A stretch of DNA of 64,000 nucleotides. Source: Actinomyces slackii. Its GTDB lineage: Bacteria; Actinomycetota; Actinomycetes; Actinomycetales; Actinomycetaceae. The DNA lies in assembly GCF_900637295.1 (NCBI RefSeq), contig NZ_LR134363.1, positions 2,418,001 through 2,482,000 on the forward strand, in the 5' to 3' direction. Numbering within the stretch: the first letter of the stretch is position 1; every line of letters begins with the position of its first letter. A model generated the notes under the pieces. The model had not been told where the DNA came from, did no database searches, and worked only from the letters and a program-made list of their open reading frames with translations. Shown one piece after another: positions 1 to 64,000 of the stretch. Both the position numbers and the translations under genes were made by a program.

Positions 1-150
1 CTCGATACCGGCGAAGCCGTGCAGCTCGAAGGTGGTGCGCAGGGCGTCGATGAAGGCCTGCTCGATGATCCGGCCCGCCGGGAGCCACTCGGGGAAGCCG
101 GAGAGTGAGGACATCGCTGCTCGTGCCTGTGCTGCTGCCATGGGCGGCAT
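1..150 (-). CDS. hisS: Histidyl-tRNA synthetase, N-terminal fragment (runs off left edge)
   Basis: Only the first 40-50 codons are inside the window. The reverse strand reads MSSLSGFPEWLPAGRIIEQ and continues into a segment ending LHGFAGIE, which is the typical N-terminus of bacterial class II HisRS just before motif 1. The enzyme charges tRNA-His in the cytoplasm. Three in-frame ATG codons are possible, at 150, 141 and 114; none has a clear Shine-Dalgarno sequence, so the start is uncertain. It lies 27 nt downstream of the MBL-fold hydrolase gene on the same strand and is probably cotranscribed. A hydrolase gene followed by hisS is the usual order in Actinobacteria, which supports the call although the fragment is short. 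Confidence 0.85.
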   Translation of the reverse strand, partial: MPPMAAAQARAAMSSLSGFPEWLPAGRIIEQAFIDALRTTFELHGFAGIE

Positions 151-177
151 TGTGTCATGGCCGGTGCCCGGGCGGGA

Positions 178-1023
178 TCAGGCCTTGAGGTCTCCCCCGC
201 GGACCTTGGCCTCGGCCAGGTAGGGGTTGGCGCGGTGCTCGTGGGCCATGGTGGTGGCAGCGCCGTGACCGGGCAGCAGGACGGTGGCCGGGTCGATGGC
301 TGAGGCCAGGAGTCGCAGGGTGCCCAGCATCTGAACCTGGTCGCCTCCGGGAAGGTCGGTGCGGCCCACCGAGCCCTTGAAGATGACATCGCCGCTCAGG
401 GCGATGAGGTGATCCCGCTCCTGGTCGGCCGCTGAGGGGTCGGCCTCGATGAGCTCGGGGACCTCGGCCTCGATGAGCAGATCGTTGGCGCCCAGGCGGG
501 CGTTGAGGAAGAAGACGCTGGAGCCCTCGGAGTGGCCCGGGGCGGGGACCGCCTGGATCCCGATGCCCGGGACGAGCTCGACGGCGCGGCTGAAGCCATG
601 GCCGGGGAAGGGCCGGATGCCGCTGGGGCGCGCCCAGGGGCTGCCGGCCAGGTCGGCGAATCCCATGCCCTGGGCGCGCACGCCCGTCGTGGCATCGGGA
701 TCCTCCAGGCGGTAGAGGTCGGGCTCGGGGATGTGGACGGGCACGCGGCCTGCGGCCTCGGCGGGGTCAGCCGGGTCCTGGCCGGTCAGCATCCCTGCCG
801 CCGAGGCGGCCTCAATGAGCCTGTGAGTGTCCCAGACGTGGTCGGCGTGGCCGTGGGTCAGGAGGATGGCCCCCAGGGTCAGGCCGTGACCGCGCATCAG
901 GGCCAGGGCTCCGGCCGCGGCGCCGGCCCCCGGGTCGACGACGAGGGCGGGGCTGCCGGGCCCGGGCGCCAGCACGTAGCAGTTGGCGGCGAAGACGGGT
1001 GCGATCGTGCGCTCCAGGATCAT
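178..1023 (-). CDS. MBL-fold metallo-hydrolase (glyoxalase II-like)
   Basis: A 281-residue metallo-beta-lactamase-fold hydrolase. The zinc-binding signature THGHADH sits at residues 56-62, followed by the later ligands in APGHSEGS, LSGDVIF and LLPGHGAAT. This layout is that of glyoxalase II-like thioester hydrolases such as M. tuberculosis Rv2581c, which holds the same place before hisS. The true substrate cannot be read from sequence. A TAGGCT element lies 6 nt before the ATG and no ribosome binding site is visible, so the mRNA may be leaderless. hisS follows 27 nt downstream and is likely cotranscribed. Confidence 0.88.
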   Translation of the reverse strand: MILERTIAPVFAANCYVLAPGPGSPALVVDPGAGAAAGALALMRGHGLTLGAILLTHGHADHVWDTHRLIEAASAAGMLTGQDPADPAEAAGRVPVHIPEPDLYRLEDPDATTGVRAQGMGFADLAGSPWARPSGIRPFPGHGFSRAVELVPGIGIQAVPAPGHSEGSSVFFLNARLGANDLLIEAEVPELIEADPSAADQERDHLIALSGDVIFKGSVGRTDLPGGDQVQMLGTLRLLASAIDPATVLLPGHGAATTMAHEHRANPYLAEAKVRGGDLKA

Positions 1024-1029
1024 GGTGCC

Positions 1030-1035
1030 AGCCTA
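1030..1035 (-). promoter_or_regulatory. Candidate -10 element of a leaderless promoter (MBL hydrolase)
   Basis: TAGGCT on the minus strand matches the actinobacterial -10 pattern TAnnnT and ends 6 nt before the ATG at 1023. Transcription would then begin at or next to the start codon. No clear -35 box is seen. Confidence 0.5.
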
Positions 1036-1132
1036 GCCGCGGGCTCCCGGCGCCCCGCGCATCACCGCCTGGGCCATCCGGCGGCATGAGCGCCGGTGGC
1101 CGGCTCGCAGCGAAGGGGCTCTCACGGGGCGG

Positions 1133-1825
1133 TCAGGCGCCGATGGGCGGCACGGGCCAGGCGAGCTCCCAGCCCAGGGAGTCGCTGATATCCGCCAGGG
1201 CCGCCATCATGACGGGGGCGGCCAGGGGCGCGCTGGATCGCGGGGCATCGGGAAGGGCGGGGAGCGCCGAGGCGAAGAGAACGACCATGGGGCGCCCCGT
1301 CATCGTCGACTCGACCCAGAGCCCGTCCAGGGGGCCCATGCCGTCAGCGGGCTCGGCACGCGCGATCTGCCGGGCCCAGGCGCGACAGGTCGACCGCGGG
1401 GCCGCCATGAGCGAGTGGCTGGCGCCGTGGCGCAGCAGCCAGGGCGAGTCCGTGGCGAGAAGGGCGAGGAGCCGGAGCGGGCGAGCGGGCACGAAGGTGG
1501 TGGCGCATACGCCTGCGCTCATCGGATCGATCCGGCGCTGAGCCTGGAAGACCTCGGCTGCCGCGGTCCGCAGGTCCGTGGCCGCGTAGAGCACTGCGCT
1601 GCCGGGGTGCTCGCCGAGGGGCTGAGGGTGGGGGTCCCATCTCATGGTGGGCAGCGGCCCGAAGGAGCGGAAGGAGTTCCAGGCCGACGGGTGTTCCCCC
1701 GCCGTGCGATGGATGCGCCACAGCAGTCCTTGGTAGGACCGGATGTCCTCAGGGCCGATCCTCAGCGGCACCGGCGGGGAGACGGGGTTCTTCGGGGCAT
1801 CCCAGGACATGGGCGAGGCTGGCAT
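1133..1825 (-). CDS. RES-domain toxin (NAD+-degrading family)
   Basis: A 230-residue protein of the RES family. The fold is marked by LLWRIHR (Arg37), VLYAATDLRTAAAEVF (Tyr80, Glu91) and a C-terminal GLWVESTMTGRPMVVLFAS block. Studied RES toxins, such as MbcT of M. tuberculosis, destroy NAD+ by phosphorolysis or hydrolysis. The gene starts 10 nt after the stop of an Xre/MbcA-type antitoxin gene, the standard antitoxin-then-toxin order of RES-Xre modules. No frameshift is seen, so the toxin may be active. It lies in an accessory patch between relA and hisS. Confidence 0.85.
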   Translation of the reverse strand: MPASPMSWDAPKNPVSPPVPLRIGPEDIRSYQGLLWRIHRTAGEHPSAWNSFRSFGPLPTMRWDPHPQPLGEHPGSAVLYAATDLRTAAAEVFQAQRRIDPMSAGVCATTFVPARPLRLLALLATDSPWLLRHGASHSLMAAPRSTCRAWARQIARAEPADGMGPLDGLWVESTMTGRPMVVLFASALPALPDAPRSSAPLAAPVMMAALADISDSLGWELAWPVPPIGA

Positions 1826-1835
1826 GTCGGGCTGC

Positions 1836-2414
1836 TCAGGCCGCCCGGGCCGCGGCGTCGAGCAGTGCGACGACCGGCTCGATCCCCTCCCCGAGCAGGA
1901 GATGGTCCACTGGGCTGCGGCCTCCCAGCGACTCCTCCGGGGAGGTCATGATGACGGCGACATCGATACCGGCCAGCTCCTGCGGGATTCGTGAGACCAC
2001 CTCCCCCAGGCGGGGAAGCGCGTGCCCGGAGGCGAACTGCCAGCGCCAGTAGCGCTTGCGGCCCCCCACCATGGTGGAGGCAAGCGGCGTCGAGGCGGCG
2101 CGATGGGAGAGCCTGGAGGGGCTGATGCCGAGCTCCTCGGCCGCCTGCGCGGCGGACAGGGTGAGCTCCAGGGTCCGGTTGATAATCATCTCGGCATGGC
2201 CAGTGGCCAGGCGGGCGGCGTCCTGGGTGGACCATGACCGCAGGCGTTCGGGCTCGCTCAGGCCACCGTGCTCCAGGAGGTCGGCCAGCATGCTCTCCCC
2301 CACCGCCATGGCGCGCGGCGCCTGGCGCAGCATGGCCTGGAGCTGGCGGGCGTAGGCCTCCTCGTCGTAGTCGAGGCCCTGCTCGGCGTAGACATCGGCG
2401 ATGGTCAGAGTCAT
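1836..2414 (-). CDS. Xre/MbcA/ParS-family antitoxin
   Basis: A 192-residue antitoxin paired with the RES toxin. A central helix-turn-helix-like segment (LSAAQAAEELGISPSRLSH, about residues 84-102) should bind DNA. The C-terminus (PEESLGGRSPVDHLLLGEG) has the LGG-x-SP-x-x-LL pattern of the MbcA/ParS/Xre toxin-binding domain. The ATG at 2414 is chosen because a GAGGAG ribosome binding site lies 5-10 nt upstream; a longer reading frame begins at 2489 without such a site. Antitoxins of this type usually repress their own operon, and a palindrome sits in the presumed promoter. Confidence 0.85.
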   Translation of the reverse strand: MTLTIADVYAEQGLDYDEEAYARQLQAMLRQAPRAMAVGESMLADLLEHGGLSEPERLRSWSTQDAARLATGHAEMIINRTLELTLSAAQAAEELGISPSRLSHRAASTPLASTMVGGRKRYWRWQFASGHALPRLGEVVSRIPQELAGIDVAVIMTSPEESLGGRSPVDHLLLGEGIEPVVALLDAAARAA

Positions 2415-2470
2415 CCGGTTCTCCTCTCCCGCGGATCTCGGCACTGGAGGCCGCCGAATGGACGCAACTG

Positions 2471-2499
2471 ATTCTACCGTGTTGCGCATTCATGCGCCA
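2471..2499 (-). promoter_or_regulatory. Candidate promoter and operator of the RES/Xre operon
   Basis: TAGAAT on the minus strand (2476-2471) fits a -10 element about 57 nt before the antitoxin ATG. The palindrome GCGCATGAATGCGC (2484-2497) lies where the -10/-35 spacer would be, a typical place for an autorepressing antitoxin to bind. No good -35 box is seen, and the operator role is inferred. Confidence 0.4.
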
Positions 2500-2665
2500 T
2501 GGCAGCCGATGGCAAGCAGGACTCGGACTTATGCGGGGTTGCGGGTAGGCTCGGCGCACTGGCGCCTACCGGCCCAGTGGACCGCCATCCGGCTGAGGAG
2601 GCCGGGCGCGAACGGAACAGGGATCAGATCCTCCCTCACCCCGTCACTATTCGAAGGAGCACCCC

Positions 2666-4408
2666 GTGACCGAGCAGAACCAGCGCGACACCGAGCTGAC
2701 GGCCGCTGCCACGTCCACCCCCGAGGCGGAGGAGTCCGCCACCGCCGACCCGGCCGAGAGCAGTGTCGAGCCCTCGGCCACCAGCACCGAGGCCGGGACT
2801 CAGACCGGGACCGATGCGGGCGTCGATCTCGACGCCCCCGCCCCGCAGGCCCCCTCGGCTGATCCCGCTGACGCCGCCGAGGAGGCCGAGCCGGCCCTTG
2901 AGGTCCCTGAGACCACAGAACCGGTCGAGTCCGCCGAGGCCGACCAGGCCCAGGACGCTGCACCGGCCGCCGAGGACGCTCCGACCGAGGACGCCGCACC
3001 GGCCGCCGAGGAGGCTCAGGCCGCTTCGGCCCAGGACGACGCCGATCCTGCCGCCGAGGATGCTCCGGTCCAGGATGCTCCGGTCCAGGATGCTCCGGCC
3101 GCCGAGGCTGACGGTCAGGGCGGTGCTCCCGCAGCCCCTGCGCAGGCACCGGTGGACCCCCAGGAGGCCATGGATGCCGCCAAGTGGGGCCGCGTGGACG
3201 GCGAGGGTCGGGTCTATGTGCAGGATGGTGGCGCGGAGCGCGAGGTGGGCCAGTTCCCCGACGCCCCCGTGGCCGAGGCGATGGCCTTCTACGTGCGCCG
3301 CTACCTCGACCTCAAGGCCACGGTGGATCTGTTCGCCACTCGCCTGCCCCAGCTCAGCGTCCGGGAGATCGACTCAACGCTGAAGTCCGTTGAGGAGTCG
3401 CTGGCCGAGCCCGCTGCCGTGGGCGATCTGGAGGGCCTGCGCGCCCGCTTCAACGCCTTGAAGGCCGTGGCCGCCGAGCGTCGGGCCGCCGTCGCCGCCG
3501 AGCGCGCCGCCGCCAAGGAGCAGGCCTTCAAGGAGCGCACCGCCATCGTGGAGCGCGCTGAGGCCATCGCCGCCCAGGACCCGGCCCGCACCCAGTGGAA
3601 GAGCTCGGGCGCCGAGCTGCGCGAGCTGCTGGAGACCTGGAAGCAGGCTCAGCGCCGCGGGCCCCGCCTGGACAAGGCCTCCGAGGACGGGCTGTGGAAG
3701 CGCTTCTCCCACGCGCGTACCACCTTTGACCGGCACCGCCGGCAGTTCTTCAGCGAGTTGGACGCCAAGCAGTCCAAGGTCAAGGAGGCCAAGGAGGCGC
3801 TGATCAAGCGCGCTGAGGAGCTCCAGCACTCCACGGACTGGGCGGGCACCTCGGCGAAGTACCGCGACCTCATGACCGAGTGGAAGAAGGCCGGGCGGGC
3901 CTCGCGCAAGGAGGACGACGCGCTGTGGGCCCGCTTCCGCGCCGCCCAGCAGGTCTTCTTCGACGCGCGCCGGGCCAAGGACGAGGCCGCCGACGCCGAG
4001 TTCGCCGAGAACCTCAAGGTCAAGGAGGCCCTCGTGGCCAAGGCCGAGGCACTGCTGCCGATCAAGGATGTCAAGGCCGCCAAGAAGGCGCTGCGCCCCA
4101 TCCAGGACGCCTGGGACGAGGCCGGCCGTGTGCCGCGCTCGGCCCTGCGGCGCATCGAGGGGCGCATGCGCGCCGTCGAGGATGCCGTGCGCGAGGCTGA
4201 GAACGCCGAGTGGCGCCGCTCCGACCCGGAGACCAAGGCTCGCGCCGAGGGCCTGGCCGGCCAGCTGGAGGATGCCATCGCCAGCCTGGAGGCCGACCTG
4301 GCCAAGGCCCAGGCCGCGGGCGATGCCAAGAAGATCGCCGAGGCAGAGGCAGCGCTGACCGCCCGCCGCGCCTGGCTGGACCAGGTGCGGCGCTCCGCCA
4401 AGGCCTGA
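2666..4408 (+). CDS. DUF349 domain-containing protein
   Basis: A 580-residue protein. The first 165 residues or so are acidic and low-complexity (Ala, Glu, Asp, Pro), with repeats such as APVQDAPVQDAP, and are probably disordered. The rest is highly charged and helical and carries at least three DUF349 repeats, each with a WK/WD core ending near a Gly-Arg (for example EWKKAGRASRKEDDALWARF). GTG at 2666 is the start: AAGGAG lies 6 nt upstream. The function is not established; DUF349 proteins are common near relA in Actinobacteria. A strong hairpin follows the stop. Confidence 0.85.
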   Translation: MTEQNQRDTELTAAATSTPEAEESATADPAESSVEPSATSTEAGTQTGTDAGVDLDAPAPQAPSADPADAAEEAEPALEVPETTEPVESAEADQAQDAAPAAEDAPTEDAAPAAEEAQAASAQDDADPAAEDAPVQDAPVQDAPAAEADGQGGAPAAPAQAPVDPQEAMDAAKWGRVDGEGRVYVQDGGAEREVGQFPDAPVAEAMAFYVRRYLDLKATVDLFATRLPQLSVREIDSTLKSVEESLAEPAAVGDLEGLRARFNALKAVAAERRAAVAAERAAAKEQAFKERTAIVERAEAIAAQDPARTQWKSSGAELRELLETWKQAQRRGPRLDKASEDGLWKRFSHARTTFDRHRRQFFSELDAKQSKVKEAKEALIKRAEELQHSTDWAGTSAKYRDLMTEWKKAGRASRKEDDALWARFRAAQQVFFDARRAKDEAADAEFAENLKVKEALVAKAEALLPIKDVKAAKKALRPIQDAWDEAGRVPRSALRRIEGRMRAVEDAVREAENAEWRRSDPETKARAEGLAGQLEDAIASLEADLAKAQAAGDAKKIAEAEAALTARRAWLDQVRRSAKA

Positions 4409-4421
4409 GGCCGCGGACTGC

Positions 4422-5324
4422 TCAGATGGGCCGCTGTCTCCCCGCAGAGGGAGGCAGCGGCCCATCGCCGTGGTCAGCGCGGGCACCATCGCCGCTGGGG
4501 CCGCCCACCGAGGCGCCTGAGTCCCACCGCGCAGCGGCGGGGTCCACGCCCTGGGCCCTGGCGCCGACCTCGACGACTGCTCTGAGCCAGGCGGCCAGGC
4601 CCACGGCGCGCCGGTCGTAGTGCCGGGCGAAGCGCTCGTCGGAGGTGTATCTGCGGGCGATGAGCACCTGCTTGGCCACTGAGACCTCGAACCATCGGTT
4701 GAGATCGGCGCGATGATGCTCGGCCAGTTCGTTGGCGCGCCGGCTGCCCGGCTCCACACCCTGGACGAAGGCCTGGGCCAGGTCGGCCTCCAGGTCCTCG
4801 GTCTCCTCATGGGCCCGGATCCAGTCCGGCTTGGACATGCGGGCCTGGCGGCGGGCGGCCTCGGCCCAATCCTGAGTGCCGCCCCACCGCTCCTCGGCCT
4901 CCTGGGCGTAGGACGGCCCCCAGTCGGAATCCCAGATCTCGGCCTGCTCGGCGGCGCTCAGCGATTGACCCATGGCCCGCCTGCCCATCATGGTGTCGAT
5001 GGCTCGCACCATCGCCTGCATCCGGCAGATCCGCTCCTCCAGCAGCTCGCGCTGGCGCGCAAGATGGGCCGCGGCGTCGCTGCCCGGCTCGGCGAGCACC
5101 CGCCCGATCTCCGCCAGGCTCAGGCCCGTCTGCCGGTAGACCAGGACCTGCTGGACCCGCTGGGCATCCTCCTCGGAGTAGAGGCGGTAGCCCGCCCGGC
5201 TGCGCCGTGAGGGGACGACCAGCCCGATCTCGTCCCAGTAGTGCAGGGTGCGCACGCTCAGGCCCATCAGAGAGGCGAGCGCCCCCACGGTCATCCCACT
5301 GCCAGGGCCAGTCGTGTCAGTCAT
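4422..5324 (-). CDS. MerR-family regulator with TipAS-type ligand domain
   Basis: A 300-residue regulator. The N-terminal winged helix (MTVGALASLMGLSVRTLHYW, then SRAGYRLYSEEDAQRVQQVL) is classical MerR. A coiled-coil linker follows, and the C-terminal 140 residues, rich in Trp and acidic residues and ending in a helix set around HHRADLNRWFEVS and ARHYDRRAVG, resemble the TipAS drug-recognition domain. TipA-type proteins bind peptide antibiotics and activate their target promoters. The ATG at 5324 is preferred over an in-frame GTG at 5342, but neither has a strong ribosome binding site. The last codons overlap a terminator-like hairpin. No target gene is evident nearby. Confidence 0.82.
   Translation of the reverse strand: MTDTTGPGSGMTVGALASLMGLSVRTLHYWDEIGLVVPSRRSRAGYRLYSEEDAQRVQQVLVYRQTGLSLAEIGRVLAEPGSDAAAHLARQRELLEERICRMQAMVRAIDTMMGRRAMGQSLSAAEQAEIWDSDWGPSYAQEAEERWGGTQDWAEAARRQARMSKPDWIRAHEETEDLEADLAQAFVQGVEPGSRRANELAEHHRADLNRWFEVSVAKQVLIARRYTSDERFARHYDRRAVGLAAWLRAVVEVGARAQGVDPAAARWDSGASVGGPSGDGARADHGDGPLPPSAGRQRPI
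4425..4466. terminator. Bidirectional terminator-like hairpin inside the MerR gene 3' end
   Basis: An 18-bp stem with one G-T wobble (arms 4425-4442 and 4449-4466) and a 6-nt loop. It lies 16 nt after the DUF349 stop codon and covers the last codons of the convergent MerR gene, so it encodes that protein's C-terminus and could terminate transcription from both sides. There is no T-run, so termination is inferred. Confidence 0.6.
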
Positions 5325-5403
5325 GATCAGAGCATCTCTCACCCGAGCAGCCTCATGCCTGACGTCGCGTGAGGGTCAAGGGGCGCCACGCCCCTGGCAG
5401 CGA

Positions 5404-5415
5404 GTTATCCACAGG
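5404..5415. promoter_or_regulatory. DnaA-box-like site
   Basis: TTATCCACA (5405-5413) is identical to the DnaA box consensus. Its 12-nt context GTTATCCACAGG recurs as the exact reverse complement at 56336-56347. It is intergenic, 48 nt upstream of the AbiEi-like gene. A single isolated box does not show an origin; it may titrate DnaA or be chance. Confidence 0.45.
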
Positions 5416-5462
5416 GCACGTCTGCGGTGGCGAGAACCGGGGCGAGGGCCCCAGGATGAGTC

Positions 5463-6062
5463 ATGGCCCGCATCATCACGGTTCCCGGCCACGCCGCACT
5501 GGCGCATCTGGCCCCCCGCCCGAGCTCGCCGATCCTTGCCGCCGTGGATGAGGAGGAGGCCCGTCTTCTGCGCTGCGCGGATCTCGATAAGCGGCTCTTC
5601 GCCACGGTGCTGGGACGCCCCTACCCTCTCGATCTGCTCTCCAGCCCCGAGGGGCGGGTGGCGGCTCTCGAGCCCGAGCTGCCCGCCAGAGGCGCCCTGC
5701 TCGCCTCGACCGCCCTGTGGGTCCACACCGGTGGCATCCCGCCCCACCAGCTCGTCATCGGGGTGGCCGACCGCGACCGGGGGCGCTGGCGCCGTCATAC
5801 CCTGCACCGCACGGTTCTGCCCCACGCCGACCTGGTGACCATCGGGGGCCGCGCCTGCGCGAGCCTGGCCCGCGCCGCCGTCGACATCGCCCGTACCGCG
5901 CCACCGGCTCAGGCCGTCCGGGCCCTCCTGGCCGCCAGAACCGCCGGGGTCAGTCGGATCGAGCTCCTCCTCGCCCTGTCCCACTGCCGGGGAGCAGCCG
6001 CCGTCGGGCGGCCCCGCGCCGAGCGGATCATCGAGCAGCTGCCCGCCGTTCTCAGCCCTTGA
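5463..6062 (+). CDS. Hypothetical protein, weakly AbiEi-antitoxin-like
   Basis: A 199-residue protein that I do not recognise with certainty. The central ALLASTALWVHTG, the Val/Ile-rich strands and the segment VTIGGRACASLARAAVDIAR followed by RALLAARTAGVSRIELLLAL resemble the C-terminal half of actinobacterial AbiEi-family type IV antitoxin or transcriptional regulator proteins. The usual N-terminal winged helix is not evident. No AbiEii-type nucleotidyltransferase toxin lies next to it, so it would be an orphan. ATG at 5463 has AGGA 6 nt upstream. Its 3' end overlaps the convergent relA gene by 11 bp. Confidence 0.55.
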   Translation: MARIITVPGHAALAHLAPRPSSPILAAVDEEEARLLRCADLDKRLFATVLGRPYPLDLLSSPEGRVAALEPELPARGALLASTALWVHTGGIPPHQLVIGVADRDRGRWRRHTLHRTVLPHADLVTIGGRACASLARAAVDIARTAPPAQAVRALLAARTAGVSRIELLLALSHCRGAAAVGRPRAERIIEQLPAVLSP

Positions 6063-8379
6063 CCGGTCGTGCGGAGGACAGGGATCGCCGTGCCTCGAAG
6101 ATCCCGTCGATTCGCCGCAGCGCCGCCAGGGTGTGGTCCAGGTGCCCGGCCTCGGCGAGCTCGACGACGAAGCGGCCCTTGACCACCCGGTCCCTGCTGG
6201 TGCTGATGTTGGCGCTGATGAGATTGACATGCCCCTCGGCCAGAGCCCGGGTGATGTCCACCAGGAGACCACCGCGGTCCAGGGCCTCGACCTCGACCTG
6301 GACCAGGTAGGCCGATTGGGCGCGCTCCGCCCAGGCGACCCCCACCAGGCGCTCAGGCTCGCGCTGGAGCTGGGCGACGTTCTGGCAGTCCGCCCGGTGC
6401 ACCGAGATTCCTGAGCCACGGGTGATGAAGCCCATGATGGGATCCCCGGGCATGGGGGTGCAGCAGCGCGCGAGCTTGACGTAGACGTCCCCCGCGTCCA
6501 TGCCGGCCACCACCACGCCGGAATCGGTGGTGCGGTGCCGGCGCTGGCTGGTCGCGCGCGTGGGCAGGATGCCCTCGGCCAGGGTCTCCTCGGCGCCGTC
6601 CTCCCCGCCCATGGCGGACACGAGGGTGTCGACCACGTGCTGGGCGGAGACATGCCCCTCCCCCACTGCGGCGTAGAGCCCGTCAATATCGCCCTTGTCG
6701 AGGGTCTTGGCCACATCCATGAGGGAGTCATGGCTCATGAGGCGCTGGATGGGGAGGTCCTTCTTGCGCATTGCGCGCGCGATGGCTCCCTTGCCCTCCT
6801 CGATGGCCTCCTCGCGGCGCTCCTTGGAGAACCAGGAGCGGATCTTGTTGCGGGCGCGCGTGGAGCCCACGAAGCTCAGCCAGTCCCGGGAGGGGCCGGC
6901 ATTGGCGGCCTTGGAGGTGAAGACCTCGACGGTGTCGCCGTTCTCCAGGCGGGTGTCCAGGGGGACCAGGCGCCCGTTGACGCGGGCCCCCACCGTGCGG
7001 TGACCGACCTCGGTGTGCACCGCATAGGCGAAGTCCACCGGTGTCGCCCCCGAGGGCAGGGAGCGCACATCGCCCTTGGGGGTGAAGACGTAGACCTGGG
7101 TGCCGGCCATCTCGTAGCGCAGGGCGTCGAGGAACTCCGCAGGGTCCTGGGTCTCCTTCTGCCAGTCCAGCAGCTGGCGCAGCCAGCCCATCTCGGAGCC
7201 GTCCCCCTCCTTGCCCCCGCCCAAGGGGCTGGGTCCAGAGGCGTTGGGGTCCTCCTTGTACTTCCAGTGGGCAGCCACCCCGTACTCGGCCATGCGGTGC
7301 ATCTCATGGGTGCGGATCTGGATCTCCACGGGATTGCCGCCGGGGCCCACCACGGTGGTGTGCAGGGACTGGTAGAGGTTGAACTTGGGAACGGCGATGT
7401 AGTCCTTGAAGCGCCCGCTCATCGGGGTCCAGCGCGAGTGCAGGGAGCCCAGAACGGCGTAGCAGTCCTGGATGGAGTCCACGATGACGCGCACGGCCAC
7501 CAGGTCGTAGATGTCGTCGAAGTCCTTGCCCCGCACGATCATCTTCTGGTAGATCGAGTAGTAGTGCTTGGGCCTGCCGGTGACCACGCCCTTGATCTTG
7601 TTGACCCGCAGATCCTCCTCGATCTGCAGGCGGACCTGGCGCAGGTACTCCTCCCGGGCCGGGGCCCGGTCGGCCACCATGCGCTCGATCTCCTCGTAGA
7701 CCCCGGGATACAGGGCGCGGAAGGAGCGGTCCTCCAGCTCCCACTTGATCGTGTTCATGCCCAGGCGGTGAGCCAGGGGCGCGTAGATCTCCAGGGTCTC
7801 CTTGGCCTTGCGGGCGGCGCTCCCCGCGGAGACGTACTTCCAGGTGCGGGCGTTGTGCAGGCGATCCCCCAGCTTGATGACCAGGACCCGGATGTCCTTG
7901 GACATGGCGATGATCATCTTGCGGACGGTCTCGGCCTGGGCCGCGTCCCCGTACTGGAGCTTGTCCAGCTTGGTCACGCCGTCGACCAGCAGGGCGATCT
8001 CATCGCCGAAGTCCGCTCGCAGCCGCTCCAGGCTGTAGTCGGTGTCCTCGACGGTGTCATGCAGCACGGCAGCGGCCAGGGTCTGGGGCGTCATCCCCAG
8101 TTCGGCGAGGATCGTGGCCACCGCGACGGGGTGGGTGATGTAGGGCTCGCCGGACTTGCGCCGCTGCCCGTCATGGGCCTTCTGCGCCACCTCATAGGCG
8201 CGCACGATCAGGCTCGTGTCGGCCTTGGGGTGATTGGCCCTCACCGCCCTCAGAAGAGGCTCGATGGCCGCCGGCGTGGAGTGGCCCCGGGAGCCGAACC
8301 AGGCCAGCCGACTGCGCACGCGCGAGCCGGGGACGATGCTGTCCCCGGTCGTGTCCGTGGCGCTTCTGGTCTCCGTCAT
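6052..8379 (-). CDS. relA: Bifunctional (p)ppGpp synthetase/hydrolase
   Basis: A 775-residue long RSH enzyme of the stringent response. Order: HD hydrolase domain with intact metal site (LHDTVEDTD, His107-Asp108), synthetase domain (GRPKHYYSIYQKM through NLYQSLHTTV, about residues 245-370), TGS domain (VYVFTPKGDVRSLPSGATP), helical region, and a C-terminal ACT domain. Both catalytic centres look complete. The ATG at 8379 is chosen because homologous sequence starts there and TATGAT lies 6 nt upstream, suggesting a leaderless mRNA; a longer frame to 9222 overlaps apt and is not coding. It lies downstream of secDF-apt as in most Actinobacteria. Confidence 0.95.
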   Translation of the reverse strand: MTETRSATDTTGDSIVPGSRVRSRLAWFGSRGHSTPAAIEPLLRAVRANHPKADTSLIVRAYEVAQKAHDGQRRKSGEPYITHPVAVATILAELGMTPQTLAAAVLHDTVEDTDYSLERLRADFGDEIALLVDGVTKLDKLQYGDAAQAETVRKMIIAMSKDIRVLVIKLGDRLHNARTWKYVSAGSAARKAKETLEIYAPLAHRLGMNTIKWELEDRSFRALYPGVYEEIERMVADRAPAREEYLRQVRLQIEEDLRVNKIKGVVTGRPKHYYSIYQKMIVRGKDFDDIYDLVAVRVIVDSIQDCYAVLGSLHSRWTPMSGRFKDYIAVPKFNLYQSLHTTVVGPGGNPVEIQIRTHEMHRMAEYGVAAHWKYKEDPNASGPSPLGGGKEGDGSEMGWLRQLLDWQKETQDPAEFLDALRYEMAGTQVYVFTPKGDVRSLPSGATPVDFAYAVHTEVGHRTVGARVNGRLVPLDTRLENGDTVEVFTSKAANAGPSRDWLSFVGSTRARNKIRSWFSKERREEAIEEGKGAIARAMRKKDLPIQRLMSHDSLMDVAKTLDKGDIDGLYAAVGEGHVSAQHVVDTLVSAMGGEDGAEETLAEGILPTRATSQRRHRTTDSGVVVAGMDAGDVYVKLARCCTPMPGDPIMGFITRGSGISVHRADCQNVAQLQREPERLVGVAWAERAQSAYLVQVEVEALDRGGLLVDITRALAEGHVNLISANISTSRDRVVKGRFVVELAEAGHLDHTLAALRRIDGIFEARRSLSSARPVKG

Positions 8380-8385
8380 TGCGGC

Positions 8386-8391
8386 ATCATA
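8386..8391 (-). promoter_or_regulatory. Candidate -10 element of relA, leaderless
   Basis: TATGAT on the minus strand, one base from TATAAT, ends 6 nt before the relA ATG at 8379. No ribosome binding site is present, so transcription may begin at the start codon. The -35 region is not recognisable. Confidence 0.55.
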
Positions 8392-8465
8392 TCCGCCTAT
8401 GGACCGTGCCGCCTCTTCCAGGCCCTCAGCGCAGTGGAGCCCTGGCCGGTCAGGCCGCCGGCCCG

Positions 8466-9041
8466 CTAGAAGACGACGACGGAGGCGAGCCGTCGGCCGG
8501 CCAGCTGGGCCCTGCCCCCCAGAGCGGCCAGCTCCAGGAGCATGCACACGTCGTCGACCCGCGCCCCGGCCTGCTCGAGGAGGCTGATGGAGGCCGCGGC
8601 CGTCCCCCCGGTGGCCAGGACATCGTCGATGACCAGCACCCGCGATCCGGGCTCCACGCTCTCCGGGCGCAGCTCCATGCGGGCGGTGCCGTACTCCAAG
8701 GCGTAGTCCGCCCCGATGACCGGTCCGGGCAGCTTGCCGCCCTTGCGCACGGTCAGCATGCCGGTGCCCAGCGCGACGGCCAGGGGCGCGGCAAGGATGA
8801 AGCCCCGTGACTCCAGGCCGGCCACCGCGTCCACGCGTCCGCGGTAGTGGTCGGCAAGGCCCTCGACGAGCCGGGAGAAGGCCGGCCCGTCGGCGAGCAG
8901 GGGCGTGATGTCGCGAAACAGGACACCGGGCTCGGGAAAGTCCGGGATCTCGCGCAGATGCTCCAGCACGAGCCCGGTCAGCTCCTGGGGGATCGCGGGG
9001 AGGGCAGAGCCCTCGCGGGCAGGTGATGATGCGGCGGTCAT
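8466..9041 (-). CDS. apt: Adenine phosphoribosyltransferase
   Basis: A 191-residue type I phosphoribosyltransferase that makes AMP from adenine and PRPP. The family pattern is clear: IPDFPEPGVLFRDITPLL near the N-terminus, GLESRGFILAAPLA, RKGGKLPG, and the PRPP loop VLVIDDVLATGGT. Its ATG shares one base with the secF stop (TGATG), so it is translationally coupled to secF. The order secD-secF-apt-relA is conserved in Actinobacteria. Confidence 0.95.
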   Translation of the reverse strand: MTAASSPAREGSALPAIPQELTGLVLEHLREIPDFPEPGVLFRDITPLLADGPAFSRLVEGLADHYRGRVDAVAGLESRGFILAAPLAVALGTGMLTVRKGGKLPGPVIGADYALEYGTARMELRPESVEPGSRVLVIDDVLATGGTAAASISLLEQAGARVDDVCMLLELAALGGRAQLAGRRLASVVVF

Positions 9042-10141
9042 CAGCGCCTCTTCTTCCTCTTGGGCTGGGCGCTGACGCCCAGGTGATGGCCGGGGATGAG
9101 GGGGGAGGCCGCGGGAGCGGCGCTGATGGCCTCCAGGGCCTCCTGATCGTCGCCGGCCTGGGCGATGCGGTCCTGGCGCGCAGCCTCCACCTTGGCGGCC
9201 TGCTCGATGACCACCGTCTCACGGGAGCGCAGGTCCACCAGCAGTGGCGCGGCCAGGAGGACCGAGGACAGGGTTCCCGCGATCATGCCGATGAACAGGG
9301 TCAGGGCGATGTCGCGCAGGGTGCCCGCGCCCAGGATGAAGGCCCCGACCACCAGCAGGGAGGCCACCGGGAGCACCCCGACCACCGAGGTGTTCAGGGA
9401 GCGGATGAGGGTCTGGTTGACCGCGAGGTTGGCCAGCTCGCCGTAGGTCGAGCGGGTCTGGGCCTCGAAGCCTGCGGTGTTCTCCCGGACCTTGTCGAAG
9501 ATCACGACGGTGTCGTAGAGGGAGTAGCCCAGGATGGTCAGCACCCCGATGACCGTGGCCGGGGTGACCTCGAAGCCGGTGGCGGCGTAGATGCCCACCG
9601 TGACGACGATGTCGTGGACGAGGGCGGCCATGGCGGCCACCGCCATCTTCCAGGTGCGGAAGTAGAACCAGATGAGCAGTCCCACCAGCACGAAGAACAG
9701 CGCCAGGCCGCGGGCGGCCTTGGTGGTGACGTCGGAGGACCAGGTCGGTCCCACCGTGGTGGCGGTGACGGCCCCGGCGTCGACCTTGTAGGCCTTGGCC
9801 AGCTGGGCCGACAGGCTGTCGAGCTCGGCCTTGGCCAGCTCATTGGTCTGGACGCGCACGGAGGACGAGCCCATGGTGCTCACCGAGGAGCCCGAGCTCA
9901 GCCCGGCATCCCTGAGCACGTCATTGGCCGGCTCGACGGCGGGTGAGGAGATGCCGGTGATGGTGATCTCCGAGCCCCCCTTGAAGTCGATGCCGGGGTT
10001 GAGCCCGACTGTTCCCAGCAGGAGGGCCGAGCCGGCGATGATGAGCACGGCGATCGTGTACCAGATCCTCCGCTTGGCCACGATCGGGAAGGATGTCCGA
10101 CCGGAGTAGAGGTCGTTTCCGAGGCTCGACAGGGAGATCAC
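9041..10141 (-). CDS. secF: Protein translocase subunit SecF
   Basis: A 366-residue inner-membrane protein that works with SecD to use the proton gradient for late steps of protein export. It has an N-terminal membrane segment, the GLNPGIDFKGGSEI signature around residues 25-40, a short extracytoplasmic domain and a C-terminal block of five membrane helices including VGIYAATGFEVTPATVIGVL and GYSLYDTVVIFDKVRE. It overlaps the secD stop by 4 bp (ATGA). The C-terminus is basic (AQPKRKKRR). Confidence 0.95.
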   Translation of the reverse strand: MISLSSLGNDLYSGRTSFPIVAKRRIWYTIAVLIIAGSALLLGTVGLNPGIDFKGGSEITITGISSPAVEPANDVLRDAGLSSGSSVSTMGSSSVRVQTNELAKAELDSLSAQLAKAYKVDAGAVTATTVGPTWSSDVTTKAARGLALFFVLVGLLIWFYFRTWKMAVAAMAALVHDIVVTVGIYAATGFEVTPATVIGVLTILGYSLYDTVVIFDKVRENTAGFEAQTRSTYGELANLAVNQTLIRSLNTSVVGVLPVASLLVVGAFILGAGTLRDIALTLFIGMIAGTLSSVLLAAPLLVDLRSRETVVIEQAAKVEAARQDRIAQAGDDQEALEAISAAPAASPLIPGHHLGVSAQPKRKKRR

Positions 10142-12282
10142 GCCCGCTCACCGTCCTTTCCTGAGGAGGTCAGGGCGTCGGCGGCATCATCGGATTCCTC
10201 AGCCCCATCGGAATCGGTGGTCGTGGGCGCCTCGTCCCGGTCGGCCTCCAGGGGGTCCTCATCCGGGCCGTCATCCGCCGATGAGGCGGCGCGGCGCGCC
10301 TCGACCTTGCGGCGGGCCAGCGAGGAGACGATCTCCCCGGCCATGGCCTCACGGCGCCGACCGTATGTGGACGCCGAGGTCGAGCCCAGGTGCTCGGGAT
10401 CCAGGCCGGAGAGGCGGTGGCCCTCGCCGAAGAAGCGGAAGCGCACGAGCCAGACCATGAACGGGTGGGTGAACATGACCACGACGGCCAGGTCCACCAG
10501 GGTGGTGACCCCCAGGGTGAAGGCGAAGCCCTGGACCCCGCCCACGGCCAGGAAGTAGAGGACCACGGCGGCCACGAGGTTGACGATGTCGGAGACGATG
10601 ATGGTGCGCCGGGCGTGCTTCCAGCCCTCATCGATGGCGGTGGCCAGGACCCGGCCCTGGCGGACCTCATCACGGATCCTCTCGAAGTAGATGATGAAGG
10701 AGTCCACGGTGATGCCGATGGCGATGATCAGGCCGGCCACTCCGGCCAGCGACAGGCGATAGCCCATCCCCCAGCTCAGCGCCGTGATGGCCAGGTAGGT
10801 GATTGCGGCGGCGATGATCAGGGAGAGCACGGCGACGATCGACAGGCCCCGGTACTGCCAGGCCAGGTAGATGATGATGAGTCCGAAGCCGATGAGCCCG
10901 GCGATCAGCCCGTTGCGCAGCTGCTCGGTTCCCAGGGTGGCGGAGATCTGCTGCTCGGACTGCACGGTGAAGCTCAGCGGCAGCGAGCCGAAGGAGAGCT
11001 GATTGGCCAGGGTGTTGGCCTGGTTCTGGGTGAAGTCGCCGCTGATCTGCACGCGACCGTCGGTGATGGCCGTGGTGACCTCCGGATTGAAGCCGGAGGC
11101 CATGATCGTCAGGCCGTCCAGGACGATGGCGAACTGGGCCTTGGCCGCATCCGGGGAGGCGGCCCCGCCCATCGCGGCGGCCCCGGAGGAGTCGCGGAAG
11201 CCGATGAGGCGCCCGGAGAGGCTGGAGAACTTCTTGGTTCCGGCCGAGTCGAACTCCAGGGAGACCACCCAGCGATTGGTGGTCCCGCCCTGGCTGGTGG
11301 TCTCCAGGCCGGAGGCCGCGTTGTCCAGCTCGGTCCCGGTGATCTCGGCCGGGCCGAGGATGTAGGCGCCCGGCGCCCCCTCCTTGGCGCAGGAGATGAC
11401 CGCCTTCTTGGGGTCCTGGGTCTGGCCGGTGAGGTTGGCGGGGTCGGTGCAGTTGGTCATGTAGGCGTCGTAGATGAGCTTCTCAGTCATCCAGTGGTCC
11501 GAGGAGTTGTCCTGGGAGGTCGCCGGCAGCGGGTCGGTCGAGATGGTGCCATCGCCGTTGACGTCGGCGGCCTGGGTGGCGATCTGCTCGGCCGTCATGG
11601 GCTCGGTCGGCGCCTCGGGGCTGGCCTGCTCCGCGGGCGCCTCGGTGGGCTGCTCCGTGGGCTGCTCCTCCTGGGGCGCCGCCGGCTCCGTGGGCTCGGC
11701 GGCGGGATCGGGGGCGGGCTGGGTGGCCGCGGGCTCGACCTCGGTCTCCTCAGGGGCGACGGTGCTCACGCCGGGCTCGGCGGTGGCGGCACCGTCCGGA
11801 ACCACGGCATCGGGGCTGGCCGACGGCGCGGGCGCGGTCTGCTGGCCCGCCTGCGAGGCCTGGGCCTGGGCGATCATCGGCGCGCTGGCCTCGATGACGC
11901 GCAGAACGGGCCGGAAGTACATGACCGCCGAGGTGCGCACGAGGTCCAGGGTCTCCTGGCTGGGCTTGCCCGGCAGTGAGACCACGATGTTCTGCCCGCC
12001 CTGCCTGGAGATCTGGGCCTCGGCCACGCCGGAGGCGTCCACGCGCTGGCGGATGACGTCGATGGCCTGGTCCACGTCGGCGTCGGTGATTGTTGAGCCG
12101 TCGGAGGTGGTGGGGGTCAGGATGATCTGGGTGCCGCCCTCGAGGTCGAGGGCCAGGCCCGGGGTCATCGAGGCGCGCCCGGTGACCGATCCCGCGACCA
12201 GGGCCCCGAAGCCCAGGGCGATGAGGATGAGAAGCATCAGGAGGCGCTGCCCCGAGCGCTTTCGCTGCGGTGTGGTGGACAC
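10138..12282 (-). CDS. secD: Protein translocase subunit SecD
   Basis: A 714-residue membrane protein, partner of SecF. It shows an N-terminal membrane helix, PGLALDLEGGTQIIL, the P1 domain with VDQAIDVIRQRVDASGVAE, and a C-terminal permease block (YRLSLAGVAGLIIAIGITVD, DSFIIYFERIRDEVR). It is longer than the roughly 600 residues usual for SecD because P1 contains an insertion of about 110 residues rich in Pro, Ala, Glu and Thr (about 150-262). That insertion holds DVNGDGTISTD at 240-250, a calcium-loop-like motif. The C-terminal tail is acidic. RBS AGGAAGG lies upstream of the ATG. Confidence 0.94.
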   Translation of the reverse strand: MSTTPQRKRSGQRLLMLLILIALGFGALVAGSVTGRASMTPGLALDLEGGTQIILTPTTSDGSTITDADVDQAIDVIRQRVDASGVAEAQISRQGGQNIVVSLPGKPSQETLDLVRTSAVMYFRPVLRVIEASAPMIAQAQASQAGQQTAPAPSASPDAVVPDGAATAEPGVSTVAPEETEVEPAATQPAPDPAAEPTEPAAPQEEQPTEQPTEAPAEQASPEAPTEPMTAEQIATQAADVNGDGTISTDPLPATSQDNSSDHWMTEKLIYDAYMTNCTDPANLTGQTQDPKKAVISCAKEGAPGAYILGPAEITGTELDNAASGLETTSQGGTTNRWVVSLEFDSAGTKKFSSLSGRLIGFRDSSGAAAMGGAASPDAAKAQFAIVLDGLTIMASGFNPEVTTAITDGRVQISGDFTQNQANTLANQLSFGSLPLSFTVQSEQQISATLGTEQLRNGLIAGLIGFGLIIIYLAWQYRGLSIVAVLSLIIAAAITYLAITALSWGMGYRLSLAGVAGLIIAIGITVDSFIIYFERIRDEVRQGRVLATAIDEGWKHARRTIIVSDIVNLVAAVVLYFLAVGGVQGFAFTLGVTTLVDLAVVVMFTHPFMVWLVRFRFFGEGHRLSGLDPEHLGSTSASTYGRRREAMAGEIVSSLARRKVEARRAASSADDGPDEDPLEADRDEAPTTTDSDGAEESDDAADALTSSGKDGERA

Positions 12283-12332
12283 GTGGTCCCTTCCTGGAGG
12301 TGTGGGAGCCTGCGCGGCTGTGATGCCGGGGC

Positions 12333-12740
12333 TCAGGGCCGGTTCTCGTCCGAGGGCTGGTCCGACTCCTTGGCGGGCTCCTGCCCGGGAGTCTCGTCCT
12401 CGCCGTCCTCAACGCCGTCGACCTCATCGATGGCATCGGAGTCGGATGAGCCCTCCTCGTCCTGCGCCGAGGCGAAGGGCGGCTCCTCAGCGCCACTGAT
12501 GGCGCGCTTGGCCCACAGGGTCTCATCGCCCAGCGGAGTGGCGAGGGTCACCACATCCCCATCGACCTCGACGACGGTTCCGTAGAAGCCGGAGGTGGTG
12601 CGCACCCAGGCGCCGGGGACCAGGGCCTCCTCGATCCTCTGGGCCTGAGCCTCGGCCATCCTCGACTGCTGGCGCCGGGCGAAGAAGGACATGATCCAGA
12701 AGACGCCCAGCATGAGTGCGAGCATTGCGAACAGTTCCAT
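12333..12740 (-). CDS. yajC: Preprotein translocase subunit YajC
   Basis: A 135-residue protein with one N-terminal membrane helix (LALMLGVFWIMSFF), a basic stretch RRQQSRM, and the small cytoplasmic YajC domain (LVPGAWVRTTSGFYGTVVEV). The last 50 residues are strongly acidic and low-complexity. YajC associates with SecDF, which follow directly downstream. The ATG at 12740 has GGAGA upstream and begins at the membrane helix; a longer frame to 12857 has no support. Confidence 0.92.
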   Translation of the reverse strand: MELFAMLALMLGVFWIMSFFARRQQSRMAEAQAQRIEEALVPGAWVRTTSGFYGTVVEVDGDVVTLATPLGDETLWAKRAISGAEEPPFASAQDEEGSSDSDAIDEVDGVEDGEDETPGQEPAKESDQPSDENRP

Positions 12741-12908
12741 GATGGCGTCTCCGTTTCGCATCGGGGTGATGTCAGGGCCAGGATGGCGCAAACCGACGGG
12801 GGCGAGTCTAGGCCACCGAGTCAAGAGCACAAGCGATATGCACGAGGAATCGGGCACAAGATGGTCTCGACGGCCCGCACCTGGCCGGGACCCGCCCGGC
12901 GCAGGCCC

Positions 12909-13949
12909 TCAGGTGAACAGGACTCCCTCAGCCGGCGCCTGGAGTCCCAGATGCTCGTAGGCCGCGACCGTGGCGGCCCGGCCCCGGGGAGTTCTCACCA
13001 TGAGTCCCTCGCGCACCAGATAGGGCTCGGCCACGGTCTCGACCGTCTCGGGCTCCTCGCCCACGCTGACCGCGAGGGTGGTCAGTCCTACGGGCCCTCC
13101 CCCAAAGCGCGTGCACAGCGCATGGAGCACCTGGCGGTCCAGCCGATCCAGTCCCAGGGGGTCGACCTCGAAGACCTCCAGCGCGCCGCGGGCCGCCTCT
13201 AAGTCCAGGCGCCCGGGGCTGCCGTGGACCTCGGCCCAGTCCTGGACGCGGCGCAGCAGCCGGTTGGCGATGCGCGGCGTGCCCCGCGAGCGGCGGGCGA
13301 GCTCGCTCGCCGCCTCACCCTCCAGGTCCACGCCCAGCAGGCCCGCGCTGCGGCGCAGGATCCGGGTCAGCTCACCGGGCCCGTAGAAGTCCAGATGACC
13401 GGTGAAGCCGAAGCGATCGCGCAGGGGGGCGGGAAGGAGGCCGGCGCGAGTGGTGGCCCCCACCACCGTGAAGGGGGGCAGGGACAGGGGGATGGACGTG
13501 GCCCCCGGGCCCTTGCCCACCACGATGTCCACCCGGTAGTCCTCCATGGCCAGGTAGAGCATCTCCTCAGCGGTTCGGGCCAGGCGGTGGATCTCATCGA
13601 TGAAGAGCACGTCGCCCTCCTCCAGGGAGGACAGGATGGCGGCCAGGTCCCCGGCGTGCTGGATGGCCGGGCCACTGGTCAGGCGCAGCGAGCCCTCGAC
13701 CTCCGCGGCGATGATCATGGCCAGGGTGGTCTTCCCCAGGCCGGGAGGGCCCGAGAGCAGCACATGGTCGGCGGTCACACCGCGGGCCCGGGCCGAGCGC
13801 AGCACCACCGAGAGCTGGCCGCGCACGACCTCCTGGCCGATGAAGTCCTCCAGGCGCTTGGGGCGCAGGGCGGCCTCGGCGGCGCGCTCGGAGTCCTGGG
13901 CGCCGCCATCGACCATGCGCTGGTCTCCCATGTCAGCCATGTCAGCCAT
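12909..13949 (-). CDS. ruvB: Holliday junction branch migration ATPase RuvB
   Basis: A 346-residue AAA+ motor that drives branch migration together with RuvA. Visible motifs: [11 protein letters not shown], Walker [10 protein letters not shown], Walker B LFIDEIHR, the sensor segment GATTRAG, arginine-finger region PAPLRDRFG, and the C-terminal winged helix ending in [15 protein letters not shown]. The start at 13949 overlaps ruvA by 8 bp and has GGAGG 8 nt upstream. Two more in-frame ATGs follow at once in a tandem ATGGCTGAC repeat, so the exact start could shift by 3 or 6 codons. Confidence 0.95.
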
Positions 13950-14553
13950 GGCGGCCGCCTCCCAGCCAGCGCAGGCAGGCGCGCAGCAGCTCGGCGGTGT
14001 CCGCCGGGTGATCATCCTGAACCGCCAGGACCGCCTGGCGGGCCGCGGACTCGTTCCAGCCCAGCTGGGTCAGCGCCGCCATGACATCGGGGTCGGGATC
14101 ACCGGCCACCGCTGGCGCGGCGCCCTGGGCCACGGCGATGGGATCCCCCACGACGGCGCCCAGCTTGTCGCCGATGTCGATGATGATGCGCTGGGCGCCC
14201 TTGGGCCCCAGGCCGGGAACGCGCTTGAGGGCGGCCACGTCCTGGTCGGCGATGGCGCGGCGAAGCGCGTCGGGGGTGTGGACGGCGAGGATCGCCAGGG
14301 CGAGCTTGGCCCCCACCCCCCTGGCGCTCATGAGGACGCGGAAGCAGTCCCGCTCGTCGGCCTCGGCGAAGCCGTAGAGGGTCATGGAGTCCTCGCGCAC
14401 CACCAGCTCGGTGTGGACCAGGGCCTCCTGGCCGACTCTCAGGCCCGAGAGCGTGGCGGGCGTGGCCTGCAGGCTCATGCCCACGCCGCCGGTCTCGATC
14501 ACCGCGCCGGTGAGGGACAGGTCCAGCACGGTGCCGCGCAGTGAAGCGATCAT
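13942..14553 (-). CDS. ruvA: Holliday junction DNA-binding protein RuvA
   Basis: A 203-residue protein. The N-terminal OB fold starts [14 protein letters not shown]. The helix-hairpin-helix pair includes [18 protein letters not shown], and the C-terminal domain III ([15 protein letters not shown]) contacts RuvB. It binds four-way junctions and recruits RuvB. The ATG at 14553 has AGGAG upstream. A LexA-type operator and a -10 box lie in the 136-bp gap to ruvC, so ruvAB has its own SOS-controlled promoter. Confidence 0.95.
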
Positions 14554-14580
14554 GCCTGGGGATCTCCTGAGAACACGGGG

Positions 14581-14602
14581 TCGAACAGATGTTCGGAGCC
14601 TA
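14581..14602 (-). promoter_or_regulatory. LexA (SOS) box and -10 element of ruvAB
   Basis: TCGAACAGATGTTCGG (14581-14596) matches the Gram-positive/actinobacterial LexA consensus TCGAAC-N4-GTTCGA at every base but the last. A TAGGCT -10 element on the minus strand (14602-14597) abuts it, so bound LexA would cover the transcription start of ruvAB. SOS induction of ruvAB is well established in other bacteria. Confidence 0.88.
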
Positions 14603-14689
14603 GCAGGCGCCTGTGCTCGGTGCGCCCAGGCGCGCGGCCCCGTTGGGTCTGGGCGGACCAGAGCGGGCCAGAGCGGGCCAGAGCAGGTC

Positions 14690-15355
14690 TCAGCGCCGGA
14701 TGCGCCGGGGGTCGACGGCGCCGGTGCGGCGGGCCGCGGCCTGGGCCGCGGCCCACTGTCGCTGGGCGGGGGTGCGCGCCGAGGCCCGCACCGATCCGCC
14801 GGCGGAGACCATGTCGGTGGCGTCGTCGGCGCCCGTGCCCCCACCGCGCCATCCGTGACAGATGGCCTGGGCCAGGGCATCGGCGGCGTCGGCGGGCCGA
14901 GGGGGAGCGTCCAGGCCGAGAATGCGGGTGACCATGGCCTGGACCTGGGCCTTGTCGGCGGTCCCCGATCCGGTGACGGCGGCCTTGGCCTCACTGGGCG
15001 TGTGCTGGGCCACCTCCAGGCCCGCCCGGGCGCCGGCGGCCATGGCCACTCCCATGACCTGGGCCACTGAGATGACCGAGCGCAGGTTGTCCTGGGCGAA
15101 GACCCTCTCGATGGACACCACCGATGGCCCCAGCCGGGCGATCCAGTCCTCGATGGCCTCGGTGATGGTCAGCAGGCGCAGCTCCGGGCTCTGGGCCGGA
15201 GGCGTGCGCACCACGCCGACCTGCACCAGGCGCACCCTGCGGCCGGGATCGATGTCCACGCAGCCCAGGCCGCACCGGGTCAGGCCCGGGTCGATCCCGA
15301 GCACTCGCTGCTGGGCGACGACGGCCTGGCGGGAGCGGATCGGCGCGGGGGACAC
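14690..15355 (-). CDS. ruvC: Crossover junction endodeoxyribonuclease RuvC
   Basis: A 221-residue Holliday junction resolvase. Catalytic acidic residues are seen in [23 protein letters not shown] and the C-terminal [18 protein letters not shown] at 15355 is preferred: it lies 7 nt after the yebC stop, with GAGGA at the end of yebC as the probable ribosome binding site. A C-terminal extension of about 40 residues, rich in Ala and Arg, follows the core. It is probably read with yebC, while ruvAB has a separate promoter downstream. Confidence 0.93.
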
Positions 15356-15362
15356 GGCGCGC

Positions 15363-16127
15363 TCAGTCCTCGTGGGCCTGGAACTCGGCGGCGACCTCAG
15401 GGGACATGTCCACGGAGGTGAAGACGTTCTGGACGTCGTCGGAGTCCTCCAGGGCATCGATGAGGCGGAAGACCTTGCGGGCGCCCTCGACGTCGACCTC
15501 CACCTTGGTCCCGGCCACGAACTGGACCTCGGCGGAGTCGTAGTCCATCCCGGCCTCGGTCAGAGCGGTGCGCACGGCCACCAGGTCGCCGGGCTCGGAG
15601 TAGATCTCGAAGGACTCCCCCATGTCCTCGACCTCCTCGGCGCCGGCCTCCAGGACCGCCAGGAGGATGGAGTCCTCATCGACGCCCTCGGCCTTGGGGA
15701 CCTCGATGACGCCCTTGCGCGAGAAGTTGTACGCCACCGAGCCGGGATCCGCCAGGCTGCCGCCGTTGCGGGAGAAGGCCACGCGCACGTCGGAGGCGGC
15801 GCGGTTGCGGTTGTCGGTCAGGCACTCGACGAGGAAGGCCACGCCGCCGGGGCCGTAGCCCTCGTACATGATGGTCTGCCAGTCCGCTCCCCCGGCCTCC
15901 TCCCCGCTGCCGCGCTTGACGGCGCGGGTGATGTTGTCAGCGGGCACCGAGTTCTTCTTGGCCTTCTGGATGGCGTCGAAGAGGGTCGGGTTCCCGGTGG
16001 GGTCACCGCCGCCGGTGCGCGCAGCCACCTCGATGTTCTTGATGAGGCGGGCGAAGAGCTTGCCGCGCTTGGCATCGATGGCGGCCTTCTTGTGCTTGGT
16101 GGTGGCCCACTTGGAGTGACCCGACAT
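15363..16127 (-). CDS. yebC: YebC/PmpR-family (TACO1-like) protein
   Basis: A 254-residue protein beginning [23 protein letters not shown], the hallmark of the YebC family, with [17 protein letters not shown] and [19 protein letters not shown]. Family members were described as DNA-binding regulators; more recent work assigns some of them a role in translation of proline-rich stretches. RBS AAGGAG lies 5 nt before the ATG. It sits between the pdx genes and ruvC as in M. tuberculosis. Confidence 0.93.
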
Positions 16128-16185
16128 ACATGCTCCTTGGGAGTGTCAGTGGATGTGGCGGATGGGCGAGTGCGGCGCCGCGGCC

Positions 16186-17661
16186 TCAGGACCGGTGCGC
16201 CACCATATCGACGAAGACGCCATGGACGCGGTGATCGCCCCCGACCTCGGGGTGGAAGGAGGTGGCCAGCAGCGGTCCCTGACGAACCGCCACGATCCTA
16301 CCGCCTGATGCTGAGCCTTCATCACTGCCGGCCCTGCCCGAGCGGGTCGTGGCCAGGACCTCGACGCCCTCGTCGACCTCCTCGACCCAGGGGGCGCGGA
16401 TGAACACGGCCCTGAGGGGATCGCCCGGTCCCGCGCCGAGCCCGGGGGCGATGAGGTCCTCCTCGTAGGAGTCCACCTCGCGCCCGAAGGCATTGCGCCG
16501 CACGGTCATGCCGATGCCGCCCAGGAAGGACTGCCCCGGCGCCGCCCCCTGAACGCGGTCGGCCAGCATGATCATGCCCGCGCAGGAGCCATAGACGGCC
16601 AGCCCCTCGGCCACGAGGGCCCGCAGTGGCTCGAGCATCCCGAAGGAGGTCAGCAGCGTGCTCATGGTCGTGGACTCGCCCCCCGGGAGGATGAGCCCGT
16701 CGAGCCGGTCCCCGGGGCGCGCCCCCAGGTCCCCGGCGCTGCGCACGGCCACCGCCCGGGCTCCGGCGGCCTCCAGGGCCAGGCTGTGCTCGCGCACGTC
16801 CCCCTGCAGGGCGAGCACCCCGATGGTCGGGCGCGCATCGAGCCTCGAGGCGGCGGGGAACAGGGCCCGGGGCCTCAGGGCGCTCAGGGTCGAGCCATCC
16901 ACCCTGGAGGGGGCGCTGGCAGCGCCGTGGCCGGCGAGCCGCTGCTCCTGCCGGGCCCGGGGGTCGCTCGGTGCCTCCGGCTCGACGGCGTCACCCGGGT
17001 CGGACACGTCCATCACCGCCCCATCCCATCCCCGGCCGAGCGCCTCGATGACCTCGGGCAGGGCCCGGGGGTAGACCTCCTCGCCCCGCTCGCGCGCCCC
17101 GACCAGCTCGTCGTGGCTCCACCAGCGCACGCTGTCCACGGCATCGCGCTCCAGAGCGGTCCATCCCGCGGCGGAGGGGGCGTACGGGGTGCTCAGGCGC
17201 AGCAGGAAGTAGGTCTCGCTCTGGCGGCAGACCAGGCGGGCGAATCGCAGGAGCGCCTCACGATGGGCGACGGGGCCCTCCAGATCGCCGGGCTCGATCC
17301 GCAGCCCCGTCTCCTCGGCCAGCTCGCGCGCCGCGCCGCTGGCCGCCCCCTCCCCAGCCCGCAGGCCGCCGCCGGGGGTGAAGATCCAGCTGTGGGACGG
17401 ATCGGCCGTGTCATGCCCGGTCAGGAGCAGGACCCGGTTCTCACCGGAGTCCTGTCCGGTCAGGACGATCACCCTGGCGGCGCGCCTGGAGGGCAGGCCA
17501 TCGGGGCCCAGGCGCCACTCCTGGGGGTCGAGGGTCAGCGCCCAGTCCTCGGGGACCAGGTGCGGGTCGCGGCCGTCCCGGGTCAGGTCCCGGGTCAGGT
17601 CCCCAGTCAGGTCGGCGGCCCGCGTCGCGGCTGCCCCGGCGGCGGTGCTCGAGGCGCTCAC
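16186..17661 (-). CDS. pdxT: Nudix hydrolase fused to PLP synthase glutaminase PdxT
   Basis: A 491-residue single reading frame with two enzymes. Residues 1-220 or so are a Nudix hydrolase with a complete Nudix box ([20 protein letters not shown] followed by ETGL). A linker of about 60 residues rich in Pro, Ala and Arg follows. Residues 280-491 are Pdx[28 protein letters not shown], nucleophile [10 protein letters not shown] and SFHPEV. PdxT releases ammonia from glutamine for PdxS to make pyridoxal 5'-phosphate. The ATG at 17661 overlaps the pdxS stop by 4 bp, so the fusion begins exactly where PdxT should be coupled to PdxS. Family PdxT is normally about 190-200 residues. The substrate of the Nudix part is unknown. 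Confidence 0.9.
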
Positions 17662-18554
17662 CAGCCGCGCTCGGCCAGGCGGTGGGGCGCGGGCACGTCC
17701 TCGACGCTGATGCCCACCATCGCCTCGCCCAGCCCCCGTGAGACCTCGGCGATCACGGCCGGGTCATCGAACTGGGCGGTGGCGCGCACGATGGCGGCGG
17801 CGCGCCTGGCCGGGTCGCCGGACTTGAAGATGCCCGAGCCCACGAAGACGCCCTCGGCGCCCATCTGCATCATCATGGCGGCGTCGGCCGGGGTGGCGAT
17901 GCCCCCGGCGGTGAACAGGACCACGGGCAGGCTCCCGGTGCGGGCGACCTCGGCGACCAGCTCGTAGGGGGCGCTGAGCTCCTTGGCAGCCACGTAGAGC
18001 TCGTCCTCCGGCAGGGAGGTGAGCCGGCGGATCTCGTCGCGGATGGTGCGCATGTGGGTGACGGCATTGGACACGTCCCCGGTGCCCGCCTCGCCCTTGG
18101 AGCGGATCATCGCCGCCCCCTCGGCGATGCGGCGCAGGGCCTCCCCCAGATTGGTGGCCCCGCAGACGAAGGGCACGGTGAAGGCCTGCTTGTCGATGTG
18201 GTGGACGTAGTCGGCGGGGGTGAGGACCTCGGACTCGTCGATGTAGTCCACGCCCAGGGACTGGAGGACCTGGGCCTCGACGACATGGCCGATGCGAGCC
18301 TTGGCCATGACCGGGATGGAGACGGCCTCGATGATGCCGGTGATGAGGTCGGGATCGGACATGCGGGCCACACCGCCCTGGGAGCGGATATCGGCCGGGA
18401 CGCGCTCCAGGGCCATGACGGCCACAGCGCCCGCATCCTGGGCGATGCGGGCCTGGTCGGGGGTGACCACATCCATGATGACGCCCCCCTTGAGCATGTC
18501 GGCCATGCCGCGCTTGATGGTCGGGGTGCCGGTGGTCGCGTTCGTCGTGCTCAT
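17658..18554 (-). CDS. pdxS: Pyridoxal 5'-phosphate synthase lyase subunit PdxS
   Basis: A 298-residue (beta-alpha)8-barrel enzyme that builds PLP from ribose 5-phosphate, glyceraldehyde 3-phosphate and ammonia. The conserved [31 protein letters not shown] and [17 protein letters not shown] carry the catalytic lysines. RBS GAGGA lies 5 nt before the ATG. It is followed with 4-bp overlap by the Nudix-PdxT fusion gene. No PdxR-type regulator lies next to it; the leader holds a 9-bp tandem repeat. Confidence 0.96.
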
Positions 18555-18602
18555 CGTGATCCTCGGGGCAGGGCCGCCCCCACAAGGGCGGCGTGCGGGT
18601 GT

Positions 18603-18656
18603 GACGGGTATAGCGGGTGCAGCAGGTGCAGCGGGTATAGCGGGTGTAGCGAGTGC
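18603..18656. repeat. 9-bp tandem repeat, six units, in the pdxS leader
   Basis: Six consecutive 9-mers close to AGCGGGTRY (GACGGGTAT, AGCGGGTGC, AGCAGGTGC, AGCGGGTAT, AGCGGGTGT, AGCGAGTGC), 49 to 102 nt upstream of the pdxS start. The 18555-18792 gap holds no gene. Copy number could vary between strains. Confidence 0.8.
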
Positions 18657-18792
18657 GGAATGCCGGCGAGGCCGGGGACGGGCGGGGCATCGGAGGGTGA
18701 TCTCGCGGCGGCTCGGCCCGAGCCGCCCCGATGCTACTACCCGCCTGCCCGCTAGCCGCCCAGCCGCCGGCTGGTCCCGGCGCCGGCCGGGA

Positions 18793-20055
18793 TCAGTACT
18801 GGCCGAGGAAGACCTTGCGGGAGGAGGTGATCTCGGCCAGCAGCCGGCTCTCGCGCTGGGCGAAGTCAGGCTCGGCGTGGCCGTCGACGGCCTGCTGGCG
18901 CAGCTGGGCCAGTTGCGCGGAGGCCTTCTGGAAGCGAGCCATCGCCTGGGCCACCGCCGGTCCCTGCCAGCCGGCCCACTGCTTGGCCCGTCGCCGCCCC
19001 GAGCCCGTGGTGAGCATGGTGACCTCGGTGGGGAAGAACCAGCCGGCGCGCGCGTAGTCGGACAGCCGGGTGCGCATCGTCATCCGCTCGGCCCATCGCA
19101 GCCAGAAGACCATGCCGATGCACACCAGGAAGAGAGGGACCTCGACAAGCAGGTAGAGCAGCGCGGAGGAGCTGGCCACGCCGTTCCAGAAGGCGTGCAG
19201 GATGATGGCCCCCACGAGCCCCAGGGGCGTCCACCACACCCAGGCGGCCCTGGACCGGCTGCGGGCGGACAGCCCGATGGCCAGACCGGTGCAGGCCGTG
19301 AAGCTCACATGGGCGAAGGGGGAGAAGACTCCGCGGATGATGAAGACGTAGACCAGCATGTCGTTGTACTGGACGAAGTAGGAGATGTTCTCGGCGAAGG
19401 CGAATCCGGCGGCCACGACCGAGGCGTAGACGAGCCCATCCACGGCGCCGTTGAAGGTCCGGCGCCAGATGAGGAAGATGATGAGGACTCCCAGGCCCTT
19501 GGTCAGCTCCTCGATGATGGGGGCGGAGACCACCGCGGAGAAGAACATGGCGTCCTCGAGGTCGCCCGAGGATCCGGCAACCAGCCCCACGGTGGTGGTG
19601 TTGACCACCAGGGAGATGGCGGTGGAGACCCCCGCTCCCCACAGGAAGGCCACGGTCAGGGTGCTCCAGGGCTCGGGCTCCCAGCGGTCGATCCACCGCA
19701 CCACGGCGAGGACGATGACCAGGGGGATCATCGCCAGCAGGATGACCGAGGCCAGCTGAGCCAGGCTGGAGGCGGACAGCGAGACGATCCACAGCATGGC
19801 GATCAGCCCCAGGGAGCCCAGGGCGACCAGGACGATCCGCAGCACGTCGCGCCACGTGCCCCCGGTCGCCCCGGGGGCGCCCCAGTCCGGGGCCTGTCCC
19901 AGGGTGCCGGCCGGGGCATGGCCGGGCAGGGCCATCCCCCGCGCCCCCATCGCGCCCTCTGGGCGCCGGGAGGCTCCCGAGAGCACGGGCAGCTCGGCGC
20001 GCCGATAGCCCGGGCGCGGCGCCCAGGCTCCTGTTCCGGGTGGTGGTGCGCTCAT
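18793..20055 (-). CDS. PrsW-family intramembrane metalloprotease
   Basis: A 420-residue polytopic membrane protein. After a 65-residue Pro/Gly-rich cytoplasmic start come about eight membrane helices with the PrsW signatures [10 protein letters not shown] (Glu-Glu), [10 protein letters not shown] (Glu-Asn), [10 protein letters not shown] (His) and ILHAFWNG (His). These residues form the presumed metal site. The C-terminal 90 residues are soluble and helical. In Bacillus, PrsW cleaves an anti-sigma factor; no anti-sigma gene is visible here, so the substrate is unknown. It follows the pimA group on the same strand. Confidence 0.88.
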
Positions 20056-20080
20056 GACTCCCTCTCACATGGCCGTCGGC

Positions 20081-20827
20081 TCATGGCCCTGTGGGCCCAG
20101 GGGCCGGCTCGGCGTCGTCGTCGGCATCGAAGGTCTGGGGCATGGGGGCCCGCCCGGCCAGGTGGAAGACCCGGACGATCAGGCTGGAGCGCAGGGCCCG
20201 TGCCTCACTGACATGGGTGTTGTGGAAACGGCGGGCCAGGACCAGCCGGCTGCACGCCCTGTCCAACCGTGCCAGAGCCTGGGCGCCGAGCGCATCGGTG
20301 AGCTCTGCCCGTGCCGGGACGTTCAGCACGGTGCGCAGCACCCGACTGAGATCGGATTCCAGGCCGGCTCGGTGGGCCGTTCGGCGCTGCTGGCCCGGAT
20401 GCGCCTCGCCCTGAGCACGGTGGCCACGGTGGCCGGGCTGGACCGGGGCATCTGCGGCATCTGGGGCATCGGCGGCATCGACTCGGGGGCCGGGATCCAG
20501 GCCGTCCTCCACGATGGGCCCCTCGGCGTCCAGGGCCTCGCAAGCGGCCCTGATCAGCAGCAGGCTGGAGGCGGGATCCAAGACGCCGCTGGCGGCCAGG
20601 TCGCAGGCCGCCTCGGCGCGGTAGGTGAGCTGGGCCTCCAGGGTCGCCCGGGAGCCCAGGACCTGCCGGTGGAGGCGGTCAACGCGCACCGCCATGACGT
20701 ACAGGGACCATCCGATGACCAGCAGGACGGGCAGGACGATGACCAGCACGCTCATCACAGTGGGCCAGGGACCATCGCCGAGGATCAAGGGCTGCAGGAG
20801 CGGGGCCTGGGTCCGGGGCGGGATCAT
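20081..20827 (-). CDS. Membrane protein, LemA-like architecture
   Basis: A 248-residue protein I cannot assign with certainty. One membrane helix (VMSVLVIVLPVLLVIGWSLYVMAV, about residues 24-47) is followed by a helical domain starting VDRLHRQVLGSRATLEAQL and ending with LARRFHNTHVSEARALRSSL. This arrangement resembles LemA proteins (membrane helix, first helix with VDxxW/xxQL, later Y/FN motif). The middle (about 105-150) is a low-complexity His/Arg/Ala insert. Its ATG overlaps the pimA stop by 4 bp, so it is coexpressed with the phosphatidylinositol mannoside genes. The acidic tail ends in Pro and Gly. Confidence 0.65.
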   Translation of the reverse strand: MIPPRTQAPLLQPLILGDGPWPTVMSVLVIVLPVLLVIGWSLYVMAVRVDRLHRQVLGSRATLEAQLTYRAEAACDLAASGVLDPASSLLLIRAACEALDAEGPIVEDGLDPGPRVDAADAPDAADAPVQPGHRGHRAQGEAHPGQQRRTAHRAGLESDLSRVLRTVLNVPARAELTDALGAQALARLDRACSRLVLARRFHNTHVSEARALRSSLIVRVFHLAGRAPMPQTFDADDDAEPAPGPTGP

Positions 20828-22011
20828 GTCTCCTCCTGGCGGGCGCGGCGGAGGCGGTCGAGCGCGGTGCCGGTCCTGGCCTCGGGAGCCCCCGGCGCCT
20901 GTGCAGTGGACAGGGCCATCTCATAGACGTCGAGGATCTCATCGGTCACGGCCGCCCAGTCGTAGCGGCCCACGATGGCGCTGGCCGCCCGGCCGCGCTC
21001 AATGGCCGCGGCCGGCTCGGTCAGGGTCTCGATGATGACGCGGGCCAGGTCCTGGCTGTCCCCGTTGCGGAAGAGCGCGCCGTAGCGGCCCTGGTCCAGG
21101 ACATCGGAGAAGGCTGTCAGATCCGAGGCGATGACGTGGGTTCCGGCGGCCATGGCCTCGATGAGGACGATGCCGAAGGACTCCCCCCCGGTCTGGGGGG
21201 CCACGTAGCAGGTTGCCGAGGCCAGCATGGCGGCCTTGTCCTCGTCGCTGATCCCGCCCAGGAAGGCCACGCAGTCGCCGTGGCTCTCCAGCTGCTCCCT
21301 GATGTGGAGGGCCTGGCCGCGCCCGGCGATGAGGAATCGCGCCCCGGCCACGGCGCGCAGGACGGCGGGGATGGCGCGGGCCAGAACGTCCAGGCCCTTG
21401 CGCGGCTCGTCCAGGCGCCCCAGGAAGGCGATGGTGGGGGCCTGCTCGGTGCCGGCGAAGCGGGGGTCGTCGCCGCGGGCCCGGGTGAAGGGCGCGGTGC
21501 GCACGCCGTTGGGGATGACCACGGCGTCGCCCCCGTGATACTGGATGAGGGTGCGCCGGGCCTCCTCGGAGACCGCGATGCGGGCGGTGAGCCTCTCCAT
21601 GAGCGGGACGGCCACCGGCGAGAGCAGCTCGCGGGCCAGGGACCGGTCCAGGGCGGCGTGGAAGGTGCCCACGACGGGGCACTGCGCGGCCTGGAGGGCG
21701 AGCATGCCCACGCTGGGCGTGATGGGCTCGTGGATATGGACGAGGTCGAAGTCGCCTGCCTCCAGCCAGCGCCGGGCGCGCCGGGCCACCAGGGCGCCGA
21801 AGTTCAGACGGGCCACGGAGCCGTTGTAGGGGATGGCGATGGCCTGCCCGGCGCTGGTGACCCATTCGGGCAGCTCTGTGTCCTCCGCCGCGGGGGCCAG
21901 GACCTGGACCTCATGGCCCCGCGACTGGAGCTCTCCGGCCAGGTCCATGACATGGGCCTGGACCCCGCCGTGGGCCTCGAAGGAGTAGGGGCACACGATC
22001 CCGATCCTCAT
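20824..22011 (-). CDS. pimA: Phosphatidylinositol alpha-mannosyltransferase
   Basis: A 395-residue GT4 glycosyltransferase that adds the first mannose from GDP-mannose to phosphatidylinositol at the inner face of the membrane. It starts MRIGIVCPYSFEAHGGVQAH, with VHIHEPITPSVGMLAL, FHAALDRS, VIPNGV, FLGRLDEPRKGLDVL and the nucleotide-sugar EX7E region ESFGIVLIEAMAAG. The start at 22011 overlaps the patA stop by 4 bp. The pgsA-patA-pimA order is the same as in mycobacteria. Confidence 0.93.
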   Translation of the reverse strand: MRIGIVCPYSFEAHGGVQAHVMDLAGELQSRGHEVQVLAPAAEDTELPEWVTSAGQAIAIPYNGSVARLNFGALVARRARRWLEAGDFDLVHIHEPITPSVGMLALQAAQCPVVGTFHAALDRSLARELLSPVAVPLMERLTARIAVSEEARRTLIQYHGGDAVVIPNGVRTAPFTRARGDDPRFAGTEQAPTIAFLGRLDEPRKGLDVLARAIPAVLRAVAGARFLIAGRGQALHIREQLESHGDCVAFLGGISDEDKAAMLASATCYVAPQTGGESFGIVLIEAMAAGTHVIASDLTAFSDVLDQGRYGALFRNGDSQDLARVIIETLTEPAAAIERGRAASAIVGRYDWAAVTDEILDVYEMALSTAQAPGAPEARTGTALDRLRRARQEET

Positions 22012-23051
22012 GCCCCCTCCTGGCCCGGCTCGTTCTTGACCATGGCGCTTTCCGCGCTCGCGTGCGACTCCTGCCGGCTGTCCCGGGCCCAGCCGCGGGC
22101 CAGCCGCTGCGGATCGAGGTCCTCGGTGAAGACGGGCTGGAGCATGTGCCAGTCCTGGGGGTGAGCGGCCAGCAGTGGTCCGAGCTCGCGCACCCAGGTA
22201 CGGGTGTGCTCGGCCACCCGATCGGGCCCGTCCTGGACACCGGGCACCGCCCTGATGGTCAGCACCAGCCCCCAGGGGGATCCGGCCCGACGACGGCGCT
22301 GGCCGGTCAGGCGCTCGTAGTGGATGGAGGCGACATACAGGGGCAGGTCGAGGTGCGCGGCGATCGCGGCGGGGCCGGCGGCCACGTAGGCGCTGTGCCC
22401 GCACAGCCGGGCCTCGATCCCCGCCGAGCTCAGGTCCCTGTCCGCCAGCAGGGCGATGGCGCAGTGCTCCTCGCGGGCGGCGCTCACCAGGCGGTCGAAG
22501 ACTCGCTCGCCACGGGCCTGGCCGATGATGCGCATGCCCAGGCCCTGACGGAAGGCAGTGAACTGCTCGAAGAGATCCGCCGGCTCGAGCCTCTCGGCGA
22601 CGGTGAGCACGGGCGCCAGCTCCCGGCAGGCCCAGGCGGCGGCCAGGTCCCAGTTGCCCGTGTGGCCCAGGGCCAGCACGACGCCGCCGCGGCGCAGATC
22701 CTCATGGAGGGCGGGGTCGGCATCGGCGCGCACGCGGGCCTGGAGCTGCTGCGGACCGATCCCCGGCAGGGCGAAGACCTCGTAGAAGTAGCGCATGTAG
22801 GAGCGCATGCCCGACCGTGAGGCCGCCCGCACCTGGGCGGGGCTGGCACCGGGAAGGACCCTGGACAGGTTGCGCTCGAGCTGGCCCACTCCGCTGCCCG
22901 TGCCGGCGCCGCCCAGCGCGCCGCGCAGGCGGTGGAGGCACCAGATGATGTCGCCCACGCCGTGGGCCAGGGCGTAGCCCACCGGGGCCGGGAGGCGGTG
23001 CGCATGCCTCCAGGCCATGCGATAGGCGTCCTGGACGCCGGGCCGCCTCAT
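22008..23051 (-). CDS. patA: Phosphatidylinositol mannoside acyltransferase
   Basis: A 347-residue acyltransferase of the LpxL/HtrB-like family with the catalytic H-x4-D motif in LALGHTGNWDLAA. The N-terminal region (YALAHGVGDIIWCLHRLRG) is the typical membrane-associated start. In mycobacteria PatA puts an acyl chain on the mannose of PIM. The ATG at 23051 overlaps the pgsA stop by 4 bp, and its stop overlaps pimA by 4 bp, so the three are tightly coupled. Confidence 0.9.
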   Translation of the reverse strand: MRRPGVQDAYRMAWRHAHRLPAPVGYALAHGVGDIIWCLHRLRGALGGAGTGSGVGQLERNLSRVLPGASPAQVRAASRSGMRSYMRYFYEVFALPGIGPQQLQARVRADADPALHEDLRRGGVVLALGHTGNWDLAAAWACRELAPVLTVAERLEPADLFEQFTAFRQGLGMRIIGQARGERVFDRLVSAAREEHCAIALLADRDLSSAGIEARLCGHSAYVAAGPAAIAAHLDLPLYVASIHYERLTGQRRRRAGSPWGLVLTIRAVPGVQDGPDRVAEHTRTWVRELGPLLAAHPQDWHMLQPVFTEDLDPQRLARGWARDSRQESHASAESAMVKNEPGQEGA

Positions 23052-23704
23052 GCCCGCTCCCCGCCTGGCATCGCCCCGGCGCGCTCCTGGGCCAGGGCCT
23101 GGGAGCGCACGACGACGATGCGCTGGATCACCGTCACGGCGCTGGCCGCGGCCACCAGGGCCAGTCCCGCGCTGAGCACCCAGGCCGGCGCGCCCAGTCC
23201 GACCGCCAGGATCGCGACGCCGATGATGACAAGCCGATCGGTGCGCTCGGCGATGCCCACCGAGGCGGTGGCTCCGATGGACTCCGCCCGCGCCCTGGCA
23301 TAGGGGACGGCTGCGACCAGGACGACGCAGACCACCCCCAGGCTCACCGTCGTGGTGCGCAGGGCGCCGTCGGCCAGGTGGAGTGCGGCCCACACGATGA
23401 GGGAGCCGAAGATCGCGCCGTCGGCCAGGCGGTCCATGGTCGAGTCCAGGAAGGCGCCGAACTGCGAGGTCCGTCCGGTGGCGCGGGCGAGAATCCCGTC
23501 GCATGAGTCGGCGGCCAGCAGCGCGGCCAGCAGCGGGGGCGCCAGGAGGAACCGCCCCTGGGGCAGGGTGGACACGGCCGCGCCCACCGTCAGCACCGTG
23601 CCGGCCACGGTGAGCATGTTGGGGGTGACCCCCGCCCTGGCCAGGGCCAGGGCGGGCCGGGTGAACAGGGCCGTGCTCAGGCCCCGTCCGTGCTGTCCGA
23701 GCAT
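23048..23704 (-). CDS. pgsA: CDP-alcohol phosphatidyltransferase (phosphatidylinositol phosphate synthase)
   Basis: A 218-residue membrane enzyme. The CDP-alcohol phosphotransferase signature is complete (DSCDGILAR, then G-x3-D-x3-D in GAFLDSTMD). From its place before patA and pimA it should make phosphatidylinositol phosphate from CDP-diacylglycerol and inositol phosphate, as mycobacterial PgsA1 does. The ATG at 23704 has GAGG 6 nt upstream. A 10-bp tandem repeat lies just upstream, in the 109-bp gap after the HIT gene. Confidence 0.92.
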   Translation of the reverse strand: MLGQHGRGLSTALFTRPALALARAGVTPNMLTVAGTVLTVGAAVSTLPQGRFLLAPPLLAALLAADSCDGILARATGRTSQFGAFLDSTMDRLADGAIFGSLIVWAALHLADGALRTTTVSLGVVCVVLVAAVPYARARAESIGATASVGIAERTDRLVIIGVAILAVGLGAPAWVLSAGLALVAAASAVTVIQRIVVVRSQALAQERAGAMPGGERA

Positions 23705-23720
23705 GTGCTGCCTCGTCGGT

Positions 23721-23769
23721 CGGGGTTGGTCGGGGTTGGTCGGGGTTGGTCGGGGTTGATCAGGGTTGG
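23721..23769. repeat. 10-bp tandem repeat upstream of pgsA
   Basis: Three exact copies of CGGGGTTGGT (23721-23750) followed by the variants CGGGGTTGAT and CAGGGTTGGA, 17 to 65 nt before the pgsA start. It occupies the only sizeable gap in the thrS-to-pimA operon. Confidence 0.85.
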
Positions 23770-23813
23770 ACTGTCAGGCGGGCCGGCGGCCCGCGAGGAT
23801 GGCCTGGCGCCGC

Positions 23814-24398
23814 TCAGCCCGGCCCAGCGGCGCCGGGGGCCGTGTCCCAGGCCTGGGCGAGCATGTCGCGCTGAGTGCCCAGGAGCTGGGGGACGGGCTT
23901 GGTGCGTCCGATGATGGGCATGAAGTTCGCATCCCCCTGCCACCTGGGCACGATGTGCTGGTGGAGGTGCGCGGCGATGCCGGCGCCGGCCACCTCGCCC
24001 TGATTCATCCCCAGGTTGAAGCCGTGGGGGCGCGAGACCGAGCGCACCACCTCCATGGCCCGCGCGGTCAGCTCGCCGATCTCCGCCCGCTCATCCTCGC
24101 TGGCCTCGGTGTAGTCGGAGATGTGCCGGTAGGGGCACACCAGGAGGTGACCGGTGTTGTAGGGGTAGAGGTTCATGATGACATAGGCGCTCAGGCCGCG
24201 ATGGACGATCAGCGCCTCAGCGTCGGCCTGCTGGGGCCCGATGCAGAAGGGGCACTGGGAGGGGGTGTCATCAGCGGGCTTGTTCTGCCCGCCGATGTAG
24301 ACCATGCGGTGGGGCGTCCACAGCCTCTGGAAGGCCGCCGGAGCGCCCTCGTGGTAGGGGGGCTCCTCGACCAGGGGCGGGTCGGGCCGCTCAGTCAC
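23814..24398 (-). CDS. HIT-family hydrolase / AP4A phosphorylase-like
   Basis: A 194-residue histidine-triad protein. The active-site motif [10 protein letters not shown] is intact, and CPFC at about residue 49-52 is a likely zinc site half. M. tuberculosis Rv2613c, in the same place between thrS and pgsA1, is an AP4A phosphorylase, so dinucleoside polyphosphate breakdown is the likely role. The gene overlaps the thrS end by 8 bp. Confidence 0.9.
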
Positions 24399-26442
24399 GG
24401 CTGAGCCTCTCCCCCGCCGGGTCGTTGACGCGCCGGGCGATCACCGAGGCGATGTGCTCCACGGCCCGGCCCACGGGCACGCCATTGGTCTGCTCCCCGT
24501 CGCGGAAGCGGAAGGACACGGCGCCGGCCTGGGCGTCCTCTCCACCCGCGATCAGCGTGAAGGGGATCTTGTCCTTGGAGGCGTTGCGGATCTTCTTGCC
24601 GAAGCGGTCGTCGGACAGGTCGGCCTCCACCCTGACCCCGCGGGCGCGCAGCTGCTCGGCCACCTCGCGCACGTAGTCGTCGAAGGCCTCGGCCACGGGG
24701 ATGAGGCGGACCTGGACGGGAGCCAGCCAGGCCGGGAAGGCGCCCGCGTAGTGCTCGGTGAGCACCCCGATGAAGCGCTCGACGGACCCGAGCTTGGCCG
24801 AGTGCAGCATGATGGGGCGCTGATGCGTGCCATCGGAGGCGGTGTACTCCAGGTCGAAGCGCTCGGGCTGGTTGAAGTCGTACTGGACCGTCGACATCTG
24901 CCAGGTCCGCCCAATGGCATCCTTGACCTGGACGGAGACCTTGGGCCCGTAGAAGGCCGCGCCCCCGGGGTCGGGAACGACGGTCAGGCCGGAGGCGTCG
25001 CAGGCCTCCTTCAGGGCCGCGGTGGCCACCGCCCAGTCCTGGTCGGAGCCGATGAACTTGTCCTTCTTGGCGCCGTCCTCATCGCGGGTGGACAGCTCCA
25101 GGTAGAAGTCGGTCAGGCCGAAGTCCTGGAGGATGGAGATGAAGAAGGCGATCTGGGCCTTGATCTCCTGCCCGGCCTGCTCGGTGGTGCAGTAGGTGTG
25201 GGAGTCGTCCTGGGTGAATCCGCGCATGCGGGTCAGGCCGTGGACCACTCCGGACTTCTCGTAGCGGTAGTCGTGCCCCATCTCGAAGAAGCGCAGGGGC
25301 AGCTCGCGGTATGAGCGCCCCCGGGAGCGGAAGATGAGATTGTGCATGGGGCAGTTCATGGCCTTGAGGTAGTACTCCTGGCCGGCCTTGGTGATGTTGC
25401 CCGCCTCGTCGCGCTCCTCATCGGCGAGCATGGGCGGGAACATGGTGTCCGCGTAGTAGGGCAGGTGGCCCGAGGTGTGGAACAGCCCGCCCTTGGAGAT
25501 CTCGGGGGTGTGGACGAAGTCGAAGCCGTACTCGCGGTGGCGGGCGATGACATGGCTCTCGATCTCGTGGCGCAGCATCGCTCCCTTGGGGTGGAAGACG
25601 ACCAGGCCGGGGCCGATCTCCTCGGGGAAGGAGAAGAGGTCGAGCTCGGCGCCGAGCTTGCGGTGGTCGCGCCGCTCGGCCTCCTTGATGCGCTCCTGGT
25701 AGGCCTTGAGCTCCTCCTTGGTGGCCCAGGCGGTGCCGTAGATGCGCTGCAGCGAGTCCCCGGACTGGTCTCCCTTCCAGTAGGCGGAGGAGGACTTGGT
25801 CAGGGCGAAGCCCATCCCGATATGCCGGGTCGAGGGCAGGTGGGGGCCGCGGCACAGGTCGCTCCAGGCGACGCTGCCATCGCGCCGGACGTTGTCATAC
25901 ACGGTCAGGCCCCCCGAGCCGACCTCCACCGAGGCGCCCTCGGCCCCGGCGCCCTTGGTGGTGATGAGCTCGAGCTTGTAGGGCTGGTCCGCCAGCTCGA
26001 CGGCGCCCTGGGCCTCGGTGATCTCGCGGCGCACGAAGCGCTGGCCCTCCTTGACGATGCGCTTCATGCGCTTGTCGATCTCGCGCATCATCTCGGGGGT
26101 CACGGCGTCGATATTGCCGAAGTCGTAGTAGAAGCCATCGGTGATGAAGGGTCCGATGCCCAGGTTGACCTCGGGGAACATCTCCTGGACGGCCTGGGCC
26201 ATGACATGGGTGGCGCTGTGGCGCAGGATGTCCAGGCCGTCGGGCGAGTCGATGGTGATGGGCTCAACGGCCGCACCGGCCGGGATCGGGCGCTCCAGGT
26301 CCCAGGGCTCGCCGTTGACGCGCATGGCCACCACCCCGGCCCTGATCGCCTCCTGCCCGAACAGGGCCGTGCCCGTGGTCCCCGGCTCGATGCTCCTGAC
26401 CAGGCCGTCGAGGGTGATGTCACAGGTGGGCTGGGCTTCCAC
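24391..26442 (-). CDS. thrS: Threonyl-tRNA synthetase
   Basis: A 683-residue class II synthetase. Order: short N-terminal TGS-like domain, editing domain with [16 protein letters not shown] and a conserved Cys-containing [13 protein letters not shown], catalytic core with motif 2 region ([24 protein letters not shown]) and motif 3 ([17 protein letters not shown]), and the anticodon-binding domain ([30 protein letters not shown]). GTG at 26442 is chosen because AAGGAG lies 8 nt upstream; upstream in-frame ATGs at 26463 and 26481 lack a site. It sits 77 nt downstream of femX1, in the same operon. Confidence 0.95.
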
Positions 26443-26519
26443 GCGCTTGTCTCCTTGGGTCATGGGGTGCTGCACCAGCACCCTGGCTTGGCCCTGAGTC
26501 TAACCGGGAGCGCCGCGAG

Positions 26520-27647
26520 TCAGTCGACCTGCTCGCCGCCCCGGGAGCGCAGTGCATCACGCATCCGCTTGGCACTGACCAGCCCCCGGTAGACCACCCG
26601 GGAGACCGGCACGTCCCAGGCGCCGTCGACCTCGGTGACGTGCTGGGCGTAGCGCTTCTTGTACTGCCCCACCGTGTAGAGCTCGGGCACGCGCGTGGAG
26701 CCGGCGCCCATGAGGTCCAGTCCGCGGTAGCCCTCCTGGGCCAGGGCGCAGGCGGCCCACCAGTCCAGGGCCTCGGCCCCGCGGAAGGATCGCGAGGCGT
26801 TGGACGAGGCGCCGTAGTAGGCCACGGAGTCCTTGCCGGAGGTCAGGATGAGGTCCCAGGCGTGGGGCACCCCGTCCTGGCGCAGGACGAAGAGCCGGGC
26901 GTGCTCGGGGCCCAGGGAGGTCAGCATGGTCCAGTAGACCTCGGAGCCGTGGGGCGAGAAGCCGTCGCGCTCGGCGGTCTCGCGCAGCACCTCGTAGACC
27001 TCCTCGAAGGCCTGGCGGTCCAGCCCGGTCTCGTCGCTGATCGTGCAGCCGGCCTCGCGGGCCACCCTCTCGGCGCGCTTGACGGCGCGGCGCCCGTCCT
27101 TGGGCATGGCGGCCGCGATCGCCTCTGGGGTCTTGGGGGTCAGGTCGATGACATAGGTGCGGTCATAGGTGATGGTCGAGATGAGCTCGCGAAGATCCTT
27201 GGCGCCGTAGCGGGCGTGCATGCGGATGAACCGGATCGAGCGGTCCCGGCGCTTGACCTCCATGCGCAGGAGCTCGCGCAGATGCGCCTCGCGCTGGGGG
27301 GACTGCTCCTTGAGCCAGACCGGACCGTGCTTGGCCCACAGGAAGGCCTGGCCGGCCAGCTCGTAGCGGTACAGGGCGATGGCGGCCACGGGCTTGCCGC
27401 CGTCCTCGTAGAGGTAGCGGCCCCACAGGCGGCGCCCCAGGGCCTCCTCGAAGCGCTGCCAGCACTCGGCCTGCTCCACGGGCATCGGGCTGTTGCCCAC
27501 GGCGATGCGCATCTCGCGCCCGTCGACGGCACGCAGGGTCTCCGAGCGTCCGGGGGTTGACAGTGCCCTGGGGACCGCCGGGCGCTGGGCTGCGCCGCCC
27601 TGGGAGGCGGGGCGGGGCGAGGACTGCGAGGGACTGTGCGTGGACAT
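26520..27647 (-). CDS. FemAB/FemX-type peptidoglycan bridge aminoacyltransferase, copy 1
   Basis: A 375-residue member of the FemAB family, which transfers an amino acid from aminoacyl-tRNA to the peptidoglycan stem peptide. Two GNAT-like halves are visible: CWQRFEEALGRRLWGRYLY, FLWAKHGPVWL, MPKDGRRAVKRAERVA, RETAERDGFSPHG, SLGPEHARLFVLR, YYGASSNASRSFRGAEAL and GLDLMGAGST. A low-complexity Ser/Pro start of about 40 residues precedes. Its ATG follows directly on the TGA of the ATP-grasp gene (TGAATG), so the two are coupled. A paralogue lies at 36270-37340. The amino acid added is unknown; neighbouring thrS is suggestive only. Confidence 0.88.
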   Translation of the reverse strand: MSTHSPSQSSPRPASQGGAAQRPAVPRALSTPGRSETLRAVDGREMRIAVGNSPMPVEQAECWQRFEEALGRRLWGRYLYEDGGKPVAAIALYRYELAGQAFLWAKHGPVWLKEQSPQREAHLRELLRMEVKRRDRSIRFIRMHARYGAKDLRELISTITYDRTYVIDLTPKTPEAIAAAMPKDGRRAVKRAERVAREAGCTISDETGLDRQAFEEVYEVLRETAERDGFSPHGSEVYWTMLTSLGPEHARLFVLRQDGVPHAWDLILTSGKDSVAYYGASSNASRSFRGAEALDWWAACALAQEGYRGLDLMGAGSTRVPELYTVGQYKKRYAQHVTEVDGAWDVPVSRVVYRGLVSAKRMRDALRSRGGEQVD

Positions 27648-28895
27648 TCAGCGGGACCTGTCGTTGGAGGAGATCGGATAGTGGCGGGCGAACTTGCGGT
27701 ACTGGTTGAGGCGCTGCGCCTCGATGGTCAGGCGGCGGCGCACGGAGCGCTCGGTGGGGTCGCGCAGCGGGTCGGCCAGGCCGCGCGCCAGGGAGTCGGC
27801 CCGGCCGCGCAACTCGGGATCGGCCAGGTAGCGCCTCAGGAGGCGGTAGGGGACCAGGGAGTAGAGCACCTGGGTGGTGACCTCGGTGCGCGGGCCGCGC
27901 ATGTCGCAGACCAGATCGTCGAGCATGACGGTCATGGGATTGGCGCCCGCGGCGGACAGGTAGAAGGAGTTGCGGCCGATGCGGGGGTTGACCTCGAAGA
28001 AGAGCTCGCGACCATCACGGGGGTCGACCTTGATGTCCAGGTTGGCGAAGCCCCGGTAGCCGGCGTGGGTCAGGAGCGCCTCGGTGGCCCGCCACAGGCC
28101 CGGGAAGGCCTCGGTGATCATGGACACCGGGTTGCCGATGAGCCAGGGGGCGTGGTCCTCCAGCAGGACGCGGGCCGAGCCGACCAGGCGCATGGCGCCG
28201 GTGGAGTCCATGTAGACCGTGACCGAGCGCATGGCGGTGTCATCCCCGGGGATGCGCTCCTGGAGGAGGAAGGGCGAGCGGTAGTCGGCCGACTCCAGCG
28301 CCTGCCACATGGCGGCGAGCTCCTGGGCGTCGTCGATGAACCAGATCTTGCGCTTGCCCTCGAAGGAGACCCGGTCGTAATCCGATCCGATGGCGGCCTT
28401 GGCCACCAGGGGGAAGGGAACGCCCAGCGGCTCGGGGTCGAGGGGCGGAGTGCAGGCGGGATCGGCCAGGTCCACGATGACCTCGCGGGGAGTGGCGACC
28501 CCGACCTCGGCGCACAGGCGGGAGAAGGAGGCCTTGTCGCTGACGCGCTCCATGACCTCCAGGTCGGGGAAGGGAAGCACGCAGGTGGGCTCCAGGCGCT
28601 CGCGGTTGGCGGCGATCAGCGCGGCCGCGGCGTCGGTATTGGCCATGACCACCGCGCTGCGCTCAGGGCGGTCGGCCGTGAGCCTCTCGATGATCGCGAC
28701 GGTCTGCTCGCCGGGCGCGCCGGCCTCCTGATGGACGACGTCGATGTAACGGGATCGCGTGATCGCCACGATCGGCTCGCTGGCCACCAGTGCCACCCGG
28801 TTGCCGGTGGCCTCGTGGAGCTGGCGGGCCAGAGCGTAGGCCCCGATGTCCCCTCCGAGGACGATCGGGAGCAGGTGCCCGAAGCGTGCTGCCAT
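27648..28895 (-). CDS. ATP-grasp carboxylate-amine ligase, D-aspartate ligase-like, copy 1
   Basis: A 415-residue ATP-grasp enzyme. It starts with a Rossmann-like PIVLGGDIGAYALARQLHEA, then the ATP-grasp core: PLVAKAAIGSDYDRVSFEGK, PFLLQERIPGDDTAMRS, RLVGSARVLLEDHAP, GFANLDIKVDP and the metal-binding FFEVNPRIGRNSFY. The layout resembles Enterococcus faecium Asl, which joins D-Asp to the stem-peptide lysine using ATP. With the FemX gene directly after it, a role in adding the D-amino acid of the cross-bridge is likely but inferred. The ATG at 28895 has GGATAGGA upstream. A paralogue lies at 37383-38672 (C-terminal QYRKFARHYP shared). Confidence 0.82.
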   Translation of the reverse strand: MAARFGHLLPIVLGGDIGAYALARQLHEATGNRVALVASEPIVAITRSRYIDVVHQEAGAPGEQTVAIIERLTADRPERSAVVMANTDAAAALIAANRERLEPTCVLPFPDLEVMERVSDKASFSRLCAEVGVATPREVIVDLADPACTPPLDPEPLGVPFPLVAKAAIGSDYDRVSFEGKRKIWFIDDAQELAAMWQALESADYRSPFLLQERIPGDDTAMRSVTVYMDSTGAMRLVGSARVLLEDHAPWLIGNPVSMITEAFPGLWRATEALLTHAGYRGFANLDIKVDPRDGRELFFEVNPRIGRNSFYLSAAGANPMTVMLDDLVCDMRGPRTEVTTQVLYSLVPYRLLRRYLADPELRGRADSLARGLADPLRDPTERSVRRRLTIEAQRLNQYRKFARHYPISSNDRSR

Positions 28896-29140
28896 TCCTA
28901 TCCGTTCTGTGCCGATGGGGCCGGACCCGCCTGGGACCGGCGTCGCGCGCTTGCGAGCCGTGCGTCCGCGAGGGGATCGGTCATCACAAGCAAGAGCGAT
29001 AAGGCCCACCATATGGCACGATCAGGGTCATCCCGATCCTTCGTCGGGATGATTCGGCCATCGCGCCCCCTGGTCATGCGCAGGAGGCCGGGCCTGTCCC
29101 GGGGATGAGGCGGCCCACCGGCCCAAGGCGCGCCAGCAGC

Positions 29141-29164
29141 AAAAAAGGCGCCCCTGGGCGCCTG
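29141..29164 (-). terminator. Rho-independent terminator of the tRNA operon
   Basis: On the minus strand the stem AGGCGCC/GGCGCCT is followed by six T residues. It lies 22 nt after the 3' end of tRNA-Val and ends the two-tRNA transcript. Confidence 0.88.
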
Positions 29165-29185
29165 CTCGGTATCCGTGATGCCGGT

Positions 29186-29256
29186 GGGCGATACTGGGTT
29201 CGAACCAGTGACCTCTTCCGTGTCAGGGAAGCGCGCTACCGCTGCGCCAATCGCCC
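29186..29256 (-). tRNA. tRNA-Val (GAC)
   Basis: A 71-nt cloverleaf: acceptor GGGCGAT/ATCGCCC, D stem GCGC/GCGC, anticodon stem CTTCC/GGAAG with loop CTGACAC (anticodon GAC), T arm ACTGG-TTCGAAC-CCAGT. CCA is not encoded. It follows tRNA-Gly by 2 nt. Confidence 0.96.
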
Positions 29257-29258
29257 GA

Positions 29259-29330
29259 GCGGATGACGGGACTCGAACCCGCGACCCTCACCTTGGCAAG
29301 GTGATGCTCTACCAACTGAGCCACATCCGC
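29259..29330 (-). tRNA. tRNA-Gly (GCC)
   Basis: A 72-nt cloverleaf: acceptor GCGGATG/CATCCGC, D arm with GGCTCAGTTGGTAGAGC, anticodon stem TCACC/GGTGA with loop TTGCCAA (anticodon GCC), T arm GCGGG-TTCGAGT-CCCGT. CCA is not encoded. First gene of a two-tRNA operon. Confidence 0.96.
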
Positions 29331-29357
29331 GTGACACCCTTGTGGGGTGCGGGAAGA

Positions 29358-29387
29358 AAATTAGCAGAGCCCCGGCTCGGCGGCAAA
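29358..29387 (-). promoter_or_regulatory. Candidate promoter of the tRNA-Gly/tRNA-Val operon
   Basis: On the minus strand TTTGCC (29387-29382) and TAATTT (29363-29358) are separated by 18 nt, with the tRNA-Gly 5' end 27 nt after the -10 element. The distance suits a tRNA promoter. Confidence 0.45.
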
Positions 29388-29566
29388 GCGCCGAGCAGAC
29401 CAGAGGGCATGAGGTGGCTCACTCATCATATGCGGGCGCGCCGCGCCCAGCGGGGAGCAGCAGCCCCACGCCGCCTGTTCGCCCCCGCCCGGGGCTCCTG
29501 TCCGGCCTGCGGCATCCCCGGCCCAAGTGACCCGCCCCGTGGTCGCGAACGTGGCAAGGTTGTGCC

Positions 29567-31729
<2,163 letters not shown>

Positions 31730-31734
31730 CCGCG

Positions 31735-31777
31735 GCGCGGGCCCGACCGATCCTGACCCGGGCGGTCGGGCCCGCGC
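31735..31777 (+). terminator. Perfect 15-bp stem-loop between glgX and treY
   Basis: Arms 31735-31749 and 31763-31777 pair perfectly (GCGCGGGCCCGACCG and its complement) around a 13-nt loop. There is no T-run. It may be an attenuating or mRNA-stabilising hairpin within the operon rather than a full terminator. Confidence 0.55.
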
Positions 31778-31818
31778 CCGGCCCCGGGCGACCGAACCAC
31801 CACGTACTGGAGCTGAGC

Positions 31819-34458
31819 ATGGAGACACCGCAGAGCACGGCCGATCAGATCACCACCGCCCGCAGCCCGGAGCGGCCCGAGCAGGACACCGGCGGGGAGT
31901 ACGCCCCCTGGTCGGGCCATGTGCCCTCCCCGGGGCGCCGCACCCCGGTGACCACCTACCGCATCCAGCTGGGCGAGTCGATGACCTTCGCCGATGCGGC
32001 CGAGCTGGTGCCCTACCTCAAGCGACTGGGCATCACCGACCTCTACCTCTCCCCCATCCTGGCGGCCGCACCGGGGTCCACCCACGGGTACGACGTGGTC
32101 GATCACCGGCGCATCGCCGAGCACCTGGGCGGGCGCGAGGGCCTGGAGGCCCTGGCCCGCACCGCCCATGAGGCCGGCATGGGCGTGGTGGTGGACATCG
32201 TCCCCAACCACATGGCCGTGCCCACCCCGGCCTGGCACAACCTGCCCCTGTGGTCCGTGCTGCGCGAGGGCCCCCAGTCCCCATTCGCCGCCTGGTTCGA
32301 CGTCTCGGTCGATGAGCCGATCCTCATGCCGGTGCTGGGCAGGCGCATCGGGGCGGTCCTGGCCGAGGAGGAGCTGGTCCTGGAGCAGGCGGTGGTGCCC
32401 GGCCTGGAGGCCGAGGGCCCCCAGTGGGTGCTGCGGTACTACGACCAGGCCTTCCCCGTCGCCGAGGGCACCCAGTCCCTGCCCATGCATGTGCTGGTCG
32501 AGCGCCAGCACTACCGGCTGGCCTACTGGAAGGTGGGCGATGAGGAGATCAACTACCGGCGCTTCTTCGATGTGGGCACCCTGGCGGCCATCCGCGTGGA
32601 GGACCCCGAGGTCTTCGCCGGTTCCCACGCCCTGATCCTGGAGCTCATGGACTCCGGGGTCATCGATGCCCTGCGGGTGGACCATCCCGACGGCCTGGCT
32701 GATCCCGGCGGCTACCTCAACCGCCTGTCCCAGGCCACCGGCGGGGCCTGGATCGCGGCGGAGAAGATCCTGGCCCCCACCGAGTCGCTGCCCACCTCCT
32801 GGTCCGTGGCCGGCACCACCGGCTACGACGCCGCCTGGCGCATCGACCAGCTCCAGGTCGACAGCGCCGGGGCCGCCCGCCTGGGCGCCCTCATGCAGGA
32901 GTTCACCGGTGAGGGCCCGGTGCTCTACGAGCGCGTCGTCGAGGCCGCCAAGCGGGAGATCATCACCGGATCCCTGGCCTCGGAGGTCGACCGCCTGGCC
33001 CGGCTGTTGGGCTCCCTGACCTCTCAGGACGTGCGCCTGCGCGACCACACGGTGCGGGACCTTCGCGACTGCGTGGTCGAGCTGCTGGTCGCGGCCGACC
33101 AGTACCGCGCCTACGTGGTGCCCGGAGTCGCGCCCTCACCGGAGACGGAGGCCGTGCTGCGCGGGGACGCCGAGCGGGCCCGCACCCGACTGGAGGCGGA
33201 CCAGGCCGAGACCCTGGACCTGGTGGTGGCCCTGCTGCTGGGCGAGGCGGTGGGATCCGAGGGACTGTCGGACTCCCCTGAGCGCGCTGAGGCCGTGATC
33301 CGCTTCCAGCAGGTCTGCGGGGCCGTGACCGCCAAGGGCGTGGAGGACACGGCCTTCTACCGCTGGACGCATCTGACCAGCCTGACCGAGGTCGGAGGGA
33401 ATCCCTTCGGATTCGCTCTCAGCGCCGATGAGGCTCATGCCTGGGCCTCCCGCACCCAGGAGCTGTGGCCCGTGACGATGGTGACCTCCACCACTCATGA
33501 CACCAAGCGGGGCGAGGATGTGCGCGCGCGCCTGGACGTGCTGGCCTCCTACTCCACCGAGTGGGAGGACATGGTTCACCGCCTGCGCGCCGCCACCGCC
33601 GCGGCCCGTCCCACGGACCTGGACGGTCGCAGCGAGAACCTGCTGTGGCAGACCCTGTGGGGGACCTGGGCTCCGGACTCGGGCGACCCGATGACCGCCG
33701 AGCGCCTGGGCGCCTACCTCATCAAGGCCTCCCGGGAGCAGAAGGTCTGGACCACCTGGACCGCCCCGGATGAGGCGCGCGAGAGGGCGCTGACCGACTA
33801 CGCCGCTCATCTGCTGACCGACGAGCAGGTGGCCGAGGAGATGCGGGCCTTCGCCTCCCTGACCGCCCGCTCGGTGCGCGCCTGCGTGCTGGCCAACAAG
33901 GCCCTGACCCTGACCTGGCTGGGCGTGGCCGACGTCTACCAGGGCTCGGAGACCACGCGCACCTCCCTGGTGGACCCGGACAACCGCCGACCGGTGGACT
34001 ATGACGGGCCCCAGGGCCTGTCCACCGTCCTGGAGCGGCTCGAGGCAGGGCAGACGCCCCGCAGCCTCGATGAGGAGAAGCTGGCGCTGGTCTCCCGCCT
34101 GGCGGGGCTGCGCGCCCAGCGGCCCGAGACCTTCGTTGGTCCCCGCTCGGGCTATCGGGCCATCCCGGTGACCACCTCACTGGCCTTCGCCTATGCCCGG
34201 CTGCTGGACGGCGAGCCCGACGTGGTGGTCATCGCCCGGCGCCTGCCGCGCCGCCTGGAGCAGCTGGGCGGCTGGCGCCAGGACTCGGTGGTCCTGCCCC
34301 CGGGGCAGTGGCGCGATGTGCTCTCCGGTGCACGGTGCCAGGGCGGGGACTGCCATCTGGCCGAGGTGATGGGTGAGGCCCCCGTCGTCGTCCTGGCCCG
34401 GATGCGCGATGAGGAGCCCCCCGATCAGGGCGCCGGCGCGATCGGGGGCGAGCAGTGA
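31819..34458 (+). CDS. treY: Maltooligosyltrehalose synthase
   Basis: An 879-residue GH13 enzyme that converts the reducing end of maltooligosaccharides to a trehalose linkage. Family motifs: TTYRIQLGESMTFADAAELV, YLKRLGITDLYLSP, DIVPNHMAV, ALRVDHPDGLADP (nucleophile), WIAAEKIL (acid), and TSTTHDTKRGEDVRARL. It is longer than many TreY proteins (about 720-830), mostly from a 40-residue N-terminal tail and loop insertions. treZ overlaps its stop by 4 bp. Confidence 0.94.
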   Translation: METPQSTADQITTARSPERPEQDTGGEYAPWSGHVPSPGRRTPVTTYRIQLGESMTFADAAELVPYLKRLGITDLYLSPILAAAPGSTHGYDVVDHRRIAEHLGGREGLEALARTAHEAGMGVVVDIVPNHMAVPTPAWHNLPLWSVLREGPQSPFAAWFDVSVDEPILMPVLGRRIGAVLAEEELVLEQAVVPGLEAEGPQWVLRYYDQAFPVAEGTQSLPMHVLVERQHYRLAYWKVGDEEINYRRFFDVGTLAAIRVEDPEVFAGSHALILELMDSGVIDALRVDHPDGLADPGGYLNRLSQATGGAWIAAEKILAPTESLPTSWSVAGTTGYDAAWRIDQLQVDSAGAARLGALMQEFTGEGPVLYERVVEAAKREIITGSLASEVDRLARLLGSLTSQDVRLRDHTVRDLRDCVVELLVAADQYRAYVVPGVAPSPETEAVLRGDAERARTRLEADQAETLDLVVALLLGEAVGSEGLSDSPERAEAVIRFQQVCGAVTAKGVEDTAFYRWTHLTSLTEVGGNPFGFALSADEAHAWASRTQELWPVTMVTSTTHDTKRGEDVRARLDVLASYSTEWEDMVHRLRAATAAARPTDLDGRSENLLWQTLWGTWAPDSGDPMTAERLGAYLIKASREQKVWTTWTAPDEARERALTDYAAHLLTDEQVAEEMRAFASLTARSVRACVLANKALTLTWLGVADVYQGSETTRTSLVDPDNRRPVDYDGPQGLSTVLERLEAGQTPRSLDEEKLALVSRLAGLRAQRPETFVGPRSGYRAIPVTTSLAFAYARLLDGEPDVVVIARRLPRRLEQLGGWRQDSVVLPPGQWRDVLSGARCQGGDCHLAEVMGEAPVVVLARMRDEEPPDQGAGAIGGEQ

Positions 34459-36260
34459 GCGCGGCGCGGGCCGCGAGCGCCCCCGACGCCGCGCCGTGGG
34501 TCTCCCCCGCCCCGCCGCCGGATTCCGGCGTGCCGGTGTGGGCGCCGTCGGCCAGCTCGGTTGACCTGCACCTGCCGGCCAGTGGAGCGCTGGTGGCCAT
34601 GGAGCCCACGGGGCGGGGCTGGTGGCGCTCGCCCGTGGAGGTGCCCGACGGCGCCGACTACGCCTTCCGGGTCGACGGCGGCCCTGATCGGCCTGATCCT
34701 CGCAGCGCCCACCAGCCCCACGGCGTCCACGGCCCCTCGCGCAGGGTGGAGGCCTCCCGTTGGCGGGAGAGCTGGACGGACGGTGCGTGGCGGGGCCGCG
34801 ATGCGCGCGGCGCGGTCATCTACGAGCTCCATGTGGGGACCTTCACCGCCCAGGGCACTCTTGATGCGGCCGCGCAGCGCCTGGGCCACCTGGCCGCCCT
34901 GGGCGTGGACATGGTGGAGCTCATGCCCTTGGCGCCCTTCCCCGGCACCGCGGGCTGGGGCTATGACGGGGTGAGCCTGTGGGCCGTGCATGAGGCCTAC
35001 GGGGGGCCCGATGCGCTGATGAGATTCGTCGATGCGGCCCATGGCGCCGGCATCGCGGTGTGCCTGGATGTGGTCTACAACCATCTGGGCCCCTCGGGGA
35101 ACTACCTGAGCGTCTTCGGCCCCTACTTCACCGGCGCCCACCACACGCCGTGGGGGGAGGCGGTCAATGTCGACCAGGAGGGCAGCGAGCAGGTTCGCGC
35201 CTACATCATCGATGCCGCCCTGCGCTGGCTGCGGGACTTCCATGTCGACGCCCTGCGCCTGGATGCCATTCACGCCATCGTCGATGACTCCCCGCGCCAT
35301 ATCCTGGCCGAGCTCTCCGATGCGGTGGCGGCGCTGTCGGCCCAGGAGGGCCGTCCCCTGAGCCTGGTGGCGGAGTCGGATCTCAACGATGTCGGCGTCA
35401 TCACCCCCACTCATGCCACGCCGCCGGCGCGCATGCCCGCCCTGGGGATGACGGCCCAGTGGGCCGATGATGTCCACCATGCCCTGCATGCGCGCCTGAC
35501 CGGTGAGTCCCAGGGCTACTACGCGGATTTCGCTGAGCCGGGGGCGTGGCTCAAGGCCTATGCCGGCGCCTTCCTGCACAACGGGTGCTGGTCGAGCTTC
35601 AGGGGCCGCAACTGGGGGGCGCCCGTCCCCCAGGGCACCGACCCCCGGCGCTTCGTGGTCTTCGCCTCCAACCATGATCAGGTGGGCAACCGGGCCATCG
35701 GGGATCGCCCCTCAGCCGGCCTCGACGACGGCGCTGTGGCGGCCCAGGCGGCCCTGGTGCTGCTGAGCCCCTACACCCCCATGCTCTTCATGGGCGAGGA
35801 GTGGGGCACGCGCCGGCCCTTCCAGTTCTTCACCGATCACGACGACCCCGCTCTGGCCGCTGGTGTCAGTGCTGGGCGGCGCCGGGAGTTCGCGGATTTC
35901 GGCTGGGATGCCACGGATATCCCCGACCCCCAGGATCCGGGGACCTTCCGGGCCTCGTGCCTGGACTGGCAGGAGCTCGGCGATGAGGGGCACGCCCGCA
36001 TGCTGGCCTGGTTCACCGAGCTGATCGCGCTGCGCCGCGAGCTGGGCTGGGCCGACCGCCGCCAGTGGCCCGCGGTTGAGGACAGCGAGGGCATGATCAC
36101 CGTGACCTACGAGGACATCGTCGTCGCGGCGAATCTGGGAGGCGCCCGCCGGCCCGTCCCCGATGTCGACGAGCCGCTCGCCCGCTGGGCTCCGGGGCTC
36201 CCCCAGGACGAGTGCCCCACGGTCCTGCTGCCCGGTCACACGCTGATCGCCCGCCGCTGA
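34455..36260 (+). CDS. treZ: Maltooligosyltrehalose trehalohydrolase
   Basis: A 601-residue GH13 enzyme that cuts trehalose from the TreY product. It has an N-terminal CBM48-like domain (VWAPSASSVDLHL), then YELHVGTFTAQGTLDAA, VVYNHLGPSGNYL, LRLDAIHAIVD (nucleophile), LVAESDLND (acid) and FASNHDQVGNRA. GTG at 34455 overlaps the treY stop (GTGA), giving translational coupling. It converges on femX2 with a 9-bp gap. Confidence 0.94.
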   Translation: MSAARAASAPDAAPWVSPAPPPDSGVPVWAPSASSVDLHLPASGALVAMEPTGRGWWRSPVEVPDGADYAFRVDGGPDRPDPRSAHQPHGVHGPSRRVEASRWRESWTDGAWRGRDARGAVIYELHVGTFTAQGTLDAAAQRLGHLAALGVDMVELMPLAPFPGTAGWGYDGVSLWAVHEAYGGPDALMRFVDAAHGAGIAVCLDVVYNHLGPSGNYLSVFGPYFTGAHHTPWGEAVNVDQEGSEQVRAYIIDAALRWLRDFHVDALRLDAIHAIVDDSPRHILAELSDAVAALSAQEGRPLSLVAESDLNDVGVITPTHATPPARMPALGMTAQWADDVHHALHARLTGESQGYYADFAEPGAWLKAYAGAFLHNGCWSSFRGRNWGAPVPQGTDPRRFVVFASNHDQVGNRAIGDRPSAGLDDGAVAAQAALVLLSPYTPMLFMGEEWGTRRPFQFFTDHDDPALAAGVSAGRRREFADFGWDATDIPDPQDPGTFRASCLDWQELGDEGHARMLAWFTELIALRRELGWADRRQWPAVEDSEGMITVTYEDIVVAANLGGARRPVPDVDEPLARWAPGLPQDECPTVLLPGHTLIARR

Positions 36261-36269
36261 TCAAGCCCC

Positions 36270-37340
36270 TCAGGGGGTGCGGCGCAGGCGCGAGAGCATG
36301 CGCTCCGCGGAGCGCTTGAGGCCCATGGCGCGCACCAGGGCCCGGTGGAGGCGGGGGCGCACCGGCACGTCCCATGCCCCGGGGACCTCGATGGGGCCGC
36401 GCGTGGAGAACTTGCTCTTGAACTCCCGCACGCCGGCCAGCTCGGGGACGCGCTGGGAGTCCACGCCCATGAGGTCGTAGTGGCGCACGCCCCGGGCGCG
36501 CAGCCAGCAGGCCTCCTTGTACACCAGGGCGTCGGCCGCCCTGAGGTGGCGGCCCTCGGCCGATGATCCCGCGTAGAAGCGCAGGCCCTGGTCCTCGTAG
36601 ATGGTGGTCAGGGACCACACCAGTGCCTCCTGGCCCTTGCGGCGCGCCACGTACAGCCGGGCGTGCTCGGGGCCCAGGGAGCGCAGCATGGTGCGGTAGA
36701 CCTCCTCGGGGGCGGGCCTGAAGCCGTCGCGCTCACCGGTCTCCACGAGGATCTCGTAGAGCTCGGAGAAGACCTCCTCGGCGATGTCGGTCTCATCGTG
36801 GAAGGTCAGCTCCTCGTTGCGCAGGGCCTTGCGCACATCCCGGCGGCCCCGGGACTTGAAGGAGGCCAGGATCGCCTCGTCGTCGGGCTGATCGAGGTCC
36901 AGGACGATGGTGCGGTCGTAGGTCATGGTCTGCAGCAGCTCGTGGCAGTCCGGGCCCTGGGAGGCGGAGTGGATCCGGATGAAGGCCGCGCCCCGGTCCT
37001 TGCGGCGCACGCCGGCCACCAGGCGGTCGCGCAGGTCCTGCTCCTCGGCCGCGCTGGGCGGCTCGCCCAGCCACACCGGCGCATGACGGGCCCACAGGTA
37101 GGGCACGCCACGCACGGTCATGCGCGCCAGGGACACCAGGGCCCGGTCCTTGCCCTGGGCATTCCGGTAGACCACACGGCCCCAGGGCTCGCGGCCCGAG
37201 GCGGCGATGTCGAAGGCGTCCCACACCGCTGTCTGCTCGATGGGCAGGGTTGTCGAGGCCTGCGCGGCGATCTGGCGGAAGGTCTCCCAGTCCACCTCGC
37301 GCATCGTGCCCGGGGTCGTTGGAGGTGCCGTGCTGTTCAT
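36270..37340 (-). CDS. FemAB/FemX-type peptidoglycan bridge aminoacyltransferase, copy 2
   Basis: A 356-residue paralogue of the protein at 26520-27647. Shared blocks include LWARHAPVWLGEP, MTYDRTIVLDLD, GRRDVRKALR, VETGERDGFRPAPEEVYRTM, SLGPEHARLYVARR and GAWDVPV. It lacks the Ser/Pro-rich N-terminal tail of copy 1. It lies 42 nt downstream of its ATP-grasp partner on the same strand and has GAGAGG before the ATG. The two copies probably add different amino acids to the bridge or act at successive steps; this is inference. Confidence 0.87.
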   Translation of the reverse strand: MNSTAPPTTPGTMREVDWETFRQIAAQASTTLPIEQTAVWDAFDIAASGREPWGRVVYRNAQGKDRALVSLARMTVRGVPYLWARHAPVWLGEPPSAAEEQDLRDRLVAGVRRKDRGAAFIRIHSASQGPDCHELLQTMTYDRTIVLDLDQPDDEAILASFKSRGRRDVRKALRNEELTFHDETDIAEEVFSELYEILVETGERDGFRPAPEEVYRTMLRSLGPEHARLYVARRKGQEALVWSLTTIYEDQGLRFYAGSSAEGRHLRAADALVYKEACWLRARGVRHYDLMGVDSQRVPELAGVREFKSKFSTRGPIEVPGAWDVPVRPRLHRALVRAMGLKRSAERMLSRLRRTP

Positions 37341-37382
37341 CTCTATGCGCCTCTCTTGGCTGATGCCCAGATCCTGGCGGGA

Positions 37383-38672
37383 TCAGGCGGAGAAATCCGT
37401 GGGATGGGGGTAGTAGCGGGAGAACTTGCGGTACTGGTTGAGCTCTTGGGCCCGCACCACCAGGGCGCGCCGCACGGAGCGGTCGGCCTGGTAGCGCAGG
37501 GGGTTGGCGGTGCGCCCGGAGGCGATGAGGCCCTCGACGCGGGAGCGCAGGGAGGGGTCGCGCAGGTAGCGCGTGAGGAGCCGGTGGGGCAGCAGGGAGT
37601 AGAGGATCTCCTCCTCCAGTCGCTCGGCGGCGGGCCTGCGGTCCAGGAGCAGGTCGCGCACCGCCGGGATCACCGGGTTCTTGCCGGCTGCGGCCATGTA
37701 GTAGCAGTTGCGCCCGATGCGCGGGTTGACCTCCAGGAACAGGGCGCGCCCCGTGGCCGGGTCCACCTTGATGTCGAAATTGGCGAAGCCCGTGTAGCCC
37801 ACGTGCTCCAGCAGCCTGACCGCGCTGGACATGAGCTCATCGAAGGGCTCGGTGATCATGGCCACCGGGTTGCCCAGCATGGTGGGTGCGTGGTCCTCCA
37901 GGAGCACGCGCGCCGATCCGGTCAGCAGGGCCGTGCCCCGCGAGTCGACATAGGCGGTCAGGGAGCGCATGGAGGTGTCATCACCGCCGATGAGCTCCTG
38001 GGCCAGGAAGCGCCCGCGGAAGCCGGCTGCGCGCAGGCGCTCCCACAGCTGGTGGGCCTGGGAGGCGTCGTTGAGGACGAAGACCTTCTTCTTGTCCTCC
38101 ATGCGCAGGTCGTTGTACTGCGCCGAGGAGGCGGGCTTGGCGATGAGCGGGGCCCCCAGGTGCTCCACGGGGGCGGGGGACCATTGGGGGTCATCGGCGC
38201 CGGAGAAGTCCTGGATGACCGTGGTGGGCGTGGCCACCCCCAGCTCCTGGCAGATCGAGGCGAAGACCGCCTTGTCGGAGACCCTGGCCGCGACCGCCGC
38301 CTGGGGGGCGGGGATGGCGTAGTGCTCGGCGAGGGCGTCTCGGTGGTCGTTGATGACGCGGATGTGCCAGTCGGTGTTGGCCAGCAGCATGCGCCGCGCT
38401 CCGGGGCTGCGGCGGGCCACGTCCACCGCCGCCTCGACGTAGTCGCCCGGCTGGGCGCCCGCCCCCAGGGCCACGGTCCGGGCGATCCGCGAGCGGGTGA
38501 GGATCTGGGTGGGACTGGGCGCGATGCACACCGAGGGCACCCGGTAGGCCTCGTGGAAGCAGCGCGCCAGGGCGTAGACCCCGATATCGCCGCCCAGGAT
38601 GACAGGCATGAGTCCCGGCGCCCTGCCCTGTGACAGCGGCGAGCCGCCCGGTGAGCCCAGAGTCGTGTCCAT
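37383..38672 (-). CDS. ATP-grasp carboxylate-amine ligase, D-aspartate ligase-like, copy 2
   Basis: A 429-residue paralogue of the enzyme at 27648-28895. Common blocks: PVILGGDIGVYALARCFHEA, LIAKPASSAQYNDLRMEDKK, FLAQELIGGDDTSMRSLTAY, GSARVLLEDHAP, GFANFDIKVDP, FLEVNPRIGRNCYY and the C-terminal QYRKFSRYYP. The ATG at 38672 has GGAGAGG about 8 nt upstream. It is the first gene of the second ATP-grasp/FemX pair. Asl-like chemistry (ATP-dependent peptide bond to a D-amino acid) is likely; the substrate is not readable from sequence. Confidence 0.82.
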   Translation of the reverse strand: MDTTLGSPGGSPLSQGRAPGLMPVILGGDIGVYALARCFHEAYRVPSVCIAPSPTQILTRSRIARTVALGAGAQPGDYVEAAVDVARRSPGARRMLLANTDWHIRVINDHRDALAEHYAIPAPQAAVAARVSDKAVFASICQELGVATPTTVIQDFSGADDPQWSPAPVEHLGAPLIAKPASSAQYNDLRMEDKKKVFVLNDASQAHQLWERLRAAGFRGRFLAQELIGGDDTSMRSLTAYVDSRGTALLTGSARVLLEDHAPTMLGNPVAMITEPFDELMSSAVRLLEHVGYTGFANFDIKVDPATGRALFLEVNPRIGRNCYYMAAAGKNPVIPAVRDLLLDRRPAAERLEEEILYSLLPHRLLTRYLRDPSLRSRVEGLIASGRTANPLRYQADRSVRRALVVRAQELNQYRKFSRYYPHPTDFSA

Positions 38673-38873
38673 CCGAGTGCCTCTCCCCCGTCCTGTGCCA
38701 CTGCTGTGCAGCCGATACCCGCCGTCCTCCTTAGCGGGGCTGTCACGATAGCCCAAGAAATCTCTCCGATTCTCGGCGAGAACCGGCGAGTCCAAAACCA
38801 CAGTCCTGTCGGAGTTGGCGGATTGCGATCTTTTGGCGCGGCGTGGCACCGCGTGCCCACTCCGGCTCACGGC

Positions 38874-38879
38874 TAGCGT
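38874..38879 (+). promoter_or_regulatory. Candidate -10 element, leaderless (DUF3000 gene)
   Basis: TAGCGT fits TAnnnT and ends 7 nt before the GTG at 38887. No good ribosome binding site precedes the GTG. Confidence 0.45.
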
Positions 38880-38886
38880 TCAGGGT

Positions 38887-39483
38887 GTGAATGGCACTGG
38901 TTGGTCGCAGCAGGGCGAGACAAGCGCTATCCCCGAACGATTCGAGGAGGCGCTGCTGTCCATTCGCGACACTCCCCGGCCTCGTGGCCTGGTGCTGGAG
39001 GAAGTGCCGGCCCCCAGCCGCATGGCGCCCTATGCCGCTGCGCTAACAGCGGAGACTGTCCACACTGTGGGCGGCACGCCGGTGGGCTCGGGACGATTCG
39101 TCATCCTGCACGACCCGGCGGGGCAGGAGTCCTGGGACTCCGACTTCCGCATGGTGGTCATGGTGCGCGCTCGGCTCGACGACGAGGTCCACGTCGACCC
39201 GCTGCTGGGAACGGCCGCCTGGTCGTGGCTGACGGATTCACTGGACGACGCCGGCGCCGGCTACCACGCCCTGGTGGGCACGGTCACCCGGGTGCTGTCG
39301 GAGACCTTCGGGGGCCTGGAGCTCTCCGATGCCTGCGGGCACGCTGAGATCCGCGCCTCCTGGTCCCCCGCCACGGCTGATCTGAGCCCTCATCTGACGG
39401 CCTGGTACGAGCTCATCCTCATGGCCTCCGGGCATGAGCCGGCCCTGGTGCGCCCCCTGAGCCTGGCCGGAGACCGTCAGTGA
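38887..39483 (+). CDS. DUF3000 domain-containing protein
   Basis: A 198-residue protein of the actinobacterial DUF3000 family: PERFEEALLSI, VLEEVPAPSRMAPYAAALTA, RFVILHDPAGQESWDSDFRM, WSWLTDSLDDAG and a C-terminal RASWSPATADLSPHLTAWYEL. The function is not known. It precedes and overlaps the RNase D gene by 4 bp, an arrangement usual in Actinobacteria. GTG at 38887 is preferred because homology begins after it and a -10 box lies 7 nt upstream; an in-frame TTG at 38815 is less likely. Confidence 0.88.
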   Translation: MNGTGWSQQGETSAIPERFEEALLSIRDTPRPRGLVLEEVPAPSRMAPYAAALTAETVHTVGGTPVGSGRFVILHDPAGQESWDSDFRMVVMVRARLDDEVHVDPLLGTAAWSWLTDSLDDAGAGYHALVGTVTRVLSETFGGLELSDACGHAEIRASWSPATADLSPHLTAWYELILMASGHEPALVRPLSLAGDRQ

Positions 39484-40763
39484 CCCCTTCCCCTCCTCTG
39501 CCCGCCGCCGAGCCGGGCACCACCGATCACCCCATAGCTCCTGAGCAGGTTCGCGACTACCTGCGTCCCCGTGACGGGCTCCCGGCGATCACCGCCGATC
39601 CCCAGGCGCTGAGCGACGCCGCTCGCGCCCTGGCCGCAGGCGCGGGCCCTATTGCCGTGGACGCCGAGCGGGCCTCGGGATTCCGCTACGGCCAGAGCGC
39701 CTACCTCCTCCAGCTGCGGCGCCGGGGCACGGGCACGCTGCTCATCGACCCTCTCAGCTCGGGGAGCCTGGCTCCCCTGGCGCGGGCGCTGCACGGGCCC
39801 GAGTGGATCCTTCATGCCGCCGATCAGGACCTGCCCTGCCTGACCGCCCTGGACCTGCGCGCATCCCGCCTGTTCGACACCGAGCTGGCCGCCCGCCTGC
39901 TGGGCCGGGCGCATGTGGGCCTGGGGGCGGTGGTCGAGGAGACCCTGGGCCTGCGCCTGGCCAAGGATCACGCCGCAGCCGATTGGTCCACCCGGCCCCT
40001 GCCCACCTCCTGGCTGGTCTACGCCGCGCTGGATGTTGAGCTGCTCATCGAGCTGCGGCAGGCCCTGGGCGATGAGCTCCATACCGCGGGCAAGGCCGAC
40101 TGGGCGGCCCAGGAGTTCGAGCATGTGCGCACCCGTCCGCCCAGGCCTGCCAAGGTCGATCCGTGGCGCAAGACACCGCGGGCCGGCAAGGCCGTGCGCT
40201 CCCCCAGGTCCTTGGCGATTCTGCGCGAGCTGTGGATCTCGCGCGAGGAGCTGGCCGCCCAGTTGGACCGCACCCCCTCCAAGGTGCTGCCGCATCAGGC
40301 GCTGGTGGCGGCGGCGGTTGCCCGGCCCACCTCACGGCGCAAGATGACCGCGCTCAAGGAGTTCTCCTCACGCCAGGCGCGCCAGTACCAGGAGAGGTGG
40401 TGGCGGGCCATCGAGCGCGCCCTGCAGCTTCCCGACGACGATCTGCCGCCCACGCGTGCCCCCCTGGGCCCCGATGAGTTGCCCCAGCCGCGCTCCTGGG
40501 AGCGCCACCACGCAGAGTCCGCCCGCGCCCTGGCCCGTGTGCGCGCCACGGTGCATGAGCGGGCCGAGGCCATCCGGGTGCCCCAGGAGCTGCTGCTCGC
40601 CCCTGACGTCCAGCGCCGCCTGGCCTGGCGCCTGGGCCTGGAGGCTCAGGACGGCCATCGGCGTCCGGGCACCCGTGAGATCGAGCAGCGCCTGGAGGCG
40701 CTGGGGGCCAGGCCCTGGCAGGTCGAGCAGACAGCCTCGGCCATCGCCGGCGCGCTGGCCTGA
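39480..40763 (+). CDS. rnd: Ribonuclease D (DEDDy exonuclease with HRDC domains)
   Basis: A 427-residue 3'-5' exoribonuclease involved in tRNA and stable RNA trimming. Catalytic motifs are visible: IAVDAERASGF (Asp-x-Glu), WILHAADQDLPCL (Asp) and VYAALDVELLIEL (Tyr and Asp). An HRDC domain follows (LAILRELWISREELAAQLDR, KVLPHQALVAAAVARP), with a probable second one toward the C-terminus. GTG overlaps the DUF3000 stop. It converges on pflA. Confidence 0.9.
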   Translation: MTPSPPLPAAEPGTTDHPIAPEQVRDYLRPRDGLPAITADPQALSDAARALAAGAGPIAVDAERASGFRYGQSAYLLQLRRRGTGTLLIDPLSSGSLAPLARALHGPEWILHAADQDLPCLTALDLRASRLFDTELAARLLGRAHVGLGAVVEETLGLRLAKDHAAADWSTRPLPTSWLVYAALDVELLIELRQALGDELHTAGKADWAAQEFEHVRTRPPRPAKVDPWRKTPRAGKAVRSPRSLAILRELWISREELAAQLDRTPSKVLPHQALVAAAVARPTSRRKMTALKEFSSRQARQYQERWWRAIERALQLPDDDLPPTRAPLGPDELPQPRSWERHHAESARALARVRATVHERAEAIRVPQELLLAPDVQRRLAWRLGLEAQDGHRRPGTREIEQRLEALGARPWQVEQTASAIAGALA

Positions 40764-40791
40764 CCCGATCCCGCGCGGGGCCGGGCGATGA

Positions 40792-41667
40792 TCAGTAGAC
40801 CGTGAATCCGTGGGCGCGGAAGATGGCGCGGGTGGACTCCACGAGCTCGGGCTCGGGGGGCCGGGTGTCCCTGAGCCGGTAGTCCAGGCCCAGGCTGTCC
40901 CACTTGTCGGTGCCCATCTGGTGGAAGGGCAGGACCTCGACTCGGCTCACCGAGCCCCAGCGCTCGATGATGCGCGCGACATTCTCGACATTGGCCGGGT
41001 CATCGGTCAGGCCCGGCACGAGCACGAAGCGCGCCCAGATCTCAATGCCCCTGGCCGCCAGGCGATCGCCGAAGGCGATGGTGGGAGCCAGCTCCCTGCC
41101 GGTGACCGCCGCGTAGGTCTCCTCATCCCCGCTCTTGACATCCAGCAGGACCAGGTCGATGGTGTCGAGCATCTCATCGGTGGCGTTGGCGCCCAGGTAG
41201 CCGGAGGTGTCGATGCAGGTGTGGATGCCCATGGCCTTGGCCCCGGCCAGCAGTCGGGCGGCGAAGGCCGGCTGCATGAGGACCTCGCCGCCGGACAGGG
41301 TGATGCCCCCCTTGGAGGCGCGGAAGACGCCCCGGTAGCGGCGCATGCGTCGCAGGAGCTCGGCGGCCTCCACCGGCTCGCCGTCCTTCATGAGGAAGGT
41401 GTCCGGGTTGTGGCAGTACAGGCAGCGCAGGGGGCATCCGTTGAGGAAGACGGTCATCCGCGTGCCGGGGCCGTCCACCGCGGTGACGAGCTCCCAGGAG
41501 TGGATGGAGCCCAGCTCACCGCTGCGCATGCGCTCCAGGCGCTCGGAGCGCTGAAGGTCGGTGAGCTCCTCGAGCCCGCCGATGCCGGCTCCGCGCAGGC
41601 GGGCGGCCGGGGCCAGGAAGTCCTGGTCCCGGCCGCCCGCCTGCGCGGTCGTGCGCGTCTCGGACAT
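40792..41667 (-). CDS. pflA: Pyruvate formate-lyase activating enzyme
   Basis: A 291-residue radical SAM enzyme that abstracts a hydrogen to create the glycyl radical of pyruvate formate-lyase. The cluster motif is CPLRCLYC within FLNGCPLRCLYCHNP, followed by GGITLSGGEVLMQP and DTSGYLGANA. An N-terminal extension of about 55 residues precedes the core. It is the third gene of the pflB, glycyl-radical ORF, pflA operon, 22 nt after the glycyl-radical gene. Its target here should be the glycine in the separate 81-residue protein. Confidence 0.93.
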   Translation of the reverse strand: MSETRTTAQAGGRDQDFLAPAARLRGAGIGGLEELTDLQRSERLERMRSGELGSIHSWELVTAVDGPGTRMTVFLNGCPLRCLYCHNPDTFLMKDGEPVEAAELLRRMRRYRGVFRASKGGITLSGGEVLMQPAFAARLLAGAKAMGIHTCIDTSGYLGANATDEMLDTIDLVLLDVKSGDEETYAAVTGRELAPTIAFGDRLAARGIEIWARFVLVPGLTDDPANVENVARIIERWGSVSRVEVLPFHQMGTDKWDSLGLDYRLRDTRPPEPELVESTRAIFRAHGFTVY

Positions 41668-41689
41668 CAACGACCGCTTGATGCTCGGC

Positions 41690-41935
41690 TCAGGCCTGGG
41701 AGTGGAAGGTGCGGTCCAGGACGTCGAGCTGCTGCTCGCGAGTGAGCTTGACGAAGTTGACGGCGTAGCCCGAGACGCGCACCGTCAGGTTCGGGTAGTT
41801 CTCCGGGTGCTCCATGGCGTCCTCGAGGGTGTTGCGGTCAAGGACGTTGATGTTGGCGTGGTACAGGCCCTTGACGCCGCCGTTGTCCTGACGCTGAGCC
41901 TTCATCGAGGCGAGGCGCTCTTCATACGTGGCCAT
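41690..41935 (-). CDS. Stand-alone glycyl-radical domain of pyruvate formate-lyase (GrcA-like)
   Basis: An 81-residue protein. After about 22 residues ([20 protein letters not shown]) it matches the C-terminal end of pyruvate formate-lyase: [33 protein letters not shown] (radical Gly) and [14 protein letters not shown]. The neighbouring PflB lacks this segment, so this protein must supply the radical in trans. E. coli GrcA/YfiD is similar but is only a spare part beside a complete PflB. RBS AAAGGGG lies about 8 nt before the ATG. It is in a different frame from pflB (73 nt between), so a simple frameshift or stop-codon error does not explain it. Confidence 0.9.
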
Positions 41936-41991
41936 GGCTAGGCCCCTTTCGTGATCGGTGAACAGTGTGTGGTCTGGCGGTGATCCGAGTC

Positions 41992-42009
41992 ATCCGCCAC
42001 AGGGCGGAT
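41992..42009 (-). other. Small stem-loop between pflB and the glycyl-radical gene
   Basis: ATCCGCC (41992-41998) and GGCGGAT (42003-42009) pair around a 4-nt loop right after the pflB stop codon. It could slow 3' decay or set the ratio of the two cistrons. No T-run follows. Confidence 0.45.
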
Positions 42010-44123
42010 CAGATCTCGGCGCAGTCGTCGGGAACGAATCCGGCGTCGAGGATGCCCACGAGGTTGGCCACCCGCTCGGCCTCGGTGCGGCCCAGGCCCT
42101 GGGGGGTGATGGTGTTGGTCAGCGAGATGCCGTCGAGGGCGTCGTTGTAGTCCAGCTTGCCCACCGAGAGCATGGAGGCGACCATCCCGTGAGTGTCCAT
42201 GCCGTTCTCCGGGTTGGCCCCCGGGGAGAAGGGCGTGCCCTTGCGGTGCCCGGAGGGGAAGTTCCCGGTGGCCTTGCCGTAGACCACATTGGAGGTGATG
42301 GTCAGCACCGACTGGGTGGGGATGGCGTCGCGGTAGAAGGGCTGGGCCTTGATCTTGGACATGACCGTGTGGACCACGGTGGCGGCGATGTCGTCGGCGC
42401 GGTCGTCGTCATTGCCGTAGATCGGGAAGTCGCCCTCGGTGATGTAGTCCACCACCAGGCCGGTCTCATCGCGCACCGGGGTGACCGTGGCGTACTTGAT
42501 GGCGCTCAGGGAGTCGGCCACGATGGACAGCCCGGCGATCCCGCAGCCCATGGTGCGGATGATCTCCGAGTCGTGCAGGGCCATCTCGATGGACTCGTAG
42601 GCGTAGCGGTCGTGGCAGTAGTGGATGATGTTGAGGGCCTCGACGTAGGTGGCCACCACCCAGTCGAGCATCTTCTCGTACTTGTCCCAGACCTCATCGA
42701 AGTCCAGCGGACCGTCCCCCTCGATGCCGGGCAGCCCGGAGACCACCTGCTTGCCGGTCATCTCGTCGCGCCCGCCGTTGATGGCGTAGAGCAGGGCCTT
42801 GGCGGAGTTGACGCGGGCGCCGAAGAACTGCATCTGCTTGCCGACCTTCATCGGCGACACGCAGCAGGCGATGGCGGCGTCGTCCCCCCAGTGCTCGCGG
42901 ATCTGCTCATCGGCCTCGTACTGGATGGAGGAGGTGGTGATGGAGATCAGCGCGCAGAACTCCTTATAGCCCTGGGGCAGGTTCTCGTCCCAGAAGATCG
43001 TGATGTTGGGCTCCGGGGCGGGGCCGAGGTTGCGCAGGGTCTGCAGCAGCCTGAAGGAGGTCTTGGTGACCTGTGAGCGGCCGTCCTCGGAGAATCCGGC
43101 ATCCGACCAGGTGGCCCAGTAGGGATCGCCGGAGAAGATCTGGTCGTAGTCGATGGTGCGCAGGAAGCGGGTGATGCGCAGCTTGATGACGATGTGGTCG
43201 ATGAGCTCCTGGGCGCGGGTCTCGTCGATGATCCCGGCGGCCAGGTCGCGCTCGAAGTAGACGTCGAGGAAGGCCGACAGGCGCCCGATGCTCATGGCGG
43301 CGCCGTCCTGGGACTTCACCGAGGCCAGGTAGGCGAAGTAGGTCCACTGCACGGCCTCATGGGCGTTCCTGGCCGGACCGGAGATGTCATAGCCGTAGGA
43401 GGCGGCCATGGCCTTGAGCTTCTTGAGGGCCTTGATCTGCTCGGAGTGCTCCTCGCGGTAGCGCGCCCAGTGCTCGGAGAAGGGCTCGCCGGCGACCTCG
43501 TCCCTGGCGATCTGCTTGAGCTCGATGAGCCGGTCCACGCCGTAGAGCGCCACTCGCCGGTAGTCGCCGATGATGCGACCGCGCCCGTAGGCGTCGGGAA
43601 GGCCGGTGATGATGTGGGAGGAGCGGGCTGCGCGAATGCGCGGGGTGTAGATGTCGAAGACCGCGTCGTTGTGGGTCTTGCGGTACTGGGTGAAGATCTT
43701 CTTGACCTCGGGGTCGACCTCCTTGCCGGCCTCCTTGATCGCGGTCTCCACCATGCGCCATCCGCCGTTGGGCATCATGGCGCGCTTGAGCGGGGAGTCG
43801 GTCTGCAGACCGACGATGACATCGTCATCGGGGCTGATGTAGCCGGGCTTGAAGGCGTCGATATCAGCGGGGGTGTGGGTGTCGACGTCGAGGATGCGGA
43901 CCTTGCGCTCCTTGGACAGGAACTCCTTCTCCAGGGTGTCCCACACGCGCAGGGTCTTCTCGGTGGCGCCCGCCAGGAAGGAGGCGTCGCCGTCATAGGG
44001 GGTGTAGTTGCGCTGAATGAAGTCGCGGACGTCAGTGCTCTCGGTCCACGGACCGGTGACGAAGCCCTCCCAGGCCTCATCCCTGGCGCCCGTGGTGGCG
44101 GCTGTCGTGAGCTCGGCGGTCAT
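42009..44123 (-). CDS. pflB: Pyruvate formate-lyase catalytic protein without glycyl-radical domain
   Basis: A 704-residue formate C-acetyltransferase (pyruvate + CoA to acetyl-CoA + formate). The barrel is complete, with the catalytic Cys-Cys pair in IACCVSPMKVGKQ and segments GWRMVETAIKEAG, LPDAYGRGRIIGDYRR and DGISLTNTITPQGLG. It ends at LVGILDAGFVPDDCAEI, exactly where ordinary PflB (about 760-790 residues) goes on into the loop and the glycyl-radical domain. That domain is encoded by the next gene. 704 plus 81 residues is about the length of a normal PflB. RBS GGGAGGG lies before the ATG at 44123. Confidence 0.93.
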   Translation of the reverse strand: MTAELTTAATTGARDEAWEGFVTGPWTESTDVRDFIQRNYTPYDGDASFLAGATEKTLRVWDTLEKEFLSKERKVRILDVDTHTPADIDAFKPGYISPDDDVIVGLQTDSPLKRAMMPNGGWRMVETAIKEAGKEVDPEVKKIFTQYRKTHNDAVFDIYTPRIRAARSSHIITGLPDAYGRGRIIGDYRRVALYGVDRLIELKQIARDEVAGEPFSEHWARYREEHSEQIKALKKLKAMAASYGYDISGPARNAHEAVQWTYFAYLASVKSQDGAAMSIGRLSAFLDVYFERDLAAGIIDETRAQELIDHIVIKLRITRFLRTIDYDQIFSGDPYWATWSDAGFSEDGRSQVTKTSFRLLQTLRNLGPAPEPNITIFWDENLPQGYKEFCALISITTSSIQYEADEQIREHWGDDAAIACCVSPMKVGKQMQFFGARVNSAKALLYAINGGRDEMTGKQVVSGLPGIEGDGPLDFDEVWDKYEKMLDWVVATYVEALNIIHYCHDRYAYESIEMALHDSEIIRTMGCGIAGLSIVADSLSAIKYATVTPVRDETGLVVDYITEGDFPIYGNDDDRADDIAATVVHTVMSKIKAQPFYRDAIPTQSVLTITSNVVYGKATGNFPSGHRKGTPFSPGANPENGMDTHGMVASMLSVGKLDYNDALDGISLTNTITPQGLGRTEAERVANLVGILDAGFVPDDCAEI

Positions 44124-44582
44124 CCTTGCCCTCCCTCATGTGGGCGGCCGGTGAGCCACCCGGTGGTGATCGCCCTTGTGAGGCGAGGCGGCACATCCGC
44201 GCCGTCGCCCCCAGCCTAGGCCGCGCCCGCCTGGAGTTGGGCCACTAGTCCCTGGCTGCTCGGTGCGATGACTCACAGGGGTCTTGCGCGCACCCCATAC
44301 CGGGGACGAAGGTCCCGTCGCGCTCGAATCCCGGCCATCCCGTTGAGTGGCCGCCCCATCCTGATCAGACCACGGCAGACGGGGAATTGGCGGGGGATTG
44401 GCGAAGTGCGTCGCCGTGTCGAATGCCTGCCGCTAGGACGGCCGTCCCATGCGATCGCGGGCATCGGCGCGCCGCGGCGGCGGTTGTGCCCGTGGCGGTC
44501 CCAAAGTCCCGATCGCCCAGGGCGCCCGCGCCATCGGGAGGCGACCACCAGCCGCGACCGGGGAGATGCCCGGCCCGAGTCC
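44124..44582. other. 459-bp gap without a convincing gene
   Basis: This region lies upstream of pflB and downstream of dxs, both on the minus strand. It should contain the pflB promoter; TAGGCT on the minus strand (44218-44213) is a possible -10 element 90 nt before the pflB ATG, without a good -35 box. Open frames across it have no ribosome binding site and look like high-GC noise. I see no tRNA, repeat array or clear terminator. Confidence 0.5.
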
Positions 44583-46571
44583 CTAGCCGGCGGCCCCCAC
44601 GAGCTCCTGGGCGGCGCGCAGCAGGCCGGCCTCATCCATGCCGAAGTCGGCCAGCAGCTCCTCGCGCGAGGCCGTGTCGAGGAAGGCCCGGGGAACGCCC
44701 ACGCGGCGCCAGGCCGCGGCGCGCCCGGGATGGGCCGACTCCACGGCGTCGCGCAGCTGGGATCCGATCCCGCCGTCGGCCAGCCCGTCCTCGATGACGA
44801 GCACGGCATCGGCCTGCGCGGCGGCGGCCACCAGGGATCCGGGGGCGGGGATCACCCAGCGGGGGCTGACCACTGTGACCCTGCGGCCCTGGCGGCCCAG
44901 CTCGCGACCGGCCGCCACCGCGGCCGTGGCCATGGGCCCCACGGCCACGAGGAGCAGTCGGGGCCCGCCGCTCCGGGCGCCCTCATCGAGGAGCACATCG
45001 ACGGCGTCGAAGGGCGAGGAGGGGTCACCGCCCTGGGCGCCGGGAAGCAGGCCCAGGGACTCCAGGGGCTCGGGGATGGCGCCCTTGGGATAGCGCACCA
45101 CGGTGGGGGCATCGGGAACGGCCACCGCCTGGCGCAGGGCCTGGCGCAGCCCGGCCTCATCCCTGGGGGCCGCCAGGCGCAGGCCGGGGACATGGGCCAG
45201 CAGGGCCATGTCCCACATGCCGTTGTGGCTGGCGCCGTCGGTGCCGGTCAGCCCGGCCCGATCCAGCACGATGGTCACCCCGGCCCGGTGGAGGCCCACA
45301 TCCATGAGCACCTGGTCGAAGGCGCGGTTCAGGAAGGTGGCGTAGAGGGCGACCACCGGGTGGAGGCCCGCGTAGGCCATGCCCGCGCTGGCGGTCAGGG
45401 CGTGCTGCTCGGCGATGCCCACGTCGATGACCCGCTCGGGCATGGCGTCGGCCAGCGGCTGGAGGCCCACGGGGGCCTGCATGGCCGCGGTCACCCCCAC
45501 GAGGCGCTCATCGGCGCGCGCAAGCTCCACGATCTCCTGGGCGAACACCGAGGTCCACCCGAAGCGCTCGGGCACCACCGGAAGCCCGGTCTCGGGATGG
45601 ATGCGGCCCACGGCGTGGAAGCGGTCGGGGCCGTGCTCCTCGGCCGGCGTGTAGCCCCGGCCCTTCTCGGTGATGACGTGAACGATGACCGGCTCGGAGT
45701 ACTCCCGGGCGCGGGTCAGGGCGAACTCCAGGGCGGTGATGTCGTGCCCGTCGACGGGGCCGGTGTACTTGATGCCCAGGTCCTCGAAGAAGGCCGAGGG
45801 CACCAGGACGTCCTTCAGGCCCCGCTTGAGGCCGTGGAGGGCGTCGAAGGCGGCCCTGCCCGGTGCGCCCTGCGCCAGCAGGGTGCGCTTGACCCCCGAG
45901 AGCATCCGCTCATAGCCGGGGTTGGTGCGCAGGGCGTCGAGGTGGTGGGCCAGTCCGCCGATGGTCGGGGCGTAGGAGCGGCCGTTGTCGTTGACCACGA
46001 TGACCAGGTGCTTGTCCGAGGAGTCCGCGATATTGTCCAGGGCCTCCCAGGCCATGCCCCCGGTCATGGCGCCGTCCCCGATGACGGCCACCACATGGCG
46101 GTCCCCCTGGTCCAGCAGGCGGTTGGCCTGGGCCACGCCGTCGGCCCAGGACAGGGAGGTCGAGGCGTGAGAGTTCTCCACGACGTCGTGCACGGACTCC
46201 GCGCGGCAGGGGTAGCCGGACAGTCCGCCGCGCTCGCGCAGGCGGCTGAAGTCCTGGCGGCCGGTGAGCATCTTGTGCACATAGGCCTGGTGGCCGGTGT
46301 CGAAGATGAAGGTGTCCCGCGGGGACTCGAAGGTGCGGTGCAGGGCGATGGTCAGCTCGACCACGCCGAGATTGGGGCCCAGATGCCCCCCGGTGCGAGC
46401 GACGGACTCCACCAGGCGGGTGCGGATCTCGGCGGCGAGGGCGACGAGCTCATCGCTGGTCAGGCGCTGCAGATCGGATGGCTGGCGCACGCCGCCGAGC
46501 AGATCGCCTACGGGCCGCTCGGCTCCCGGCCGACCTGTGCGCGGGGATGCAGGCAAGGTTCCTCTTCTCAT
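44583..46571 (-). CDS. dxs: 1-Deoxy-D-xylulose-5-phosphate synthase
   Basis: A 662-residue thiamine diphosphate enzyme, first step of the MEP isoprenoid pathway (pyruvate plus glyceraldehyde 3-phosphate). Motifs: VARTGGHLGPNLGVVELTIALH, FIFDTGHQAYVHKMLTGR, the TPP motif GDGAMTGGMAWEALDN, YTGPVDGHDI, YATFLNRAFDQVLMDVG and DRAGLTGTDGASHNGMWD. The ATG at 46571 lacks a strong ribosome binding site; the N-terminal 20 residues are variable. It is transcribed divergently from the S9 peptidase gene, with a 168-bp shared upstream region. Confidence 0.95.
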   Translation of the reverse strand: MRRGTLPASPRTGRPGAERPVGDLLGGVRQPSDLQRLTSDELVALAAEIRTRLVESVARTGGHLGPNLGVVELTIALHRTFESPRDTFIFDTGHQAYVHKMLTGRQDFSRLRERGGLSGYPCRAESVHDVVENSHASTSLSWADGVAQANRLLDQGDRHVVAVIGDGAMTGGMAWEALDNIADSSDKHLVIVVNDNGRSYAPTIGGLAHHLDALRTNPGYERMLSGVKRTLLAQGAPGRAAFDALHGLKRGLKDVLVPSAFFEDLGIKYTGPVDGHDITALEFALTRAREYSEPVIVHVITEKGRGYTPAEEHGPDRFHAVGRIHPETGLPVVPERFGWTSVFAQEIVELARADERLVGVTAAMQAPVGLQPLADAMPERVIDVGIAEQHALTASAGMAYAGLHPVVALYATFLNRAFDQVLMDVGLHRAGVTIVLDRAGLTGTDGASHNGMWDMALLAHVPGLRLAAPRDEAGLRQALRQAVAVPDAPTVVRYPKGAIPEPLESLGLLPGAQGGDPSSPFDAVDVLLDEGARSGGPRLLLVAVGPMATAAVAAGRELGRQGRRVTVVSPRWVIPAPGSLVAAAAQADAVLVIEDGLADGGIGSQLRDAVESAHPGRAAAWRRVGVPRAFLDTASREELLADFGMDEAGLLRAAQELVGAAG

Positions 46572-46739
46572 GGGCTCGCAGGGGCGACTCAGCCAGGGCG
46601 ACTGAGGACGTCAAGCGACCAGCATAGGCGCTCGGGACCGAGGACCGGACGTGTCACGCGCATCACGGGCCGAGCACGTAGTGTTGTGCCCGGCCACTGC
46701 GGTCACCGCCCCGCCCCGCCTCTCATGCCAGGAGGAACC

Positions 46740-48752
46740 ATGAGCACCACCGCCCCCTTCGGCACCTGGAACTCGCCCATCACGCCGGGAACCATCACCA
46801 CCAGGACGGTGCGCCTGTCCCAGGTGCGGGTCGACGCGGGGGATACCTACTGGGTGGAGCAGCGCGCCTCCCAGGCGGGGCGCAACGTGCTGCTGCGCCG
46901 CGACGGCGATGGCCAGATCGGCGAGGTCCTGCCCCTGACCCCGGCCGATGAGCTGGTGGATGTGCGCACCAGGGTTCATGAGTACGGCGGGCGCGCCTAC
47001 GCGGTGGACGGGGGCATCATCGTGGTCTCCCATGCCGGGGACGGGCGCCTCTACCGCTACGACGTGGCCCACCGCCTGCGGGGCCTGGTCCCGCTGACGA
47101 TCTACGGGGAGGTGCGCCACGGGGACCTGGAGATCGACACCGCCCGGGGACTGGTCTACGCGGTGCGCGAGGACCACCGCGGCCCGGGCGAGGCCGTCAA
47201 CTCCCTGGTGGCCATCCCCCTGGACGGCTCGGCCGCCCGGGACGACGACGCCGTGCGCACCGTGGTCTCCGGCACCGACTTCGTCGTGGCCCCCACGCTG
47301 TCACCCGATTCGGAGCACCTGGCCTGGATCACATGGGACCACCCCAGCATGCCCTGGGACAACGCCCGCCTGCACGTCGGGGATCTGCTGCCCGATGGCA
47401 CCATCGGCGAGCAGACCGTGCTCGACGGCGGCTCCGGCCACTCGGTGGCCGAGCCCCGCTGGACCGAGGAGTGCGAGCTGGTCCACGGGTCGAACTCCTC
47501 GGGCTTCTGGAACCTGTACCGCACCGAGGGCTTCCCCCGGCGCGGCACCAACCGCGAGGGCTGGACCGGTGATCTGCGCACCCGCGCCCTGCACCCGGCC
47601 GAGGCCACCTTCACCTACCCGGCATGGCAGCTGGGCCCCCACTCCTTCGACATCCTCGACGGCGAGCGGATCATCGCCACCTGGTCGCGCAACGCCGTCG
47701 CCCACCTGGGCACCCTGCGCCTGTCGAACGGGGAGCTCGAGGAGTGGAACGTGGGGTGGCAGCCCATCGGCAACGTGGCCTCCTCATCGGGCAGGGTGGT
47801 CATGCTGGCCTCCAATGAGCTCGCCCTGCCCAGCATCGTGGAGGTCAAGAACGGCGCCGTGACGGTGCTGCGCGACTCCGGGGAGTTCGAGCCCGAGTCC
47901 ATCGGCGTGGCCTTCCCCGAGCCCGTCTCCTGGCCGACCAGCGACGGCGCCACCGCTCACGGCTTCTACTACCCCCCGACCTCTGCCGACCACCGGGCCC
48001 CCGAGGGGGAGCTGCCGCCGCTGATCGTCAATGTCCACGGGGGTCCCACCGCCACCGCGGTTCCCGGCTACGACCTGCGTATCCAGTTCTGGACCAGCCG
48101 CGGCTTCGGCTACCTGGACGTCAACTATCGGGGCTCCATGGGCTACGGCACGGGCTACCGCAAAGCCCTGGAGGGCCAGTGGGGCGTCTACGACGTCGAT
48201 GACTGCATCGCCGGCGCGCGCCATCTCATCGAGGCCGGCCTGGTCGATCCGGCTCGCATCGCCATTCGGGGCGCCTCCGCGGGCGGCTTCACGGTTCTCA
48301 GCGCCATCGCGCGCACCGATGTGTTCTCCGCGGCGGCCTCCTGCTTCGGGATCGCGGACCTGAGCCTGCTGGCGCGCACGACGCACAAGTTCGAGTCGCA
48401 CTACATCGGCCAGCTGCTGGGCACCGAGGACCCGAACGACCCGCTCATGGCCGAGCGCAGCCCCATCAACCAGGTCGAGGCCATCACCACTCCCCTGCTG
48501 CTGCTCCAGGGCTCGGAGGACCCGATCGTCCCCGCCGAGCAGGCCACCCTCATGTACGAGGCCCTGCGGGCCAAGGGCTCGCCGGTCGCCCTGGAGATCT
48601 TCCACGGGGAGGGCCACGGCTTCCGCCTGGCCGCCAGCATCCGGCGCCACTACGAGACCGAGCTGAGCTTCTTCCGCCAGGTGTGGGGCATCGAGTCCGT
48701 GGCTGAGGACGGCCGGGCCATCACCGTGGAGAACCTCCACCAGGGGCGGTGA
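46740..48752 (+). CDS. S9-family prolyl oligopeptidase-like peptidase
   Basis: A 670-residue serine peptidase. An N-terminal beta-propeller of about 400 residues (repeats such as VHEYGGRAYAVDGG and PTLSPDSEHLAWITWDH) precedes an alpha/beta hydrolase domain: PPLIVNVHGGPT, LDVNYRGSMGYG, nucleophile RGASAGGFTVL, acid QGSEDPIVP and base GEGHGFR. No signal peptide is seen, so it is probably cytoplasmic and cleaves short peptides. The ATG at 46740 has GGAGGA 4 nt upstream. A very long frame extends upstream to 44268, but it is antisense to dxs and not coding. Confidence 0.9.
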   Translation: MSTTAPFGTWNSPITPGTITTRTVRLSQVRVDAGDTYWVEQRASQAGRNVLLRRDGDGQIGEVLPLTPADELVDVRTRVHEYGGRAYAVDGGIIVVSHAGDGRLYRYDVAHRLRGLVPLTIYGEVRHGDLEIDTARGLVYAVREDHRGPGEAVNSLVAIPLDGSAARDDDAVRTVVSGTDFVVAPTLSPDSEHLAWITWDHPSMPWDNARLHVGDLLPDGTIGEQTVLDGGSGHSVAEPRWTEECELVHGSNSSGFWNLYRTEGFPRRGTNREGWTGDLRTRALHPAEATFTYPAWQLGPHSFDILDGERIIATWSRNAVAHLGTLRLSNGELEEWNVGWQPIGNVASSSGRVVMLASNELALPSIVEVKNGAVTVLRDSGEFEPESIGVAFPEPVSWPTSDGATAHGFYYPPTSADHRAPEGELPPLIVNVHGGPTATAVPGYDLRIQFWTSRGFGYLDVNYRGSMGYGTGYRKALEGQWGVYDVDDCIAGARHLIEAGLVDPARIAIRGASAGGFTVLSAIARTDVFSAAASCFGIADLSLLARTTHKFESHYIGQLLGTEDPNDPLMAERSPINQVEAITTPLLLLQGSEDPIVPAEQATLMYEALRAKGSPVALEIFHGEGHGFRLAASIRRHYETELSFFRQVWGIESVAEDGRAITVENLHQGR

Positions 48753-48873
48753 GGGGGCCCGTCCCCGCATCCACTGCCAGGGCTGCCGCCGTCTCACCGG
48801 CGCCGCGCCTCAGCGCGATCCCTGCGGTGGGGGCGCGGCACCGCCTGACCTCACCGCGTCGCCTCACCTGGCG

Positions 48874-49440
48874 TCACTGCTCAGTATCGGGCTGCGCGCC
48901 GCCGGCCGCCCCGTCCTGGCCATCCTGGTCGCGCGGCTCGGCCGAGCGCGCTGCGCGCGCCCGCTCGCTCAGGGAGTCGGACAGCTCGGTGATCCTCTCG
49001 GCATTGACCACGATGCGCCGCGGGTCGGACATCCACATCCACACCGCCGCCACGACCGGCGCGATCAGCGGCAGGTAGGCCAGGCGCGCCCCGCCGTGCG
49101 CCCAGGCCGATCCCTCCAGGTAGGGCACGGGGCTGGACAGGCTGAGGGCGCCGATGAGCACCGCCATGGTGGCCAGGGCCGCCAGGCTCATCCAGCCGAT
49201 ATTGCGCATCCGCCGCCCGTTGTGGGCCACGCACACGGCCAGCAGGAGGTAGAGCAGGCCGCCCAGGATGTTGAAGGCCTCGACCACGGGGGCGGTGTGG
49301 GGGGCCCGCACCAGGGCCACGACCGCGGGCAGGAGGATCACCAGTCCGAGGCCGGCGAAGAGCACCACGAGGAGCCGTCCCGCGCCGTAGGCGGGACGGC
49401 GCGTGTCCTGCACCTCGCGCGCGGGGAGGCGCTCGTCCAT
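48874..49440 (-). CDS. Hypothetical membrane protein with four helices
   Basis: A 188-residue protein I do not recognise. Four hydrophobic segments are seen (LLVVLFAGLGLVILLPAVVA, ILGGLLYLLLAVCVA, WMSLAALATMAVLIGAL, YLPLIAPVVAAVWMW), followed by a soluble C-terminal tail of about 50 residues that is charged and ends acidic. RBS AAAGGA lies 8 nt before the ATG. It is divergent from the aminopeptidase gene and convergent with the S9 peptidase gene. Confidence 0.7.
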   Translation of the reverse strand: MDERLPAREVQDTRRPAYGAGRLLVVLFAGLGLVILLPAVVALVRAPHTAPVVEAFNILGGLLYLLLAVCVAHNGRRMRNIGWMSLAALATMAVLIGALSLSSPVPYLEGSAWAHGGARLAYLPLIAPVVAAVWMWMSDPRRIVVNAERITELSDSLSERARAARSAEPRDQDGQDGAAGGAQPDTEQ

Positions 49441-49550
49441 ACGCGATTCCTTTCCGGGAATCAGGTGTGAGCATCAGGGCCCGCTGATCACACGCTGGGC
49501 ACCGTCCGGCACGCAGGAGCGGGCTCTCCCGGTGCCGGCGCCCACGACGC

Positions 49551-49556
49551 TACCAT
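49551..49556 (+). promoter_or_regulatory. Candidate -10 element of pepA, leaderless
   Basis: TACCAT fits TAnnnT and ends 7 nt before the GTG at 49564. No ribosome binding site is present. Confidence 0.5.
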
Positions 49557-49563
49557 TCCAGGT

Positions 49564-51153
49564 GTGAGCACTATCGAGTTGTCTCAATCCGTTCCCACGA
49601 CCAGCGATGATGCGCCCGCCCCCCAGACCCTGGTCCTGGCAGCAGTGCCCGACGGTGAGGCCAGGGGCGTTGAGCTCCTGGTGGAGGGCGCCGCCGAGAC
49701 CGGCGTGGACACCCGCGCCCTGGCCGCGCTCCTGCCCGATCTGGGATTCAAGGCCGAGCAGGACGCGGTGGCCAGGGTTCCCGCCGGCGCGGTCAGCGAT
49801 GCCGAGTACTGCGGGCCGCCGGTGCTGGTGGTCGTGGGCCTGGGCAAGGCCTGGGCCGCGGCCGATCCCACCAAGGCGGGCACGGTCGACGATGAGGCCG
49901 CCCTGGGCGCCGACCGCCCGGGCCTGCTGCGCCGAGCCGCGGGCCGCGCGGCACGGGCGCTGGCCGGCACGACGTGGGCGGCCATGGCCCTGCCCACCCC
50001 CAGCGACTCCGAGCTGCGCAGCGTGATCGAGGGGGCTGCCCTGGGGGCCTACTCCTGGTCGGGGCGCTCGACCGGCCCCGACCAGGGGTCCTCGCAGGCC
50101 GACACCGAGGCGCTGGAGCGCATCACCGTGGTCTCGCCGCTGGCCGACGCCGGCCAGGAGGCCCTGGCCGGCGCCAGGGCACTGGCCAGGGCCACCGCAC
50201 TGGCCCGTGACCTGGTCAATGAGCCGCCCAATCGCCTGACTCCCCCGGTCTTCGCCGAGCGCGCCGAGGAGCTGGCCGCCCAGGCCGGCCTGGATGTCAC
50301 GGTCTGGGACGATGAGGCCCTGGCTGAGCAGGGCTGCGGCGGGATCATCGGGGTCGGCCAGGGATCGGTCAACGGGCCGAGGCTGGTGCGCCTGGAGTGG
50401 GCGCCTGAGGACCCGGCCGCGCATGTCGCCCTGGTCGGCAAGGGGATCACCTTCGACTCGGGGGGCCTGTCCCTCAAGCCCGCGGCCTCCATGCCGGAGA
50501 TGAAGTCGGATATGGCCGGTGCTGCCGCGGTCCTGGGGACGGTCATGGCCGCCGCCCAGCTCGAGCTGGGGGTACGGGTGACGGCATGGCTCGCCCTGGC
50601 CGAGAACATGCCCTCGGGCGGGGCTCAGCGCCCCAGCGACATCGTCACCATGCGCTCGGGCACCACCGTGGAGATCACCAACACCGACGCCGAGGGCCGC
50701 CTGGTCATGGCCGATGCCCTGGCCACCGCCGTGGCCGAGGAGCCCGACGCCGTCGTGGACGTCGCCACTCTCACCGGCGCCCAGCTCATCGCCCTGGGAG
50801 AGCGCGTCGCCGGGGTGATGGGCACCCCGATGCTGCGCGAGGAGCTGGTCGCCGCCGCCCAGCGCTCGGGCGAGGCCCTGTGGCCCATGCCCCTGCCGGC
50901 GTCGCTGCGCGAGGGCCTGGACTCCCCCTTCGCCGATCTGCGCAATGCGAATATGTCCAGCCGATTCGGCGGGATGCTCTCGGCGGGCCTGTTCCTGCGG
51001 GAGTTCGTGGGCCGCACGCCCTGGGCGCATCTGGATGTGGCCGGACCGGCCTACAACGACAAGGCGCCCTGGGGCCTGACCCCCACGGGCGGCACCGGCA
51101 TGGGGGTGGCCACGCTCGTGGAGTGGCTCCGCTCCCAGGCCCAGCCCCACTGA
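49564..51153 (+). CDS. pepA: Leucyl aminopeptidase (M17)
   Basis: A 529-residue cytosolic aminopeptidase with two metal ions. The C-terminal catalytic domain carries LVGKGITFDSGGLSLKP, MKSDMAGAAAVLG, the M17 signature NTDAEGRLVMADAL, and DVATLTGAQLIALG. The N-terminal 180 residues form the variable macro-like domain (VVVGLGKAW). The start is GTG at 49564 with a -10-like box 7 nt upstream, so it may be leaderless. lpd follows after 229 bp. Confidence 0.94.
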   Translation: MSTIELSQSVPTTSDDAPAPQTLVLAAVPDGEARGVELLVEGAAETGVDTRALAALLPDLGFKAEQDAVARVPAGAVSDAEYCGPPVLVVVGLGKAWAAADPTKAGTVDDEAALGADRPGLLRRAAGRAARALAGTTWAAMALPTPSDSELRSVIEGAALGAYSWSGRSTGPDQGSSQADTEALERITVVSPLADAGQEALAGARALARATALARDLVNEPPNRLTPPVFAERAEELAAQAGLDVTVWDDEALAEQGCGGIIGVGQGSVNGPRLVRLEWAPEDPAAHVALVGKGITFDSGGLSLKPAASMPEMKSDMAGAAAVLGTVMAAAQLELGVRVTAWLALAENMPSGGAQRPSDIVTMRSGTTVEITNTDAEGRLVMADALATAVAEEPDAVVDVATLTGAQLIALGERVAGVMGTPMLREELVAAAQRSGEALWPMPLPASLREGLDSPFADLRNANMSSRFGGMLSAGLFLREFVGRTPWAHLDVAGPAYNDKAPWGLTPTGGTGMGVATLVEWLRSQAQPH

Positions 51154-51382
51154 GGGCCGGCCCAGGGCTGGTCGCAGGGCTGGTCGCATGGCGGCCCGGC
51201 CGACCCCGGGCCCATGGGAGCGGCAACCTCCAGAAGAAATCAGTGACCGGTCTCATGCCGTTTTCAGGACCCTGGTCCCGTTCAGCACCGGTTTCGGGTC
51301 ATGGAGATCGGGATGGGGTGACACAATGGCCCTCGTGCCGAGCCCCCACAAGGGCGCTAGGACCGAAACGAGGAGTGGATTC

Positions 51383-52756
51383 GTGACACAGACCGTCTAC
51401 GACATGGTCATTCTGGGCGCTGGATCGGGCGGCTACGCCGCCGCCCTGCGCGGGGCCCAACTGGGACTCACGGTCGCCCTGATCGAGGCTGACAAGGTCG
51501 GCGGAACCTGCCTGCACCGGGGCTGCGTGCCCACCAAGGCCGTCCTTCACGCCGCCGAGACCGCCGAGGCGGTCCGCGAGGCCGGCGCCCTGGGCATCCG
51601 GGCCTCCTTCGAGGGCGTGGACATGGCCGGGGTCCAGGAGTACAAGAACGGCGTCGTGACCAGGATGTACAAGGGCCTGACGGGACTGGTCTCCTCGCGC
51701 GGCATCGACCTCATCCAGGGCTGGGGCCGCCTGGTGGCCAACAACGCCGTCGAGGTCGACGGCCGCCGCATCGAGGGCAGGAACATCGTCCTGGCCTCGG
51801 GGTCGGTCTCCAAGACCATCGGCCAGGAGATCTCCGGCGGGGTGCTGACCTCCGAGGAGGCCCTGGAGCTGGACCGCGTGCCGGCCTCAGGGGTGATCCT
51901 GGGCGGCGGCGTCATCGGCGTGGAGTTCGCCTCGGCCTGGGCCTCCATGGGCAGCCAAGTCACCATCATCGAGGGCCTGCCCCATCTGGTCCCCAATGAG
52001 GATGAGGCCATCTCCAAGCAGCTGGAGCGAGCCTTCCGCAAGCGCAAGATCGCCTTCCACACCTCCACCATGTTCGAGTCGGTCGAGCGCCACGACGGCG
52101 GGGTCACCGTTCGCACCGCCGACGGCAAGACCCACGAGGCCGAGGTCATGCTCATCGCCGTCGGGCGCGGCCCGGCCACCCAGAACCTGGGCTATGAGGA
52201 GGTCGGGGTGGCGATGGACCGCGGCTTCGTCCTGGCCGATGAGTACGGCCGCACCAATATCGAGGGCGTGTGGGCCGTGGGGGACATCGTCCCGGGCGTC
52301 CAGCTGGCCCACCGCGGATTCGCCCAGGGCATCGTCGTGGCCGAGAAGATCGCCGGCCAGGACCCGGCCCCGGTCGACGACGTCCTGGTGCCCAAGGTGA
52401 CCTTCTGCGAGCCGGAGATCGCCTCCGTTGGCCTGTCCGAGGCCAAGGCGGTTGAGATCCATGGCCGGGAGGCCGTGACCACCTCGGAGTTCAACGTGGC
52501 CGGGAACGCCAAGAGCCAGATCCTGGGCACCCAGGGCTTCGTCAAGCTCGTCTCCCTCAAGGACGGCCCCATCATCGGCTTCCACGCCATCGGGACCCGG
52601 ATGGGCGAGCAGATCGGCGAGGGCCAGCTCATCGTCTCCTGGGAGGCCGACGCCCATGACGTCGCCTCCCTGGTCCACGCCCACCCCACCCAGAACGAGA
52701 CCCTCGGTGAGGCTGCCATGGCCCTTGCCGGCAAGCCTCTGCACAACCACGGCTGA
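51383..52756 (+). CDS. lpd: Dihydrolipoyl dehydrogenase (E3)
   Basis: A 457-residue flavoprotein that reoxidises dihydrolipoyl groups of 2-oxoacid dehydrogenases with NAD+. FAD-binding VILGAGSGGYAAALRGAQLG, redox disulfide GGTCLHRGCVPTK, NAD-binding GGGVIGVEFASAWA, GVWAVGDIVPG and the C-terminal His-Glu in HAHPTQNETLGEA are all present. GTG at 51383 has GAGGAG ending 8 nt upstream. The E2 gene follows after 30 nt. The 51154-51382 gap holds no gene. Confidence 0.95.
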   Translation: MTQTVYDMVILGAGSGGYAAALRGAQLGLTVALIEADKVGGTCLHRGCVPTKAVLHAAETAEAVREAGALGIRASFEGVDMAGVQEYKNGVVTRMYKGLTGLVSSRGIDLIQGWGRLVANNAVEVDGRRIEGRNIVLASGSVSKTIGQEISGGVLTSEEALELDRVPASGVILGGGVIGVEFASAWASMGSQVTIIEGLPHLVPNEDEAISKQLERAFRKRKIAFHTSTMFESVERHDGGVTVRTADGKTHEAEVMLIAVGRGPATQNLGYEEVGVAMDRGFVLADEYGRTNIEGVWAVGDIVPGVQLAHRGFAQGIVVAEKIAGQDPAPVDDVLVPKVTFCEPEIASVGLSEAKAVEIHGREAVTTSEFNVAGNAKSQILGTQGFVKLVSLKDGPIIGFHAIGTRMGEQIGEGQLIVSWEADAHDVASLVHAHPTQNETLGEAAMALAGKPLHNHG

Positions 52757-52786
52757 TCCCAGGATAAGAGAGTTAGGAGGACAGCA

Positions 52787-54520
52787 ATGTCCGAGTCAGT
52801 GAAGATGCCCGCTCTGGGCGAGTCCGTCACCGAGGGGACCGTCTCGTCCTGGCTCAAGGCCGTCGGCGATACCGTCGAGGTCGACGAGCCCCTGCTGGAG
52901 GTGGCCACCGACAAGGTCGACACCGAGGTCCCCTCCCCCGCCGCAGGCGTGATCCTGGAGATCCTCGTGCCCGAGGACGAGACCGTCGAGGTCGGCACCG
53001 TCCTGGCCATCATCGGCGACCCCGCCCAGGCCGACTCCGCCCCCACGGAGCCCGCCCCCGCCGAGCAACCGGCATCCACCGAGCAGCCCGCACAGGACTC
53101 AGCCCCCGCCGCACCCGAGCCCACCCCTGCTCCATCGGCCGAGGCCTCCGGCACCCAGGTGGCCATGCCCGCTCTGGGCGAGTCCGTCACCGAGGGGACC
53201 GTCTCGTCCTGGCTCAAGGCCGTCGGCGATACCGTCGAGGTCGACGAGCCCCTGCTGGAGGTGGCCACCGACAAGGTCGACACCGAGGTCCCCTCCCCCG
53301 CCGCAGGCGTGATCCTGGAGATCCTCGTGCCCGAGGACGAGACCGTCGAGGTCGGCACCGTCCTGGCCATCATCGGCGACCCCGCCCAGGCCGACTCCGC
53401 CCCCACGGAGCCCGCCCCCGCCGAGCAGCCGGCACCCGCCGCCCAGGACGCCCAGGACGCCCAGGACTCAGCCCCCGCCACGCCCGAGCCGGCCGCAGCA
53501 CCGGCCGCAGCGCTGGCCCCCGAGCCGGCCGCTGCGCCGTCGGCCGGGGCCTCCACCGCCTATGTCACGCCGATCGTGCGCAAGCTCGCTCGGGACAGGG
53601 GCGTGGACCTGTCCACGGTGACCGGCACCGGTGTGGGCGGACGCATCCGCAAGCAGGATGTCGAGGCCGCTGCGGAGGCGGCCCGCAAGGCGGCGGAGGC
53701 GGCGCGGGCAGCCGCCGCACCGGCACCCGAGACCCCGGCTGCAGGGCCCTCAGTGCCCGCCGCGCCCGCCGGGGCTGCGGCCAAGCCCGCGGTGGACACC
53801 GAGCTGCGCGGCAAGACCGAGAAGATGAGCCGCCTGCGCCAGGTGATCTCCGAGCGGATGGTCGACTCCCTGCAGACCTCCGCCCAGCTGACCACCGTGG
53901 TCGAGGTCGATGTCACGCGCGTGGCCGCCCTGCGCGCCCGGGCCAAGGACGCCTTCCTGGCGGCCAATGGCACCAAGCTGACCTTCCTGCCCTTCTTCGT
54001 CCAGGCCGCGACCGAGGCCCTCAAGGCCCACCCCAAGGTCAACGCCTCGATCGATGGCAAGCAGGTCACCTACCACGACGTCGAGCATGTGGGCATCGCG
54101 GTGGACACGCCGCGCGGCCTGCTGGTCCCCGTGGTCAAGAACGCCGGCGACCTCAACATCCCCGGCCTGGCCAAGCGCATCAACGACCTGGCGGCCCGCA
54201 CCCGGGACAACAAGGTCAATCCCGATGAGCTCTCCGGCTCGACCTTCACCATCACCAACACCGGCTCGGGCGGCGCCCTGTTCGACACCCCGATCATCAA
54301 CCAGCCCGAGGTCGCGATCCTGGGCCTGGGCGCGATCACCCGCCAGCCGCGCATCATCAAGGATGCCGACGGCGCCGAGGTCATCGCCATCCGCTCGGTG
54401 TGCTACCTGGCCCTGTCCTACGACCACCGCCTGGTGGACGGCGCGGATGCCGCCCGCTACCTGGCCACGGTCAAGAAGCGCCTGGAGGACGCCGACTTCG
54501 CCGGCGAGCTCGGCCTGTGA
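52787..54520 (+). CDS. sucB: 2-Oxoacid dehydrogenase E2 (dihydrolipoamide succinyltransferase-type) with two lipoyl domains
   Basis: A 577-residue acyltransferase. Two lipoyl domains (about residues 4-78 and 124-198) are identical over 87 residues; the lipoylated Lys lies in [17 protein letters not shown]. Pro/Ala-rich linkers separate them. The peripheral-subunit binding domain is [18 protein letters not shown], and the catalytic domain ends with [19 protein letters not shown] (His and Asp of the active site). It could serve the 2-oxoglutarate or the pyruvate dehydrogenase complex; actinobacterial SucB-type E2 proteins have this domain order. RBS AGGAGG lies 6 nt before ATG. lpd is upstream and lipB/lipA are nearby. 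Confidence 0.92.
52805..53427 (+). repeat. 263-bp perfect direct repeat encoding the two lipoyl domains
   Basis: 52805-53067 and 53165-53427 are identical base for base, offset by 360 nt. The identity covers third codon positions, so the copies are either very young or kept alike by gene conversion. Confidence 0.95.
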
Positions 54521-54553
54521 GGCCCTAGCCCCTCGCGCCTGAGGGCATGACGC

Positions 54554-54606
54554 GCCAGTGCGGTGCGCACCACAGGGTTCCCGCCCGCGGTGCGCACCGC
54601 ACTGGC
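54554..54606. terminator. 18-bp perfect inverted repeat between convergent genes
   Basis: Arms 54554-54571 and 54589-54606 pair perfectly (GCCAGTGCGGTGCGCACC and its complement) around a 17-nt loop. It lies between the E2 stop and the 3' end of the convergent kinase-like gene, so it probably ends transcription from both sides. There is no T-run. Confidence 0.65.
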
Positions 54607-54621
54607 ATGCGCGGCGGGTGC

Positions 54622-56286
54622 TCAGTCCACGGCCAGGACCTCGGCCACGCGCCACGGACCGGGCACGAGGATGAGCACGACCTGGCGGGCCTGGAGCACG
54701 GGCACCGTGCGCGTTCCCTGCGGCCCGACCCGCGAGCTGGCCCCCTGCGAGAGGGTCAGGCGCACCGCCCGGGCATTCGGCCAGGCGCCGGCCTGCGGGG
54801 GAAGCGGGACCTCGACGATCTGGCTGACCGAGGTCTCCAGCCCCTCGATGCGCTCACCCGTGGCGGCCAACTCCTCCAGGATGGCCGCGTCGGCGGTGGC
54901 GGCCGGTGAGTCGGGGACGGTGATGGTGGCCAGGGCCTGGGGGTCACCGGCCATCAGCGCCTCATCGCGGGCCCTGGCCAGGGTGGTGACGATGGTGACC
55001 AGGTCCTCCTGGTCCTGACCGGTCCCGGGCGAGCCCTGGGGCGATGGGGCGGCACTGGGGCCCGCGCTCGGCGCCGGGGAGCCGGGCACCGGGGGGCTCG
55101 GCGCTGAGGAGACCGAGGAGCTCGGGGAGGCTGAGAAAGCACTGGCGGTCGGCCGATTGGCGCCGGTGTGGGCGGTGGCCGCCCAGGCGGGCAGGACCTG
55201 GCCGAGGATGTCCCCGGGGTTCCACAGCATCGCGCCGCCGATCAGCGCCAGAGCGGCGCAGGTGACCACGGCCAGGTGCCTGCGGGGCCGCGCCCGGCCC
55301 ATGCGGGGCCGGTCCGCCCGGGGCAGGCCGGAGCGGGCCAGGCGGGATCGGGGCTCGACCATCCGGGTGGGGGTGCGGGCGGCGGCCCTGAGGGACCCGG
55401 CCGCCAGCCGGGCGCCGTCGGGCAGGACGATCGGGCTGGGCTGGGCGAGCTCGGGGGCGCGGGCGGCCAGGTCGCGCGCGCTGGGCCGCTGGTCGGCGCG
55501 CTCCGACATCGCGTCGCCGATGAGCCGCTCCAGGCGGCGGGCCGCTGCGGAGCTGCCGGCGCACTCGCGCAGCAGGGCGGCCAGGGCGTAGACGTCGGAG
55601 GCCGGTGTGGCGGGCCCTCCGGCCAGCCTCTCGGGGGCGGCGCAGGAGGTCGTGCCGGTCTCCATCACCGAGCCGAGAAGGTCGATGAGGACCGGCTGCC
55701 CGGAGACGTCGATGACGACGTTGCCGCTGGAGACATCCCCGTGGATGGATCCGCGCTCATGCATATGGGCCAGCCCTGAGCCCAGCGCGTCCAGGAGCGT
55801 GGCCAACTGGCCGGAGGGCAGGCGCCCGCGCGCGCCGAGGACCACGTCGAGACTCGCCCCCTCGATGAGATCCATGACGACGGCGGCACGGCCCTGCGGC
55901 AGGCAGATGACCTCGCGGATGGGCACCAGGGCGGGGTGGCGCAGGGCGCGCATCCCCGCGATCCGGCGCAGCATGGCCGCCCCGGCCTCGCTCTCGGGGA
56001 TCTCCAGGATGCGCACCACGACATGCCTGCCCTGCGCGTCCAGGGCGCGCAGGGGCGCTCCGGGGCCCAGGCGCCTGGCCAGGGGCGTGCCCACGGCCAG
56101 TCCCGCTGACCTGAGGGCCTGGTGCTCCTGGGCGCTGAGGCCCGCCTCGTCATGCTCCTGCGATCCGGTCCTGGCCCGTCGGGACCGCCTGCTGCGCCCC
56201 GGGCTCCCCGCACCGGGCGGATCAGCCGGGCCAGTGGGCTGGGTGCGGTGCCTGCGGGAGGGCTCTGGGCGCGTCGTCGGGCTCAT
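54622..56286 (-). CDS. Serine/threonine kinase-like membrane protein, partly degenerate
   Basis: A 554-residue protein. A basic start of about 55 residues is followed by a protein-kinase fold (about 60-300): HVVVRILEIPES, RHPALVPIREVICL, AAVVMDLIEG, SIHGDVSSGNVVID, LIDLLGSV, AAPERLAGG and SDVYALAALLRE. The usual VAIK lysine appears to be Arg, HRD is HGD, and DFG is DLL, so activity is doubtful although the catalytic Asp and Asn remain. One membrane helix (about 336-354) leads to an extracellular Ser/Pro-rich stretch and a 150-residue domain. ATG at 56286 has GGAGG 8 nt upstream. It may act as a pseudokinase or sensor. Confidence 0.8.
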   Translation of the reverse strand: MSPTTRPEPSRRHRTQPTGPADPPGAGSPGRSRRSRRARTGSQEHDEAGLSAQEHQALRSAGLAVGTPLARRLGPGAPLRALDAQGRHVVVRILEIPESEAGAAMLRRIAGMRALRHPALVPIREVICLPQGRAAVVMDLIEGASLDVVLGARGRLPSGQLATLLDALGSGLAHMHERGSIHGDVSSGNVVIDVSGQPVLIDLLGSVMETGTTSCAAPERLAGGPATPASDVYALAALLRECAGSSAAARRLERLIGDAMSERADQRPSARDLAARAPELAQPSPIVLPDGARLAAGSLRAAARTPTRMVEPRSRLARSGLPRADRPRMGRARPRRHLAVVTCAALALIGGAMLWNPGDILGQVLPAWAATAHTGANRPTASAFSASPSSSVSSAPSPPVPGSPAPSAGPSAAPSPQGSPGTGQDQEDLVTIVTTLARARDEALMAGDPQALATITVPDSPAATADAAILEELAATGERIEGLETSVSQIVEVPLPPQAGAWPNARAVRLTLSQGASSRVGPQGTRTVPVLQARQVVLILVPGPWRVAEVLAVD

Positions 56287-56335
56287 AGGAGAATCCTCCG
56301 CCCCTCGGCTCCTCCCGTGCCAGCTCTCAGCAGGG

Positions 56336-56347
56336 CCTGTGGATAAC
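56336..56347. promoter_or_regulatory. DnaA-box-like site
   Basis: TGTGGATAA (56338-56346) is the exact complement of the DnaA box TTATCCACA. The 12-mer CCTGTGGATAAC is the same as that at 5404-5415 on the other strand. It lies in the 118-bp gap between the kinase-like gene and lipB. Confidence 0.45.
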
Positions 56348-56392
56348 GTCCGCCCGCGCTCGGCGGCACGCGGTGGCTGGAGTCGGTGGGCG

Positions 56393-56398
56393 TAGGCT
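56393..56398 (+). promoter_or_regulatory. Candidate -10 element of lipB, leaderless
   Basis: TAGGCT fits TAnnnT and ends 6 nt before the GTG at 56405. It is the same hexamer and spacing as for the MBL hydrolase gene. Confidence 0.5.
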
Positions 56399-56404
56399 GG
56401 GCGG

Positions 56405-57115
56405 GTGGAGCGTCGAGATGTCGGGCTGGGGGAACGGCTCGTCCCCTTCCATGAGGGGTGGGAGCTCCAGCGCCGCGTGCATGCCGAGGTCGTCGCGGGC
56501 GCCTTGCCGAGCACGCTGCTGCTCATGGAGCACGAGGATGTCTACACCCTGGGGCGGCGCACCCACTCCTGGGAGCGCCCCGCCGGCGAGGTGGTCGGGC
56601 CCGAGCGCGTGCCCGTGGTGGAGGTGGACCGCGGTGGCAAGACCACCTGGCACGGCCCCGGCCAGCTCACCGTCTACCCGATCCTGCGCCTGGCCTCCCC
56701 CATCGATGTCATCGCCTATGTCCGCGCGCTGGAGGCCGCCGTCATCGAGCTGTGCGCGGGATACGGGCTGGAGGCGATGCGCGTCGAGGGCCGCTCGGGG
56801 GTGTGGGTGCCGGGAGATGCGGGCCACCCCCAGGAGCATCGGCGCGTGGAGCGCAAGGTCTGCGCCCTGGGCATCAGGGTGGCGCGGGGGGTGTCCATGC
56901 ACGGCATCGGGCTCAACGTGGATCCCGATCTTCGGGCCTTCTCCCTGGAGCGGATCGTGCCCTGCGGCATCGAGGACGCCGGGGTGACCTCCCTGAGCGC
57001 CGAGACCGGGCGCCCCATGGCCACCGCGGAGCCGGCCGAGGCCCTGGTCCGGGCGCTGAGGGCGCATCTTGGCCCGCTCGTGGCCGATGCCACTGCGGCC
57101 CCGCTCAGGGCATAG
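56405..57115 (+). CDS. lipB: Octanoyltransferase LipB
   Basis: A 236-residue enzyme that moves octanoyl groups from acyl carrier protein to lipoyl domains. Motifs: LLLMEHEDVYTLGRRTH, VEVDRGGKTTWHGPGQLTVYPIL, KVCALGIRVARGVSMHGIGL (catalytic Lys) and the following Cys in IVPCGIEDAGVTS. The GTG start lies 6 nt after a -10-like box. lipA follows after 122 bp on the same strand. Together with lpd and E2 this forms a lipoate-dependent enzyme group. Confidence 0.95.
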   Translation: MERRDVGLGERLVPFHEGWELQRRVHAEVVAGALPSTLLLMEHEDVYTLGRRTHSWERPAGEVVGPERVPVVEVDRGGKTTWHGPGQLTVYPILRLASPIDVIAYVRALEAAVIELCAGYGLEAMRVEGRSGVWVPGDAGHPQEHRRVERKVCALGIRVARGVSMHGIGLNVDPDLRAFSLERIVPCGIEDAGVTSLSAETGRPMATAEPAEALVRALRAHLGPLVADATAAPLRA

Positions 57116-57237
57116 GGCTGAGGTCCTACGCCCTCGTGCTGGGGGCATAGACTTCCCCCGGAGCCATCCGGCCAGCAGATCAGCGCCCACCCGGCGCATC
57201 CGGCAGGACGGACCGAGCCGATGAGGAGATCCCGACC

Positions 57238-58332
57238 ATGGCCAGCACCGCCAGCACAGCGAGCACTGCCCGCCCCGCCAGCACAGGCGGCGCCCCGAGC
57301 GCCTCTGGCGCCGTCGCGCCTGAGGGCCGCCGGCTGCTGCGCGTCGAGGCGCGCAACGCCCAGACCCCCATCGAGACCAAGCCCGAGTGGCTGCGCACCC
57401 GCGCCGTGGTCTCCCAGACCTATCAGGAGGTCCGGGGCCTGGTGCGGGAGAAGAACCTGCACACGGTATGCGCCGAGGCCAACTGCCCCAATATCTACGA
57501 GTGCTGGAACGATCGCGAGGCCACTTTCCTCATCGGCGGGGAGCTGTGCACGCGCCGCTGCGACTTCTGCGACATCGCCACCGGCCGCCCCACCGAGTAC
57601 GACGTCGACGAGCCGCGCCGCGTGGCCGTGTCCATCCGGGATATGGACCTGCGCTACGCCACGGTCACCGGGGTCTCCCGCGACGACCGCCCCGACGGCG
57701 GCGCCTGGCTCTACGCCGAGACCGCCCGCCAGATCCACGAGCTCTCACCGGGCACCGGCGTCGAGCTGCTCATCCCGGACTTCAATGTCGATCCTCATGC
57801 CCTGGCGGAGGTCTTCTCCTCGCGCCCCGAGGTCCTGGGCCACAACCTGGAGACGGTGCCGCGCATCTTCCGGCGCATCCGCCCGGCCTTCTCCTATGAG
57901 GGCAGCCTGGAGGTCATCACGGCGGCCTCCGAGGCGGGGCTGGTCACCAAGTCCAACCTCATCCTGGGCATGGGCGAGACCCGCCAGGAGATCGAGTCGG
58001 CCATGGAGGGGCTCCTGGCCGCCCGCTGCGACATCCTGACCATCACCCAGTACCTGCGCCCCTCCAAGCTGCACCACCCCATCGACCGCTGGGTCAAGCC
58101 CCAGGAGTTCGTCGAGCTGTCGGAGCTGGCCCAGGAGATGGGCTTCGCCGCGGTGATGAGCGGGCCGATGGTGCGCTCCTCCTACCGCGCGGGCATGCTG
58201 TGGGGCCGGGCCATGATCAAGCGCGGCTGGCCGATCCCCGAGCACCTGGCCGCGCTGGCCGAGCCGGGAACGGCCCGCCAGGAGGCCTCAGCGGTTCTGG
58301 CCCACCACGCCTCCCTGTCCGCCGCCTCCTAA
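57238..58332 (+). CDS. lipA: Lipoyl synthase LipA
   Basis: A 364-residue radical SAM enzyme that inserts two sulfurs into octanoyl lipoyl domains. The auxiliary cluster cysteines are in [12 protein letters not shown] and the SAM cluster in CTRRCDFC. Further family blocks are [18 protein letters not shown] and [13 protein letters not shown], with the C-terminal [11 protein letters not shown] serine. The N-terminal 30 residues are a Ser/Thr/Ala repeat tract ([15 protein letters not shown]). ATG at 57238 has GAGGAG upstream. It ends in TAA immediately before a 13-bp tandem repeat. Confidence 0.96.
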
Positions 58333-58379
58333 GCGCCGGTTGGAAGCGCCGGTTGGAAGCGCCGGTTGGAAGCGCCGGT
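58332..58379. repeat. 13-bp tandem repeat after lipA
   Basis: Three exact copies of AGCGCCGGTTGGA plus a fourth partial copy of 9 nt. The first unit starts on the last base of the lipA stop codon. It lies 47 nt before the DUF4191 gene start. Confidence 0.88.
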
Positions 58380-58412
58380 CCTCTCCCGGCATCCGGGGGC
58401 GACGGCGTCGTC

Positions 58413-58418
58413 TATTGT
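58413..58418 (+). promoter_or_regulatory. Candidate -10 element, leaderless (DUF4191 gene)
   Basis: TATTGT fits TAnnnT and ends 7 nt before the GTG at 58426. No ribosome binding site is seen. Confidence 0.5.
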
Positions 58419-58425
58419 GTGGACC

Positions 58426-59148
58426 GTGAGCACCAGTCAGACACCCAAGCCCACGCGCAGGCGCCGCCTGGGGCAGTACTTCCAGAACATCAAGGACTCC
58501 TACACGATCTCGCGGCGCACCTACCCGTGGGTCGGGTGGGCGATGCTGGGCTCGGCACTGGGCGCCATCGCCCTGTCGGTGGGGCTGTCCCGGCTCACGG
58601 GGCTGGCCCTGTGGTACTGCCTGTTCCTGGGCGTTCTGCTGGCGCTCATGGTCTGCATGATCATCCTGTCCCTGACCGTGCGGCGCGCCTCCTACTCCCA
58701 GATCGAGGGTATGCCCGGGGCCGCCAAGGCCGTGCTGGACCAGATCGGCCGGGGCTGGTACGTCGAGTCCGAGCCCGCCGCCGTCAACCCCAAGACCCAG
58801 GACGCCGTGTGGCGGGTGGTGGGGCGCCCGGGCATCGTGCTGATCGTCGAGGGCCCCATGGGGCGCGTGCAGAAGATGGCGGCCGACGAGCACAAGAAGG
58901 TGCACCGCATCCTGTCGACTGTGCCCATTCACACCGTCCACGTGGGCACCGGCGCGGAGCAGGTGCGCCTCAAGGATCTTCCCGGCACCCTCAGGAAGCT
59001 CCCCACCAAGCCCGTGCGCCTGACCGACTCCGAGATCTCCCAGGTCTCCAAGCGCCTGAGCTCCCTGTCCTCCAAGGGCCTGCCCATTCCCAAGGGGATC
59101 GACCCCACCAAGATGCGCATCGACAGGCGCGCCATGCGCGGGCGCTGA
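58426..59148 (+). CDS. DUF4191 domain-containing membrane protein
   Basis: A 240-residue protein of the actinobacterial DUF4191 family. A basic start (TPKPTRRRRLGQYFQNIKDSY) is followed by two membrane helices (about residues 38-58 and 63-85), the segment YSQIEGMPGAAKAVLDQIGR and a soluble C-terminal part (VLIVEGPMGRVQKMAADEHK, ending IDRRAMRGR). The function is unknown; it commonly lies between lipA and glnA in Actinobacteria. The GTG start follows a -10-like box by 7 nt. Confidence 0.85.
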   Translation: MSTSQTPKPTRRRRLGQYFQNIKDSYTISRRTYPWVGWAMLGSALGAIALSVGLSRLTGLALWYCLFLGVLLALMVCMIILSLTVRRASYSQIEGMPGAAKAVLDQIGRGWYVESEPAAVNPKTQDAVWRVVGRPGIVLIVEGPMGRVQKMAADEHKKVHRILSTVPIHTVHVGTGAEQVRLKDLPGTLRKLPTKPVRLTDSEISQVSKRLSSLSSKGLPIPKGIDPTKMRIDRRAMRGR

Positions 59149-59242
59149 GCCGCGCCGGCACCCCATGGCCGCATCCTGAAGCGGCGCCCGGCGCGAAACA
59201 CCGGAGCAACACGACTGGCACGCCCGCGTCACGGCGCGGCCC

Positions 59243-59276
59243 TAGCGTTCTTTCGTCAGCCGCACGGATCGTGCGG
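59243..59276 (+). promoter_or_regulatory. glnA leader: candidate -10 element and stem-loop
   Basis: TAGCGT (59243-59248) fits a -10 box. CCGCACG (59260-59266) and CGTGCGG (59270-59276) form a 7-bp stem with a 3-nt loop in the presumed 5' leader, 20 nt before the glnA ATG. A regulatory role is possible but not shown. Confidence 0.4.
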
Positions 59277-59296
59277 AGTCACATCCCGGAGAGAGC

Positions 59297-60721
59297 ATGT
59301 TTACCGACGCATCCCAGGCCCTGGCATTCATCGAGCAGGAGGAGGTCGCTCTCGTCGACGTCCGCTTCTGCGATCTGCCCGGCGTCATGCAGCACTTCAC
59401 GATTCCCGTCTCCGCCTTCAAGAATGAGGCCCTGACCTCCGGACTCATGTTCGACGGCTCCTCGATCAGAGGATTCCAGGCCATCCACGAGTCCGATATG
59501 AAGCTCATCCCGGATGTCACCACAGCCTTCCTGGACCCCTTCCGCGCCGAGAAGACCCTGGTCATCAATTTCTCCATCGTGGACCCCTTCACCGATGAGA
59601 CCTACTCGCGCGACCCGCGCTCCATCGCCGCCAAGGCGGAGGACTACCTGCGCTCCACCGGGATCGCCGACACCTGCTACATCGGGGCTGAGGCCGAGTT
59701 CTACCTCCTGGACTCCGTGGAGTACGAGTCCACTCCCCAGGTCACGCGCTACGCCATCGACTCGGCCGAGGCCGCCTGGAACACGGGCCGCTCCGAGGAG
59801 GGCGGCAACAAGGGCTACAAGACCGCCTTCAAGGGCGGCTACTTCCCCGTCTCCCCCAATGACCAGATGGCGGATCTGCGCGATGCCATGGTGCGCACCT
59901 GCATCGAGTCGGGCCTGGACATCGAGCGCGCCCACCATGAGGTCGGCACGGCCGGGCAGCAGGAGATCAACTACCGGTTCGACTCCCTGCTGGCCGCCGG
60001 GGACGACATGATGAAGTTCAAGTACATCATCAAGAACGAGGCCTGGCGCCACGGCAAGACCGCGACCTTCATGCCCAAGCCGATCTTCGGGGACAACGGC
60101 TCGGGAATGCACACCCACCACTCGCTGTGGAAGGACGGCAAGCCCCTGTTCTTCGATGAGCGCGGCTACGGCCAGCTCTCGGATGTGGCCCGCTGGTACA
60201 TCGGCGGGATCCTGGCTCACGCCCCCTCGCTGCTGGCCTTCACCAACCCGTCGGTCAACTCCTACCACCGGCTGGTCCCCGGCTTCGAGGCGCCGGTCAA
60301 CCTGGTGTACTCGGCGCGCAACCGCTCGGCCTGCATCCGCATCCCGGTCACCGGCTCCTCGGCCAAGGCCAAGCGGGTGGAGTACCGCGTCCCGGATCCC
60401 TCCTCCAACCCCTATCTGTGCTTCTCCGCGGTGCTCATGGCGGGGATCGACGGCATCCGCAACCGGATCGAGCCGCGCGATCCGGTGGACAAGGACCTCT
60501 ACGAGCTGGCCCCCGAGGAGTACCACGACATCGACAAGCTCCCCTACAGCCTGGATCAGGCCCTGGAGGCCCTGGAGGCGGACCACGACTACCTCACCGA
60601 GGGCGATGTCTTCACCCCCGATCTCATCGAGACCTGGATCGACTACAAGCGCGAGCATGAGATCGATCCGCTGCGCCAGCGGCCTCACCCCTACGAGTTC
60701 GAGCTCTACTACGACCTGTGA
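59297..60721 (+). CDS. glnA: Glutamine synthetase, type I
   Basis: A 474-residue GSI enzyme (glutamate + ammonia + ATP to glutamine). Motifs: [76 protein letters not shown] and [28 protein letters not shown] holds the Tyr that is adenylylated in GSI-beta enzymes, so GlnE-type control is likely. GGAGAGA lies 3-9 nt before the ATG. A 14-bp hairpin follows the stop, and an amino-acid ABC transporter comes next. Confidence 0.96.
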
Positions 60722-60726
60722 GCACT

Positions 60727-60760
60727 GCGGTCCCGGCCCTTTCATGAGGGCCGGGACCGC
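60727..60760 (+). terminator. Terminator-like hairpin after glnA
   Basis: A perfect 14-bp stem (60727-60740 with 60747-60760) and a 6-nt loop begin 5 nt after the glnA stop. There is no T-run, as is common in high-GC actinobacteria. Confidence 0.75.
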
Positions 60761-60800
60761 CGCGCATGGGGCCGACGTGCCCCACGCCACCCTCCAGGAC

Positions 60801-60831
60801 TTGCATACCTATGCTCGTCAGTGGATATCGT
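60801..60831 (+). promoter_or_regulatory. Candidate promoter of the amino-acid ABC transporter operon
   Basis: TTGCAT (60801-60806) and TATCGT (60826-60831) are 19 nt apart, slightly long for a sigma-70-type promoter, and lie 34 nt before the binding-protein ATG. Confidence 0.35.
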
Positions 60832-60865
60832 TCGCGCATCGCCGATCGCATCGAAGGAGCCCAGC

Positions 60866-61789
60866 ATGAGGATCCACCACACGGCGGCTCTGGGGCTGGC
60901 AGCGATGACCTGCTGCCTGGCCCTGTCCGCCTGCACCAATGCCGCTGATTGGCGGGCGCGGACGAATCCGGAGCCCACGGGCTACGACGTCTCCGGCATC
61001 GAGGTGCAGCCCGAGATCGCCGCGCTGCTGCCGGCCGACGCCCTGGAGGACGGCGTGCTGGACGTGGGCGCGGCGACGAACTACGCCCCGGCGGAGTTCC
61101 TGGACACCTCCGGCAAGCCCATCGGCTACGACGTCGACCTGACCCAGGCCATCGCCGCGGTCCTGGGGATCAAGGCCACCACGCACACCGCCGAGTTCGA
61201 CTCCATCATCGCCGCCATCGGATCGAAGTACGACGCCGGGATCTCCTCCTTCACCATCACCTCCCAGCGCACCGCCGAGGTCAACATGACCTCCTACATC
61301 AACGTGGGCTCGCGCTTCAACGTCGCCCAGGGCAATCCGCAGGGCGTCGACGCCTCCAGCCACATGAACCTGTGCGGCCGCACCGTCGGCGTCCAGGTGG
61401 GGACCGCCCAGGAGGAGACGATGAACGCCTCCTCCAAGGAGTGCGCCCAGGCCGACCAGCCCCCCATCGACGTGCGCCCCTACGACGATCAGGACGCCGC
61501 CACCTCCGCCCTGGCCGGCGGCACCATCGACGCGACCTACTCGGACTCCACGGTGGCCGGCTACGCCGCGGAGCGGACCGACGGCGCGGTGGAGACCATC
61601 GGGGAGGTTGAGGACGCCCTGCCCCAGGGGGTGATCACCTCCAAGCAGGACACCGAGCTGACCACGGCGATCCAGGCCGCCCTCCAGTACCTCATGGATG
61701 AGGGGATCTGGGAGGAGATCCTCACCACCTGGGGCGTGGAGGATGCGGCCCTGACCAAGGCCGAGCTCAACCCGAGAGTGAAGGACTGA
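60866..61789 (+). CDS. Amino-acid ABC transporter substrate-binding lipoprotein
   Basis: A 307-residue periplasmic-binding-protein type 2 family member. The N-terminus is a lipoprotein signal with lipobox LSAC (Cys23). Ligand-domain features are GAATNYAPAEFLD, GKPIGYDVDLTQAIAAVLG, FDSIIAAIGSKYDAGISSFT and GRTVGVQVGTAQEE. It delivers a polar amino acid, perhaps glutamine or glutamate given glnA upstream, to the permease. AAGGAG lies 6 nt before ATG at 60866. Confidence 0.9.
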   Translation: MRIHHTAALGLAAMTCCLALSACTNAADWRARTNPEPTGYDVSGIEVQPEIAALLPADALEDGVLDVGAATNYAPAEFLDTSGKPIGYDVDLTQAIAAVLGIKATTHTAEFDSIIAAIGSKYDAGISSFTITSQRTAEVNMTSYINVGSRFNVAQGNPQGVDASSHMNLCGRTVGVQVGTAQEETMNASSKECAQADQPPIDVRPYDDQDAATSALAGGTIDATYSDSTVAGYAAERTDGAVETIGEVEDALPQGVITSKQDTELTTAIQAALQYLMDEGIWEEILTTWGVEDAALTKAELNPRVKD

Positions 61790-61792
61790 GCC

Positions 61793-62788
61793 ATGGCAGG
61801 AAGCACCCCCGTATCCGTGCGGGCCGAGCAGGACGGCCCCCAGGCCGCCCAGCCCGTCCAGCTCAACCGCCCCAAGCCCGTCCCCCGCCCGGGGACGTGG
61901 ATCAGCGCCGTCGTGGTGACCGTGCTGGGCGCCATGTTCATCAACGCGCTGGTGACCAATGAGAAGTTCCACTGGGACACGGTCTGGTTCTTCTTCCGCG
62001 AGGTCCGCGTGGTCTCCGCGGTGGGCTGGACGCTGCTGCTGACCTTCATGGCGATGTTCATCGGCATCATCCTGGCGGTGACCACGGCCATCATGCGCCA
62101 GTCCTCCAACCCGGTGCTGCGGGTGGTCTCCCTGGCCTACCTGTGGTTCTTCCGCGGCACCCCGATCTACACCCAACTCGTGTTCTGGGGGGCGCTGTCC
62201 GCCCTCTACCAGAATCTGAGCCTGGGGGTGCCCTTCGGCCCCGAGCTGCTGACCTTCAAGACCACCACCGTCTTCACGCCCTTCGTGGCCGCCGTGCTGG
62301 GCCTGGGGATCAATGAGGGCGCCTACCTCTCGGAGATCGTGCGCTCGGGCCTGAACTCGGTGGACCGGGGCCAGTCGGAGGCGGCCCGGGCCCTGGGGAT
62401 GTCCAAGGGCCAGATCCTGCGGCGCATCATCATCCCCCAGGCCATGCGCGTCATCGTGCCGCCCACCGGCAATGAGACGATCTCCATGCTCAAGACCACC
62501 TCCCTGGTGCTGGCGGTCCCCTTCACCCTGGACCTGACCTTCGTGACGAACTCCTACGCCTCGTGGACCTACCAGACGATCCCCCTGCTCCTGGTGGCGG
62601 CGATCTGGTACATCATCATCACCTCGATCCTCATGGTCTGCCAGCACTACATCGAGCGCTACTACGGCAAGGGATTCGACTCCGACTCCCCGGGCAAGGG
62701 CGCCAAGCGCTCCCTGTCCGCGCGCCAGCAGGCGATCCTCGATGCCCACACCACCAAGGACGATCCCTTCCGGGAGGTCACCCCATGA
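61793..62788 (+). CDS. Amino-acid ABC transporter permease
   Basis: A 331-residue membrane protein of the His/Glu/Gln/Arg permease family, with about six helices ([36 protein letters not shown] and others). The cytoplasmic EAA loop reads [19 protein letters not shown], preceded by [14 protein letters not shown]. The extended N-terminus (about 35 residues) is Pro/Gln-rich. It starts 3 nt after the binding-protein stop and overlaps the ATPase gene by 4 bp. Confidence 0.92.
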
Positions 62789-63606
62789 GCGCACGCAACG
62801 ACTCCCCCGCCACCTCCTCCCCTGCCGCGCCGGGCACGCCGAAGGTCGAGATCACGGGCCTGCACAAGTTCTTCGGCGAGCTGCATGTGCTGCGCGGCGT
62901 GGACATGACGGTGGCGCCCGGATCGGTGACGGTGCTCGTGGGCCCCTCCGGATCGGGCAAGTCGACCCTGCTGCGCTGCATCAATGAGCTGGAGACCATT
63001 GATGCCGGGCGGGTGCGGGTCGACGGCGAGCTGATCGGCATGCGCGAGGTGGTCAAGGACGGGCGCACCGTGCTGCATGCGCTCTCCGACCGCGCCGCCG
63101 CCGCCCAGAGGGCCAAGATCGGCATGGTCTTCCAGCGCTTCAACCTCTTCCCGCATATGACGGCGCTGGCCAATGTCATGGAGGCACCGATCCATGTGCG
63201 CAAGATCCCCAAGGCGCAGGCCCGCAAGCGCGGCATCGAGCTGCTGGAGCGGGTGGGCCTGGGCGATCGCCTGGACCACTACCCCTCTCAGCTCTCCGGC
63301 GGCCAGCAGCAGCGCGTGGCCATTGCCCGGGCCCTGGCCATGGACCCCGAGCTCATGCTCTTCGATGAGCCGACCTCCGCCCTGGATCCCGAGCTGGTGG
63401 GCGAGGTCCTCCAGGTGATGAAGGACCTGGCGGCCTCGGGCATGACCATGGTGGTGGTCACCCATGAGATGGGCTTCGCCCGGGAGGTGGGCGACCAACT
63501 CATCTTCATGGACGGCGGCGTCATCTGCGAGTCCGGCCTGCCCACCGAGGTCCTCGACAACCCCCAGGCCGAGCGCACCAAGACCTTCCTGTCCTCGGTG
63601 CTCTAG
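62785..63606 (+). CDS. Amino-acid ABC transporter ATP-binding protein
   Basis: A 273-residue ATPase. Walker [11 protein letters not shown]-loop [14 protein letters not shown], signature [15 protein letters not shown], Walker [15 protein letters not shown] and switch His VVVTHEMGF are all present. It resembles GlnQ/HisP-type components, with an insertion after the Walker A segment (about residues 88-105). It overlaps the permease stop by 4 bp (ATGA). Confidence 0.94.
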
Positions 63607-63705
63607 GCACCGGGCGCAGGGCGGGCGGAGTCCTGTTTCAGCGACCGCCTCCAGGCGATCCGAGATAAACCATGTCACACGGCACATGACTATGGCGATG
63701 GTGGG

Positions 63706-63711
63706 TAGGAT
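63706..63711 (+). promoter_or_regulatory. Candidate -10 element before the Trypco1-like gene
   Basis: TAGGAT fits TAnnnT and lies 29 nt before the GTG at 63741, leaving room for the AGGAGGT ribosome binding site. No clear -35 box. Confidence 0.35.
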
Positions 63712-63740
63712 GCGCGGGAAGCCATCCCTAGGAGGTCTCC

Positions 63741-64000
63741 GTGGCATTCCCCACCACGATCACAACGAGAATCGGCAGGCAGGACGTTGAGATCGAGGCG
63801 GTTCCCGCGCGCCGCAGCGGTACGGAGCAGACCTCTGCGGCCAGCAGGGCCCGTGATCGGGCGGAGGATGCCTTTGAGGCGGTGCGCTCGGTCATCGGGG
63901 CCGTGGCCAGTGACCTGTCCCAGACCCTGGACGATCTCGGTGCCGCTGGCCCCGCTCCGGCCGAGGTGACGGCGACGATCGGTCTGAAGATCACGACGGC
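63741..64000 (+). CDS. Trypco1-like protein, N-terminal part (runs off right edge)
   Basis: The frame is open from GTG at 63741 to the window end, 86 codons without a stop, with a strong AGGAGGT 4 nt upstream. The protein starts MAFPTTITTRIGRQDVEIEA, has a helix rich in Arg/Glu (SRARDRAEDAFEAVRSVIG) and then AEVTATIGLKITT. Short strands, a helix, and a final strand with a GxKxxx core resemble the trypsin-co-occurring domain 1 (Trypco1), found in actinobacterial conflict and effector systems with trypsin-like proteases. The match is from memory of the pattern and the partner genes are outside the window. Confidence 0.6.
   Translation, partial: MAFPTTITTRIGRQDVEIEAVPARRSGTEQTSAASRARDRAEDAFEAVRSVIGAVASDLSQTLDDLGAAGPAPAEVTATIGLKITT

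Follow-up and report, generated by a model that had tools for sequence, protein, structure and literature searches.

A conserved, apparently obligate two-chain pyruvate formate-lyase in Actinomyces slackii and its family

Introduction

Pyruvate formate-lyase (PFL) has a well-defined weakness: oxygen cuts its main chain at the radical glycine. The Escherichia coli enzyme (PflB; TIGR01255; PDB 2PFL and 1H16) holds the radical domain, about residues 696-759, in the same chain as its active-site cysteines. E. coli also makes GrcA/YfiD (TIGR04365; PDB 6OWR), which supplies the radical in trans; according to the accessible text of PMC8683613, this protein has a disordered N-terminus of 60 residues and repairs complete PflB. 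The same text describes tPFL, an artificial truncation of E. coli PFL at residue 695 by Andorfer and co-workers. The cut abolished measurable binding of YfiD, and activation of tPFL with YfiD was 32-fold below that of cleaved PFL with YfiD; shortening YfiD brought a 5.4-fold gain in tPFL activation, and complexes of PFL 1-695, once activated, matched the wild-type activity (PMC8683613, accessible parts). In vivo, E. coli PflB-G734A yields formate at an intermediate level with GrcA, and none without it, in the portion of PMC12338860 that is accessible. This work in E. coli shows that chemistry in trans is possible. A preliminary description of the locus studied here had set it apart from known GrcA proteins, taken only to repair a complete PflB; as a functional contrast this is too strong, since a full-length PflB incapable of carrying a radical already yields formate when GrcA is present.

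Two further families of small glycyl-radical proteins are curated by NCBI, GrcA2 (NF008341), whose name designates a cofactor, and GrcA3 (NF038360). No description of an obligate split PFL appears among the literature matches listed, a coverage with most subscription journals outside it, and a natural split PFL is not described in the accessible parts of PMC11528403, PMC12208373, PMC12338860, PMC6493303, PMC4177395, PMC12288474, PMC13252398 and PMC8683613. Here we analyze a locus of Actinomyces slackii in which a truncated PflB is followed by a separate GrcA2. The small protein already carries its curated family name, and novelty is limited to that extent; this analysis contributes the link to a truncated PflB, with which it would form an obligate pair.

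Results

A pyruvate formate-lyase divided between two genes

We examined a window of 64,000 nucleotides of A. slackii DNA, to which all coordinates refer unless another locus is named. The split of PFL that had been proposed for it is borne out: both genes are present on the minus strand, in the order pflB, grcA2, pflA (Table 1). The small gene has its own start codon, and also the ribosome-binding-site-like sequence and new N-terminus claimed for it. The difference in frame between the two genes, likewise part of the preliminary description, is real in A. slackii but incidental, because the gaps in relatives (49 genomes read from DNA) measure 4-227 nt and fall in all three phases. Folding of positions 41900-42030 was not above that of shuffled sequences (z -0.55), and thus no hairpin was detected in the gap. 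The product of pflA reaches 297.8 bits against the PFL activase profile TIGR02493 (cut-off 231.75).

Table 1. Features of the split pfl locus of A. slackii
Feature	Coordinates	Strand	Remarks
pflB, catalytic subunit (large chain lacking the radical site), 704 aa	42009..44123	-	equivalent of E. coli PFL 1-699
Codons of Cys421 and Cys420, active-site cysteine pair	42861..42866	-	invariant in alignments; position read from DNA
Intergenic stretch of 73 nt separating pflB from grcA2, which are not in frame	41936..42008	-	read from DNA
AAAGGGG, ribosome-binding-site-like, 7 nt 5' of the grcA2 ATG	41943..41949	-	read from DNA
grcA2, 81-aa glycyl-radical protein, small subunit	41690..41935	-	own ATG; NF008341 match
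GrcA2 N-terminal segment, about 20 residues	41876..41935	-	without counterpart in the fused PFLs inspected; kept in the split clade
Gly56 codon in RVSGYAV, expected radical site	41768..41770	-	motif lines up with those of E. coli PFL and GrcA
pflA, radical-SAM activase	40792..41667	-	TIGR02493; ATG at 41667, listed ORF starts at TTG 41670

PflA has an N-terminal extension ahead of its DGPG motif (41490-41667), also seen in most members of the family, split and fused, with start codons that are uncertain. Its presence in both kinds of locus led us to reject it as a trait specific to the split.

In PflB, Pfam recognizes the PFL-like domain and, of the 106 positions of the Gly_radical domain, the first 65; the small protein matches positions 65-106, of which 66-106 occur on it alone. 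The Gly_radical domain is thus divided between two genes without loss. Against TIGR01255 the large chain scores 986.3 bits where 994.2 are required, with an alignment that covers positions 1-681 of a 744-position profile; the shortfall is due to the missing C-terminus. Of the features of this family, the cysteine pair and the PFL fold are there, and a glycyl-radical domain in the same chain is not. An AlphaFold model of PflB (40 sequences, mean pLDDT 88.3, pTM 0.89) superposes on residues 1-699 of E. coli 2PFL over 693 residues with an rmsd of 1.5 A at 57% identity, and agrees with the earlier claim of a Cys-Cys protein that ends at the linker. In a gapless alignment, residues 18-78 of GrcA2 pair with residues 696-756 of E. 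coli PFL. This places the cut near E. coli residue 695, the site of the tPFL truncation; PflB ends at the equivalent of about residue 699.

The small protein belongs to GrcA2, with 167 bits against a cut-off of 145, and falls below the cut-offs of the GrcA/YfiD profile (84.4 against 170) and of GrcA3 (98.1 against 158). Its residues 20-78 nevertheless align without gaps to YfiD 66-124, over 59 radical-domain residues. Two differences separate it from YfiD: the N-terminus is about 20 residues long, and A. slackii has no complete PflB to repair, the truncated form being the only one found in its genome. In six sequences compared, the N-terminus follows the pattern T-Y/F-x-E-R-x-x-x-M-K, with exceptions that include L071, L090 and L097. 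Modeled alone, GrcA2 gives a weak prediction (pLDDT 66.5), with a helix at residues 4-17 predicted at low confidence. The gene is under purifying selection, dN/dS being 0.035-0.294 against 10 genomes (11 loci, G062 twice).

Phages carry related sequences. T4-type GrcA (Y06I) is a phage spare part for the host enzyme. In a phage collection, 1,533 of 50,697 records match the small protein, and the PHROGs matches are two families annotated as of unknown function. Two records labelled Staphylococcus phage match it at 78% and may hold host DNA.

One PflB per genome, mostly split

The A. slackii genome is a single closed contig of 3,220,508 bases with one PflB match, the truncated one; neither a complete PflB nor a second match to the small protein (E up to 0.001) was found elsewhere in it. 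We then turned to a family sample of 151 genomes, A. slackii included, using a PflB match threshold of E up to 1e-30. A match was missing in 22 genomes, and the other 129 had exactly one each, 97 of them split and 32 fused. A truncated PflB with a separate small gene, the kind of pair for which the preliminary description had proposed a search of related genomes, is therefore the commoner form. Since a complete PflB is lacking in A. slackii and each genome has a single PflB match, a working enzyme must receive its radical in trans; the claim that it always does so stands under that condition.

PflB identity is 77-100% across the split genomes, each of which has a separate small gene, and 64-67% in the fused genomes, where a single frame of 755-812 codons includes the radical domain. 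The small gene exceeds the GrcA2 cut-off in all split genomes except G036, where it is cut by a contig end (96 of 97). Large and small genes are adjacent and on one strand in 97 of 97; for 49 genomes this comes from the stop, gap and start read from DNA, and for the other 48 from a match spacing of 14-228 nt on one contig. The full order of large chain, small chain and activase was seen in 24 of 25 split loci, and the remaining locus (L071) stops at a contig edge. Cys420-Cys421 is invariant across the aligned sets, and dN/dS of PflB is 0.05-0.19 (10 of 11 loci computable). Both forms occur within two genera, g21 and g33.

Matches in eight split PflBs had been flagged for in-frame stops (seven TGA, one TAG). 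Four were inspected at the DNA level (G010, G019, G032 and G036; the other four flagged are G059, G081, G091 and G143) and proved free of stops before their end, so that the flagged match had run beyond the true stop; in-frame stops were rejected for these four. The split is no artefact.

Seven of the 97 split genomes (G017, G071, G145, G027, G129, G136 and G031) gave one more match to the radical domain, a weak one of 42-51 bits that lies within a frame of 847-926 codons. It is probably another glycyl-radical enzyme, and because of this second frame the small protein could have other partners in these seven.

A fused relative in Cellulomonas citrea

The PflB of Cellulomonas citrea (L098:3937-6195) is 80.6% identical to that of A. 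slackii and is fused through a short linker to a radical domain. At the junction, ILDAG is joined to a ten-residue stretch at which the GrcA2-like domain starts, and the GrcA2 N-terminus is missing. Whether it predates the split or was re-fused, this protein links PflB and GrcA2 as one enzyme, in the manner of a Rosetta stone. Tests bearing on these two histories, a one-clade test with p 0.579 and a second with p 0.565, favored neither. No activase was found at the C. citrea locus.

Across PflB, 32 sites are fixed in the split clade of A. slackii (clade A) versus fused Actinobacteria, several of them otherwise invariant in the compared rows (337, 339, 622 and 626, for example). After realignment with the fused C. 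citrea protein, 31 sites qualified, of which C. citrea shares 28. These changes thus do not track the split, and we rejected them as a sign of splitting. In Silvimonas terrae (L099:6001-6442), a complete PFL is directly followed by an additional gene for a radical domain, about 61 residues long, which may represent a step toward a split.

A second, independent split of PFL

Among named genomes, the best 80 loci listed comprised 72 fused, 5 split and 3 cut by contig ends. All five split loci belong to Corynebacterium (including C. xerosis and C. wankanglinii) and show the same split as A. slackii; for two of these genomes, a search of the whole genome with the GrcA3 profile found the standalone domain only. 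A phylum-wide sample of 396 genomes gave 29 matches at E 1e-20, 21 of them short frames from families f20 and f41 of another class; these genomes are probably Coriobacteriia. Each of the 25 matching genomes searched (of the 29) had one PflB match. Twenty loci from this sample comprised one more split of the A. slackii type (G289), 17 splits from f20 and f41, with an activase within the locus in 15 of the 17, and 2 fused genes. Among 249 Bacillota genomes, one (G777) had a protein above the GrcA3 cut-off, and its PflB is also split.

The two kinds of split differ in their breakpoint. The helix NLVGILDAG stays on the large chain in clade A, whose small chain bears the new N-terminus. In clade B, by contrast, the large chain ends after an ALGK-type motif and a variable tail; the break lies about 20 residues earlier, so that the small protein carries the helix NLVxMxDxY. 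Many clade B large chains (L073-L089) end in a variable tail that is cysteine-rich, for example DCGCC or PDCAEC. Clade B comprises other Actinomycetota, the Bacillota case and the PDB chains 38LA (687 aa) and 38LB (739 aa), named "Formate acetyltransferase"; its small proteins go with GrcA3. Support in the tree was 100 for clade B and 100 for clade A together with C. citrea. Forcing clades A and B together was rejected (AU p = 7.4e-5, 89 rows). The PFL split thus has two independent origins, and a single origin is rejected.

From their sequences, 38LA and 38LB appear to be solved structures of natural split large chains of clade B, which thus seems to be under structural study; the small-protein query found no match among them. 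For the clade A large chain, no solved structure was found by sequence match to the PDB, and 38LA and 38LB are absent from the 50 structural matches listed for the PflB model (structures to 8 April 2026).

Splits in other glycyl-radical enzymes

Four Bacillota genomes, a small number, contain what look like further splits of glycyl-radical enzymes other than PFL. At two loci (L186:2673-5320 and L187:2719-5301), the large chain is nearest the PFL2-3 profile and the radical domain is on a separate RVAGY protein (86 and 78 aa, respectively). The same arrangement is suggested by sequence likeness for L211 (reverse strand, 1-1725 of the reverse complement), where the large chain is partly in the locus and the radical frame has 87 codons. 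At the fourth, L188:2705-6253, the large enzyme measures 752 aa and comes closest to the CutC and PFL2-3 profiles; it is accompanied by a separate radical protein of 98 aa and by an activase. Of the large chains of L186, L187 and L188, none reached a curated cut-off. In the family of L188, 17 of the 29 genomes examined matched, and only the L188 genome did so in a short frame; in the order of L187, 12 of 22 matched, two in short frames. Genes resembling ABC transporters or binding proteins lie beside the splits in L186, L187 and L211.

Discussion

Given the observed gene structure, single copy, conservation and selection, and the predicted fold of the large chain, we consider it highly probable that an obligate PFL is assembled from two chains, PflB (704 aa) and GrcA2 (81 aa), encoded beside its activase. 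The fused C. citrea protein and the E. coli precedents add to the case; the loss of YfiD binding in tPFL, the further radical-domain frame in seven split genomes and the C. citrea locus, where no activase was found, count against it. By analogy with E. coli, the working of the parts can be pictured as follows, from docking and activation to trans catalysis and exchange after oxygen damage. PflB would provide the sites for substrate and CoA together with the cysteine pair 420/421, and GrcA2 would complete the barrel with its last strand and add the glycine loop and C-terminal helix. PflA would take a hydrogen from Gly56 of GrcA2, probably with GrcA2 docked on PflB; with the glycine loop inside the PflB barrel, Gly56 would pass the radical on as a thiyl radical to the cysteine pair, and pyruvate and CoA would be converted to acetyl-CoA and formate by catalysis in trans. 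Cleavage by oxygen would fall on Gly56 of GrcA2 and spare the PflB chain, so that a fresh small chain could restore the enzyme. The natural arrangement resembles the pair of tPFL and shortened YfiD in E. coli, as far as the available parts of PMC8683613 describe it. Because the E. coli enzyme cut at 695 loses YfiD binding, docking must be solved differently in A. slackii, and the conserved N-terminus of about 20 residues in GrcA2 would be the obvious candidate for restoring it.

The A. slackii genome has a gene of the formate/nitrite transporter family, a point in favor of the two-chain reading. Among organisms for which formate has been followed, Mobiluncus belongs to the Actinomycetaceae and Atopobium to the Atopobiaceae. 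The accessible part of PMC12208373 gives a formate loss of about 90% with 1 mM hypophosphite in Mobiluncus mulieris and Atopobium vaginae, and that of PMC6493303 low formate secretion by Actinomyces naeslundii. For Varibaculum cambriense no PFL is reported in the accessible part of PMC4177395, in line with the missing PflB match in some of the family genomes sampled.

The reading of two genes as two chains has to be weighed against those in which there is only one. Two adjacent frames of one domain could come from a sequencing frameshift, or be joined into a single chain by programmed frameshifting or read-through. Gaps in all phases across 49 genomes, the own start and the new N-terminus speak against this; an artefact or frameshift was rejected on the closed genome, the 97 split genomes and the phases of the gaps, and the phases also reject a programmed fusion, so that we give a single chain a negligible probability. 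A reading of PflB as truncated and inactive, with GrcA2 either a remnant or serving some other enzyme as a spare, would fit the narrow miss of the TIGR01255 cut-off and the other long frame with a weak radical-domain match in seven split genomes. It is hard to reconcile with the identity of PflB kept over the 97 split genomes, its invariant catalytic residues and its low dN/dS, and we regard it as very improbable.

If the two chains do form one enzyme, why they are separate is a further matter. The earlier argument, that the small protein could be exchanged after oxygen cleaves the radical site, is plausible by analogy: GrcA2 would be a disposable radical carrier, cheaply made and replaced after each cut, and the split an adaptation to oxygen. 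The host genus, Actinomyces, is oral and often facultative, which would suit this reading, and E. coli GrcA acts in this way on cleaved PFL (accessible text of PMC8683613). Fused forms are nonetheless common in the same family (32 of 129), clade B lineages are probably strict anaerobes, and NrdD, the other glycyl-radical enzyme of the genome, is unsplit (G000:C1:292329-294044, L227; RVMGY near the end of a 793-codon frame). We therefore hold adaptation to oxygen to be possible, and put it forward tentatively. The split may instead be a neutral gene fission, with the small chain bound for life and no advantage in repair. The unsplit NrdD also counts in favor of this, as do the persistence of fused and split forms in one family and even within g21 and g33, and the fused C. 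citrea form inside or beside the split clade. Two independent PFL splits and the splits of other glycyl-radical enzymes hint at a benefit all the same, in searches that could see radical-domain splits only; neutral fission seems to us close to an even call.

More broadly, glycyl-radical enzymes may repeatedly have turned their radical domain into a subunit of its own, obligate and perhaps replaceable. In PFL this would have happened at least two times, with breakpoints that differ, and it would also have occurred among the PFL2/dehydratase-like enzymes of Bacillota. We judge it evenly balanced whether this is a recurrent design rather than a repair accessory.

In the conserved, apparently obligate two-chain PFL described here, the tip that oxygen attacks always forms its own protein, of about 9 kDa, a natural counterpart of the artificial E. 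coli truncation, and one that arose more than once. Docking, the order of activation and repair become directly testable with native proteins. There is also a warning for annotation, in that a "truncated" PflB and a "spare part" GrcA2 overlook that neither may work alone. The part that in E. coli is a spare for repair has apparently turned into a required piece of the enzyme.
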